A stretch of DNA of 48,555 nt from Streptomyces lushanensis (GTDB lineage Bacteria; Actinomycetota; Actinomycetes; Streptomycetales; Streptomycetaceae), in NCBI RefSeq assembly GCF_001700515.1, contig NZ_MAUD01000013.1:1-48555 (forward strand). The letters run 5' to 3'. The translations under genes and the position numbers were made by a program. The notes beneath the pieces are model-generated. The model was given only the letters and a program-made list of their open reading frames with translations, had not been told where the DNA came from and did no database searches. Positions 1-48,555 of the stretch are shown here, piece after piece. Positions within the stretch are counted from its first letter, which is position 1. Each line of letters starts with the position of its first letter.

Positions 1-1067
1 CGGTCGGTGGGGATGCGCCGGTGTCGGTGCAGTCGATGACGACGACGCGTACGTCGGATGTGGGTGCGACGTTGCAGCAGATCGCCGAGTTGACGGCGTC
101 GGGGTGTCAGATTGTGCGGGTGGCGTGTCCGACGCAGGATGATGCGGACGCGTTGGCGGTGATCGCGCGGAAGTCGCAGATTCCGGTGATCGCGGATATT
201 CATTTCCAGCCGAAGTATGTGTTCGCGGCGATTGACGCGGGGTGTGCGGCGGTGCGGGTGAATCCGGGGAACATCAAGCAGTTCGACGACAAGGTGCGGG
301 AGATCGCGCGGGCTGCGGGTGATGCGGGGACGCCGATCCGTATCGGGGTGAACGCGGGTTCGCTGGATGCGCGGTTGCTGCGGAAGTACGGGAAGGCGAC
401 GCCGGAGGCTCTGGTGGAGTCGGCGCTGTGGGAGGCGTCGTTGTTCGAGGAGCACGGTTTCCGGGACATCAAGATCTCGGTGAAGCACAACGATCCGGTG
501 GTGATGGTCAACGCCTACCGGCAGCTCGCCGCGCAGTGCGACTATCCGCTGCATCTGGGTGTCACCGAGGCGGGTCCGGCGTTCCAGGGGACGATCAAGT
601 CGGCGGTGGCGTTCGGGGCGTTGCTGAGTGAGGGGATCGGGGACACGATCCGGGTGTCGCTGTCGGCTCCGCCCGCGGAGGAGGTCAAGGTCGGGCTGCA
701 GATTCTGGAGGCGCTGAATCTGAAGCAGCGGCGGCTGGAGATCGTTTCGTGTCCGTCGTGCGGGCGTGCGCAGGTGGATGTGTACAGGCTGGCGGACGAG
801 GTGACGGCGGGGCTGGAGGGTATGGAGGTTCCGCTGCGGGTCGCGGTGATGGGCTGTGTGGTGAACGGTCCGGGTGAGGCCCGTGAGGCGGATCTGGGTG
901 TGGCGTCGGGTAATGGCAAGGGTCAGATCTTCGTGAAGGGCGAGGTGATCAAGACGGTGCCCGAGTCGAAGATCGTGGAGACGCTGATCGAAGAGGCGAT
1001 GAAGATCGCCGAGCAGATGGAGAAGGACGGAATCGCCTCGGGCGAGCCCGAGGTCTCCGTGAGCTGA
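1..1067 (+). CDS. ispG: 4-hydroxy-3-methylbut-2-enyl diphosphate synthase (flavodoxin-type), 5'-partial
   Basis: IspG (GcpE) makes HMBPP from methylerythritol cyclodiphosphate, the sixth step of the non-mevalonate isoprenoid (MEP) pathway, in the cytosol. The reading frame is open from base 3 ([12 protein letters not shown]), so roughly 30 N-terminal residues lie outside the window; 354 residues are visible. The three cluster cysteines are present in SCPSCGR and in [11 protein letters not shown], a hallmark of the family, and the TIM-barrel part ([18 protein letters not shown]) is intact. The first ~480 bases use many G-ending codons including TTG for Leu, unlike the C-ending codons of the downstream genes. 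A strong terminator hairpin follows at 1227-1267. The assignment rests on family motifs and is very secure. Confidence 0.97.
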
Positions 1068-1120
1068 CGGATTCCGCTCGGATCCCACCGACGGATCTCA
1101 CCGACGGATCCCGCCGGGCC
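1068..1120. repeat. Short imperfect tandem repeat downstream of ispG
   Basis: Immediately after the ispG stop the sequence repeats a roughly 13-base unit of the form CGGATCCCACCGA three to four times with small changes. It is non-coding and its role is unknown; it may simply be slippage-derived. Confidence 0.5.
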
Positions 1121-1200
1121 GACGGCTCCGGCGACCGCTCCGGGCCCGCGCGTACCGCCCTCCGCCGGCCTCCGTTTCCGGCTTCCTTCCCGCCCACGCC

Positions 1201-1226
1201 TTTACCTGTCTGGTTTACCTGTCTGG
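1201..1226. repeat. Exact 13-bp tandem duplication
   Basis: TTTACCTGTCTGG occurs twice, back to back without change, directly in front of the ispG terminator stem. This is a likely recent slippage product in non-coding DNA. Confidence 0.8.
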
Positions 1227-1267
1227 GGTCCCGCGGCCCGTCCCTCCAGGACGACGGCCGCGGGACC
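1227..1267 (+). terminator. Terminator of ispG
   Basis: GGTCCCGCGGCC (1227-1238) and GGCCGCGGGACC (1256-1267) form a perfect 12-bp stem with a 17-base loop, followed by TTCTCC. It has no long T run, as is usual for Streptomyces. It separates ispG from the acetyltransferase gene. Confidence 0.8.
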
Positions 1268-1342
1268 TTCTCCTGTGGGCGGCATGTCACGGACCCGCCA
1301 GGTACAGTGCGGAGATCAGCAGACCGTATGGTGAGGCCCCTC

Positions 1343-2188
1343 GTGTTGACGCAGACCACCACTCGGGTCCTCGAACCCGGTGAACTCGGCGCAGCGCTCG
1401 CCATCCTGGAGAGCGAGCCCGTAGCCAACGCCTTCGTGACCTCCCGGGTGCAGGTCGCGGGGCTCGATCCCTGGCGCCTCGGCGGCGAGATGTGGGGCTG
1501 GTACGCGGACGGGCGGCTGCGCTCCCTGTGCTACTCCGGCGCCAATCTCGTGCCGATCTGCGCCGGTCCCGAGGCCGTGCGCGCCTTCGCCGACCGCGCC
1601 CGCAGAACCGGCCGCCGCTGCTCCTCCATCGTCGGCCCCGCGGGGGCCACCGCCCAGCTCTGGCGGCTGCTGGAGCCCAGCTGGGGTCCCGCCAGGGAGG
1701 TCCGTACCCATCAGCCACTGATGGTGACCGAGGAGATCCCCGCCGTGGTCGCGCCCGACCCCTTCGTACGCCGGATCCGCAAGGACGAGCTGGAGGTGAT
1801 CATGCCGGCCTGTGTCGCCATGTTCACCGAGGAGGTCGGTGTCTCGCCGCTCGCGGGCGACGGCGGACTCCTCTACCAGGCGCGTGTGGCCGAACTGGTG
1901 GGCGCGGGGCGCTCGTTCGCCCGTATCGACGACGGCAGAGTCATCTTCAAGGCCGAGATCGGCGCGGCGACCACCCAGGCCTGCCAGATCCAGGGCGTCT
2001 GGGTCGATCCCGAGTACCGCGGTCGCGGGCTGTCCGAATCGGGCATGGCGGCGGTCGTACGGTACGCGCTGGCCGATGTCGCACCCGTCGTGAGCCTGTA
2101 CGTGAACGACTACAACACCCCTGCCCGCGCGGCCTATCGGCGCGTCGGGTTCCGAGAGGTGGGCGCCTTCATGAGCGTGCTGTTCTGA
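1343..2188 (+). CDS. DUF4081-type GNAT family N-acetyltransferase
   Basis: A 281-residue protein whose C-terminal third is a GNAT acyl-CoA-binding fold: IQGVWVDPEYRGRGLSESGM is the motif A loop (R/Q-x-x-G-x-G/A), and VSLYVNDYNTPARAAYRRVG is the typical GNAT tail. The N-terminal half (VLEPGELGAALAILESEPVA) matches what I know as the DUF4081 extension seen in actinobacterial GNATs. I chose GTG 1343 because GAGG at 1333-1336 lies 6 bases upstream; in-frame ATG 1328 is possible. A -10-like TACAGT lies at 1303-1308. The substrate is unknown; family members acetylate amines or protein N-termini. It is followed after 15 bases by a second GNAT gene, so the two are probably cotranscribed. Confidence 0.85.
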   Translation: MLTQTTTRVLEPGELGAALAILESEPVANAFVTSRVQVAGLDPWRLGGEMWGWYADGRLRSLCYSGANLVPICAGPEAVRAFADRARRTGRRCSSIVGPAGATAQLWRLLEPSWGPAREVRTHQPLMVTEEIPAVVAPDPFVRRIRKDELEVIMPACVAMFTEEVGVSPLAGDGGLLYQARVAELVGAGRSFARIDDGRVIFKAEIGAATTQACQIQGVWVDPEYRGRGLSESGMAAVVRYALADVAPVVSLYVNDYNTPARAAYRRVGFREVGAFMSVLF

Positions 2189-2203
2189 AAGTAGGGTTCG
2201 GCC

Positions 2204-2782
2204 ATGCTGAGCATCCCCGGGGACACCCCCCGGATTCCCGCCGTACAGGTAGCGCCGGTCGATCTCGCCTCCCGCGTCGACGAGGCACTCGCCGTGCAGG
2301 CCCTCGCCTTCGGGCTCAGCGACGACGAGATCGGGGTACGCCGCCACATCGTGCTCCGGCATCTGATGTACCCGGGCTGCCGTGCCTTCGGCGCGACCAC
2401 CGGCGCCGGCCGGCTCGTCGGATTCGTGTACGGCCTGCCGAACGACCGCGGCCACTGGTGGTCCACGGTCGTCGAGCCGTATCTGCGCGCCACCGCCTCC
2501 GACGGCTGGCTCGACGACTCCTTCGTGATCACCGAACTCCATGTCCATCCCGAGTTCCAGGCCCGGGGCATCGGCCGCGCGCTGATCACCACCATCACGG
2601 ACGGCGCCGCACAGCCGAAGTCGATCCTGTCCGCCATCGACATCGAGAGCCCGGCCCGCAGGCTCTACCGCTCACTCGGGTACGAGGATCTCGCCCGCCA
2701 GGTCCACTTCCCCAGCGCGCCCAAGCCGTACGCCGTGATGGGCGCCACACTGCCGCTGCGCGGACAGGACGGCGGCGACTGA
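2204..2782 (+). CDS. GNAT family N-acetyltransferase
   Basis: A 192-residue protein with a single GNAT domain. LHVHPEFQARGIGRALI (about residues 112-128) is the acetyl-CoA pyrophosphate-binding motif A, and ESPARRLYRSLGYEDL is the motif B/C-terminal strand that most GNATs share. The start ATG follows the previous GNAT stop by 15 bases with an AGGG stretch upstream, so the pair looks like one transcription unit. It is not closely similar to its neighbour, so this is not a simple tandem duplication. The acceptor substrate cannot be told from sequence. Confidence 0.85.
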   Translation: MLSIPGDTPRIPAVQVAPVDLASRVDEALAVQALAFGLSDDEIGVRRHIVLRHLMYPGCRAFGATTGAGRLVGFVYGLPNDRGHWWSTVVEPYLRATASDGWLDDSFVITELHVHPEFQARGIGRALITTITDGAAQPKSILSAIDIESPARRLYRSLGYEDLARQVHFPSAPKPYAVMGATLPLRGQDGGD

Positions 2783-2884
2783 GGCAGCCGGGCGGGAACT
2801 GATTTCCGCCTGCCGGTGCGCCCCGGCTAACCTCCTGGAATCAACCGAGAGAACGCAGAACGCAGATCGCCAGGAGTGTTCCCC

Positions 2885-4582
2885 ATGTCCCAGGTCCAGC
2901 GCATGTCCCGTTTGATGGTCAAGACACTGCGCGACGACCCGGCGGACGCCGAGACCCTCAGCCACAAGCTGCTCGTCCGCGCGGGGTATGTCCGCCGTAC
3001 GTCCGCCGGCATCTGGAGCTGGCTGCCGCTGGGCAAGAAGGTCCTCGACAACATCTCGCGCGTCGTCCGCGAGGAGATGGACGCGATCGGCGCGCAGGAG
3101 GTGCTGCTGCCGGCGCTGCTGCCCAGGGAGCCGTACGAGGCCAGCGGCCGGTGGGAGGAGTACGGCGATCTGCTGTTCCGTCTCAAGGACCGCAAGGGCG
3201 CCGACTATCTGCTGGGCCCGACGCACGAGGAGATCTTCACCCAGGTCGTCAAGGACCAGTGCGCGTCCTACAAGGACCTGCCGGTGATGCTCTACCAGAT
3301 CCAGACGAAGTACCGCGACGAGGCCCGGCCGCGCTCCGGTGTGCTGCGCGGCCGTGAGTTCCAGATGAAGGACTCGTACTCCTTCGACACCACGGACGAG
3401 GGCCTCGCCGAGTCGTACGCGCTGCACCGCGCCGCGTACCAGAAGATCTTCGCCAGGCTCGGCCTCGACTTCCGTATCGTCTCGGCGGTCTCCGGCGCGA
3501 TGGGCGGCTCCGCGTCCGAGGAGTTCCTCGCGCCCGCCGCGGCGGGGGAGGACACCTTCGTGGACTGCCCGGCCTGCGACTACGCGGCCAACACGGAGGC
3601 GGTCACCTTCGCCGCTCCCGCTCCCGCTCCCGCGGCGGCCGGGCACGGCCCGGTCGAGGAGCTGGACACGCCCGACACCCCGACCATCGAGACGCTCGCC
3701 GAGTTCCTCGGCGTACCCGCCTCGGCCACCCTGAAGAACCTGCTGGTCAAGGTCGACGGCGAGATCACCGCGGTGGGCGTCCCCGGCGACCGCGAGGTGG
3801 ACCTCGGCAAGCTGGGCGAGCATCTCGCGCCCGCCGTGGTGGAGCTGGTGACGGCCGAGGACTTCGAGGAGCGGCCCGAGCTCGTACGGGGCTATGTCGG
3901 CCCGCAGGGCCTGAAGATCCGCTACATCGCCGACCCGCGCGTCGCACCCGGCACCGCCTGGATCACCGGCGCCAACAAGCCCGGCACCCACGCGCGCAAC
4001 GTGGTCGCCGGACGGGACTTCGAGATCGACGACGTTCTCGACGTGGTCGTCGTCGAGGAGGGCGACCCCTGCCCGGTCTGCGGTACTGGCCTCAAGCTCG
4101 ACCGCGCGATCGAGATCGGCCACATCTTCCAGCTCGGCCGCAAGTACGCCGACACCTTCCAGCTCGATGTGCTGGGCCAGCAGGGCAAGCCGGTGCGCGT
4201 GACCATGGGCTCGTACGGCATCGGCGTCTCGCGCGCCGTGGCCGCGCTGGCCGAGCAGACGGCCGACGAGCAGGGCCTGTGCTGGCCCCGGGAGATCGCT
4301 CCTGCGGACGTCCATGTGGTGGCGGCGGGCAAGGCGCTCCAGACGGAGCTGGCGCTCGACGTCTCGGAGAAGCTCGCGGAGGCGGGGCTGCGCGTGCTGG
4401 TGGACGAGCGGCCCGGGGTCTCCCCGGGTGTCAAGTTCACCGACGCCGAGCTGATCGGCGTACCGCACATCCTGGTGGCGGGCCGCCGCTCGGCCGAGGG
4501 CATCCTGGAGCTGAAGGACCGCCGCACGGGTGAGCGCGAGGAACTGTCGGCCGAGGAGGCCGTCGCCCGCCTGATCGGCTGA
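2885..4582 (+). CDS. proS: Prolyl-tRNA synthetase (bacterial type with editing domain)
   Basis: ProS charges tRNA-Pro with proline in the cytosol. The 565-residue product has the full bacterial ProRS plan. Class II motif 2 ([19 protein letters not shown], about residues 142-160) and motif 3 (GSYGIGVSR, about 441-449) flank an inserted YbaK-like INS editing domain (about 225-385, with [12 protein letters not shown]) that hydrolyses Ala-tRNA-Pro. The C-terminal ~95 residues are the anticodon-binding domain. ATG 2885 is preferred over GTG 2876 because CAGGAG at 2871-2876 then sits 8 bases upstream. It converges with the APH-like gene across a terminator stem. No odd features. Confidence 0.98.
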
Positions 4583-4592
4583 CGCCTCGGGG

Positions 4593-4641
4593 CCCCGGTG
4601 TCCTCGGAACAAGCCCGTCCGGCGACCGAGGACATCCGGGG
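4593..4641. terminator. Terminator hairpin between convergent proS and the APH-like gene
   Basis: CCCCGGTGTCCTCGG (4593-4607) pairs with CCGAGGACATCCGGGG (4626-4641), about 15 bp with one G-U pair and one bulge and an 18-base loop. Placed between two converging genes, it could stop transcription from either side. Confidence 0.65.
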
Positions 4642-4708
4642 CGCGGCCCCGGTGTCGGGAAGGAGCGGGCCGGGGGGCAAGCCCGCCGCGGGCGCTCCCG
4701 GCCCGCCG

Positions 4709-5653
4709 CTACAGCCAGCCCGCGAATTCCAGGAGGAGTTCCGCGGTCTGGCGGCGGCCCGCCGCCAGCGCCCGGACCCCGGACTCCACCGCGCGGAACA
4801 GCGTCCAGCCCCGCAGCCGCCCCCCGTCCATGTCCAGCGAGTCCGCCAGGCGGCTCACCCGGCGCCGCGCCGAGGAGGGGCCCGACGAGGCGGCCACCAG
4901 ATCCTCGACCCGGTCGCGGGCCAGCCGCGCCAGGTCGTAGGCGGGCTCACCGACCAGCGGCTCGGGACCGACGGCGAGCCAGGGCGCCCGCTCGCCCGCC
5001 AGCACCTTGCCCTGGCCGAACGCGCCGTGCAGGAGCCGTGTCTCCGTGGCCGTGGCGCAGAGCTCCTCACGCGCCGCCAGAGCGGCCGAGACGAGCGGCG
5101 CGAGGCCGCCGTCGGCGTCGTCCGCCGCGCGCAGCTCCGCCGACTCCCGCTCCGTCCGCTCGGCCACCGTCTCGAAGCCATGGCCCGCGGGCGGGTCGAC
5201 CCAGAGCCTGCGGACCGTTCCCGCCGCTTCCAGCAGGGCCTTCGCCTCGGGCAGCGAGCGCAGCGAGATCTCCGGCTGGAGACGTTCCAGCAGCAGCGCG
5301 CGGTCGGTGGCGGTGTCGTCGGTGGCGGTGTCAGGGGCGGCGGTGCCGGCGCCGGTGTCGAGCAGTTCCACCGCGCCCCAGCCCTTCCAGTGCGCCAGCG
5401 CCGCCCGCTCCAGCGACGGAGCCGCGAGGGGCGGTGTGATCTTGAGCGTCGCGGGAGAGCCGTCGGGCCGCCGTACGAGCACCACCAGAGCGCTCCTGCC
5501 GCCCGGCGCGACCACCCGCTCGACATCCAGCCCCCGCGCGGCGACGGCTTCCCCGGTAAGGGCCGGGAGCCGGTTCAGCCACTCGGCGGCGGCAGGCTCG
5601 CCGTACTGCCGGCCCAGCGCGCGCACCAGACGCTGCGGTGGTTCGAAACCCAT
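4709..5653 (-). CDS. Aminoglycoside phosphotransferase-like protein with degenerate catalytic loop
   Basis: A 314-residue protein. Its C-terminal half resembles the APH(6)/streptomycin-kinase group: the stretch [21 protein letters not shown] corresponds to the family's [13 protein letters not shown] region. However, the catalytic loop that should read HGDxxxxN reads H209-G-A-F-G-Q-G-K216, so both the catalytic Asp and the metal-binding Asn are replaced, and the later Asp of the IDP motif is Gly (VGP). As seen, the protein probably cannot transfer phosphate by the usual mechanism; it may be a pseudokinase or nucleotide/ligand sensor. The N-terminus ([17 protein letters not shown]) keeps a lysine in ATP-lobe style. 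It is transcribed toward proS. It should not be called a resistance gene. Confidence 0.75.
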
Positions 5654-5684
5654 ACGTGCGCCGTTCCCCTTCGAGGCTCGGGGC

Positions 5685-6107
5685 TCACGCGCGCTCGGCG
5701 AGCCCAGGAAAGGCTACGCCCGTGCCGCGCCAGCGCACCGCGCGCACCGCGGCCTCCCGCAGCGCGCCCGCCGCCTCCCGGCGCAGCGGCCCTTCCGCGG
5801 CCCGTACGAGATCGGAGTAGACGCCCGCGATCCGGTCCTCCAGCTCGGCGGCGAGCCGTACGGCCGCCGCGGCGTCCGGCACCGCGAACGGCAGGGCGTA
5901 CGCGGGCGCGGCCACCGCGGGCTCACCGCCGAGGTCGCGCACGGTCCGGGCGAGCGCGTCACGCCGGGCGCGGTGCGCGGTGTACGCGGCGTCCGCCTCG
6001 CCACGGCGGTCGCCGTCGACCCGGCCGCCGACGACTCCGTACCCGTAGACGACGGCGTGCTCCGCCGCGAGTGCGGCCTGCGCGGCGTCCAGCACACCGG
6101 TGCTCAC
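5685..6107 (-). CDS. DUF4439 ferritin-like domain protein
   Basis: A 140-residue, Ala-rich, all-helical protein beginning [20 protein letters not shown], which fits the DUF4439 ferritin-like family common in actinomycetes. Its E/H-containing helices ([21 protein letters not shown]) suggest a four-helix bundle, but whether metal is bound cannot be judged. The ATG overlaps the stop of the upstream lipoprotein gene as ATGA (6104-6107), so the two are translationally coupled and probably act together at the cell surface or membrane. It has no signal peptide of its own. The family assignment is moderately sure; function is unknown. Confidence 0.75.
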
Positions 6108-6679
6108 GAGCGGGATCCTTCCGTCAGCAGATAGGCGTGGGCGGCGCCCGCCGCCGCGAGGGAGGCCAGCAGTCTGGCCAGCTCCGCGGGCGCGTCCATG
6201 AGTGTGGCGGTGTGCGCGTCGGCGGTCCTGCGCTCGGCCGTGGCCAGCGCCTTGAGCGCCTGCGCCGGGTCGTCCGCGACGGCGGGAAGGACCGGCGGCC
6301 TCGGTCCGGGAGAGGCGCCGGGCGACTCGGCGCCGGACTCGGGTGCGGACGACGCGGCGGAGGGCGACGGACTCACGGGCCGGCGTACCGCCGGCGCCAG
6401 CGCCTCCACCTGCCGCGCGACCGCCGTCCGCAGCGGCGTCAGCAGCTCGCCCTCGTCCGGGTGGAGCGCCAGCACCGCGTCGTACTGTCCGAGCAGCGCG
6501 CGGCTGGTGGCGGCGGACCGCTGCCGCAGCGCGCTCTCGGACCGCGCGCCCGTCCCGCTCCCGGACCTCCGTCCGCCGGTGGGATCGGAGGTGCAGCCGG
6601 TCAGCGCCCCGGCCGCCATGGCTCCCGCGGCGCCCGCGGCCATGAGCACACGCCTCCGTGTCGTCCCCGTGCGCCCCAC
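6104..6679 (-). CDS. Tat-type lipoprotein of unknown function
   Basis: A 191-residue protein from GTG 6679, chosen because GAGGAG lies 5-6 bases upstream and because the signal peptide then starts correctly. [20 protein letters not shown] has the twin-arginine pattern, followed by a hydrophobic run and the lipobox LTGC, so export by Tat and lipid attachment at that Cys are predicted. The rest is Ala/Ser/Pro-rich and helical ([21 protein letters not shown], with heptad-like Leu/Ala), and a low-complexity linker ([19 protein letters not shown]) splits it. It is coupled by ATGA to the DUF4439 gene downstream and is divergent from rimP. The specific role is unknown. Confidence 0.75.
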
Positions 6680-6830
6680 GCGTCTCTCCTCGGGCCTCGC
6701 GATGATCACCGCAGGCGAGCGTACCCGCGGGTCATCCACAGGTGGACGGCAACACCCCTTCGGACCGGATACCCTTTGATCGGACACACGACGATCCCAC
6801 AACAGCACACGCGGCCGAGGAGTCACCCGG

Positions 6831-7328
6831 ATGAGCACCACCCAGAGCGAAAGGCTGCGCGGACTGCTGGAACCGCTCGTCAGCGCGAAGGACCTGGATC
6901 TGGAGGAGATCGAGGTGTCCCGGGCAGGCAGGCGTCGTGTGCTGAGAGTCGTGGTCGATTCCGACGAGGGCGTGGACCTCGACGAGTGTGCCGAGCTGAG
7001 CCGCTCCATCTCCGAGAAGCTCGACGAGACCGACGCGATGGGCGAGGACGAGTACCAGCTCGAAGTCACCTCGCCCGGCGCCGAGCGCCCTTTGACCGAG
7101 CACCGTCACTATCTGCGCGCCGTCGGCCGGCTGGCCAGATTCCAGCTCCACGAGGACGGCGAGCTGGTGGCCCGCATCCTCACCGTGGACGACGAGGGCC
7201 TCGACGTCGAGGTGCCGGGCGTGAAGGGGCGCAAGCCCACCGCCCGCCGGGTCGAGTTCGCGCGGATCGCCAGGGCGCGGGTGGAGATCGAGTTCAGCCG
7301 CAAGGACAAGAAGGAAGAGGAGGCGTAG
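6831..7328 (+). CDS. rimP: Ribosome maturation factor RimP
   Basis: RimP binds the 30S subunit and assists its late assembly. The 165-residue protein has the two-domain family plan: an N-terminal alpha/beta domain with [24 protein letters not shown] and the diagnostic [11 protein letters not shown] motif, then a C-terminal SH3-like barrel ([10 protein letters not shown] through [15 protein letters not shown]). The tail is Lys/Glu-rich (KDKKEEEA). It is the first gene of the rimP-nusA-ylxR-infB cluster; a -10-like TACCCT lies at 6770-6775 about 55 bases upstream of ATG 6831. NusA starts 2 bases after its stop, implying coupled translation. Confidence 0.96.
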
Positions 7329-7330
7329 CC

Positions 7331-8389
7331 GTGGACATCGATGTGAAGCTCCTGAAGGGCTTGGCACAAGAGAAGGAGATCCCCTTCGATCTGCTGGTCG
7401 AGGCGATCGAATCCGCCCTCCTCATCGCCTATCACCGCACGGAGGGCAGCCGCCGGCACGCGCGGGCCGTGCTGAGCCGGGACAACGGCCATGTCACGGT
7501 CTGGGCCAAGGAGGACCCCGCCGAGCTGGAGGAGGGCCAGGAGCCCAAGGAGTTCGACGACACCCCGTCGGACTTCGGCCGGATCGCCGCGACCACCGCG
7601 CGCCAGGTCATCCAGCAGCGGCTGCGGGACGCCGAGAACGATGTCACCTTCGGCGAGTACGCGCGCCGGGAGGGCGATGTCGTCGCCGGCCTGGTCCAGC
7701 AGGGCAAGGACCCCAAGAACGTCCTCGTCAAGCTGGACGACAAACTGGAGGCCATCCTTCCGGTGCAGGAGCAGGTGCCGGGCGAGGAGTACACGCACGG
7801 TCTGCGGCTGCGCACGTATGTGGTGCGGGTGGCCAAGGGCGTGCGCGGCCCTTCGGTGACGCTCTCCCGTACCCACCCCAATCTGGTGAAGAAGCTCTTC
7901 GCGCTGGAGGTCCCGGAGATCGCGGACGGCTCGGTCGAGATCGCCGCGATCGCCCGCGAGGCGGGCCACCGCACCAAGATCGCCGTACGGTCGACCCGGT
8001 CCGGTCTCAACGCCAAGGGCGCCTGCATCGGTCCGATGGGCGGCCGGGTCCGCAATGTCATGGCCGAGCTGCTCGGCGAGAAGATCGACATCGTCGACTG
8101 GTCGGACGACCCGGCCGAGATGGTGGCCAACGCGCTGTCGCCGGCCCGGGTCAGCAAGGTCGAGGTCGTCGATCTCGCCGCGCGCTCCGCGCGGGTGACC
8201 GTGCCGGACTACCAGCTCTCGCTGGCGATCGGCAAGGAAGGGCAGAACGCCCGCCTCGCCGCCCGGCTCACCGGCTGGCGGATCGACATCCGCCCGGACA
8301 CCGAGCAGCCGGACGACGACCGTGACCGCGGTGACGACCGTGACCGCGGAGGCGACAGGGGCCGCGGAGGCGAGCGCGACCGGGGCTGA
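7331..8389 (+). CDS. nusA: Transcription termination/antitermination factor NusA
   Basis: NusA binds RNA polymerase and nascent RNA and modulates pausing, termination and rrn antitermination. From GTG 7331 (2 bases after the rimP stop) the product is 352 residues: N-terminal RNAP-binding domain ([20 protein letters not shown]), S1 domain starting near residue 114 ([20 protein letters not shown]), then KH1 (about 190-270, [15 protein letters not shown]) and KH2 (about 280-335, [20 protein letters not shown]). The C-terminus ends in a short Asp/Arg tail of repeated DRG/DRGGD units and lacks the E. coli acidic repeats, as usual in actinobacteria. An rrn leader whose antitermination would need NusA is also in this window (48.3 kb). 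Confidence 0.97.
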
Positions 8390-8565
8390 CCGCCGGGCCG
8401 GCCGTTCGGCGGGACGATCTCGGGACGGGGTTCCGTCGCGCGCCGCGACATCCCGCGCCGGCCGGCCGACACCGGTCGGCGCGCGCCGACACGATCTTCC
8501 GAGCTGTCACGCGTTCGAGTCTTGCCCCAAAGGGGTGAGGTCGGCGCGGGGAGGTAGACTTGAAC

Positions 8566-8856
8566 ATGTCTGGCCGGACGAGGGCCCGAGCCTGCCCTGA
8601 GCGAACGTGCGTGGGCTGCCGGGAACGAGCGGCCAAAGACGATCTGCTGCGCATCGTGGTGGTCGGGACACAGTGTGTCCCCGATCGACGCGGTACGCTG
8701 CCCGGCCGGGGTGCGTATACGCACCCCTCCTTGAACTGTCTCGATCTGGCGGTCCGCCGCCGGGCGTTCCCCAGGGCCTTCCGGGTCCAGGGTCCGCTCG
8801 ACAGCGCGGAGTTGCGCCGGGCCGTCGAGGCGGTCACGGCGCAGGCCGCACTGTAA
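8566..8856 (+). CDS. ylxR: YlxR/DUF448 family RNA-binding protein (RnpM-like)
   Basis: A small basic protein with the signature RTCVGCRERAAKDDLLRIV followed by GRGAYTHPSLNCLDLAVRRRAF, which defines the YlxR family always found between nusA and infB. Family members bind nucleic acid; the B. subtilis homologue modulates RNase P. ATG 8566 gives 96 residues; TTG 8560 is in frame and only 5 bases from the GGGGAGG at 8548-8554, so it is a serious alternative start. The gap from nusA (176 bases) contains only weak GC-rich hairpins such as CCGCCG/CGGCGG at 8390-8412. Most likely in the nusA-infB operon. Confidence 0.93.
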   Translation: MSGRTRARACPERTCVGCRERAAKDDLLRIVVVGTQCVPDRRGTLPGRGAYTHPSLNCLDLAVRRRAFPRAFRVQGPLDSAELRRAVEAVTAQAAL

Positions 8857-8924
8857 GAAGAAGTACGGCACGGAACCCCGTGCGGTTCAGGTACCTCGCG
8901 AGTTGGAAGTAGGTCGAGATTGCG

Positions 8925-8967
8925 ATGAGCACTCGATGAGTACGCGATGAGTACGCCCATGAAGTAG
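8925..8967 (+). promoter_or_regulatory. Three overlapping micro-ORFs in the infB leader
   Basis: An 11-base unit (CGATGAGTACG, first copy CGATGAGCACT) is repeated three times at 8923-8955. Each copy carries an ATG, so the RNA reads ATG AGC ACT CGA TGA (8925-8939, MSTR), ATG AGT ACG CGA TGA (8936-8950, MSTR) and ATG AGT ACG CCC ATG AAG TAG (8947-8967, MSTPMK). Successive reading units overlap as ATGA, the classic re-initiation arrangement. Located about 40 bases before the IF-2 start codon. Translation is an inference; only the arrangement is seen. Confidence 0.55.
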
Positions 8968-8971
8968 CGAC

Positions 8972-8992
8972 GGTCCGGCGGTAACCCGGACC
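8972..8992 (+). promoter_or_regulatory. Hairpin just upstream of the infB ribosome-binding site
   Basis: GGTCCGG (8972-8978) and CCGGACC (8986-8992) form a 7-bp stem with loop CGGTAAC, ending 4 bases before AAAGGAG. It may limit or pace access of ribosomes to the infB start. Confidence 0.45.
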
Positions 8993-9005
8993 TAAAAGGA
9001 GCGAA

Positions 9006-12000
9006 GTGGCTAAGGTCCGGGTATACGAACTCGCCAAGGAGTTCGGCGTCGAGAGCAAGGTCGTCATGGCCAAGCTCCAAGAACTCGGTGAATTCGTCCG
9101 TTCGGCGTCGTCGACGATCGAGGCGCCGGTTGTACGTAAGTTGACTGACGCTTTGCAGGGGCCCGGCGGCAACGCCGGCAAGACCACTGCCAAGCCCGGG
9201 GCGCCGCGCAAGGCGACCCCCGCGAGGCCGGCCGCACCCGCTGCCCCGGCCGCGCCCGCCGTCCCGTCGGCGGGGTCGCCGGCGCAGACCGCGCGTCCCG
9301 CGGCGCCCAAGCCCGGTGTCCCGGCTCCCAAGCCGGCCGTCGCCGAGGCGCCCAGAAGCACTCCCACCGCGCCGAGCCCCGGACCGCGTCCGGCGCCGGC
9401 CCCCAGGCCCGCCCCGGTCACACCGAAGCCGGCTCCCGCCGCTCCGGCCGCGCCGGAGTTCACCGCGCCTCCGTCGGCCCCGGCCGCCGGACCCCGGCCC
9501 GGTGCCACGCCCGGACCGCGTCCGTCCGCCCGTCCCGGCAGCGACCAGCGTGACCAGCGCCAGGGCGGCGACCGCGAGCAGCGCCAGGGCGACCGCGACC
9601 AGCGTCAGGGCGGCCGCTCCGGCGGCGCGCGCCCCGGCCAGGCCCCGCGTCCCGGTGCCCGTCCGGCCGGACCGCGTCCCGGCAACAATCCCTTCACCTC
9701 CGGCGGCTCCACCGGTATGGCGCGCCCGCAGGCGCCCCGTCCCGGCGGCGCCCCGCGTCCCGGCGGCCCCGGTGCCCCGGGCGGTCCGCGTCCGCAGGGC
9801 TCCGGCCAGGGCGGTCCCCGTCCGCAGGGCGGTCCCGGCGGACAGACCGGACGCCCGACCCCCGGCGGCATGCCGCGTCCGCAGGCCCCCCGCTCCGCGG
9901 GCGGTCCGGGCGGCGGCCCCGGTGGCAACCGTCCCAACCCGGGCATGATGCCCCAGCGTCCCGCGGCCGGTCCGCGTCCCGGCGGTGGCCCCGGCGGTGG
10001 CCGTGGTCCCGGTGGCGGCGCCGCGGGTCGTCCCGGCGGCGGTGGCGGCGGCGGTCGTCCCGGTGGCGGCGGCGGTGGCTTCGCGGGCCGTCCCGGTGGC
10101 GGTGGCGGCGGCGGTGGCTTCGCCGGTCGTCCCGGTGGCGGCGGCGGTGGCGGCGCTCCGGGTCGTCCCGGTGGCGGCGGCGGCTTCGGTGGTGGCGGCG
10201 GCGGTGGCCGTCCCGGCTTCGGCGGACGTCCGGGTGGTCCCGGTGGCCGCGGTGGCACACAGGGCGCGTTCGGCCGTCCCGGCGGGCCCGCCCGTCGTGG
10301 CCGCAAGTCGAAGCGGCAGAGGCGCCAGGAGTACGAGGCCATGCAGGCCCCGTCGGTCGGCGGTGTGATGCTGCCTCGCGGCAACGGACAGACCGTCCGG
10401 CTGTCGCGCGGTGCGTCGCTCACCGACTTCGCGGAGAAGATCAACGCCAACCCGGCGTCGCTCGTCGCCGTGATGATGAACCTCGGCGAGATGGTCACGG
10501 CGACCCAGTCCGTCTCCGACGAGACCCTCCAGCTCCTCGCCGATGAAATGAACTACGTCGTCGAGATCGTCAGCCCGGAGGAGGAGGACCGCGAGCTGCT
10601 CGAGTCCTTCGACATCGAGTTCGGCGAGGACGAGGGCGGCGAGGAATTCCTCGTGTCCCGTCCGCCGGTCGTCACCGTCATGGGTCACGTCGACCACGGT
10701 AAGACCAGGCTGCTGGACGCGATCCGCAAGACGAACGTCGTCGCGGGCGAGGCCGGCGGTATCACGCAGCACATCGGCGCGTACCAGGTCGCCACCGACG
10801 TCAACGGTGAAGAGCGCAGGATCACCTTCATCGACACCCCGGGCCACGAGGCGTTCACCGCCATGCGTGCCCGTGGTGCGAAGTCCACCGACATCGCGAT
10901 CCTGGTGGTCGCGGCCAACGACGGTGTGATGCCGCAGACGATCGAGGCGCTGAACCACGCCAAGGCGGCCGACGTGCCGATCGTGGTCGCGGTCAACAAG
11001 ATCGACGTCGAGGGCGCCGACCCGACCAAGGTGCGCGGTCAGCTCACCGAGTTCGGGCTGGTGGCCGAGGAGTACGGCGGCGACACCATGTTCGTCGACA
11101 TCTCCGCCAAGCAGGGCCTGAACATCGACAGCCTGCTGGAGGCCGTGGTCCTGACCGCGGACGCCTCGCTCGACCTGCGGGCCAACCCGGAGCAGGACGC
11201 GCAGGGCATCGCGATCGAGGCCCATCTCGACCGCGGCCGCGGCGCCGTCGCCACCGTGCTCGTCCAGCGCGGCACGCTGCGCGTCGGTGACACGATGGTC
11301 GCCGGTGACGCGTACGGCCGGGTGCGGGCCATGCTCGACGACAACGGCAACAACGTCGACGTGGCGACGCCTTCGACGCCCGTCCTGGTCCTGGGTCTGA
11401 CCAATGTGCCCGGTGCCGGTGACAACTTCCTGGTCGTCGACGAGGACCGTACGGCCCGGCAGATCGCCGAGAAGCGTGCCGCCCGTGAGCGGAACGCGGC
11501 CTTCGCCCGCAGGGGCGTCCGGTTCTCCCTGGAGAATCTGGACGAGGCCCTCAAGGCCGGTCTGGTGCAGGAACTCAACCTCATCATCAAGGGCGACGCG
11601 TCCGGTTCGGTGGAGGCCCTCGAGTCCTCGCTGCTCCAGCTCGACGTCGGCGAAGAGGTGGACATCCGGGTGCTGCACCGCGGTGTGGGTGCGGTCACCG
11701 AGTCGGACATCGACCTGGCCATGGGCTCCGACGCCATCGTGATCGGCTTCAACGTGCGCGCCGCGGGGCGTGCCGCGCAGATGGCCGAGCGCGAAGGCGT
11801 GGACGTCCGGTACTACTCGGTCATCTACCAGGCGATCGAGGAGATCGAGTCCGCCCTCAAGGGCATGCTCAAGCCGGAGTACGAAGAGGTCGAGCTCGGT
11901 ACGGCGGAGATCCGCGAGGTCTTCCGCTCGTCCAAGCTGGGCAACATCGCGGGTGTTCTCATCCGTTCCGGCGAGGTCAGGCGCAACACCAAGGCCCGGC

Positions 12001-12182
12001 TCGTCCGCGACGGCAAGGTCATCGCGGAGGACCTCAACATCCAGGGTCTGCGCCGCTTCAAGGACGATGTCACCGAGATCCGCGAGGGCTTCGAGGGCGG
12101 TATCAACCTCGGAAACTTCAACGACATCAAGATCGACGACGTCATCGCCACCTACGAGATGCGCGAGAAGCCGCGCGGCTGA
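9006..12182 (+). CDS. infB: Translation initiation factor IF-2
   Basis: IF-2 is the GTPase that delivers fMet-tRNA to the 30S complex and promotes subunit joining. The 1058-residue protein starts at GTG 9006 with GGAG at 8998-9001 upstream. Order: an N-terminal IF2_N helical domain ([19 protein letters not shown]), a ~430-residue Pro/Ala- then Gly/Arg-rich unstructured stretch, a second IF2_N module near 470, the G domain with G1 GHVDHGKT (about 560), G3 DTPGH and G4 NKID, then domains II-IV (ending [13 protein letters not shown]). The long Gly-rich linker, including runs of six to eight Gly, is characteristic of Streptomyces IF-2. Followed by a strong terminator. Confidence 0.98.
9960..10260 (+). 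repeat. infB: Low-complexity Gly/Arg/Pro-coding repeat within infB
   Basis: DNA of the form GGTGGCGGCGGT interspersed with CGTCCCGGT repeats for about 300 bases and encodes runs such as [16 protein letters not shown] in the IF-2 linker. Such DNA is prone to copy-number change and to assembly error, so the linker length may differ between strains. Confidence 0.8.
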
Positions 12183-12205
12183 CGCACGGGCTGACCGCTC
12201 AGGTC

Positions 12206-12244
12206 GGGGCCGGTCGACGGGACGAATTTCCGTCGATCGGCCCC
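12206..12244 (+). terminator. Terminator after infB
   Basis: GGGGCCGGTCGACGG (12206-12220) pairs with CCGTCGATCGGCCCC (12230-12244): 15 bp with one G-U pair and a 9-base loop. It suggests that ylxP-rbfA-truB are partly uncoupled from the nusA-infB transcript. Confidence 0.7.
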
Positions 12245-12255
12245 GGCCGTTGCGT

Positions 12256-12305
12256 GTACGGTTCTTGTGCCCCTGCCAAGCGCTGGCAGGGCACCGAACC
12301 CGTAC
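12256..12305 (+). promoter_or_regulatory. Long imperfect hairpin in the ylxP leader
   Basis: GTACGGTTC (12256-12264) can pair with GAACCCGTAC (12296-12305), and inside it GTGCCCCTGCCA (12267-12278) pairs with TGGCAGGGCAC (12284-12294), each half with one bulge, closing a 5-base loop. About 20 bp in total, ending 21 bases before the ylxP ATG. It could be a second terminator or a 5'-leader control element. Confidence 0.5.
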
Positions 12306-12326
12306 CGGCGGGACATCCGGACGTGC

Positions 12327-12620
12327 ATGTATGTGGGGACGCTGTCCTTCGATCTGCTCCTCGGCGACGTACGGTCGTTGAAGGAGAAACGCTCCGTCGT
12401 CCGGCCGATCGTCGCCGAGCTCCAGCGGAAATTCGCGGTCAGCGCCGCGGAGACCGGCAGCCAGGACCTCCATCGCAGGGCCGAGATCGGTCTGGCGGTG
12501 GTGTCCGGCGACCGGTCCCATCTCACCGAGGTGCTCGACCGGTGCGAACGCATGGTCGCCGGGCATCCGGAGGTGGAGCTGCTGTCGGTAAGGCGGCGGC
12601 TGCACGGCGACGAGGACTGA
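12327..12620 (+). CDS. ylxP: DUF503 family protein (YlxP-like)
   Basis: A 97-residue protein starting [22 protein letters not shown], the DUF503/YlxP signature, with [16 protein letters not shown] and [12 protein letters not shown] toward the end. YlxP proteins occur between infB and rbfA in many Gram-positives and are small alpha/beta proteins thought to act in RNA or ribosome metabolism, without a settled biochemical role. ATG 12327 was chosen because homology-like sequence starts there; the ribosome-binding site is weak. It is preceded by the long hairpin at 12256-12305 and followed by rbfA after 55 bases. Confidence 0.93.
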
Positions 12621-12675
12621 CCGGACGAAGACTGACCAGTGGACAAGAAAACCCAGAAGGAAGAGTGACGGACCG

Positions 12676-13167
12676 GTGACCGACAACGCGCGGGCCCGCA
12701 AGCTGGCCGATCGCATCCAGGTCGTGGTCGCGGAGACCCTGGACCGGCGTATCAAGGACCCGCGACTGGGGTTCGTGACCATCACGGACGCCCGTGTCAC
12801 CGGCGACCTGCGGGAGGCCACGGTCTTCTACACGGTCTACGGCGACGACGAGGAGCGGGCGGCCTCCGCGGCGGCCCTGGAGAGCGCCAAGGGCGTCCTC
12901 CGCTCCGAGGTGGGCCGCCAGACCGGCGTGCGCTTCACCCCGACGCTGGCGTTCGTCCCGGACGCCCTGCCGGACAACGCGCGCACCATCGAGGACCTCC
13001 TCGACCGGGCGCGTGCCAAGGACGCCGAGGTACGGGAGGTGTCCACCGGCAAGACCTACGCGGCCGGGGCCGACCCGTACCGCAAGGCCGACGACGCCGA
13101 GGACGCGGCCGCCGCCGACGGCGCGGACGCCGACGGGGACAGCACGGACGGCGCCGCCGCGGAATGA
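12676..13167 (+). CDS. rbfA: 30S ribosome-binding factor RbfA
   Basis: RbfA binds the 16S 5' helix and helps mature the 30S subunit. The 163-residue product has the RbfA KH-like fold: [31 protein letters not shown], then the [13 protein letters not shown] strand and [22 protein letters not shown]. After about residue 120 it carries a low-complexity acidic tail ([17 protein letters not shown]) typical of actinobacterial RbfA. Its stop overlaps the truB start as ATGA (13164-13167), so TruB translation is coupled to it. Confidence 0.97.
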
Positions 13168-14063
13168 CTCAGCAGAACAGGACGCCCGACGGCCTTGTCA
13201 TCGTCGACAAGCCGTCGGGCTTCACTTCGCACGACGTCGTCGCCAAGATGCGCGGGATCGCCGGAACACGGCGCGTCGGCCACGCCGGCACCCTCGATCC
13301 CATGGCGACGGGCGTCCTCGTCCTCGGTGTGGAACGGGCCACGAAACTGCTCGGGCATCTCGCGCTGACCGAGAAGGAGTACCTCGGTACGATCCGGCTG
13401 GGACAGAGCACCGTGACCGACGACGCGGAGGGCGGGATCATCTCGTCCGCGGACGCGTCGCTGCTCGCGCGCGCCGCCATCGACAGCGGGATCGCCGCAC
13501 TGACCGGCGCGATCATGCAGGTGCCCTCCAAGGTGAGCGCCATCAAGATCGACGGCAAGCGGTCCTACGCACGCGTACGCGGCGGTGAGGAGTTCGAGAT
13601 CCCCGCCCGGCCGGTGACCGTCTCCTCCTTCCGGCTCTACGACGTCCGTGAGGCCGTCGCCGAGGACGGCACCCCGGTCCTCGATCTGATCGTCTCCGTC
13701 GTCTGCTCGTCCGGTACGTACATCCGCGCCCTCGCCCGGGATCTCGGCGCCGGGCTCGGCGTCGGCGGCCATCTCACCGCGCTGCGCAGGACCCGCGTGG
13801 GACCGTACGCGCTGGACTCGGCGAGAACGCTGGAGCAGCTCCAGCAGGAGCTGACCGTCATGCCGGTCGCCGAGGCCGCCGCCGCCGCGTTCCCGCGCTG
13901 GGACGTGGACGAGAAAAGGGCCGGGCTGCTGCTCAACGGCGTACGGCTGGACATGCCGGTGTTCGACTCGGCGCCCGTCGCCGCGTTCGGCCCCGAGGGG
14001 CGCTTCCTGGCGCTCGTCGAGGAACAGCGGGGCAAGGCCAGGAGCCTCGCGGTCTTCGGCTGA
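13164..14063 (+). CDS. truB: tRNA pseudouridine(55) synthase TruB
   Basis: TruB converts U55 of tRNA T-loops to pseudouridine. The 299-residue product has motif [12 protein letters not shown], and motif [18 protein letters not shown] with the catalytic Asp (about residue 43). [25 protein letters not shown] and [14 protein letters not shown] follow in family order. The ATG overlaps the rbfA stop (ATGA). A perfect 16-bp terminator stem lies 87 bases after the stop, ending the rimP-truB cluster. Confidence 0.97.
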
Positions 14064-14149
14064 GACCGGAGCGGCCGGCCGGATCCGGAGCCGCGACCGC
14101 GGCGACCGGGCCGGACCGGCCCCGCACGGGTGGAGCGCCGGACCGCACC

Positions 14150-14183
14150 GTGGAGCCGGGCAGGCACGCCTGCCCGGCTCCAC
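14150..14183 (+). terminator. Terminator after truB
   Basis: GTGGAGCCGGGCAGGC (14150-14165) and GCCTGCCCGGCTCCAC (14168-14183) are perfect 16-base complements around two central bases. The effective loop is about four bases. One of the strongest stems in the window. Confidence 0.8.
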
Positions 14184-14261
14184 GGCCCCCCTCCGAGAAG
14201 GGTCTGTCCATCCCGGGCCCGTCATTCACCCCTGGGAGCAGGCGCTTGGAGGGGAGAGACG

Positions 14262-14348
14262 GTGCACTGGGGGGCGCGTTCGCATCTGAGCCGTTTCCGG
14301 AGCCCGGTGGCCGATGCGTGCCACGGGTACGGGGCATGGCAGTCTTAG
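14262..14348 (+). CDS. Possible small ORF upstream of ribF (28 residues)
   Basis: GTG 14262 is preceded by GGAGGGGAGAGACG, an unusually good ribosome-binding site, and opens a 28-codon frame starting VHWGARSHLSRFRSPV and ending GAWQS before TAG. Third-position GC is mixed, so codon usage does not prove coding. It ends just before the -10-like element for ribF. I do not recognise it; it could be a leader peptide or chance. Confidence 0.3.
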   Translation: MHWGARSHLSRFRSPVADACHGYGAWQS

Positions 14349-14400
14349 CATTGCGTGACGGGAAATGACGTACATGGGTTCGGGCGGAGGAGCGGTCTCA

Positions 14401-15354
14401 GTGCAGCGCTGGCGTGGCTTGGAGGACATCCCCCAGGACTGGGGGCGCAGCGTCGTCACCATCGGCTCCTACGACGGGGTGCACCGCGGACACCAGCTCA
14501 TCATCGGCCGCGCGGTGGAGCGGGCGCGGGAACGGGGAGTGCCGTCGGTCGTCGTGACCTTCGACCCGCATCCGAGCGAGGTCGTACGGCCCGGCAGCCA
14601 TCCGCCACTGCTCGCGCCGCACCACCGGCGTGCCGAGCTGATGGCGGAGCTGGGCGTGGACGCGCTGCTGATCCTGCCGTTCACCGTCGAGTTCTCCCGG
14701 CTGTCGCCGGGCGACTTCATCGTGAAGGTGCTGGTCGACAAGTTGCACGCCTGTGCCGTGATCGAGGGCCCCAACTTCCGCTTCGGCCACAAGGCCGCCG
14801 GGAACGTCGCCGTACTGGCCGATCTGGGCGCCACCTACGACTACGAGGTCGAGGTCATCGATCTGCGGGTGACCGGCGAGGCCGGCGGCGGCGAGCCTTT
14901 CTCGTCCACGCTCACCCGCCGTCTGGTCGCCGAGGGCGATGTCGCGGGCGCCGCGGAGATCCTCGGCAGGCCGCACCGGGTCGAGGGCGTGGTGGTGCGC
15001 GGCGCGCAGCGCGGACGGGAACTCGGCTATCCCACGGCCAATGTGGAGACGCTGCCGCACACCGCGATCCCGGCCGACGGAGTGTACGCGGGCTGGCTCA
15101 CGGCGGACGGCGAGCGGATGCCGGCGGCGATCTCGGTCGGTACGAACCCGCAGTTCGAGGGGACGGAGCGGACGGTCGAGGCGTATGCGATCGACCGGGT
15201 GGGGCTGGATCTGTACGGGCTCCATGTGACCGTCGACTTCCTCTCGTACGTCCGCGGCCAGCGGAAGTTCGAGTCGATCGACGCGCTGCTGGAGGCGATC
15301 GCCGACGACGTCAAGCGCTCACGGGCGCTGACGGAGGAGTACGACGCCGGATAG
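14401..15354 (+). CDS. ribF: Bifunctional riboflavin kinase / FAD synthetase
   Basis: RibF phosphorylates riboflavin to FMN and adenylylates FMN to FAD. The 317-residue product has the N-terminal FAD synthetase domain (GSYDGVHRGHQLIIGRA, nucleotidyl-transferase GxxDGVHxGH type; FDPHPSEVV; EGPNFRFGHKAAGNV) and the C-terminal flavokinase domain (about 190-310, RELGYPTANV, AISVGTNPQFEG, DLYG). GTG 14401 was chosen because GGAGGAG lies 8 bases upstream; ATG 14365 in frame has no such site. FAD made here is the cofactor needed by the flavin-dependent ThyX encoded further on. Converges with the ABC transporter operon. Confidence 0.96.
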   Translation: MQRWRGLEDIPQDWGRSVVTIGSYDGVHRGHQLIIGRAVERARERGVPSVVVTFDPHPSEVVRPGSHPPLLAPHHRRAELMAELGVDALLILPFTVEFSRLSPGDFIVKVLVDKLHACAVIEGPNFRFGHKAAGNVAVLADLGATYDYEVEVIDLRVTGEAGGGEPFSSTLTRRLVAEGDVAGAAEILGRPHRVEGVVVRGAQRGRELGYPTANVETLPHTAIPADGVYAGWLTADGERMPAAISVGTNPQFEGTERTVEAYAIDRVGLDLYGLHVTVDFLSYVRGQRKFESIDALLEAIADDVKRSRALTEEYDAG

Positions 15355-15363
15355 AAGGGCGAC

Positions 15364-15406
15364 GCCGGGCAGTAGGGGCGGCCTTCGGGTCCTGTCGGGG
15401 CCCGGC
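15364..15406. terminator. Possible hairpin between convergent ribF and ABC operon
   Basis: GCCGGGC (15364-15370) and GCCCGGC (15400-15406) are complementary, with a 29-base loop that may fold internally. It abuts the stop codon of the minus-strand ATPase gene. Weak compared with other stems here. Confidence 0.35.
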
Positions 15407-16402
15407 TCAGGTCGCCGTCGCCCAGTGGCACGCGACCTGTGCGGTCGGGCCGCCCGTCAGCACCGGCGGTGACTCCCTACGGCACCGCTCCTCGACACCC
15501 GCCCGTGCCGCCTCGCCCGAGGCGAGCACCTGGCACCGGGCGTGGAAGCGGCAGCCGCCCGGGATACGGGACGGGTCCGGCGGCTCGCCCGTGAGCACGA
15601 CCGGCGTCCGCCCCGACTCCGGCAGCACGGACAACAGCGCCTGCGTGTAGGGATGCTGAGGGTCCGTCAGCACATTCTCCACCGGGCCCGTCTCCACGAT
15701 CCGCCCGAGATACATCACCGCCACCCGGTCCGCGATGTTCCACGCCAGACCGAGATCGTGGGTCACCACCAGCGCGGACAGGCCGAGTTCGTCGCGCAGT
15801 GACAGCAGCAGCGCGAGGATCTCACCTCGTACGGACGCGTCCAGGGACGCCACCGGCTCGTCGGCGACGATGAGTTCGGGTTCGAGGACGAGCGCGCCCG
15901 CGATGACGACCCGCTGCCGCTGGCCGCCGGACAGTTCGTGCGGATAGCGCGGGAAGAAGCGCTCGGGCGGCCGGAGACCGGCCCGGGACAGCGCCTCGGC
16001 GACGGCCGCGCGCTCATCGCCCCGGTGACCGTGGATCCGGAGCCCCTCGGCCACCGCGTCGTACACCGTATGGCGCGGATTGAGCGATCCGCTCGGATCC
16101 TGGAGGACGAGCTGGACGCGCTTGCGGTACGCCTTGAGCGCGCGGGCGCCGTACCCCAGCGGCTCCCCGGCGAAGGTCACCCCGCCCCGGGTGGGCGGCA
16201 CCAGACCCAGCAGTGTCCGGGCCAGGGTGGTCTTGCCGCAGCCGGACTCACCCACCAGGGCGACGATCTCCCCGGCGCCGATGTCGAGATCGACGCCGTC
16301 GACGGCCCGGGACGGCGGAGCGCCGCGCCGCCCCGGGAATGTGACATTCAGCCCGGCGGCCGACAGCAGCGGGACCGGGGAGGCGATGGTGGTCGTCGTC
16401 AT
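15407..16402 (-). CDS. Peptide/nickel-type ABC transporter ATPase (DppF/OppF-like)
   Basis: The second nucleotide-binding subunit of the importer encoded by the genes upstream, acting on the cytoplasmic face of the membrane. The 331-residue product has Walker A GESGCGKTT, Q-loop LVLQDPSGSLNPR, signature LSGGQRQRVV, Walker B ELIVADEPVASLD and switch His in VVTHDLGL. The C-terminus carries the oligopeptide-transporter extension (HPYTQALLSVLP; IPGGCRFHARCQ). I chose ATG 16402, with AGGAG 5 bases upstream, rather than the in-frame start at 16432. It is separated from the other ATPase by a 146-bp gap filled with 20-bp-period repeats. Confidence 0.92.
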   Translation of the reverse strand: MTTTTIASPVPLLSAAGLNVTFPGRRGAPPSRAVDGVDLDIGAGEIVALVGESGCGKTTLARTLLGLVPPTRGGVTFAGEPLGYGARALKAYRKRVQLVLQDPSGSLNPRHTVYDAVAEGLRIHGHRGDERAAVAEALSRAGLRPPERFFPRYPHELSGGQRQRVVIAGALVLEPELIVADEPVASLDASVRGEILALLLSLRDELGLSALVVTHDLGLAWNIADRVAVMYLGRIVETGPVENVLTDPQHPYTQALLSVLPESGRTPVVLTGEPPDPSRIPGGCRFHARCQVLASGEAARAGVEERCRRESPPVLTGGPTAQVACHWATAT

Positions 16403-16435
16403 GGAGGCTCCTGGAGGGTGGCCGGGCTTCACCGG

Positions 16436-16530
16436 GCTCTACGGCAGAGGGCGGTCTCTACGGGAGAGGGTCCGCCCCATGGGGAGAGGGCCGGTTCCAC
16501 CGGGAGAGGTCCGGCCGTGCGGAAGAGGGC
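16436..16530. repeat. Degenerate tandem array with 20-bp period between two ABC ATPase genes
   Basis: Five copies of a unit centred on CGGGAGAGGG occur with the AGAGG core at 16446, 16465, 16485, 16505 and 16524, a spacing of 19-20 bases. The copies differ outside the core. It lies in the only long gap of an otherwise tightly packed operon. Confidence 0.75.
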
Positions 16531-16548
16531 GTACGGCGCGGGCGGCCC

Positions 16549-17550
16549 TCACCGCGGCGGCTCCGCGACGGGGACCGCGGAGCCCACCCGCAGGCAGGCC
16601 GCGCTCCGGCCAGGACCGGCCGGCCGCAGCCTCTGGTCCTCCCGCGCGCAGATCTCCAGCGCGACCGGGCATCGCGGATGGAACGTACAGCCGGACGGCA
16701 GCGCCGAAGGGTCCGGCGGATCACCGGGCAGCCCGCGCGGCGCGCGCCGGGACGCCAGATCACCGACGCGCGGGAAGGCGGCGGAGAGCGCCCGGCCGTA
16801 GGGGTGCTCCGCCGCGTCGTAGACCTCCCGCGCCGGGCCCTCCTCCACGATCCGGCCCGCGTACATCACGGCGAGCCGGTCACAGGTGTCCGACAGCACC
16901 GCCAGATCATGGCTGATCATCAGCAGACCGATGTCCTGCTCCGCCACCGACCGCTCGATCAGCCGCAGGATCTGAGCCTGGATCATCACATCCAGCGCGG
17001 TGGTCGGCTCGTCCGCGACGATCAGCCGTGGATCGCAGGCGAGCGCCATCGCGATCATCACGCGCTGACGCTGGCCGCCGGAGAGCTCATGGGGATACGC
17101 GTCGGCGCGCGCGGCGGGCAGCCCGACCTGCTCCAGCAGCTCGGCGGCGCGCGAGCGGCCGGCCGCCGGCGTGGCACGCCGGTGCAGCAGCACCGGCTCG
17201 GCGATCTGGTCCCCGATCCGGTGCACCGCGTTGAGCGAGTGCATGGCGCCCTGGAAGACGATCGACGCGCCGGCCCACCGTACGGCGCGCAGCCGGCCCC
17301 ACTTCATCGTGCGGACATCCTCGCCGTCGAGCAGGATCTCGCCGGTGAGCTTCGCCGTCGGCGGCAGCAGTCTGAGCAGCGCCAGCGCCAGGGTGGACTT
17401 GCCGCAGCCCGACTCCCCGGCGACACCGAGCTTCCGGCCCGGTCCGATGGTCAGATCGACGCCCCGGACGGCGGGCACGGCCGACGCCCCCGAGCCGTAC
17501 GTCACGGACAGATTCCTGATCTCCAGCAGATTCGACGCGCCGTCGGTCAA
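16549..17550 (-). CDS. Peptide/nickel-type ABC transporter ATPase (DppD/OppD-like)
   Basis: First ATPase of the importer. The 333-residue product has Walker A AGESGCGKSTLAL, signature LSGGQRQRVM, Walker B RLIVADEPTTALDVM and switch His LLMISHDLAVL. It ends with the oligopeptide C-terminal extension (HPYGRALSAAFP; LPSGCTFHPRCPVALEIC). The best start is TTG 17550, which overlaps the stop of the permease gene by 4 bases (TTGA), so translation is coupled; no ATG or GTG lies nearby in frame. The reading frame stays open far upstream but that part is antisense-like overlap with the permease gene. The substrate is not certain; the family takes di/oligopeptides, nickel or antibiotics. Confidence 0.9.
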   Translation of the reverse strand: MTDGASNLLEIRNLSVTYGSGASAVPAVRGVDLTIGPGRKLGVAGESGCGKSTLALALLRLLPPTAKLTGEILLDGEDVRTMKWGRLRAVRWAGASIVFQGAMHSLNAVHRIGDQIAEPVLLHRRATPAAGRSRAAELLEQVGLPAARADAYPHELSGGQRQRVMIAMALACDPRLIVADEPTTALDVMIQAQILRLIERSVAEQDIGLLMISHDLAVLSDTCDRLAVMYAGRIVEEGPAREVYDAAEHPYGRALSAAFPRVGDLASRRAPRGLPGDPPDPSALPSGCTFHPRCPVALEICAREDQRLRPAGPGRSAACLRVGSAVPVAEPPR

Positions 17551-18524
17551 CGGGGCACTCCCAGCTTCGGGTTGAGCACGGTCTCGATCGCCCGGCCGCA
17601 GAGTGTGAACGCCAGCGCGACGAACGCGATCGCGAGTCCCGGCGGTGCCAGATACCACCAGTGCCCGGAGGAGACCGCGCCCGCCTCCCGCGCATCCTGG
17701 AGCATGCCGCCCCACGAGACGATCGTCGGATCGCCGAGACCCAGGAAGGCGAGCGTCGCCTCCGTCAGGATCGCGCTGGAGATGCCGAGCGTGGTCTGCG
17801 CGAGCACCAGCGGCATCACATTGGGCAGCACATGGCGGCTCATGATGTGGCCGTGCCCGCCGCCCAGCGCCCGCGCCCGCTCGATGTACGGACGTGACTC
17901 GACGGCGATCGTCTGTGCCCGTACCAGCCGCGCCGTCGTCGGCCAGCTCGTGACGCCGATCGCCACGATCACCGTCCAGACGGACCGTGACATGACCGTG
18001 GCCAGCACGATCGCCAGGACGAGGGTCGGCATCACCAGGAACCAGTCGGTGATCCGCATGATCACCGTCGCCGCCCAGCCTCCGTAGTGCCCGGCGAGCA
18101 CACCGACGAGCGTACCGATGGCCACCGACAGCGCGGCGGCCAGCAGCCCCACGGTCAGCGAGATCCGGGCGCCCCACACCAGCAGCCCCAGCAGGGGCCG
18201 CCCGAACTGGTCCGTACCGAGCGGGAACCGGCCGCTCGGCGCCTCCAGCGCCCTGCCCGGCGCCCGCGTCACGCTCTGCACATCGCCGCCGACGAGCAGC
18301 GGCGCGGCCAGGGCGGCCAGTGCGACGAGCGCGAGCCCGGCGAGACCGAAGAGCCCGGCGCGGTGCGTGCGGTAGTGCTGCCAGAAGCGGACCACCGACG
18401 CGCGTCTGCGGGCCCACGCGAACGAGGAGGCGGACGGGGAAGGGGCGCCGCCGGCCGCGACGGCATCGGGGGCGGACGGCTCCTCCGGCGCGGGTGACGG
18501 GGCCGGCGGCTTCGCGGAGGTCAT
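17547..18524 (-). CDS. ABC transporter permease (DppC/OppC-like)
   Basis: An inner-membrane permease of 325 residues. After a ~40-residue Pro/Ala-rich cytoplasmic N-terminus comes RFWQHYRTHRAGLFGLAGLALVALAAL, the OppC N-terminal segment, then HPLGTD-like PLGTDQFGRPLLGLLVWGAR and five more hydrophobic segments. The EAA loop is YIERARALGGGHGHIMSRHVLPN, which docks on the ATPases. The ATG overlaps the upstream permease stop (ATGA, 18521-18524) and the stop overlaps the next ATPase start, so three genes are translationally linked. Confidence 0.93.
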   Translation of the reverse strand: MTSAKPPAPSPAPEEPSAPDAVAAGGAPSPSASSFAWARRRASVVRFWQHYRTHRAGLFGLAGLALVALAALAAPLLVGGDVQSVTRAPGRALEAPSGRFPLGTDQFGRPLLGLLVWGARISLTVGLLAAALSVAIGTLVGVLAGHYGGWAATVIMRITDWFLVMPTLVLAIVLATVMSRSVWTVIVAIGVTSWPTTARLVRAQTIAVESRPYIERARALGGGHGHIMSRHVLPNVMPLVLAQTTLGISSAILTEATLAFLGLGDPTIVSWGGMLQDAREAGAVSSGHWWYLAPPGLAIAFVALAFTLCGRAIETVLNPKLGVPR

Positions 18525-19591
18525 CGGCCCACCCGGGGATCGAGCAGCGGATAGAGCAGATCGGCGAGCAGGTTCATCACGATCATCGCGCCGGCGAAGA
18601 CCAGGAACAGCCCCTGGACCAGCGGCAGATCGGGCACGCTCAGCCCTTGGTAGAAGAGCCCGCCGAGGCCCGGCCAGGAGAACACCGTCTCCACCAGGAT
18701 CGAACCGCCCGCCACATGGCCCAGATTGATGAAGACCATGGTGACGGTGGGCAGCAGCGCGTTGGGCACCGCGTGCCGCCGCCGTACGAGGTCGTCCCGC
18801 AGCCCCTTCGCCCGCGCCGTCGTCAGATAGTCGCCGCCCATCTCGTCCAGCAGCGAGGAGCGCATCACCAGCAGCGTCTGCGCGTACCCCACCGCGACCA
18901 GTGTGGCCACCGGGAGCACCATGTGGTGCGCCACGTCGAGGACCCGGGCGAAGCCGGCCGTGCCGCCCGACTCCATACCGCCGGTCGGGAACACGCCGGG
19001 GACCGGGCCGATGCCCACCGACAGGACGATGATCAGCAGCAGGCCCAGCCAGAAGGACGGCACGGACCAGAGTGTGAGTGCCACGCCCGTGTTCAGCCGG
19101 TCGCCGAGACCGCCGTGGTGCCAGGCGGAGCGGGTGCCGAGCCAGAGGCCGAGCGCCGAGTAGATCACCACCGCGACACCGGTGAGCAGCAGTGTCGCGG
19201 GCAGCTTCGCCGCGATCAGCTCACCGACCGGCGCGTGGAACTGGTACGAGGTGCCCAGATCGCCGGTCAGCGCCTTGGCACAGTAGTCGGTGAACTGCTG
19301 CCACAGCGGCAGATCCAGCCCGAACTGCCTGCGCAGTGTGGCCAGTTGCTCGGCGGATGTCGGGGCGCCGTGGGTCATGGCCCGGACCGGGTCGCCGGGG
19401 ACGATCCGGAAGAGGAAGAAGCTGGTGACGAGGACGGCGAGCAGCGAGACGGCCGCGCCGCCGAGCTTGCCCGCCACATGGAGCGGATACGCGGTCCTGG
19501 TGCCGGCGCGGGCCGCGGGGTCGGACGGCCCGGTCCGTGCCGGGCCGTCGACCGCGTCCCGCACCACACCGGGAGTGCTTGCGGTGCTCAT
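18521..19591 (-). CDS. ABC transporter permease (DppB/OppB-like)
   Basis: The partner permease, 356 residues. A ~45-residue hydrophilic N-terminus precedes the first membrane helix (LGGAAVSLLAVLVTSFFLFRIVPGDP), with the DppB/OppB hallmark RIVPGDPVRAMT and QFGLDLPLWQQF. About six membrane segments and the EAA loop DYLTTARAKGLRDDLVRRRHAVPN follow. It starts 3 bases after the binding-protein stop, so the order is SBP, B, C, D, F in one operon on the minus strand. Confidence 0.93.
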   Translation of the reverse strand: MSTASTPGVVRDAVDGPARTGPSDPAARAGTRTAYPLHVAGKLGGAAVSLLAVLVTSFFLFRIVPGDPVRAMTHGAPTSAEQLATLRRQFGLDLPLWQQFTDYCAKALTGDLGTSYQFHAPVGELIAAKLPATLLLTGVAVVIYSALGLWLGTRSAWHHGGLGDRLNTGVALTLWSVPSFWLGLLLIIVLSVGIGPVPGVFPTGGMESGGTAGFARVLDVAHHMVLPVATLVAVGYAQTLLVMRSSLLDEMGGDYLTTARAKGLRDDLVRRRHAVPNALLPTVTMVFINLGHVAGGSILVETVFSWPGLGGLFYQGLSVPDLPLVQGLFLVFAGAMIVMNLLADLLYPLLDPRVGR

Positions 19592-19594
19592 GGT

Positions 19595-21475
19595 CTATTC
19601 ACGGTCTTCCGCGGTGGAACGGCGCCGCATCGCGACGAGGAGCCCGAGCCCGGCGGCGACCACCGCGGCGGCGCCGATCCCGATCGCCACGGCGGTCGAG
19701 GAGGAGCCGCCACCGGATGTGCCGCCGTCGCCGTCGTCGGCCGGGACCGCGGACCACCAGCTCCAATAGCCGTCCTGGCCCCAGAGGTTGCCGGCGGCCT
19801 CGGGCATCGTCGTGATCGACTTGATCTGGTCCGTACGGTACGCCTCGACCGCGTTCGGGTACGCCATGACATTCATGTACCCGGTGTCGTAGAGCCTCGA
19901 CTCCATTTGCTTGACGAGCTCCGCGCGCTTGGCCGCGTCGTACTCCACGGCCTGCTGGGCGTAGAGGGAGTCGTACGCCTTGTCGCAGATGAAGTTGTCG
20001 GTGGCGCCGCTGTCCTTGGGAGTGGCGGGGAGCGCTCCGCACGTATGAATGGAGAGGACATAGTCGGGATCGGGGTTGACGGACCAGCCGTCGAAGGCCA
20101 GATCGTAGTCGCCCGCGAGCCAGGGATCGGAGACGTTGTCGAGGCACTCGACCTTCAGCCCGATGCCGAGCCGGCCCCACCACTCCTGGAGGTACTTGCC
20201 GATGGCCTTGTCGTTCGGATCGGTGGCATGGCAGAGGATGCGGAGGTCGAGCGGCCTGCCGTCCTTGCCGACGCGCTTGCCTCCGGCGTTCTTCCGGTAG
20301 CCGGCCCGGTCGAGTGTCCGGGCCGCCGCGTCCGGGTCGTACGCGATCTTCTGCTCCGCCGAGGGCTGCCAGAAGTACGGGCCGAAGCGCGGCGGGATGT
20401 AGCCCTGGCCCTCGACGGCATGGCCCTGGAAGACCCGGTCGATGATGCTCTCGCGGTCGACGGTCTGGAAGAGGGCCTTGCGCACCGCCGGGTCCCGCAG
20501 CGCCGGATGGCCGTTGCCGAACCTCTTGCCGTCCTTGGACCTGGCGCCCGGGTTGATGGCGAGCGCGTAGAAACGGCGGCCAGGCGCGTCGTTGACCTTG
20601 ATGTGGTCGGCGTTCTTCAGCGCGGCGGCCTGGGCCGGTGTGAGATTGGAGGCGAAGGAGACCTCGCCCTTCTGGAGCGCGGCCACCGCCGCGTCGCCGT
20701 CCTTGTAGTACTTGAGGACGAGTTCGTCGAACTGGGGCGCGCCGCGCCAGAAGTCCCGGTTGGGCTTCAGCCTGATGTACTGGTCGACCTTGTAGTCCGT
20801 GACGACGAACGGTCCGTTGCCGACGATCGGGAACCGCTTGTCGTTGTTGAACTTCGAGAAGTCGCCGACCTTCTCCCAGATGTGCTTGGGCACGATCGGC
20901 ACATCGAGTGCCGTCATGGTGGCCTGAGGCTTCTTCAGCTCGATGACCAGGGTCTTCGCGTCCGGTGCGGTGACTTGCTTGAAGTTGGCCGTGAAACTGC
21001 CGTTGGCGGTGGCCGCGTTCGGGTCCGACATCATCTTGTTGAAGGTCCAGGCGGCGTCCTCGGCGGTGGCCGGCCGGCCGTCGGACCACTTCGAGTCGTC
21101 GCGGATGGTGAAGGTCCAGGTCAGCTTGTCGGCGGAGGGCTGCCACGCGGTGGCGAAGCCCGGGACCGTCCGCGCGTCCTTGGCGTCGTAGTTGGTCAGA
21201 TACTCGTACGCCAGCCGGTGGACGGTGGTGCTGACGAGCCGCTGGGCCAGGAACGGGCTGAGGGAGTCGACGCTCTGGCTGACCGCGACGGTCAGGACCT
21301 GTGCGCGGTCGCCGGCCGCCTCGGCCTGCTGCGGCGCCGGGAGGAGCGGCTGGACAGGGAGGACGGTCGCGGCCACGAGCACCGCGGACGCGACGGCGGA
21401 GGCCGGCAGCAGTCGGAGACGGGGGCGTTGCCGGACGGGCTGCCGCGGTGTGCGCGGCGGAACGCTGTGGACCAT
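19595..21475 (-). CDS. ABC transporter substrate-binding protein, family 5, with C-terminal membrane anchor
   Basis: The extracellular peptide-binding subunit, about 626 residues from ATG 21475 (GCGAGG about 10 bases upstream; ATG 21499 or 21496 would add 7-8 residues but lack a good site). The N-terminus has a signal peptide (RLRLLPASAVASAVLVAATV, then AEAAG) without a lipobox Cys. The SBP_bac_5 body includes LTWTFTIRDDSKWSDGRP, IVGNGPFVVTDYK and HPALRDPAVRKALF. Unusually, the C-terminus is a Gly/Ser linker, a hydrophobic helix (TAVAIGIGAAAVVAAGLGLL) and the basic stop MRRRS, so the protein appears anchored by a C-terminal helix instead of a lipid. First gene of the importer operon. Confidence 0.88.
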   Translation of the reverse strand: MVHSVPPRTPRQPVRQRPRLRLLPASAVASAVLVAATVLPVQPLLPAPQQAEAAGDRAQVLTVAVSQSVDSLSPFLAQRLVSTTVHRLAYEYLTNYDAKDARTVPGFATAWQPSADKLTWTFTIRDDSKWSDGRPATAEDAAWTFNKMMSDPNAATANGSFTANFKQVTAPDAKTLVIELKKPQATMTALDVPIVPKHIWEKVGDFSKFNNDKRFPIVGNGPFVVTDYKVDQYIRLKPNRDFWRGAPQFDELVLKYYKDGDAAVAALQKGEVSFASNLTPAQAAALKNADHIKVNDAPGRRFYALAINPGARSKDGKRFGNGHPALRDPAVRKALFQTVDRESIIDRVFQGHAVEGQGYIPPRFGPYFWQPSAEQKIAYDPDAAARTLDRAGYRKNAGGKRVGKDGRPLDLRILCHATDPNDKAIGKYLQEWWGRLGIGLKVECLDNVSDPWLAGDYDLAFDGWSVNPDPDYVLSIHTCGALPATPKDSGATDNFICDKAYDSLYAQQAVEYDAAKRAELVKQMESRLYDTGYMNVMAYPNAVEAYRTDQIKSITTMPEAAGNLWGQDGYWSWWSAVPADDGDGGTSGGGSSSTAVAIGIGAAAVVAAGLGLLVAMRRRSTAEDRE

Positions 21476-21614
21476 GGGACGGTGACCTCGCGTCATCACT
21501 CGCAGGAGAAGCCGGGTTGAATCTGGTTCGCCAATCGGTGAAGCGAGGTTTATCAGCGGGCGTCAGGGCGCGTCAACGGGTGGTCAAACCGCGTGTGGGC
21601 TGCGGGAATGCGCC

Positions 21615-21647
21615 GAGGGCCCGCACCGGGGGACGGTGCGGGCCCTC
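21615..21647 (-). terminator. Terminator after the EspI-like gene
   Basis: GAGGGCCCGCACC (21615-21627) and GGTGCGGGCCCTC (21635-21647) form a perfect 13-bp stem with a 7-base loop, 23 bases past the stop of the minus-strand EspI-like gene. It separates the ESX locus from the ABC operon, whose promoter must lie in 21500-21614. Confidence 0.8.
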
Positions 21648-21669
21648 ATTGGTCTCGACCTCTGTTGCC

Positions 21670-24600
21670 TTACTGCTGAGGCGCTGGCGGTGCCTGCGGA
21701 GGCTGCTGCTGCGGCCATCCGCCGGGCGGGACGGGACCTTGCAGATCGGTCTGGCCCTGAGGCGGCGGCTGCTGCTGCGGCTGCTGGCCGTACGGTCCCG
21801 GCAGGGCCGGCTGTCCCGGGTGACCGGGCTGGATCTGCTGGCCCGGCTGCGCGGCCTGTCCGGGCGGGAGGTGTCCGAACTGCGGACCGGCCGGGCTCGC
21901 GGGTGACTGCGCCTGGGACGGCGGCGACTGCTGCCAGCCCTGCTGCACACCGGGCCCCGGACCCTGAACCTGCTGCTGCGGATACGGCTGGTACGGAGGC
22001 TGCGGCTGACCTTGCTGGGGCTGCGCGTACGGCTGCGGATACTGCTGAGGCGCGTACGGCTGCCCCTGCCCCTGTCCCTGCACCGGCTGTGCCTGCACCG
22101 GCTGTCCGTACGGCACCTGCCCGTACGGGACCTGCCCGTAAGGCGGCTGACTTTGCGTCCGCTGCCCCGGTCCCGGCATCGGGGGCACGAGATGCGGCGG
22201 CGGATTGCCGTCCGCGGTCCACAGCCCCTGGGCCTGCTGCGCCCGTACGAAGTCCTCCGCGACCAGCGCCGAGAGATGGAAGTACGCCTCGCGCGTCTTG
22301 GGCCGCATCATGTCGAGATCCACCTCGGCACCCGCCGCGAGATGCTCGTCGAACGGCACCACGACCACACCGCGGCAGCGCGTCTCGAAGTGCTGCACGA
22401 TGTCGTCGACCTTGATCATTTTTCCGGTCTCGCGGACGCCGGAGATGACCGTGAGCGAGCGCTGCACCAGATCCGCGTATCCGTGCGCGGACAGCCAGTC
22501 GAGCGTCGTCGAGGCGCTGCTCGCGCCGTCGACGGACGGAGTCGAGATGATGATCAGCTGATCTGCGAGATCGAGCACCCCGCGCATCGCACTGTAGAGC
22601 AGACCGGTGCCCGAGTCGGTGAGGATGATCGGATACTGCTTGCCGAGGACCTCGATCGCACGCCGGTAGTCCTCGTCGTTGAACGAGGTGGAGACGGCCG
22701 GGTCCACGTCGTTGGCGATGATCTCCAGACCGGAGGGCGCCTGCGAGGTGAACCGGCGGATGTCCATGTAGCTGTGGAGATACGGGATCGCCTGCACCAG
22801 ATCGCGGATGGTCGCGCCGGTCTCGCGCCGTACGCGGCGCCCGAGCGTACCGGCGTCCGGATTGGCGTCGATCGCCAGGATCTTGTCCTGCCGCTCGGTG
22901 GCCAGCGTCGCTCCCAGCGCGGTGGTCGTCGTGGTCTTGCCGACACCGCCCTTGAGGCTGATGACCGCGATCCGGTAGCAGGAGAGGACGGGCGTACGGA
23001 TCAGCTCCAGCTTGCGCCGGTACTCGTGCTCCGCGGCCTTTCCGCCGATCCTGAAGCGCGAACCCGCCGACGGATTGCGGCTGCTCTTCGGCTTCTGCTT
23101 GTTGTTGCGCAGCAGACGGTCGGAGGACAGCTCGACGGCGGCCGTGTAGCCGAGCGGCGCGCCCGGGACGGAGCGCTCGCGGTGGTCGTGCGCGACGGGC
23201 GAGGGCCAGGCCGTGCCGGCCCGGGGATCCACGGCGGCCCGGGGATCCACGGCGGGCGGCTGGGCGCCGGGCTGCTGGTGGTGCGGGGGCTGTTGCTGTG
23301 GCTGCTGGTGCTGTGCGGGCTGCTGCTGGTGCGGAGGCTGTGGCTGAACGGGCGTCTGGACGGGCGCGGGTACGGGAGCGTGCGCGCCCGGAGCGCCGTA
23401 CGGGGCCGGGAGCGCCTGCGCGCCGGGCTGCCCGGACGGGTCCTGGTGCGGAAAGCCGTAGCCACCGTGCTGCGGCGCGGGCCCGGGTCCGTACGGTCCC
23501 GGCTGCTGTCCCGGCTGTGCCTGCTGGTGCGGGAATCCGTAACCGGCGGGCGGTACGGCGCCCGGCGGTACGGAGGCGTCGGCGCCCGGTACGGCGGGCG
23601 GCAGCGCGGCCTGAGGCGCCGGTGCGACGGGGCCCGCCGGTGCGACCGGGCCGGGCTGCTGCTGAGGGTGGCCCTGCGGAGGGAAGCCGTAGCCGCTCTG
23701 CGGCGGCTGCGCGGCCCACGGATACGGATTCGCGGGCTGCTGCGAGCTCTGGGGCTGCGGCTGCGGCTGATGTTGCGCGGGTACGGGCGCGGGGGAGGGC
23801 TGCTCGGCGGCGTGTGCGGCCACGGGCCACTGCGGCGCGGACGCCGGCGCGGCCGGCTGGAACGCGGGCGGCAGCGGCGGCAGCGCGGAGTCCTGGGGCG
23901 CGGGCGGCTGAAGCGCCCAGGACTGTGCCGGGGTGGCTGCCGGGGCGGCGTCCTGGGGCTCGTCGGCCGCCACGGCGTCGGCGTCCTGGGGCACCGCGTC
24001 CCTGACGGTGTCCTCGGGCACGGTGCCGGCCGATCCGTCCTCGGCCTCGCCCTCGTTGATCTCGCCCTCGGCCGTGCCCTCGCCCGTGGTTCCGGCGGCG
24101 GGGGTTGCCTCGGCCGTCTCCTCGACGGTCTCCGCGTCCTTGGTTTCGGCGCTCTCGTCGGCGTCCCCCGCACCGTCAGTGGCCGCGGCCTGTGCTACGT
24201 CGGCCGAGGCGTCCGCGTCGGTGTCGCCGTCCCCGTCGGTGTCGGCGGCCCCGTCCTCGTCCTTGCTCCGGTCCGTGGGCTCGGCGGACCGCTCGGCCTC
24301 GTCATCGGCCTCGTCACCAGGTGCGGGCACGGCTGCGGCCGGAGGCGCCACGCCCTGCGGGTCCGCTCCGGCGCCGCCGGTCTCCCCGGCATCACCGGAC
24401 GCGGCCGTCCCCGGCTTTCCGTCGGTGCGCGCGGACTCCCGCTCGGCGATCTCCCGCTTGAGCGCCGCGGGTGAGATCCGTACCGTCGTCCCGCTCTCCA
24501 GATCGTCACCGCCCAACGGCTCCGCCGCCGGGGAGGGGGAGCCCGGTGCCGCGGTGACCGGCGCAGTCGGATCGGGCACCGGGACCGGCGCGGGCACCGG

Positions 24601-24879
24601 TGGAGCCGCGGGCGCCCAGTTCGGCTCGAAGCCGCTGCCCGCGGGCAGCCCCGGCACGGCGACGGGCGCACCGTCGGGCGGCGGAGGCGAGTTCGTGAAC
24701 GACGCGGGCGCACCCGAGGCACCACCACCGGACGTGCCCCCCGGCGCGTTCTGCGTGTACCAGGCGGGAGGGGTGTAGTCGATGGTGAACTCACCCGTCA
24801 TCTCGGGCTCCGCGTCGGACTGATCGTCCACGGGAGGCCGGTTCCAGCCTCCGCGGATCTCGTCCCGATCGCCGTTCAC
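21670..24879 (-). CDS. EspI-like type VII secretion P-loop ATPase with Pro/Gln-rich arms
   Basis: A 1069-residue protein at the edge of the ESX locus. Residues 1-620 are low-complexity: first acidic Ala/Asp/Glu/Thr-rich, then Pro/Gln/Gly-rich. A MinD/ParA-type ATPase domain follows (about 625-890): deviant Walker [17 protein letters not shown] with the signature Lys, [13 protein letters not shown], and [15 protein letters not shown] as the Walker B region. The last ~170 residues are again Pro/Gln-rich (repeats such as [15 protein letters not shown]). The plan equals mycobacterial EspI, which is encoded in ESX-1 and has a Pro-rich arm before a ParA-like domain. GTG 24879 has AGGAGG 4 bases upstream. 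It may link secretion to cell energy state or position; that part is inference. Confidence 0.8.
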
Positions 24880-25201
24880 TTTGCCTCCTGGTGTGGTCGA
24901 GCACCCTTGTGCCGTGGTGGGTGGGGCGTCCGCATCGCCGTGTCCGGTACGCCCGGCTCAGGCTCCCAGGTCCTGTCCGCAGGTCTCTACTCCCGCGCCC
25001 GCTCCCACCCTAATCGCCAACGGCGCGGGTACGTCAGGCCGGTTCCGCCCGCCGGCGGCCGGCGTGTACGTCCTGCCCCGCCCTCATGTGAACAGTCCGG
25101 GGAGAGGCGTGAGGCCGGGGCGCGGTCAAATCCGCATATCTCCCTACGAGATCCCGGCGCGATCCGCACCGGCCGTTCGCTCGGAGCCCGTTCGGCGGAC
25201 T
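24880..25201 (-). promoter_or_regulatory. Upstream region of the EspI-like gene (322 bp)
   Basis: No convincing gene. On the minus strand a candidate promoter reads CTGACG (25032-25037) - 19 bases - TAGGGT (25007-25012), which would give a ~120-base leader to the EspI-like gene. The rest is GC-rich without clear structure. The region also shows that this gene is probably transcribed separately from eccE and its partner. Confidence 0.4.
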
Positions 25202-25972
25202 TCAGTCCATCCGGCGGGCGCTACCCAACAATCCGGTCTCGGCGTCCGTCGCCTGAACCATCACGAACTGGCGGTCCCGCGCCGTGCACCAGAGCGTGAC
25301 ACCGTCGGCCAGGGTGGACAGCGCCTCCGTCTCGGCGCGCGGCAGACTCATGATCCGGCCGATCCGCGCCGCCTCGTCCGGCGACACCCGCTGGACACCG
25401 ACCAGCCCCGACTTCTCCATCAGCCTCGGCGCGACCGGACTGAGATAGGGCAGCAGGGTCATCACCGACTGCCAGGGCGCCGAGACCACCCGGCCGCGCG
25501 GCGGACGCATACCGCAGTCGCGCACCACGACCACCGGACTGCCGGCCGAGGCCCCCTGCGGCGGCACCCGCCCCACGTCGTGCAGCGTCACACACGGCTG
25601 GCCGCCGCCCGCCGCCTGCGCCAGCGCCGTCCACGCCTGCGCCCGGCCCGTCTCGACGGCGATCCGCGCGCCCGTCGCCGCCGCGCGCAGCACCAGCACC
25701 TGTGCCGTCCACAGCCCGCCGATCAGCGTGATGTCGTACGGCGTGGGCCGGTTGATACCGAGCACCGCGGGTCTGTTCCCCGGATCGACGCCTATCACCA
25801 CGCCGTCGTCACCGACCGGCAGGGCGAACGCCTCCAACTGGTCGGCCGAGAGGGCATGACGCCCACGTCGGGGCCCGATCAGCCCGAAGCCGATCCGCGG
25901 CCTGCCGCCGCTCCTGGCCGCGCCGGGCGCGGGAGCGGCGGCCGAGGGAGCGGTGTGTGACGGGACGGACAT
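25202..25972 (-). CDS. Conserved ESX-locus protein of unknown function
   Basis: A 256-residue protein translated with EccE: its ATG (25972) overlaps the eccE stop as TGATG. I recognise it only by position as a protein that accompanies eccE in Streptomyces ESX loci. It has no signal peptide or clear membrane helix. Visible blocks are LSADQLEAFALPVGDDGVVIGVD, ITLIGGLWTAQVLVLRAAATGARIAVET (hydrophobic, could pack in a core) and SPVVVVRDCGMRPPRGRV. It looks like an alpha/beta cytoplasmic protein, perhaps an accessory of EccE. No catalytic motif is visible. Confidence 0.75.
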   Translation of the reverse strand: MSVPSHTAPSAAAPAPGAARSGGRPRIGFGLIGPRRGRHALSADQLEAFALPVGDDGVVIGVDPGNRPAVLGINRPTPYDITLIGGLWTAQVLVLRAAATGARIAVETGRAQAWTALAQAAGGGQPCVTLHDVGRVPPQGASAGSPVVVVRDCGMRPPRGRVVSAPWQSVMTLLPYLSPVAPRLMEKSGLVGVQRVSPDEAARIGRIMSLPRAETEALSTLADGVTLWCTARDRQFVMVQATDAETGLLGSARRMD

Positions 25973-27252
25973 CAGCGGGTACCCCCGAGCGGCAGCGTGG
26001 CGAGCATCGCGGGGAGCTGCTCGCGGTCCAGTCGTACCAGCCCGGTCCTCACCCCGCGGGCCGCGCGCTCCAGTTGATGACGGGCGGTCACCAGCTCGTC
26101 GTCGCTGCGGCCGGTGATCCGTATGTGCCCGCTGAGCGTCACACCCTGCCGGTCACCCCGCCCCAGCGTCAGACTGAAGGTGGTGGCCAGGGCCGGGATC
26201 GAGGTCAGCAGCGCGACGAGCTGCGGCATCGAGGCTCCGTCGCCGCCCAGCTGCGGCCAGCGGCCCACCCAGTACGTCGTATGCCTGCGGTCGTCGCAGC
26301 GCCAGGTGCGCGAGGTCTCCTTCGTACGCCGGCCCGGTGCGTCCGTACGGCCCGCCTGGGCGATGGCCAGTGGATTGGCGCAGGAGGAGATGGCGACGGC
26401 GGCGGTCAGCTCCTGCTCCGTCAGCACCGTCGCCCGGAATCCGGCGCCGGTCAGCCGGCTCGCCAGCTGGTCCGCCGCCCGCACCAGACACTTCTGGGCC
26501 CCCGTCAGACCCCCGCCGCGCGCGGTGATCGCCTCCGGGCAGAGCTCGGGATCGAGCTTGAGCGCGATCCAGGTGATCCGGACGGCGGGCGAGCCGGTCT
26601 GTGCCTGGAGCGGCGCGTAGTTGCGCGCGGCCACCGACTGCTCCGGCAGATGCGGGGCCGGCGCAGGCTGGGTGTGCTGGACGATCTGCGCCGACTCCAG
26701 CCGGATGCCGTCCACGTCGAGCACGTCCCGTACGAGCGACACGGGCAGCGGACGGGACGAGCGGTCGGGGCGCAGAGCGGTGGCCTGCGACTCGATCTGG
26801 AGCACGGCCGTCAGGAACGTGCCGTCGCCGATCATCCCGACCGGGCGCCGGTCACGGTCGCTGTACGAATACGTCCGCAGCGCGGGATCGCACTCGACGG
26901 CGGGCGCGAGCCCCGGTTCCGTACCGGGCGGGAGCACCATGGAGGCGGCCCTGCGCGTGCGCGCCCGCAGCGCGACGATCGTCGACAGCCACTCGGGCAG
27001 TGAGCGCCGGTGTCTGCGCACCAGCGCCAGCGGCACCAGCAGTGCGGCGATCACACCGGCCGGCACCAGCAGCAGCGGATCGATCACCCAGGCCACCAGC
27101 AGCAGGGCGGCGGCGATCTCGATCAGAACGAGTTGTTGCATTCGGAACGGGCCGACACGGCCGCCCGCCCCCGGTCCTGGTGCCGCCGGAGCCCGGGAGG
27201 CGGTGGCGGACGGCCCCGCCGCCGGGGACCGCGTCTGCGTCGCGGAAGCCAT
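25972..27252 (-). CDS. eccE: Type VII secretion protein EccE
   Basis: EccE is a membrane component at the outer rim of the ESX core complex. The 426-residue product has a ~40-residue Ala/Pro-rich start, then two adjoining membrane helices (LVLIEIAAALLLVAWVIDPLLL and PAGVIAALLVPLALV) ending in RRHRRSLPEWLSTIVALRAR, the classical EccE beginning. The remaining ~330 residues are soluble; ESQATALRPDRSSRPLPVSL and WRCDDRRHTTYWVGRWPQ are recognisable. It is divergent from eccB with 200 bp between, and overlaps the next gene by one base. Confidence 0.88.
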   Translation of the reverse strand: MASATQTRSPAAGPSATASRAPAAPGPGAGGRVGPFRMQQLVLIEIAAALLLVAWVIDPLLLVPAGVIAALLVPLALVRRHRRSLPEWLSTIVALRARTRRAASMVLPPGTEPGLAPAVECDPALRTYSYSDRDRRPVGMIGDGTFLTAVLQIESQATALRPDRSSRPLPVSLVRDVLDVDGIRLESAQIVQHTQPAPAPHLPEQSVAARNYAPLQAQTGSPAVRITWIALKLDPELCPEAITARGGGLTGAQKCLVRAADQLASRLTGAGFRATVLTEQELTAAVAISSCANPLAIAQAGRTDAPGRRTKETSRTWRCDDRRHTTYWVGRWPQLGGDGASMPQLVALLTSIPALATTFSLTLGRGDRQGVTLSGHIRITGRSDDELVTARHQLERAARGVRTGLVRLDREQLPAMLATLPLGGTR

Positions 27253-27452
27253 GATGGAGAAACCCCCCAGATTGTCCCGATCACCCTGGCCGGCCAGGGC
27301 GTTGAGGCTGAATCACCCTACCCGCCCCGTATACACGCCCGGCCTACAAGGCATAGTAGGGGGCCGGTCCGACAGTCAGGCAGGGCCCGGGGGACACGCC
27401 GACTCGCACCGCCCCCGGGGAGAGACCTCGCCTTTTTCACCGATGGGGACTC
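27253..27452. promoter_or_regulatory. Divergent eccE/eccB control region
   Basis: Two ESX genes are read outward from here, so both promoters should be inside. Visible are an inverted repeat CCTAC-8-GTAGG at 27343-27360, whose right part contains TACTAT on the minus strand (a fair -10), and TAGGGT on the minus strand near 27315-27320. No convincing -35 was found for either gene. Confidence 0.45.
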
Positions 27453-29009
27453 ATGGCATCACGGCGGGACGAGCTGAACGCGTACACCTTTGCGAAGAGG
27501 CGCACGGTGGCCGCTTTTCTCCAACCTTCGCCCACCGGTACGGAGGAGGGCGCTCCCAGGCCGCTGCGTGCCGTGGTCCCGGGACTGGTCGTCGGCGCGC
27601 TCGTCCTGGCCGGGTTCGGCGCCTGGGGCATGTTCAAGCCGTCCGCCCCCAAGGACTGGGCCGCGCCGAACACCCATGTGATCGTCGGCAAGGACTCCAC
27701 CACCCGCTATGTCGTGCTGAACACACCGGGCAAGGAAAAGAAGGACCAGACCCTGCTCCATCCGGTGCTCAACCTCGCCTCGGCCCGGCTGCTGCTCACC
27801 CCGCAGCAGGGCAAGGTCATCCAGGTGCCCGACAAGATCCTGGACGCGGGCCGGCCTCCCCGCGGTCCGGTCCTGGGCATTCCCTACGCCCCGGACCGGC
27901 TGCCCTCCGACACGGAGGCCGCGAAGGCCAAGCGGTGGGCGGTCTGCGAACAGCCGGGCGGCGGGGAGGGCGCGAGCGTCCAGAAGGCCGCGTTCATCCT
28001 CGCGGAGCGCGACCTCTCCAGGACGGAGGGGAAGCACCGGCTGACGGGCGGTCAGGTGCTGTACGTCCAGGGCCAGCAGGACAGGGCACGTTTCCTGGTC
28101 GACGCGACCGGCATCAAATACCCGATCGGTGAGACAGCGGCCGACGAGGGCCATCTGACCGACGCCCTGGTCGGCAACCGCCTCCCCCAGGCCGTGACCG
28201 ACGACTGGCTGGCCACGCTGCACACCGGCAGCCCGATCACCTTTCCCACGATCCCGGGGACGGTGGGCGCTCCGGCGGACGTCGAGGGACAGCTCTCCCC
28301 GGAGGAGAACAGGATCGGCACGATCCTGCGGACCGAGACCGGCGACGGCCCGAGCTACTACGTGGTGCTGGCCGGCACGGCCCGGCCGATCTCCGAATTC
28401 ACCGCCCGGCTGCTCATCAGCTCTCCGCAGACCGCGCCGCTGAACATGGACGGCGAGGCGCGCTCCGTCGGCCTCCAGGACTTCGTCCCCGACGCGCGCC
28501 CCTTCGCCGGACAGGCGCCGCACTGGCCCGAACACAGGGCCGTCCAGGTCAACTCGGCCGGCGGCGGGGGCGCCCGGGACACCGTGTGCAGTGTGCTGCT
28601 CAAGGTCGACGGCCAGGGCGGTACGGCCCTGGCCACCTGGGCGGGACCCTCGTACCCGGCGGACATCACCGCCGGCGGCACCAGCACTTATGTCACTCCC
28701 GGCAGCGGTCTGCTCTACACCCAGGTCCAGGGCCGGCAGACCCGTCCCGACGGGTCGCTCTTCCTGGTGACCGACACCGGACTGCGCTACGCGGTCCAGA
28801 CGAACGGCGACAGCGACGCGGCCCGTTCCGACATCGGCACCGGCGGTCGGCGGGAGCAGCAGGACGGCAGGCCCGAGCCCAGCCAGGCACAGATCCGGCT
28901 CGGCTACGAGAAGGTCACCCCGAGCCTGGTCCCCATCGCCTGGTCGGAGTTCCTGTCCAAGGGCCCGCGGCTCGACACCAACAGCGCCCGTCAGCCCCAG
29001 GGCTCATGA
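27453..29009 (+). CDS. eccB: Type VII secretion protein EccB
   Basis: EccB is the periplasm-facing subunit of the ESX core. The 518-residue product begins ASRRDELNAYTFAKRRTVAAF, the diagnostic cytoplasmic segment (RDQLNAYRF/RR type), has one membrane helix (about 47-68, VVPGLVVGALVLAGFGAWGMF) and a long extracellular part with repeated R-domains; the two cysteines (WAVCEQPG and DTVCSVLL) probably form the family disulfide. ATG 27453 is preceded by GGGGACTC. Its stop overlaps ATG 29006 of the mycosin frame (ATGA), so the two genes form an operon. Confidence 0.94.
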   Translation: MASRRDELNAYTFAKRRTVAAFLQPSPTGTEEGAPRPLRAVVPGLVVGALVLAGFGAWGMFKPSAPKDWAAPNTHVIVGKDSTTRYVVLNTPGKEKKDQTLLHPVLNLASARLLLTPQQGKVIQVPDKILDAGRPPRGPVLGIPYAPDRLPSDTEAAKAKRWAVCEQPGGGEGASVQKAAFILAERDLSRTEGKHRLTGGQVLYVQGQQDRARFLVDATGIKYPIGETAADEGHLTDALVGNRLPQAVTDDWLATLHTGSPITFPTIPGTVGAPADVEGQLSPEENRIGTILRTETGDGPSYYVVLAGTARPISEFTARLLISSPQTAPLNMDGEARSVGLQDFVPDARPFAGQAPHWPEHRAVQVNSAGGGGARDTVCSVLLKVDGQGGTALATWAGPSYPADITAGGTSTYVTPGSGLLYTQVQGRQTRPDGSLFLVTDTGLRYAVQTNGDSDAARSDIGTGGRREQQDGRPEPSQAQIRLGYEKVTPSLVPIAWSEFLSKGPRLDTNSARQPQGS

Positions 29010-29041
29010 CGGGCGTACGGCTCATGAGGGGAGTACGAGCG

Positions 29042-30304
29042 ATGCCGTACGCGTGCCGCAGGACCGTCCTGCTGACCGCCGCCCTGGCGCTCACCGGTCT
29101 GTCGGCCCTGCCACCGGCGGCATCCGCCGGCGAGCGGCCCGGGAACCTCCGTACCGACGGCAGCGGCGAGTGCGCCTTCCCGATGAGGACGCAGATCGCG
29201 GGCACTCCCTGGGCCCTCCAGCGGGTGATGCTCGACGAGCTGTGGGCGGACACCAAGGGCAAGGGGGTACGGGTGGCCGTCATCGACACCGGGGTCGACA
29301 ACGCCAATCCCCAGCTCAGGTCCGCCGTCGACACCTCCTCGGGAACGGAGTTCCTGGCCAAGAAGATGGAGAGGGGCTCGCCGGCCGACGGCACGGACGA
29401 CCGCGTCGGCCACGGCACCAAGGTCGCGGGAATCATCGCCGCGCGCCCGCGCCCGGGCACCGGTTTCGTGGGACTCGCTCCCGAGGCCACGATCATCCCG
29501 ATCCGCCAGAACGACGAGCGGAACAGCGGCGACCAGCTGACCATGGCCTCGGCGATCGACCATGCCATCGACAAGGGCGCCGATGTCATCAACATCTCCC
29601 AGGACACCACCAAACCTCTCGGCCCGGACTCCGAACTCGGCCGGGCCGTGGCACGGGCCGTCCAGGCGGAGATCGTCGTCGTCGCCTCCGCGGGCAACGA
29701 CGGCCTCGACGGCCGGCTGAAGGACACCTATCCGGCGGCCTTCGACGGTGTCCTCGCCGTCGCCTCCTCCGACCGCAACAACGAGCGCGCGGCCTTCTCG
29801 CAGTCCGGGGAGTTCGTGGGAGTGGCCGCGCCGGGCGTGGACATGGTCTCGACCGTCCCCGGCGACGGCCAGTGCGTCGACAACGGCACCAGTTTCTCGG
29901 CGCCCTATGTCGCGGGAGTCGCGGCCCTGCTGCGCGCCGAGCATCCCGACTGGAAGGCGCACCAGATCATCGCCCAGATCGAGCAGACCGCCGTGCGCGG
30001 CATCAACGGCCATGACGCCTTCGTCGGCTGGGGAGTGGTCGATCCGGTGCGCGCGCTGAGCGAGGACGACCGCGCGCCCGAGTCCCCGACCCCCGACCCG
30101 GGACCGCCCCGGCCGCCCGCGCCGGAGCCCGCGTATCTGGCCGTGTCGGAGACCGCCCAGGAGCGCACCGAACGCCACGCGACCTATGCCCTCGGGATCG
30201 CGGCGGTGCTGGTCGCGGTCGTCGCGGGCGCGGCCACGGTGGTCCGTGACACCCGTGCGAAAGCCGCCGGGCGGGCCGCGGTCGAGTCAACTCCCCCTAT
30301 GTGA
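29042..30304 (+). CDS. mycP: Type VII secretion-associated serine protease mycosin
   Basis: A membrane-anchored subtilase that stabilises the ESX complex and cleaves ESX substrates outside the membrane. From ATG 29042 (GGGGAG 8 bases upstream) it has 420 residues: signal peptide (RRTVLLTAALALTGLSALPP, cut near SAG), then the catalytic Asp in VAVIDTGVDN, His in VGHGTKVAGI and Ser in NGTSFSAPYVAG, with the oxyanion Asn in ASAGND. A Pro-rich linker leads to a C-terminal membrane helix (YALGIAAVLVAVVAGAATVV). An upstream in-frame ATG 29006 overlaps the eccB stop and would add 12 residues. All catalytic residues are intact. Confidence 0.93.
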   Translation: MPYACRRTVLLTAALALTGLSALPPAASAGERPGNLRTDGSGECAFPMRTQIAGTPWALQRVMLDELWADTKGKGVRVAVIDTGVDNANPQLRSAVDTSSGTEFLAKKMERGSPADGTDDRVGHGTKVAGIIAARPRPGTGFVGLAPEATIIPIRQNDERNSGDQLTMASAIDHAIDKGADVINISQDTTKPLGPDSELGRAVARAVQAEIVVVASAGNDGLDGRLKDTYPAAFDGVLAVASSDRNNERAAFSQSGEFVGVAAPGVDMVSTVPGDGQCVDNGTSFSAPYVAGVAALLRAEHPDWKAHQIIAQIEQTAVRGINGHDAFVGWGVVDPVRALSEDDRAPESPTPDPGPPRPPAPEPAYLAVSETAQERTERHATYALGIAAVLVAVVAGAATVVRDTRAKAAGRAAVESTPPM

Positions 30305-30308
30305 CTTT

Positions 30309-30322
30309 GCAGTTGGAACTGC
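30309..30322. promoter_or_regulatory. 14-bp perfect palindrome, candidate operator
   Basis: GCAGTTGGAACTGC is an inverted repeat of six bases around a GG centre. It covers the -35 box (30313-30318) of the WXG100 promoter, the position expected for a repressor site. Confidence 0.5.
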
Positions 30323-30341
30323 CGTACCGAGTGGCTAAAGT
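30313..30341 (+). promoter_or_regulatory. Candidate promoter of the WXG100 gene pair
   Basis: TTGGAA (30313-30318), a 17-base spacer and TAAAGT (30336-30341) fit the principal-sigma consensus well and would start transcription near 30348. This lets the two WXG100 genes be made more strongly than the upstream eccB-mycP, as expected for secreted substrates. Confidence 0.55.
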
Positions 30342-30458
30342 GAACGGCGGGATTGTGCGGGTGACCGCCGATTCCACACGGGGGCGGCATCGAGATGCTT
30401 CCCGTCCATGGCGCGGATCTTCATGGCGCATCGCAGGAAGACAGGAAGAAGGGGCAAG

Positions 30459-30797
30459 ATGTCGAAGGATCTGAATGTCACCAGTGGAGATCAAATCGAT
30501 CTCGCCAACAAGATCCAGGGCTTCCACGACGAGCTTCAGTCGCGTATCACCTCCCTCAACGGTGTGGTGGACCGTATTCAGGCGGGCTGGCAGGGTGCGG
30601 CCAGCAAGGAGTACGACCGGGTGCAGAACGATCTGAACCAGCGCCTGCGGAACATGCGCGTCGAGCTGGTCAAGCTCGAAGAGATCATGCGTATGAGCGC
30701 CGACGGTTTCACCCAGCAGGAAGAGGACCGCATCGCGTCCTTCCGGCGGATGGACGACTCCTCCCAGGGCCGGAGCGCCATTCTCGGGATGGCCTGA
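30459..30797 (+). CDS. esxB: WXG100 family ESX secretion substrate (first of pair)
   Basis: A 112-residue all-alpha protein. The WXG turn is AGWQGAAS (W about residue 48 from ATG 30459), between two long helices (DLANKIQGFHDELQSRITSLNG and KEYDRVQNDLNQRLRNMRVELVKLEEIM). The YxxxD/E export signal expected after helix 2 is imperfect: Tyr is replaced by Phe (FTQQE). It should pair with the next gene's product as a heterodimer. The start gives the usual WXG100 length; upstream in-frame codons do not fit. The symbol follows S. coelicolor naming as I recall it. Confidence 0.88.
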   Translation: MSKDLNVTSGDQIDLANKIQGFHDELQSRITSLNGVVDRIQAGWQGAASKEYDRVQNDLNQRLRNMRVELVKLEEIMRMSADGFTQQEEDRIASFRRMDDSSQGRSAILGMA

Positions 30798-30844
30798 GCC
30801 GCCGTCCGCCACCTCCCGCCGAATTCCGTCTTGAGGAGCATGAC

Positions 30845-31141
30845 ATGACGACTGCCGTCAATTACGACACGGTGACCCAGGCGGCCGGTGACGTCCGGCT
30901 GACCGCCACTCAGCTCAACCAGGAACTCGAAGATCTGATGGCCAAGGTCAGGGCCGTCGCCGAGAACTGGGAAGGTGAGGCCAAGGTCGCCTACCGCGAG
31001 AGCCAGGACCGCCTCACCCGCGACATGGCAGGGATGAACCAGGACCTGGCCCGTATCGCCCAGTTGCTCGACGAGTCGGTCATCGGCTACCAGGACACCG
31101 ACCGCGGCAACGCGGCCCGGTTCCGGATGCAGATGGGCTGA
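30845..31141 (+). CDS. esxA: WXG100 family ESX secretion substrate (second of pair)
   Basis: A 98-residue helical hairpin protein: first helix around VTQAAGDVRLTATQLNQELEDL, WXG turn ENWEGEAK, second helix around RLTRDMAGMNQDLARIAQLL. After it comes YQDTD, a complete YxxxD secretion signal for EccC recognition. A GAGGAG site precedes ATG 30845 by about 7 bases. It is 47 bases downstream of the first WXG100 gene and followed by a perfect 15-bp terminator, so the pair is one small operon. The symbol follows S. coelicolor usage; by signal content it is the EsxB/CFP-10-like partner. Confidence 0.88.
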   Translation: MTTAVNYDTVTQAAGDVRLTATQLNQELEDLMAKVRAVAENWEGEAKVAYRESQDRLTRDMAGMNQDLARIAQLLDESVIGYQDTDRGNAARFRMQMG

Positions 31142-31155
31142 TCCGCCGCACGTAC

Positions 31156-31190
31156 CGAAGGGGGTGTCCGCCGCGCGGACACCCCCTTCG
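31156..31190. terminator. Terminator after the WXG100 pair
   Basis: CGAAGGGGGTGTCCG (31156-31170) and CGGACACCCCCTTCG (31176-31190) form a perfect 15-bp stem with loop CCGCG. It lies between convergent genes and can serve both strands. Confidence 0.8.
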
Positions 31191-31237
31191 CCGTTCCCCG
31201 GGCCCGGCGTCGTACCGAGCCGCTCGGGTCCCGGGTG

Positions 31238-31483
31238 CTACTTGAGGTCGAACTCCCCGTCCCGGGCGCCCAGGACGAACGCGTCCCACTCCGCCTTCGT
31301 GTACCGCAGCACCGTCTGCGGATCCTGCGACGACCGCATCGCGACGGCCCCTTCCGGCAGATACGCGATCTCCACCCGCTCCTCGTCCGGACTCGTCCCG
31401 GGCGCGCCGAGCCACTCCACACCGGAGATGTCCAGGGCGTACAGCTCTTCCTTCTGACGTTCCTTGTCCGTCGCGTCAGCCAT
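31238..31483 (-). CDS. DUF397 domain protein
   Basis: An 81-residue protein with the DUF397 pattern: VEWLGAPG... then VEIAYLPEGAVAMRSSQDPQTVLRYTKAEWDAF, where MRSSQDP and the final W-x-AF-x-x-G-A-x-x-GEFD are typical. DUF397 proteins usually sit beside an XRE-type regulator as a pair; no such partner is present here. It is inserted between the esx pair and eccC, on the eccC strand. GGGAGG lies about 9 bases before ATG 31483. Its function in the ESX locus is unknown; modulation of an unlinked regulator is a guess. Confidence 0.85.
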   Translation of the reverse strand: MADATDKERQKEELYALDISGVEWLGAPGTSPDEERVEIAYLPEGAVAMRSSQDPQTVLRYTKAEWDAFVLGARDGEFDLK

Positions 31484-31599
31484 CGTGCGATCCCTCCCGG
31501 GGTATTGCGTGCGAGCTACATCACTCACCCTAGTGCGGCGAAAGACGGCGGGACGGCGCGTTCCCAGGTCTGTTCCCGGCTCCGTTTCCGGGGCCGGTT

Positions 31600-34500
31600 C
31601 TAGGTCCGGTCCGGCAGCCATCCCACCTGCACCAGCGGCGCGCCGCGCTTGCGCGAGACGAACGTGCCGCGGCCCGCGGGCATGGGACGGGCCCTGACAT
31701 TGCCGAGGATGTCGCCCTCGCCCGGATCGCCGGAGAGGATCACGCCCTGGGCGCCCAGTTCCTTCATCCGCTGCATGAACGGCTCGTACATCGCGCGCGA
31801 GGCGCCCGCCGCACTGCGCGCGACGACGAAGCGGATACCGACGTCCCGGGCGAAGGGGAGATGTTCCACCAGGCCCGCCAGCGGATTGCCCGAGCCGGTC
31901 GCGACCAGCTCGTAGTCGTCGATCAGCACGAAGAGCTGCGGACCGTTCCACCAGCTCCGGTCGCGGAGCTGCTGCGGAGTGATGTCCGGCTTCGGTGCCC
32001 GCTTCTGCATCACCGTGCCGATGGCGTCCATGTGCATCTGCATGGCCGACGCCATCGGCGCGTACTCCAGCAGATGCGAGGACGGTACGGCCTCCAGCAT
32101 CGAACGGCGGTAGTCACCGACCACGATCCGCGCCTGCTCCGGTGTGTAGCGCTCGGAGATCTGCTTGGCGATCAGCCGCAGCAGCGCGGTCTTCCCGGAC
32201 TCGCTCTCCCCGAAGACCATGAAGAACGGGTCGGTCTCGAAGTCGACGAACACCGGCTCCAGACCGGTCTCGTCGATACCGATCGCGATGCCGTGCTGCG
32301 GGAACTCGAAGCCCTTGGGAAGCTGCTCGGCGGGCAGCTTGCGGGGGAGCAGCCGTACGGTCGGAGCCGCCGGTCCCGTCCAGCCCTCCCTGACCGCGCG
32401 GACGAACGCCGTCTGGCCGTCCGAGAGATCGGCGGCGCCGCTCACTCCGTCGATCCGCGGCAGCCCGCCCATGAAGTGCAGCTTCTCGGGCACCTGACCG
32501 CGGCCCGGCACTCCCGTCGGCACATTGGCCGCGACCTTGCGGTCGAACTCCGAGTCCATGACATCACCGAGCCGCAGCTCCAGCCGCCCCAGCATCTGGT
32601 CCTTCAGCGCCGCGCGCACCTCCATGTAACGGGCGGCGGTGACCACGACATGGACGCCGTAGCCCAGACCGCGCGCCGCCAGATCGGAGACGACCGGCTC
32701 CAGCAGGTCGTAGTCGTTCTTGAAGCCGCCCCAGCCGTCGATGACCAGGAAGACGTCTCCCCAGGGCTCACCGGGCAGTTCGCCCGCCGCGCGCCTGCGC
32801 CGGTAGGTCGCGATGGAGTCGATGCCGTTCGAACGGAAGAACTCCTCGCGCCGGTTGAGCACCCCCAGCACCTCCGCGACCGCGCGCCGGACCCGCTCCG
32901 GGTCGAGCCGGGACGCGACTCCGCCGACATGCGGCAGATCGGCGAGCGAGGCAAGCCCGCCACCGCCGAAGTCCAGTGCGTAGAACTGCACTTCGTGCGG
33001 GGTGTGGGTGAGGGCGAACGACGCGATCAGCGTTCGCATCAGCGTCGACTTGCCGGACTGCGGACCGCCCACCACGAGCATGTGGCCGGCCGCTCCGGAG
33101 AAGTCCCGGTAGAGGACCTCACGGCGCTGCTCGAAGGGCTTGTCGATCAGACCGAGCGGTACGGTCAGACCGCCGGGCCGGGTGTACTCGGTCGCGTTCA
33201 GCCCGCGCTCGGCGGTCACCGCGATCCCGGGCAGCAGCTGGTCGAGCGTCGGTGCCTCGTCCAGCGGCGGCAGCCACACCTGGTGCGCGGGCACCCCCTG
33301 CCCGTCCAGCCGGCGCACGATCACATCGAGGACGGTGTCCGCGAGCGCGTCGTCCTGCGGGGCCGAGGGCGTGGGCGCGGCGGCCGGATCCGGCGCCGCG
33401 TACACCACGGGCACCGGAGCGGCCGTGAAGAGCGCGGGCCGCCGCTCCACATGGAGCTGTCCCACCGGGAGATCGGGACCGCCGGTGCGGTACGTGCCGG
33501 AGACGTACGCCGCCTTGAACCGGGTCATCTCGTCCGTACCGAACTTGAGATAGCCGGAGCCGGGCACCGACGGCAGGTGGTACGCGTCGGGCACGCCCAG
33601 CGCCGTGCGCGACTCGGCCGCCGAGAACGTCCGCAGACCGATGCGGTACGACAGATACGTGTCGAGCCCGCGCAGCCTGCCCTCCTCCAGCCGCTGCGAG
33701 GCCAGCAGCAGATGCACCCCCAGGGACCGGCCGATCCGGCCGATCTGGATGAACATGTCGATGAAGTCGGGCTTGGCGGTGAGCAGTTCGGAGAACTCGT
33801 CGATCACCAGCACGAGCGAGGCCAGCGGCTCCAGCGCCGCGCCCGCCGCCCGCGCCTTCTCGTAGTCGTGGATGTTGGCGTAGTTGCCCGCCGAGCGCAG
33901 CAGCTCCTGACGGCGCTGGAGTTCACCGCGGATCGCGTCGCCCATCCGGTCGACCAGGGTCAGATCGTCCGACAGGTTGGTGATGACCGCCGCCACATGG
34001 GGCATCTGCGACATCCCGGCGAAGGTCGCGCCGCCCTTGAAGTCGGCGAGGACGAAGTTCAGCGTCTCCGAGGAATGGGTGACGGCGAGCCCCAGCACCA
34101 GCGTGCGCAGCAGCTCCGACTTGCCGGAACCGGTCGCGCCGACACAGAGCCCGTGCGGTCCCATCCCCTCCTGCGCGGCCTCCTTGAGGTCGAGCATCAC
34201 CGGCCGGCCGTCCTCGCCGACACCGATCGGCACGCGCAGCCGCTCGGCCGTCGACCGGGGCCGCCAGGTACGGGCCACGTCGACCGCCGCCGCGTCACCG
34301 AGATTGAGCAGATCCGTGAAGTCCAGGTTGGCGAGCAGCGGTTCGTCCTCGTCACCGCCGCCCGTACGCAGCGGGGCGAGCTGCCGCGCGAGCGCCTCGG
34401 CGGCGGGCAGCGAGATCCCGTCCGGCACGCCCTCGTACGCCAGACCCCCGCCGGACTCCAGCCGCAGCCGGCCCGGCCGCACCACCACGGACAGTCCGCC

Positions 34501-35556
34501 GCGCGGCTCGTCCAGCTCACCGGGGACGACCTCCACGACCGTCACGCCCTGAAGCCCCTCGGCCGCCGCGAACAGCGAGTCCGGCGGCACCGTCCCGCCG
34601 TCCAGCACCACCACCACATGCGGCTGGTCCAGCACCGGACGGCTGTCCCTGCTGAACCGGGGCCGCCCGTCCAGCCTGCCCCGCAGAAGCTGCTCCAGCT
34701 CACCGAGATCGTCGCCGAACAGCCGCTTCGTACCGGCGCCGTCGATCTGTCCCGGCACCTGCGTGTGCGGCAGCCACTTCGTCCAGTCCCAGCGCGCGAC
34801 CGCTCCCGGCGCCGCCACCACCGCGACCGTCACATCCTCGGGCGAGTGCAGCGTCACCAACTGGGCGATCAGCGCGCGGGCCGCCGAGTGCGCCGACTCC
34901 GGCTCGCCCGAGACCGTCACATGGTAGAAAGCGCGCATCGACACGGCCATCGGCAGCCCGTCCAGCGAGCCGTGCACCGCGAGGAACCGCTGCATCGCCC
35001 CGGCGCACAGCGGCTCCAGCTCGTCGACCGGAGCCGTGTCGGGCGCGACCAGCGCCGTGGCCAGCCGCTGAGCGCCGAGCCCGATCCTGAGCTGCCCGAA
35101 GTCCCCGTCGCCGACGCGCCGTTCCCACACTCGCGAGCCCTCGGCCACCACCGACCAGAGCTGCTCGGGCGAGGGATGCAGATAGAGCTGGGCGTCGCGC
35201 TGCGCCCGCGCCGTCCTGCGGACCGTACGCCGCGTCTGCGCGAGGTACTTGAGGTAGTCGCGCCGCACGTCGGCCATTTGCCCCTGCGTACCGCGACGGA
35301 ATCTGACGATCTGCGCGACGATCATCGCCACCGTCGAGAACAGCATCAGCACGCCCATGATCCGCATGAACGGAGGCGCCTGCGGCGAGAAGAAGAAGAC
35401 CACCGACGAGCCCATGCCGAGCACCGGCAGGACCTGCATCAGCATGCCCTCCTGCTGACCGCGCGGCAGTTCCGGCGGCGCCTCCAGGGCCAGGGCATCC
35501 GTGGGCACTTCCGGCGGAAGGGACCGTGGTGGGCGTTTGACGACGATCTGGCTCAC
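31600..35556 (-). CDS. eccC: Type VII secretion protein EccC (fused EccCa-EccCb)
   Basis: The motor ATPase of the ESX system. The 1318-residue product has two N-terminal membrane helices (about 37-85) and a DUF region. Three FtsK/SpoIIIE-type ATPase domains follow. Domain 1: Walker A GATGSGKSE near 473 and Walker B LVLVIDEFSELL near 585. Domain 2: GGPQSGKST near 830 with VFLVIDGWGGF near 935, where the catalytic Glu is replaced by Gly. Domain 3: GESESGKTA near 1115 with LFVLIDDYELV near 1210, where Asp takes the place of the catalytic Glu. Only domain 1 looks fully competent, as known for EccC, where domains 2-3 bind substrate signals. Single-chain form, not split as in ESX-1. Divergent from eccD. 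Confidence 0.95.
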   Translation of the reverse strand: MSQIVVKRPPRSLPPEVPTDALALEAPPELPRGQQEGMLMQVLPVLGMGSSVVFFFSPQAPPFMRIMGVLMLFSTVAMIVAQIVRFRRGTQGQMADVRRDYLKYLAQTRRTVRRTARAQRDAQLYLHPSPEQLWSVVAEGSRVWERRVGDGDFGQLRIGLGAQRLATALVAPDTAPVDELEPLCAGAMQRFLAVHGSLDGLPMAVSMRAFYHVTVSGEPESAHSAARALIAQLVTLHSPEDVTVAVVAAPGAVARWDWTKWLPHTQVPGQIDGAGTKRLFGDDLGELEQLLRGRLDGRPRFSRDSRPVLDQPHVVVVLDGGTVPPDSLFAAAEGLQGVTVVEVVPGELDEPRGGLSVVVRPGRLRLESGGGLAYEGVPDGISLPAAEALARQLAPLRTGGGDEDEPLLANLDFTDLLNLGDAAAVDVARTWRPRSTAERLRVPIGVGEDGRPVMLDLKEAAQEGMGPHGLCVGATGSGKSELLRTLVLGLAVTHSSETLNFVLADFKGGATFAGMSQMPHVAAVITNLSDDLTLVDRMGDAIRGELQRRQELLRSAGNYANIHDYEKARAAGAALEPLASLVLVIDEFSELLTAKPDFIDMFIQIGRIGRSLGVHLLLASQRLEEGRLRGLDTYLSYRIGLRTFSAAESRTALGVPDAYHLPSVPGSGYLKFGTDEMTRFKAAYVSGTYRTGGPDLPVGQLHVERRPALFTAAPVPVVYAAPDPAAAPTPSAPQDDALADTVLDVIVRRLDGQGVPAHQVWLPPLDEAPTLDQLLPGIAVTAERGLNATEYTRPGGLTVPLGLIDKPFEQRREVLYRDFSGAAGHMLVVGGPQSGKSTLMRTLIASFALTHTPHEVQFYALDFGGGGLASLADLPHVGGVASRLDPERVRRAVAEVLGVLNRREEFFRSNGIDSIATYRRRRAAGELPGEPWGDVFLVIDGWGGFKNDYDLLEPVVSDLAARGLGYGVHVVVTAARYMEVRAALKDQMLGRLELRLGDVMDSEFDRKVAANVPTGVPGRGQVPEKLHFMGGLPRIDGVSGAADLSDGQTAFVRAVREGWTGPAAPTVRLLPRKLPAEQLPKGFEFPQHGIAIGIDETGLEPVFVDFETDPFFMVFGESESGKTALLRLIAKQISERYTPEQARIVVGDYRRSMLEAVPSSHLLEYAPMASAMQMHMDAIGTVMQKRAPKPDITPQQLRDRSWWNGPQLFVLIDDYELVATGSGNPLAGLVEHLPFARDVGIRFVVARSAAGASRAMYEPFMQRMKELGAQGVILSGDPGEGDILGNVRARPMPAGRGTFVSRKRGAPLVQVGWLPDRT

Positions 35557-35718
35557 CGGAGCATCAATCCCTCAAGACGGACGGGCAGTTCCGTACCGGC
35601 GCCCCCGTGGCGACGGCCTCCCTCCGCGCGACGGAGATCCTACTTGCAGACCTCCGCGGGGCGCCCCGGTAGGGTGACGCGCGCACCGTGCGCAACCGCG
35701 AATCAGGGGGACAGACAC
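35557..35718. promoter_or_regulatory. Divergent eccC/eccD control region
   Basis: 162 bp between outward-read genes. A possible eccD promoter is TTGCAG (35644-35649) and TAGGGT (35670-35675), but the 20-base spacer is long. AGGGGG at 35705-35710 is the eccD ribosome-binding site. Nothing clear for eccC. Confidence 0.35.
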
Positions 35719-37200
35719 GTGACTACGACCGCAGCGACCGGCTTCTGCCGCGTCACTGTCGTGGCGCCGGACAGCAGGATCGATGTCGCGCTCCCGGAGG
35801 ACATCCCCGTCGCCGACATCCACCCGGAGATCCTGAGGCTGACCGGCCAGACCCAGAGGCCGGGCACTCCCACCGGATACCACCTGGTCCGGCGCGACGG
35901 CACCGTGCTCGACGGCGCCCGCACCCTCGTCGCCCAGCAGGTGCTCGACGGTGAGGTCCTCAGCCTGCGCCCCTTCGCCGAGTCCCTGCCGCCCGCGGTC
36001 TTCGACGACGTCTCGGACGCCGTCGCCTCCGCCGTCCGGCGCGACCGCCATCTCTGGAGCGACGGTCTGCTGCGCTCGGCCGGTCTGGTCGGCGGCGTCG
36101 TGCTGCTCGTCCTCATGGGCTTCGTCCTCTGGTTCGCCGATCCCGTCCGCCACGACATGCACGGCCTTCCCGGTGTGATCGCGGGCGCGGCCGGTGTGCT
36201 GCTGACCGCCTTCGCGGGCGTACGGGCCCGGGTCTACGCGGACCGCGCCTCGGCCGTCGCGCTCGGACTGGGCGCCCTGCCGCTGCTGCTGATCGCCGGT
36301 TCCGGGATCATCGGCCCCGACGCGGGACAGGGCCCCGGCCGGCTCCAGTTCCTGCTCGGCTGTGTCACCGTGCTCGTCGCCTCCGTCGTCCTCGTCGCGC
36401 TCACGCCGAGCGGCGACGCCCCCTTCGTCGCCGCGACCTTCCTGGCCACGGCCGGCACCCTCGCGACCTTCGTGATGATCCTGACCGAGGAGTCGGCCAC
36501 CGGTACCGCCGCTGTCTGCGCTCCGCTCGCCATCGGGATCGTCGCCTTCCTGCCCGGCCTCTCCGCCCGCTTCGCCCGGCTGCCCATCGGCTACGCGGCA
36601 CCTCGCGGCGCGGCGGGCACCGACCACGGCGACGACGCCTTCGCCGATCCGCACGCCGCGCCCGACAGCGAACCCGTCGACGGCGAGCGCATCGCCGCCC
36701 AGGCCCGCCGCGGCCACGAGATGCTGCTCGGTCTGGTCGGCGGCTGCGCGGCGGTCGTCGTCGGCGCCGCGGCGGTGCTCGGCTTCTCGGACACCGCCCG
36801 GGGCCAGTTCCTCGCCCTCGCCACCGGCCTCGCGATGCTGCTGCGCGCCCGGCTCTTCCGTTACACCTCGCAGGTCACCTGTGTGCTGGTCGCCGGTATC
36901 GCGGCCATCGCGCTGCTGGTCCTCGGTCTCTCCCTGAACCCGCCCGCCGACCTGGTCAGGGAACTCCTGACCTACGGCGACCGCGGCGCGCTCGACCTCC
37001 GTACGATCTGGCTCGCCGCGAGCGTGGCCGCGGGCGCCGCGCTGATCACCGCGATCGGTCTGATCGTCCCCCACAAGGGCCTCTCGCCCTTCTGGGGCCG
37101 GCTCCTCGATCTCGCCGAGGGCGCGGTACTGCTCTCGCTGGTCCCGCTCTGCCTCGCGGTCCTCGACGTCTTCACCGCGGCCCGCGCCCTCACCGGCTGA
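35719..37200 (+). CDS. eccD: Type VII secretion protein EccD
   Basis: EccD is the main membrane channel subunit of the ESX complex. The 493-residue product starts at GTG 35719. Residues 1-90 form the YukD/ubiquitin-like domain ([29 protein letters not shown]). From about 120 there are some eleven hydrophobic helices (for example [39 protein letters not shown] and [20 protein letters not shown]), interrupted by a hydrophilic loop around 300-335 ([20 protein letters not shown]). Length and topology match EccD. It closes the ESX locus; no EccA, EspG or PE/PPE genes follow. Confidence 0.94.
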
Positions 37201-37283
37201 CACGGCCCGCGCGCGGGAGGGCTGGCACAGGGCGTGTCAACAGGCTGGTACGCTGGGCGGCGGCCGTTTGTGTACGTGACCAC

Positions 37284-37370
37284 CGGAGCCATCGGCTCCG
37301 CGGTCAGCGCCCGGCGGACCCCGCCTCCCGAGTAACGGAAGCTCCCCAGAGTATTCGACCTGGGGCACTC
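37284..37370 (+). promoter_or_regulatory. Structured leader of rpsO
   Basis: Two stems lie before rpsO: CGGAGCC/GGCTCCG (37284-37290, 37294-37300, loop ATC) and CCCCAG/CTGGGG (37344-37349, 37360-37365). The loop bases GAGT (37349-37352) could pair with ACTC (37367-37370), giving an H-type pseudoknot about 30 bases ahead of the start codon. S15 autoregulates through leader structures in other bacteria; a similar role here is inference. A -10-like TACGCT lies at 37249-37254. Confidence 0.4.
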
Positions 37371-37400
37371 GGTGGCCATGAAGACCCACGAGGAGTACGC

Positions 37401-37691
37401 GTGTCGCTCGACGCCGTTACGAAGAAGCAGATCATGACCGAGTTCGGCACCAAGGAAGGTGACACCGGCTCCCCCGAGGTCCAGGTCGCCATGCTGTCGC
37501 GCCGGATCTCGGACCTGACCGAGCACCTCAAGACCCACAAGCACGACCACCACTCCCGTCGCGGTCTGCTGATCCTGGTCGGCCAGCGCCGCCGGCTGCT
37601 CCAGTACCTGGCCAAGAAGGACATCCAGCGTTTCCGTACGCTGGTCGACCGCCTGGGCATCCGCCGCGGTGCGGCCGGCGGTGCCAAGTAA
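37401..37691 (+). CDS. rpsO: 30S ribosomal protein S15
   Basis: S15 is a primary 16S-binding protein of the 30S platform. The 96-residue product is entirely typical: [47 protein letters not shown] and [12 protein letters not shown], with a short GAAGGAK tail. GTG 37401 has GAGGAG 5 bases upstream. It is followed by a strong hairpin and pnp in the same direction, the order conserved in many bacteria, where rpsO and pnp are cotranscribed by partial read-through. Confidence 0.98.
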
Positions 37692-37700
37692 GACACCGTG

Positions 37701-37736
37701 AAGGGAGCGGTTCCCGCCACCGGGGACCGCTCCCTT
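37701..37736 (+). terminator. Intergenic hairpin after rpsO (attenuator/processing stem)
   Basis: AAGGGAGCGGTTCCC (37701-37715) pairs with GGGGACCGCTCCCTT (37722-37736): 15 bp with one G-U pair, then TTTG. In S. coelicolor the rpsO-pnp intergenic stem is, to my knowledge, an RNase III processing site, so it may both attenuate and mark cleavage. Confidence 0.75.
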
Positions 37737-37821
37737 TGCCGTATGTACGGGACGGTACGAGCACCGGCCCGGGACGGCCGGAATGCCGTCCCTCGGCGAA
37801 GCTCAGTAATCTGGACGCACA

Positions 37822-37853
37822 AGTACAACTGAAGACGTACGAGTACAACTGAA
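37822..37853 (+). repeat. 12-bp direct repeats in the pnp leader
   Basis: AGTACAACTGAA occurs at 37822-37833 and 37842-37853, 20 bases apart start to start. Its AT-rich character stands out in this GC-rich region, and it lies just downstream of the candidate pnp -10 element, so it would be in the leader RNA. Confidence 0.65.
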
Positions 37854-38032
37854 AGAGGAAGAGGAGGAGCGACCTCCGCCGCCGCCGGTCCTCGGTAGTG
37901 GCGCCCGGAAGGACGCGCGGCCCATGCCGCGGTCCCGGGTGCTTCGATCGAAGACCGGCCCGCACCAAGGAGCGCTTCTCCGCCACGTCCCCTGCCACAC
38001 GGGCACCGGACGAAGACGAGGAGAAATCACTA

Positions 38033-40258
38033 GTGGAGAACGAGACCCACTACGCCGAGGCCGTTATCGACAACGGAACCTTCGGCACCCGCACCATCCG
38101 CTTCGAGACGGGCCGGCTGGCCCGTCAGGCCGCCGGCTCCGCCGTCGCCTACCTGGACGACGACACCATGGTGCTGTCGGCCACCACCGCCTCCAAGAAG
38201 CCCAAGGACCAGCTCGACTTCTTCCCCCTGACGGTGGACGTCGAGGAGCGGATGTACGCCGCCGGCAAGATCCCCGGCTCCTTCTTCCGCCGCGAGGGCC
38301 GTCCCTCCGAGGACGCCATCCTCACCTGCCGGCTCATCGACCGCCCGCTGCGCCCGTCCTTCAGGAAGGGCCTGCGCAACGAGATCCAGGTCGTCGAGAC
38401 GATCATGGCGCTCAACCCCGACCACCTCTACGACGTGGTCGCGATCAACGCCGCCTCCTGCTCCACGCAGCTCGCGGGCCTGCCCTTCTCCGGCCCCATC
38501 GGCGGCACCCGTGTCGCGCTGATCAAGGGCCAGTGGGTCGCGTTCCCGACGCACACGGAGCTGGAGGACGCCGTCTTCGACATGGTCGTCGCCGGCCGGG
38601 TGCTGGACGACGGCGACGTCGCGATCATGATGGTCGAGGCCGAGGCCACCGAGAAGACCATCCAGCTCGTCAAGGACGGCGCCGAGGCTCCCACCGAGGA
38701 GATCGTCGCCGCCGGTCTCGAGGCCGCGAAGCCCTTCATCAAGGTCCTCTGCAAGGCGCAGTCGGACCTCGCCGCCAAGGCCGCCAAGCCCACCGGCGAG
38801 TTCCCGATCTTCCTCGACTACGAGGACGACGTCCTGGAGGCGCTCACCTCGGCCGTCAGGTCCGAGCTGGCCCAGGCGCTCACCATCGCGGGCAAGCAGG
38901 AGCGCGAGACCGAGCTGGACCGGGTCAAGGTCCTCGCAGGCGAGAAGCTGCTCCCGCAGTTCGAGGGCCGCGAGAAGGAGATCTCCGCCGCCTACCGCTC
39001 GCTGACCAAGTCCCTGGTCCGTGAGCGCGTCATCAAGGACAAGGTCCGTATCGACGGCCGTGGCGTCACGGACATCCGTACGCTCGCCGCCGAGGTCGAG
39101 GCCATCCCGCGCGTGCACGGTTCGGCGCTCTTCGAGCGTGGCGAGACTCAGATCCTGGGCGTCACCACCCTCAACATGCTCCGGATGGAGCAGCAGCTCG
39201 ACACGCTCTCCCCGGTCACCCGCAAGCGCTACATGCACAACTACAACTTCCCGCCGTACTCCACCGGTGAGACCGGCCGTGTCGGTTCGCCGAAGCGCCG
39301 CGAGATCGGCCACGGCGCCCTGGCCGAGCGCGCGCTCGTACCGGTGCTGCCGACGCGCGAGGAGTTCCCGTACGCCATCCGCCAGGTCTCCGAGGCGCTG
39401 GGCTCCAACGGCTCCACGTCCATGGGCTCGGTCTGCGCCTCCACCATGTCGCTGCTGAACGCCGGTGTGCCGCTCAAGGCGCCCGTCGCCGGCATCGCCA
39501 TGGGCCTGATCTCCCAGGAGATCGACGGTGAGACCCACTACGTCACCCTCACCGACATCCTCGGTGCGGAGGACGCCTTCGGCGACATGGACTTCAAGGT
39601 CGCCGGTACGAAGACCTTCGTCACCGCGCTCCAGCTCGACACCAAGCTCGACGGCATTCCCGCCTCGGTCCTGGCCGCCGCGCTGAAGCAGGCCAGGGAC
39701 GCCCGCCTGCACATCCTCGATGTGATGAACGAGGCCATCGACGTCCCGGACGAGATGTCCCCGAACGCCCCGCGGATCATCACCGTCAAGATCCCGGTGG
39801 ACAAGATCGGCGAGGTCATCGGCCCCAAGGGCAAGATGATCAACCAGATCCAGGAGGACACCGGCGCCGACATCACGATCGAGGACGACGGCACCATCTA
39901 CATCGGTGCCGCCGACGGACCGGCCGCCGAGGCCGCCCGCGCCACGATCAACGGCATCGCCAACCCGACCATGCCGGAGGTCGGCGAACGCTATCTGGGC
40001 ACGGTCGTCAAGACGACCACCTTCGGCGCGTTCGTGTCGCTGCTCCCGGGCAAGGACGGTCTGCTGCACATCTCGCAGATCCGCAAGCTCGCCGGCGGCA
40101 AGCGTGTGGAGAACGTCGAGGACGTCCTCGGTGTCGGCCAGAAGGTCCAGGTCGAGATCGCCGAGATCGACCAGCGCGGCAAGCTCTCCCTCATCCCGGT
40201 GATCGAGGGCGAAGAGGCCGAGGACGCCGAAGAGGCGAAGGACGACGCGACCCAGTGA
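38033..40258 (+). CDS. pnp: Polynucleotide phosphorylase
   Basis: PNPase degrades RNA 3'-5' with phosphate and, in Streptomyces, also polyadenylates and binds guanosine pentaphosphate. From GTG 38033 the product has 741 residues: RNase PH-like domain 1 ([21 protein letters not shown]), a helical linker, the catalytic RNase PH domain 2 ([31 protein letters not shown], and the catalytic Asp region in [17 protein letters not shown]), then KH ([20 protein letters not shown], near 587) and S1 (about 645-720, [21 protein letters not shown]) with an acidic tail. The gene runs into the M16 peptidase gene with a GTGA overlap. Confidence 0.98.
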
Positions 40259-41631
40259 CAGCCGGCTTCCAGGCGACGGCCCGCACCTCCTCGGAGGCGC
40301 GGGCCGTCGCCCGTACCCAAACCCTGCTCAAGGGGGAGAACGGCATCGGCACGGTCCGCCGTACCACTCTCCCCGGCGGTCTGCGCGTCGTCACGGAAAC
40401 CCTGCCCTCGGTCCGCTCGGCGACCTTCGGCATCTGGGTCCAGGTCGGCTCGCGCGACGAGACCCCCGCGCTCAACGGCGCCACCCACTATCTGGAGCAC
40501 CTCCTCTTCAAGGGCACCAGCAGGCGCAGCGCCCTGGACATCTCCTCCGCCATCGACGCGGTCGGCGGGGAGATGAACGCCTTCACGGCGAAGGAGTACA
40601 CCTGCTACTACGCGCGGGTGCTCGACACCGATCTGCCGCTGGCCATCGACATCGTCTGCGACATGCTCACCGGATCGCTCATCGAGGCCGCCGACGTCGA
40701 CGCCGAGCGTGGTGTGGTCCTCGAAGAGATCGCCATGACCGAGGACGACCCGGGCGACTGTGTGCACGATCTCTTCGCGCACACCATGTTCGGCGACACC
40801 CCGCTGGGCCGGCCGGTCCTCGGCACCGTCGAGACCATCAACAGCCTGGACCGCGACCGGATCGCACGCTTCTACAAGAAGCACTACGACCCGAGGCATC
40901 TCGTCGTCGCCGCCGCGGGCAATATCGACCACGCCACGGTGGTACGGCAGGTCCGCAAGGCGTTCGACAAGGCGGGCGCCCTCTCCCGTACGGACGCCAC
41001 GCCCGTGGCGCCCCGCGAGGGCCGGCGCGCGGTACGCACCGCGGGCCGGGTCGATCTGCTCGACCGCAGGACCGAGCAGGCCCATGTGGTCCTCGGGATG
41101 CCGGGGCTGTCCCGTACCGACGAGCGCCGCTGGGCCCTCGGCGTGCTGAACACCGCCCTCGGAGGCGGGATGAGCTCCCGCCTCTTCCAGGAGGTACGGG
41201 AGAAGCGCGGACTCGCCTACAGCGTGTACTCGTACACCTCTGGGTTCGCCGACTGCGGACTCTTCGGGGTGTACGCGGGCTGCCGGCCCAGCCAGGTCCA
41301 CGACGTGCTGAGGATCTGCCGCGACGAACTCGACCGGGTCGCCGCCGAAGGGCTCAGCGACGAGGAGATCCGCCGCGCCGTCGGCCAGCTCTCCGGATCC
41401 ACCGTCCTCGGCCTCGAGGACACCGGCGCGCTGATGAACCGCATCGGCAAGAGCGAGCTGTGCTGGGGCGCCCAGATGTCGGTCGACGAGATGCTGGGCC
41501 GGATAGCCGCGGTCACCCCGGACGAGGTGGGCGCGGTGGCCCGCGATGTACTGGGACACCGTCCCTCGCTGTCGGTGATAGGCCCGCTGAAGGACAAGCA
41601 GGCGGCACGCCTCGACGAAGCCGTCTCGTGA
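40255..41631 (+). CDS. M16 family zinc metallopeptidase
   Basis: An inverzincin-type peptidase of 458 residues with the inverted zinc motif H78-Y-L-E81-H82 ([12 protein letters not shown]) and the distal Glu in [12 protein letters not shown]. The C-terminal half keeps the R/Y pair of the family ([17 protein letters not shown]), so a complete peptidase unit is present. The start GTG 40255 overlaps the pnp stop, so it is translationally coupled to pnp, an order conserved in actinobacteria. Family members process small peptides or signal peptides; the real substrate is unknown. No signal peptide is seen, so a cytoplasmic site is likely. Confidence 0.93.
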
Positions 41632-41692
41632 CCCGCACCCGCCCGTGTACCGCAATCCGCACTGTGAAGCCGTAGCCAAGCCGAAGCCGTAA

Positions 41693-42457
<765 letters not shown>

Positions 42458-42462
42458 CACCC

Positions 42463-42915
42463 ATGCGCGCGAAGATCACCTACTGCGTCACGGCCGCCGT
42501 CCTCGTCGTGTACTTCGTCCTGGTCGGCAGCCGGGGCGTACTGCTGATCCGGCAGGGCACCTGGGTCACCGTGGCCCTGGGGGCGGCGGTGCTGGTCCTG
42601 CCGGTCATCGGCGTCTGGTTCCTCTGGAAGAACACCCAGTTCGTCAGCCGTGCCAACCGACTGGCGGCGGAGCTCGACGCCGAGGGCGGGCTGCCGGTGG
42701 ACCAGCTGGTCCGTACGGCCGGCGGCCGGATCGACCGGGAGTCCGCGGACGCCGTCTTCGCCGAGCGCCGGGCCCAGACGGAGGACTCGCCCGACGACTG
42801 GCGCTGCTGGTTCCGGCTCGCGGTCGCCTATCACGACGCGCGGGACACCCCGCGCGCCCGCAAGGCGATGCAGCGAGCCATCGCGCTCCACGACGGCAAA
42901 CCGGTCCGGGCCTGA
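42463..42915 (+). CDS. Small membrane protein with TPR-like tail
   Basis: A 150-residue protein with two N-terminal membrane helices (TYCVTAAVLVVYFVLVG and VTVALGAAVLVLPVIGVWFLW) and a soluble helical C-terminus. The segment WRCWFRLAVAYHDARDTPRARKAMQRAIAL resembles a single tetratricopeptide-like helix pair. It starts 5 bases after dapB and is probably cotranscribed. I know it as a conserved actinobacterial hypothetical; no catalytic residues are visible. It may scaffold a partner at the membrane. Confidence 0.85.
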   Translation: MRAKITYCVTAAVLVVYFVLVGSRGVLLIRQGTWVTVALGAAVLVLPVIGVWFLWKNTQFVSRANRLAAELDAEGGLPVDQLVRTAGGRIDRESADAVFAERRAQTEDSPDDWRCWFRLAVAYHDARDTPRARKAMQRAIALHDGKPVRA

Positions 42916-42968
42916 GCCCCACCGCCGAACACCAGCCCCACCCTCGAACACGAAGAGTCGAAAACGAA

Positions 42969-43004
42969 GAGCGGGGTCCCACCTCTCCAGGCGGGACCCC
43001 GCTC
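42969..43004. terminator. Terminator between convergent dapB operon and PH-like gene
   Basis: GAGCGGGGTCCC (42969-42980) and GGGACCCCGCTC (42993-43004) form a perfect 12-bp stem with a 12-base loop. It sits between converging genes and may act in both directions. Confidence 0.8.
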
Positions 43005-43078
43005 AACTGTTCACGGGCTGTACGGGCTGTACGGCCACGGGGCGAGGACGGCACGCCTCGGACCCTCGGCGGGGCAGG

Positions 43079-43627
43079 TCAGGGACGGCGGTACTCGTCG
43101 CCCCAGGCCTCGACCGTGTCGGCCGCCCGGTCGAAGGCCTCCGGCCGCGCCAGGAAGTCCCCGTTGTGGTCGGTGAGCACCGGCAGCGCCTCACCCCTGC
43201 GGCGTACGACGACAAGCGCCTGGCCCTGGACCGTACGCGGCAGCCCGAGCCAGCGCACCGGCTGCTGGACCGTCCGTACGGCGGTGATCTGGTCCCACGC
43301 CACGGTCGAGGTCCGCAGCAGGGCGACCCGACGCACGCCGTGTCGGCTCACCCACGCGCCGACCCGCAGCAGCCGCAGCGCGACGGCGATCATCACCGCG
43401 GCGACCGTCAGACACACCACGGTGCCCGGCAGGGCACCGGCGAAGGCGATGATCATCGTCGCCAGCAGAACGAAGGAGGCGAGCAGCAGAAGCAGCGCCG
43501 CCGCCACCACCCGCCAGGGGCCGGGGCGGTACGGACGCCGCCAATGATCGTGATCGTCGAACGGCAGCGCGACATCCTCGGTGGTCGCGTCAAAAGCCCG
43601 GTCGGCCGTCAGGAAGGGCAGGGGCAC
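43079..43627 (-). CDS. PH domain-containing membrane protein
   Basis: A 182-residue protein read opposite to its neighbours. It has two central hydrophobic helices (WRVVAAALLLLLASFVLLATMI and GTVVCLTVAAVMIAVALRLL) followed by a bacterial PH-like region (VGAWVSRHGVRRVALLRTSTVAWDQITAV, then LVVVRRRGEALPVL). This helix-pair plus PH plan is common in actinobacterial hypothetical proteins. The GTG start has GAGG about 8 bases upstream. It is divergent from thyX across a 283-bp region. Function is unknown. Confidence 0.8.
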   Translation of the reverse strand: MPLPFLTADRAFDATTEDVALPFDDHDHWRRPYRPGPWRVVAAALLLLLASFVLLATMIIAFAGALPGTVVCLTVAAVMIAVALRLLRVGAWVSRHGVRRVALLRTSTVAWDQITAVRTVQQPVRWLGLPRTVQGQALVVVRRRGEALPVLTDHNGDFLARPEAFDRAADTVEAWGDEYRRP

Positions 43628-43910
43628 GACTGATCCTCACTCACAAGCACGCTCGATTGCTGTGCCCGGTGAGGCTATCGATCGCGCACCGCACCGGACC
43701 ACCCCAGGGGGGCCGGACGAGTCAGCGCCTTGTGACGCACGCCGCTCCCGGGGAAGTTGTTACCGGGTAGGACGCACGACGAGCTCATTCGGTGCCCGAA
43801 TTCCCCGGATTGGCCAAGGAAGGCCACCCGTGGCCGCCCGGCCCTCGCTGTCGGAGCCGCCACGTAGAGTGGGCGCCGCCCGAGCGACGCGAATGGAAGG
43901 ACCCCCGCCG
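43628..43910. promoter_or_regulatory. Divergent region upstream of thyX
   Basis: The thyX ribosome-binding site GGAAGGA lies 9 bases before GTG 43911, and a -10-like TAGAGT is at 43865-43870 without a clear -35. On the minus strand TAGCCT (43672-43677) may serve the PH-like gene. The frame upstream of thyX stays open but has no sign of translation. Confidence 0.4.
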
Positions 43911-45107
43911 GTGAGCGACACCCCCGCCGACACCCCAGCGGAGACGAAGCCGAGTTTCCGCGGCGATGTCACCGTCGAGCTGCTGAAGCACTCCGCCAGC
44001 GACACCGACGTCCTGTGGGCCGCGCGCGTCTCCACGGCGGGAGAGCAGTCCCTGGAAGAGGTGTCGAAGGATCCCGAGCGCTCGAAGGGGCTCATCAACT
44101 TTCTGATGCGGGACCGCCACGGCAGCCCTTTCGAGCACAACTCGATGACCTTCTTCATCAGCGCCCCGATCTTCGTCTTCCGTGAGTTCATGCGTCACCG
44201 CGTGGGCTGGTGCCTCGCCGGCGAAACCGAGATCACCCTGGAGGGCGAATCGGGGACGCTCCGCCGCAGCACCATCGCGGATCTCCACCGGCTCCGGCGC
44301 CGAGACGCCGGAGCCGGTCTGCCGCAGGTCCGCTGCTACGACGAGGAGACCCTGACCGGGCGCCGGGCCCGGATCGTCGACGTCATCGAGTCGGGCGTGA
44401 AACCGCTGATCAGGATCACCACGGCCGCCGGGCGGGAGCTGCGCTCCACGGTGGACCACGCCGTGCTGACCCCGGACGGCTGGCGCAAAGCCGGTGAGCT
44501 CACCACGGATGACGCGGTACTGGCCGAAGCCACGGAGCGTGACACCGTGCCGGACGCGATCGTCTCGATCGCCGACGACGGCGAGGAGACGACGTACGAC
44601 CTGTCCGTCGAGGGCCCCTGGCACAACTTCCTCGCCAACGGCATCGTCGTGCACAACTCGTACAACGAGGAATCGGGCCGCTACCGCAACCTCCAGCCGG
44701 TCTTCTACGTCCCCGCAGAGGACCGCAAGCTGGTCCAGCGGGGCAGGCCCGGCAAGTACGAATTCGTGCCGGGCAGCGCCGCGCAGCAGGAGCTCACCGG
44801 GCGCGCGATGCGGGATTCCTACCTCCAGGCGTACGAGGCGTACCAGCGCATGCTGGCCGAGGGCGTGGCCCGCGAGGTGGCCCGCGCGGTCCTGCCGGTC
44901 GGCCTGTTCTCCTCGATGTACGCGACCTGCAACGCACGCTCGCTGATGCACTTCCTCGGCCTGCGCACCCAGCACGAACAGGCGAAGGTCCCGTCCTTCC
45001 CGCAGCGGGAGATCGAGATGGTCGGAGAGCGGATGGAGGAGCACTGGGCGAAGCTCATGCCCCTCACCCACGCGGCCTTCAACGCCAACGGCCGAATCGC
45101 ACCCTAG
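43911..45107 (+). CDS. thyX: FAD-dependent thymidylate synthase precursor containing a mini-intein
   Basis: ThyX methylates dUMP to dTMP using methylene-tetrahydrofolate and FAD/NADPH. The 398-residue precursor reads as ThyX 1-100, ending FREFMRHRVGW, then a 149-residue insert, then ThyX again from SYNEESGRYRNLQPVFYVP to the C-terminus. Removing residues 101-249 restores a continuous 249-residue ThyX with the flavin/dUMP signature RHRVGW-SYNEESGRY, the length expected for Streptomyces. The insert has intein motifs (separate entry). FAD would come from RibF. GTG 43911 has GGAAGGA 9 bases upstream. Two hairpins follow the gene. The frame is open throughout, so it is not a pseudogene. Confidence 0.95.
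   Translation: MSDTPADTPAETKPSFRGDVTVELLKHSASDTDVLWAARVSTAGEQSLEEVSKDPERSKGLINFLMRDRHGSPFEHNSMTFFISAPIFVFREFMRHRVGWCLAGETEITLEGESGTLRRSTIADLHRLRRRDAGAGLPQVRCYDEETLTGRRARIVDVIESGVKPLIRITTAAGRELRSTVDHAVLTPDGWRKAGELTTDDAVLAEATERDTVPDAIVSIADDGEETTYDLSVEGPWHNFLANGIVVHNSYNEESGRYRNLQPVFYVPAEDRKLVQRGRPGKYEFVPGSAAQQELTGRAMRDSYLQAYEAYQRMLAEGVAREVARAVLPVGLFSSMYATCNARSLMHFLGLRTQHEQAKVPSFPQREIEMVGERMEEHWAKLMPLTHAAFNANGRIAP
44211..44657 (+). other. Class 1 mini-intein inside ThyX
   Basis: The insert spans precursor residues C101-N249. Block A: C-L-A-G-E-T-E-I-T-L with the nucleophilic Cys1. Block B: GRELRSTVDHAVLTPDGW with the T-x-x-H pair (T180, H183). Block F: TTYDLSVEGPWHNFLANG. Block G: IVVHN, followed by Ser as the +1 extein residue. 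These are the residues needed for self-splicing. At 149 residues there is no room for a LAGLIDADG or HNH endonuclease domain, so it is a splicing-only mini-intein. Its GC content and codon use equal the host gene, which suggests long residence or a high-GC donor. Confidence 0.93.
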
Positions 45108-45109
45108 GA

Positions 45110-45132
45110 CCTGTCCGGCACCTTCGGACAGG
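45110..45132 (+). terminator. Hairpin directly after thyX
   Basis: CCTGTCCG (45110-45117) and CGGACAGG (45125-45132) form an 8-bp stem with loop GCACCTT, starting 3 bases after the thyX stop. Confidence 0.65.
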
Positions 45133-45235
45133 ACCTGGACCCTGTTCGGTCGGCCCGAGCACAGGTGTGCGGTCGGTCGGGCGAAGCGCCCGGATTGCGG
45201 CGTTTCGAGAAGTTCATCTAGGCTGATCAAACGGA

Positions 45236-45273
45236 CCCGGCACTGCTTGAACCCCCGAGCAGGCAGTGCCGGG
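45236..45273 (+). terminator. Second hairpin between thyX and dapA
   Basis: CCCGGCACTGC (45236-45246) and GCAGTGCCGGG (45263-45273) form a perfect 11-bp stem with a 16-base loop, followed by CTCCTCTTGT. It may be the main terminator ahead of the dapA promoter. An alternative pairing CTGCT/AGCAG within it exists. Confidence 0.7.
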
Positions 45274-45321
45274 CTCCTCTTGTCCCGTCCCCCAAAGGGA
45301 CACGGTGGGCTGAGCAGCGAG

Positions 45322-45334
45322 TAGCGTGTTACCC
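45322..45334 (+). promoter_or_regulatory. Candidate -10 box for a leaderless dapA transcript
   Basis: TAGCGT (45322-45327) is followed by exactly 7 bases and then the dapA ATG. This is the spacing at which transcription would begin on the A of ATG. No clear ribosome-binding site precedes the ATG, and GGGACA at 45297-45302 is a poor -35 with a 19-base spacer. Confidence 0.4.
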
Positions 45335-46234
45335 ATGGCTCCGATCTCCACTCCGCAGACCCCCTTCGGCCGGGTCCTCACCGCCATGATCACGCCCTTC
45401 ACGGCGGACGGCGCACTCGACCTCGACGGCGCCCAGCGGCTCGCCGTCCACCTCGTGGACGCGGGCAACGACGGCCTGGTCCTGAACGGCACCACCGGTG
45501 AGTCGCCGACCACCGGTGACGCGGAGAAAGACCAGCTCGTACGGGCCGTCCTGGAAGCGGTCGGAGACCGGGCCCATGTCGTCGCGGGCGTCGGAACCAA
45601 CGACACCCGCCACAGCCTGGAGCTCGCCAGGGCCGCCGAGCGCGCCGGCGCGCACGGCCTGCTCGCCGTGACGCCGTACTACAACAAGCCGCCGCAGGAA
45701 GGTCTCTTCCGGCACTTCACCGCGATCGCCGACGCCACGGACCTGCCGGTGATGCTCTACGACATCCCGGGCCGCAGCGGTGTCCCCATCGACAGCGAGA
45801 CGATCGTCCGTCTCGCCGAGCACCCGCGCATCGTCGCCAACAAGGACGCCAAGGGTGACCTCGGCCGTGCGAGCTGGGCCATCGCCCAGTCCGGTCTGGC
45901 CTGGTACTCGGGCGACGACATGCTCAATCTGCCGCTGCTCTCGGTCGGCGCGGTCGGCTTCGTCTCCGTGGTCGGCCATGTCGTCACCCCGGAGCTGCGC
46001 GAGCTGCTCGACGCCCACCTCACCGGCGATGTCCACAAGGCCACCGAGATCCACCAGAAGCTGCTCCCGGTCTTCATCGGCATGTTCAGGACACAGGGCG
46101 TCATCACCACCAAGGCCGCCCTCACGCTCCAGAAGCTGCCCGCGGGACCGCTCAGGCTTCCGCTCGTGGAGCTGTCACCCCAGGAAACCGCCCAGCTCAA
46201 GATCGATCTCGTGGCCGGCGGGGTACAGCTCTAA
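45335..46234 (+). CDS. dapA: 4-hydroxy-tetrahydrodipicolinate synthase
   Basis: DapA condenses pyruvate with aspartate semialdehyde, the first committed step to lysine and diaminopimelate. The 299-residue TIM-barrel protein has LNGTTGESPTT (substrate loop), TPYYNKPPQEGLFRHF with the catalytic Tyr, YDIPGRSG, and the Schiff-base Lys at K170 in VANKDAKGD. ATG 45335 gives the expected start (QTPFGRVLTAMITPF soon after). It may be transcribed without a leader (see the -10 entry). RNase J follows in the same direction after 189 bases. Confidence 0.97.
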   Translation: MAPISTPQTPFGRVLTAMITPFTADGALDLDGAQRLAVHLVDAGNDGLVLNGTTGESPTTGDAEKDQLVRAVLEAVGDRAHVVAGVGTNDTRHSLELARAAERAGAHGLLAVTPYYNKPPQEGLFRHFTAIADATDLPVMLYDIPGRSGVPIDSETIVRLAEHPRIVANKDAKGDLGRASWAIAQSGLAWYSGDDMLNLPLLSVGAVGFVSVVGHVVTPELRELLDAHLTGDVHKATEIHQKLLPVFIGMFRTQGVITTKAALTLQKLPAGPLRLPLVELSPQETAQLKIDLVAGGVQL

Positions 46235-46423
46235 TCATTGACTTCACAACTGAATAAGAGAAGACAGCACACGGATCGACGGCCCCCTCGGCAAACCGAT
46301 GGGTCGGTCAACACGGACAACGATCAACGCACACAACAGACGACACAGACAACAGCAAGTGCACGAATGTCATGCGCGCCACGTGCCTCAGCGGTACGTG
46401 GCGCGTGTGGTGAGGAGAGTCTT
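46235..46423 (+). promoter_or_regulatory. RNase J leader region with hairpin
   Basis: A comparatively A/C-rich stretch unlike its surroundings, which should hold the RNase J promoter and leader. CGCGCCACGT (46375-46384) and ACGTGGCGCG (46396-46405) form a perfect 10-bp stem with an 11-base loop, ending 6 bases before the ribosome-binding site GAGGAGAG (46412-46419). I could not assign -35/-10 boxes with confidence. Confidence 0.5.
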
Positions 46424-48109
46424 TTGAGTCATCCGCATCCTGAACTCGGTGCCCCGCCGAAGCTGCCCAAGAACGGCCTGCGCGTCACCCCGCTCGGCGG
46501 CCTTGGTGAGATCGGCCGCAACATGACGGTCTTCGAGTACAACGGCCGTCTGCTCATCGTCGACTGCGGCGTGCTCTTCCCGGAGGAGGAACAGCCCGGT
46601 ATCGACCTGATCCTGCCGGACTTCACCACCATCCGGGACCGCCTGGACGACATCGACGGCATCGTGCTCACGCACGGCCACGAGGACCACATCGGCGGTG
46701 TTCCGTATCTGCTCCGGCTGAAGGCGGACATCCCGCTGATCGGCTCGAAGCTGACGCTCGCGCTGATCGAGGCGAAGCTCCAGGAGCACCGCATCCGTCC
46801 CTACACCCTTGAGGTCACCGAGGGCCACCGGGAACGCATCGGCCCCTTCGACTGCGAATTCGTCGCGGTCAACCACTCCATCCCGGACGCCCTGGCGGTC
46901 GCCATCCGCACACCCGCGGGCATGGCGGTCCACACCGGCGACTTCAAGATGGACCAGCTCCCGCTGGACCGCAGACTGACCGATCTGCCCACCTTCGCCA
47001 AGCTCGGCGAGGAGGGCATCGACCTGCTGCTCGCCGACTCCACCAATGCCGAGGTCCCGGGTTTCGTCCCGCCCGAGCGGGACATTTCCAACGTCCTGCG
47101 GCAGGTGTTCGGCAGCGCCCAGAAGCGCATCATCGTGGCCAGCTTCGCCAGCCACGTCCACCGGATCCAACAGATCCTCGACGCCGCGCACGAACACGGC
47201 CGCCGGGTCGCCTTCGTCGGCCGCTCGATGGTCCGCAACATGGGCATCGCCCGAGATCTCGGCTATCTCCGGGTCCCGGCGGGCCTGGTCGTCGACGTCA
47301 AGACCCTGGACGACCTGCCCGAGCACGAGATCGTGCTCGTCTGCACGGGCTCCCAGGGGGAACCGATGGCCGCGCTCTCACGCATGGCCAATCGCGACCA
47401 CCAGATCCGGATCGTCCAGGGCGACACGGTGATCCTGGCGTCGTCGCTCATCCCGGGCAACGAGAACGCGGTCTACCGCGTGATCAACGGCCTGACCAGA
47501 TGGGGCGCGAACGTCGTCCACAAGGGCAACGCCAAGGTCCATGTCTCCGGCCACGCCTCGGCCGGCGAGCTCCTGTACTTCTACAACATCTGCAAGCCCA
47601 AGAACCTGATGCCCGTCCACGGCGAATGGCGCCATCTGCGCGCCAACGCCGAACTGGGCGCGCTGACAGGAGTCCCCAAGGACCACATCGTCATCGCGGA
47701 GGACGGCGTGGTCGTGGACCTGGTCGACGGCAAGGCCAAGATCGTGGGCAAGGTCCAGGCCGGTTATGTCTATGTCGACGGTCTGTCGGTCGGCGATGTC
47801 ACCGAGACCTCTCTCAAGGACCGCCGCATCCTCGGCGACGAGGGCATCATCTCGGTCTTCGTGGTGGTCGACTCGACCACCGGCAAGGTCGTCGGCGGCC
47901 CGCACTTCCACGCGCGTGGATCCGGTATCGAGGACGCGGCGTTCGCCGCCGTGCTCCCCAAGGTCGAAGAGGCGATCGCCAGATCGGCGCAGGACGGTGT
48001 CGCGGAACCGCACCAGCTCCAGCAGCTCGTGCGCCGCTCGGTGGGCAAGTGGGTCTCCGACACCTACCGCCGGCGCCCGATGATCCTCCCCGTGGTGGTC
48101 GAGGTCTGA
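46424..48109 (+). CDS. rnj: Ribonuclease J
   Basis: RNase J is a metallo-beta-lactamase ribonuclease with endo- and 5'-3' exonuclease activity, central to mRNA decay and rRNA maturation. From TTG 46424 the product is 561 residues, the streptomycete length, and GAGGAGAG sits 4 bases before it; no ATG or GTG fits. Motifs: VTPLGGLGEIGRNMTVFEY, the zinc motif THGHEDHIGG (about 83-92), HTGDFKMD, the beta-CASP part (IIVASFASHVHRI, CTGSQGEPMAALSRM), and HVSGHASAGEL with the C-terminal GPHFHARG region. It precedes an rRNA operon, whose transcripts it may help process. Confidence 0.97.
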   Translation: MSHPHPELGAPPKLPKNGLRVTPLGGLGEIGRNMTVFEYNGRLLIVDCGVLFPEEEQPGIDLILPDFTTIRDRLDDIDGIVLTHGHEDHIGGVPYLLRLKADIPLIGSKLTLALIEAKLQEHRIRPYTLEVTEGHRERIGPFDCEFVAVNHSIPDALAVAIRTPAGMAVHTGDFKMDQLPLDRRLTDLPTFAKLGEEGIDLLLADSTNAEVPGFVPPERDISNVLRQVFGSAQKRIIVASFASHVHRIQQILDAAHEHGRRVAFVGRSMVRNMGIARDLGYLRVPAGLVVDVKTLDDLPEHEIVLVCTGSQGEPMAALSRMANRDHQIRIVQGDTVILASSLIPGNENAVYRVINGLTRWGANVVHKGNAKVHVSGHASAGELLYFYNICKPKNLMPVHGEWRHLRANAELGALTGVPKDHIVIAEDGVVVDLVDGKAKIVGKVQAGYVYVDGLSVGDVTETSLKDRRILGDEGIISVFVVVDSTTGKVVGGPHFHARGSGIEDAAFAAVLPKVEEAIARSAQDGVAEPHQLQQLVRRSVGKWVSDTYRRRPMILPVVVEV

Positions 48110-48154
48110 CGTCGGCAACTGCCGTCCGATGGCCGACATCTGACGTCGGCTACG

Positions 48155-48194
48155 GGAGCGGGGGGCCTCGATTTGCGTCGACGCCCCCCGCTCC
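48155..48194 (+). terminator. Terminator after RNase J
   Basis: GGAGCGGGGGGC (48155-48166) and GCCCCCCGCTCC (48183-48194) form a perfect 12-bp stem with a 16-base loop. It insulates RNase J from the rRNA operon. Confidence 0.8.
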
Positions 48195-48265
48195 AGTACG
48201 TTTACGGCTCCACCTGAGGGGGAAGCCGGGCAAACAAGCGCCCGGAGCCCTTCTCCGGCAGAGGG

Positions 48266-48294
48266 AAATCCGGCTCAGATAACTCTGATAAAGT
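48266..48294 (+). promoter_or_regulatory. Candidate rRNA operon promoter
   Basis: CTCTGATAAAGTCGGAG contains TAAAGT (48289-48294) as -10. The same CTGATAnAGTCGGA sequence marks known Streptomyces rrn promoters, as I recall them. There is no TTGAC-type -35 at 17-18 bases upstream, also a trait of some rrn promoters. Confidence 0.55.
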
Positions 48295-48339
48295 CGGAGA
48301 CGCAAGACAGCAACACCGAAGGGAAATGCCCGGAGGAAA

Positions 48340-48555
48340 GCCCGTGAGGGTGAGTACGAAGGAAGCGTCCGTTCCTTGAGAACTCAACAGCGTGCCAAAA
48401 GTCAACGCCAAATATGTTGATACCCCGGCCTGCCAATAGTTTTGGCGGGTTGAGGTTCCTTTGAAATAAACACAGCGAGGACGCTGTGAACCACCGGTCC
48501 TATTCCGGCTGGTGGTTCCGCTCTCGTGGTGCAGCCCGCGCTCCTTGTGAGCATG
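48340..48555 (+). ncRNA. rRNA operon leader (5' part of pre-16S transcript)
   Basis: GTGAGGGTGAGTACGAAGG, then GAACTCAACAGCGTGCC near 48380-48396 and GGTTCCTTTGAAATAAACAC near 48454-48473, are landmarks of Streptomyces pre-16S leaders. Hairpins seen are TTGAG-AA-CTCAA near 48376-48387, CACAGCG/CGCTGTG (48471-48477, 48482-48488) and GAACCACC/GGTGGTTC (48488-48495, 48511-48518). Such stems carry antitermination and RNase III processing signals. The mature 16S start is expected within about 50 bases beyond the window. Confidence 0.8.

Follow-up and report, generated by a model that had tools for sequence, protein, structure and literature searches.

A predicted nuclease-free mini-intein in the thymidylate synthase ThyX of Streptomyces lushanensis and its full-length, reduced and free-standing relatives

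Introduction

The thyX reading frame of Streptomyces lushanensis is interrupted by 149 additional codons, which raises the question of what this insert is, whether it can be expected to leave the enzyme, and from what kind of element it descends. The gene lies in the window, i.e., the whole stretch of 48,555 nucleotides that was analysed here. Kelley et al. (2016, PMC5050341) report two groups of TdS-a inteins among Streptomyces and close relatives, of which group 2 is widespread among Streptomyces and group 1 is nearer to the inteins of mycobacteriophages Gizmo and ZygoTaiga. Neither the insertion site, between the W and S of Streptomyces ThyX, nor an intein of this kind is therefore new, which settles a point that the original prediction, made from the letters of the window, had left open.

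Results

The thyX insert has the sequence and predicted fold of a class 1 mini-intein

The in-frame insert of 149 codons that had been predicted after Trp100 was borne out in reading frame and coordinates (Table 1). The start codon of thyX was placed by homology to the 398-residue protein P0004, and the frame stays open further upstream. As predicted, the insert begins with Cys1, contains block F and ends in IVVHN before Ser+1 (codon 44658-44660), and residues T180 and H183 of the precursor, which are T80 and H83 of the intein, form block B. Excision would yield a ThyX of 249 residues (398 - 149), again in agreement. The residues of a class 1 intein, namely, the nucleophile Cys1, the TxxH motif (T80/H83), H148-N149 and Ser+1, are all intact, as had been claimed.

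Table 1. Features of the thyX locus in the window
Feature	Position	Strand	Basis
thyX precursor ORF, 398 aa, GTG start	43911..45107	+	TIGR02170, 182.3 bits
ThyX N-extein, 100 aa, ending RHRVGW	43911..44210	+	PF02511
Mini-intein (predicted), 149 aa	44211..44657	+	PF14890, TIGR01445, TIGR01443 above cut-off; Hint-fold model
Block A with nucleophile Cys1, CLAGETEITLEGE	44211..44249	+	
Point between intein residues 38/39; 62-aa AP2-like segment of full-length relatives (L004 39-100) absent here	44324..44325	+	
Cys42, non-catalytic, conserved in 150/150 group 2 rows	44334..44336	+	
Block B, T80-V-D-H83	44448..44459	+	
4-residue linker; full-length relatives hold 96-aa stretch with HNH nuclease (L004 172-267)	44538..44549	+	
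Block F, TYDLSVEGPWHNFLANG	44592..44642	+	
Block G, GIVVHN, with His148 and cyclising Asn149	44640..44657	+	
ThyX C-extein, 149 aa, starting with Ser+1 (SYNEESGRY)	44658..45104	+	
dapA	45326..46234	+	PF00701; synteny

Scored alone, the insert reached 56.5 bits with PF14890 (cut-off 35.8), 36.1 bits with TIGR01445 (cut-off 24.5) and 28.5 bits with TIGR01443 (cut-off 15.6), and since these scores exceed the cut-offs, the likeness is not due to chance. The structure model of the intein has a Hint fold; the remainder of the precursor is modelled poorly (mean pLDDT, 58). In sequence, the nearest solved relative is the intein of NpuDnaB (4o1r; E = 2.1e-19), which is 37% identical to the window intein by structural alignment, compared with 33% for the Ssp DnaB mini-intein (1mi8); both reside in another host protein. 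The predicted lack of an endonuclease domain also stood: no nuclease family scored over its cut-off in a profile search of the insert, and there is no room for a nuclease between blocks B and F. The nuclease domain that marks a homing intein is absent from the insert.

C1, H83, H138, N139, H148 and N149 are invariant in all 150 group 2 rows, which include L089, whose intein sits at another site. Two conserved positions are altered in the window: residue 5 is Glu (1 of 150 rows, with Asp in 145) and M127 is replaced by Thr (2 of 150). The original interpretation is supported: the insert looks like a canonical class 1 mini-intein that lacks a nuclease and is predicted to splice. It is a real mini-intein at a known site and is very probably competent to splice.

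Class 1 splicing consists of an N-S acyl shift, transfer of the N-extein, Asn cyclisation and an O-N acyl shift. In the window precursor, the first shift would occur at Cys1 with the assistance of the block B T-x-x-H, the N-extein would then be transferred to Ser+1, Asn149 would cyclise with the aid of His148, and a final O-N acyl shift would give the 249-residue ThyX. Another intein that lies in a ThyX is that of Ter (Trichodesmium). Its mini form, tested as a construct, is reported to reach about 100% splicing in E. coli (PMC3620165).

ThyX is the only thymidylate synthase detected in the genome

The insert splits RHRVGW-SYNEESGRY, a conserved ThyX motif with a role at the active site, and the unspliced precursor is therefore expected to be inactive. 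A single ThyX match was found in the genome; the divergent type present in Streptomyces humi (see below) gave no match, and neither did ThyA (PF00303), which was matched in 9 of 14 control genomes. Besides the insert, no intein exceeded the PF14890 cut-off in this genome, in which a weak match was seen at C533 (E = 0.015). At the locus, thyX follows dapB and two small ORFs and precedes dapA and the RNase J gene; the six relatives compared share this order, with the thyX slot of S. humi (G084) filled differently. Elsewhere in the window, positions 31861-37200 hold a 1779-codon frame (true start uncertain) with C-terminal YukD and EccD domains of type VII secretion, preceded by about 1290 residues without a Pfam match at 1e-5.

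Most relatives at the same site carry two nuclease pieces

Relatives with and without the insert were compared, as the original prediction had proposed. Seventeen intein-free ThyX loci (L014-L030) run RHRVGW-SYNEESGRY without a gap at the insertion point, and Streptomyces sp. MnatMP-M17 (G028) has a 149-residue insert at the identical point, 85% identical to that of the window. Its protein cluster, P0004, comprises 8 sequences and is named for Streptomyces sp. SID4917. The presence of the same insert in another species makes an assembly artefact, which had been raised as a concern, unlikely.

The best 120 of 224 proteins from a search with the intein region were taken up, together with 50 loci from a scan of named genomes, 45 of which gave a row (not L088 or L090-L093). 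P0002 and P0003 were left out of the protein tally, as were P0049, P0052, P0103 and P0112, which have no readable N-junction; 116 remain. Of the viral loci, L041-L043 gave no row, and L039 and L094 gave no N-junction by the pattern used. Removal of duplicates reduced 175 rows to 154, and the labels of P0055 and L087 were changed manually to full-length. The extein trees exclude phage and off-site rows.

In a sample of 392 Streptomyces genomes, at least 22 matched the intein and at least 17 carried a ThyX intein at the window's site; five candidates were scored per genome, so these counts are lower bounds. Fourteen of the 17 belong to the window's group (12 inteins of 303 or 307 residues and the minis of the window and G028), and three are Gizmo-like (G032 and G316, with HNH, and G193, a mini). 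The other matches were the free-standing relative in S. humi and four weak ones whose frames are 1004-1384 residues long.

In the 303-residue form, blocks B and F enclose an HNH domain (33.5 bits in L004; cut-off, 21.4), and the segment that separates block A from block B matches AP2 weakly, below the Pfam cut-off of 33.3 (14.3 bits in L004 and 25.7 bits in P0060). In a model of P0005 that is poor overall (pLDDT 49.8), the AP2-like part was modelled as three strands and a helix (residues 141-180; pLDDT 78-84). When 25 full-length relatives are aligned, the HNH columns (C, C, DH, N, C, C) do not vary; the full-length L008, outside that alignment, has NH in place of DH, and hence the HNH motif is not intact in all 303-residue forms. 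That most same-site relatives found hold this two-piece insert lay beyond the view of the original prediction. Searches of open-licence PubMed Central turned up no account of an AP2-like piece combined with HNH in these inteins, of the repeated loss of this pair or of a free-standing form.

The Gizmo-type inteins of L031 and L032 (RHRSGF-intein-SYNEESGRY) share the insertion point of the window (RHRVGW-intein-SYNEESGRY). In the intein tree, L003, L013, L031 and L032 split from the remaining inteins with a support of 100, at a place where the program warns of long branches meeting, and the window falls with Streptomyces inteins outside this Gizmo clade. From its position in the clade opposite the Gizmo-like one, we infer that it belongs to group 2 of Kelley et al. 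(PMC5050341).

Two possible vectors were considered and rejected. Fifty-eight phage records matched the L004 intein (E limit, 1e-5), 15 of them Mycobacterium phages and none filed under Streptomyces, and there was no match for carriage by plasmids. In the ThyX of Streptomyces phage Zuko (L033, 1471-2268), the site is empty (RHRVGW-SYNEESGRY) and might serve as a target for homing. The ThyX of Mycobacterium phage StAugustine (L094, 1252-2721; a record of 101 kb that is not filed under Bixzunavirus) includes a stretch that shares 41% identity with the intein of L004, and that of a metagenomic viral contig (L039, 1927-3288) contains a short insert that resembles an intein and ends in VVHN, ahead of SYNEMSGRY. 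In Nocardia jiangxiensis (L089) and another viral contig (L040), a different ThyX carries a related intein, about 306 residues long, at a point some two residues downstream of the window's site (KHRIGVSL-intein-SEESGRY).

The window intein lacks both pieces of its full-length relatives

L004 aligns to the window intein only through its residues 1-38, 101-171 and 268-303; the 62 residues missing at the first point and the 4 residues replacing 96 at the second account for the length of 149. A trans-acting copy of the lost nuclease was sought in the window genome and not found at E values up to 1. Among full-length relatives, P0005 of Streptomyces sp. NPDC056672 is nearest to the window, to which it is identical at 84/85 and 148/149 compared extein positions. 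Its splicing core matches that of the window at 118/135 positions and that of the other mini, L002, at 121/136, with 119/135 between the two minis. These three form one clade in the extein protein tree (SH-aLRT, 99), in which the minis of Streptomyces odonnellii, L002 and the window stand around P0005. In the intein-core tree, P0005 adjoins the window and L002 (support, 91), and in a subsampled version the three minis form one clade without P0005 (support, 97). Tree resolution is poor, and the intein and extein trees disagree on the S. odonnellii mini. By the subsampled intein tree, the three minis may go back to a single reduction, and with the extein tree taken into account, the reductions in this small clade number one or two. 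The simplest reading of these sequences is that both pieces were lost after the split from P0005.

Judged by length, both pieces are present in 121 of the 154 rows and neither is present in 24, and the other 9 rows are intermediate or Gizmo-like; these proportions are not a prevalence because the query was a mini-intein. The AP2-like and HNH pieces do not differ in position among full-length rows. The minis retain remnants of varied length (37-65 residues before the VRCYD block and 28-59 between KAGEL and TYDL), and half-reduced forms exist with HNH only (P0037 and L048), with the AP2-like piece only (P0104) or with partial pieces (P0024, P0063 and P0111). A tree without the four Gizmo-like rows requires 13 changes between full and reduced forms, only a few of which are forced by well-supported branches. 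A single origin of all 23 group 2 minis was rejected (AU test, P = 0.011) on a quick tree of 71 of the 149 group 2 rows at this site, in which all minis were kept and full-length rows thinned. P0107, whose C-extein looks frameshifted, has a very long branch.

Between the window and L002 (Nei-Gojobori), the intein gave a dN of 0.068, a dS of 0.177 and an omega of 0.38 (bootstrap 95% interval, 0.21-0.77; fraction of at least 1, 0.005), and the extein gave 0.002, 0.125 and 0.015, respectively. The similar dS values fit a history that intein and extein have shared since the two species diverged, and an omega below 1 fits continued splicing, under looser constraint than the enzyme. Since the omega of the intein is far above that of the extein, constraint on it is only moderate.

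A free-standing, splicing-dead relative occupies the thyX slot of S. humi

In S. humi (G084; P0123, 100% match), the slot between dapA and the small conserved ORF found at window positions 43079-43627 holds a 346-codon intein-family ORF in thyX orientation (L107, 1462-2502, minus strand; L122, 4311-5351, minus strand) and, in the opposite orientation, a divergent ThyX of 264 residues (L107, 580-1374, plus strand; RHRAGVAVSQESLRF). Neither native ThyX extein was detectable in the slot at an E value of 1e-4, and the best match to the window ThyX in this genome reached only 1e-10. The NCBI model, P0123, has 275 residues and starts later, at the AP2-like part, so that the true start of the putative nuclease is unsure. 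The ORF has lost Cys1, the T and H of block B, the His of block F and the terminal His-Asn and keeps the HNH motif (32.9 bits); it is thus free-standing, with a nuclease motif but without splicing residues, in the manner of the yeast WHO proteins.

Two more strains, NPDC048291 and AC512_CC834, encode proteins of this kind; these, P0124 and P0125, are 74 and 71% identical to the S. humi ORF. Among the three, the nuclease parts are 84-88% identical and the splicing parts 64-73%; the difference between the two is +11 to +22 points, compared with a mean of -7 and a maximum of +9.5 in 7140 full-length pairs. As the nuclease parts are better conserved, selection in these sequences seems to hold the nuclease and not splicing. 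When 150 relatives of G084 were searched for this nuclease, the sole match outside G084 was the group 1 intein of G032. Seven of the 392 sampled Streptomyces have the divergent ThyX: G084, G356, G386, G031, G112, G154 and G316. The last four were examined for a native-type ThyX and hold one as well.

Discussion

By sequence and predicted fold, the thyX insert is, with high confidence, a mini-intein that would leave ThyX by class 1 splicing, likely a reduced homing intein of about 303 residues that has lost both nuclease parts. Such an element should no longer be able to home and is likely kept by selection for splicing, because no other ThyX and no ThyA were found in the genome.

Other explanations of the same locus have to be weighed. 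The mini-intein might be kept as a conditional switch whose splicing answers a signal, for instance a redox signal through Cys1 and Cys42, and gates dTMP synthesis. The insertion within a conserved motif of the enzyme would suit such a role, and Cys42, which is outside the known mechanism and possibly a redox or structural residue, tracks splicing: it is invariant in group 2, minis included, and is replaced by Ala or Ser in the three free-standing relatives that no longer splice. However, all four Gizmo-like (group 1) rows at the same site have Thr there, and the count of 17 among 392 sampled genomes with a ThyX intein of these families, a lower bound, does not suggest a generally useful switch, which we consider unlikely. 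It is also quite improbable that the window lineage was always nuclease-free and that P0005-like relatives gained the AP2-like and HNH pieces. The placement of the minis around P0005 in the extein tree and their union without P0005 in the subsampled intein-core tree would agree with a gain, but full-length forms outnumber minis with the pieces at the same positions, the P0005 core is about as close to each mini as the minis are to each other, and the varied remnants and half-reduced forms (P0024, P0037, P0104 and P0111) fit loss.

That the insert is splicing-dead, with ThyX either tolerating it or dead itself, could be argued from the D5E and M127T changes and from the weaker constraint on the intein than on the extein. 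Against this stand the intact catalytic residues, an intein omega below 1, the very strong constraint on the exteins and the failure to find another thymidylate synthase in the genome, and we hold this reading to be very improbable. The genome is in 732 contigs, which might point to an assembly or sequencing artefact; given the same insert in another sequenced species, the intact frame and the normal synteny, the chance of this is negligible.

Among the closest known systems are the TdS-a inteins of Streptomyces (PMC5050341): host protein and insertion point of the window intein are the same as in the Gizmo and Cane17 inteins. The passages on the TdS inteins do not describe nuclease content or reduction, and the window member lacks both nuclease parts. 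The S. humi ORF, which is not the window's element, resembles yeast HO and WHO as presented in eLife 55336 and eLife 58403: a free-standing, intein-related endonuclease that no longer splices and adjoins its presumed target gene in altered form. It differs in being bacterial, HNH/AP2-like and a putative nuclease known from sequence. According to the same papers, WHO elements carry FBA1 along, and we hypothesize by analogy that the S. humi nuclease may cut native thyX and carry a foreign thyX with it. A broader reading, which we put forward tentatively and rate as somewhat less than probable, is that of a modular ThyX intein with an AP2-like reader and an HNH cutter in one splicing domain, whose halves could each survive alone: the splicing half as an immobile, essential mini-intein in the window, and the nuclease as a free-standing, splicing-dead homing nuclease that would have taken the thyX locus with an uncuttable foreign ThyX in S. 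humi, a bacterial counterpart of WHO.

As a mini-intein, the window element is ordinary; its value is that it stands at one extreme, where splicing alone is left, of a natural series in which homing elements decay step by step. A single site in one actinobacterial group offers empty genes, complete two-piece homing inteins, half-reduced forms, minis and, in three strains, free-standing nucleases, a series that makes the order, selection and host-gene dependence of this decay testable. The series also bears on whether the nuclease of an intein can become independent and take the place of the gene that hosted it, and the mini-intein may serve as a compact protein ligation tool in actinobacteria.
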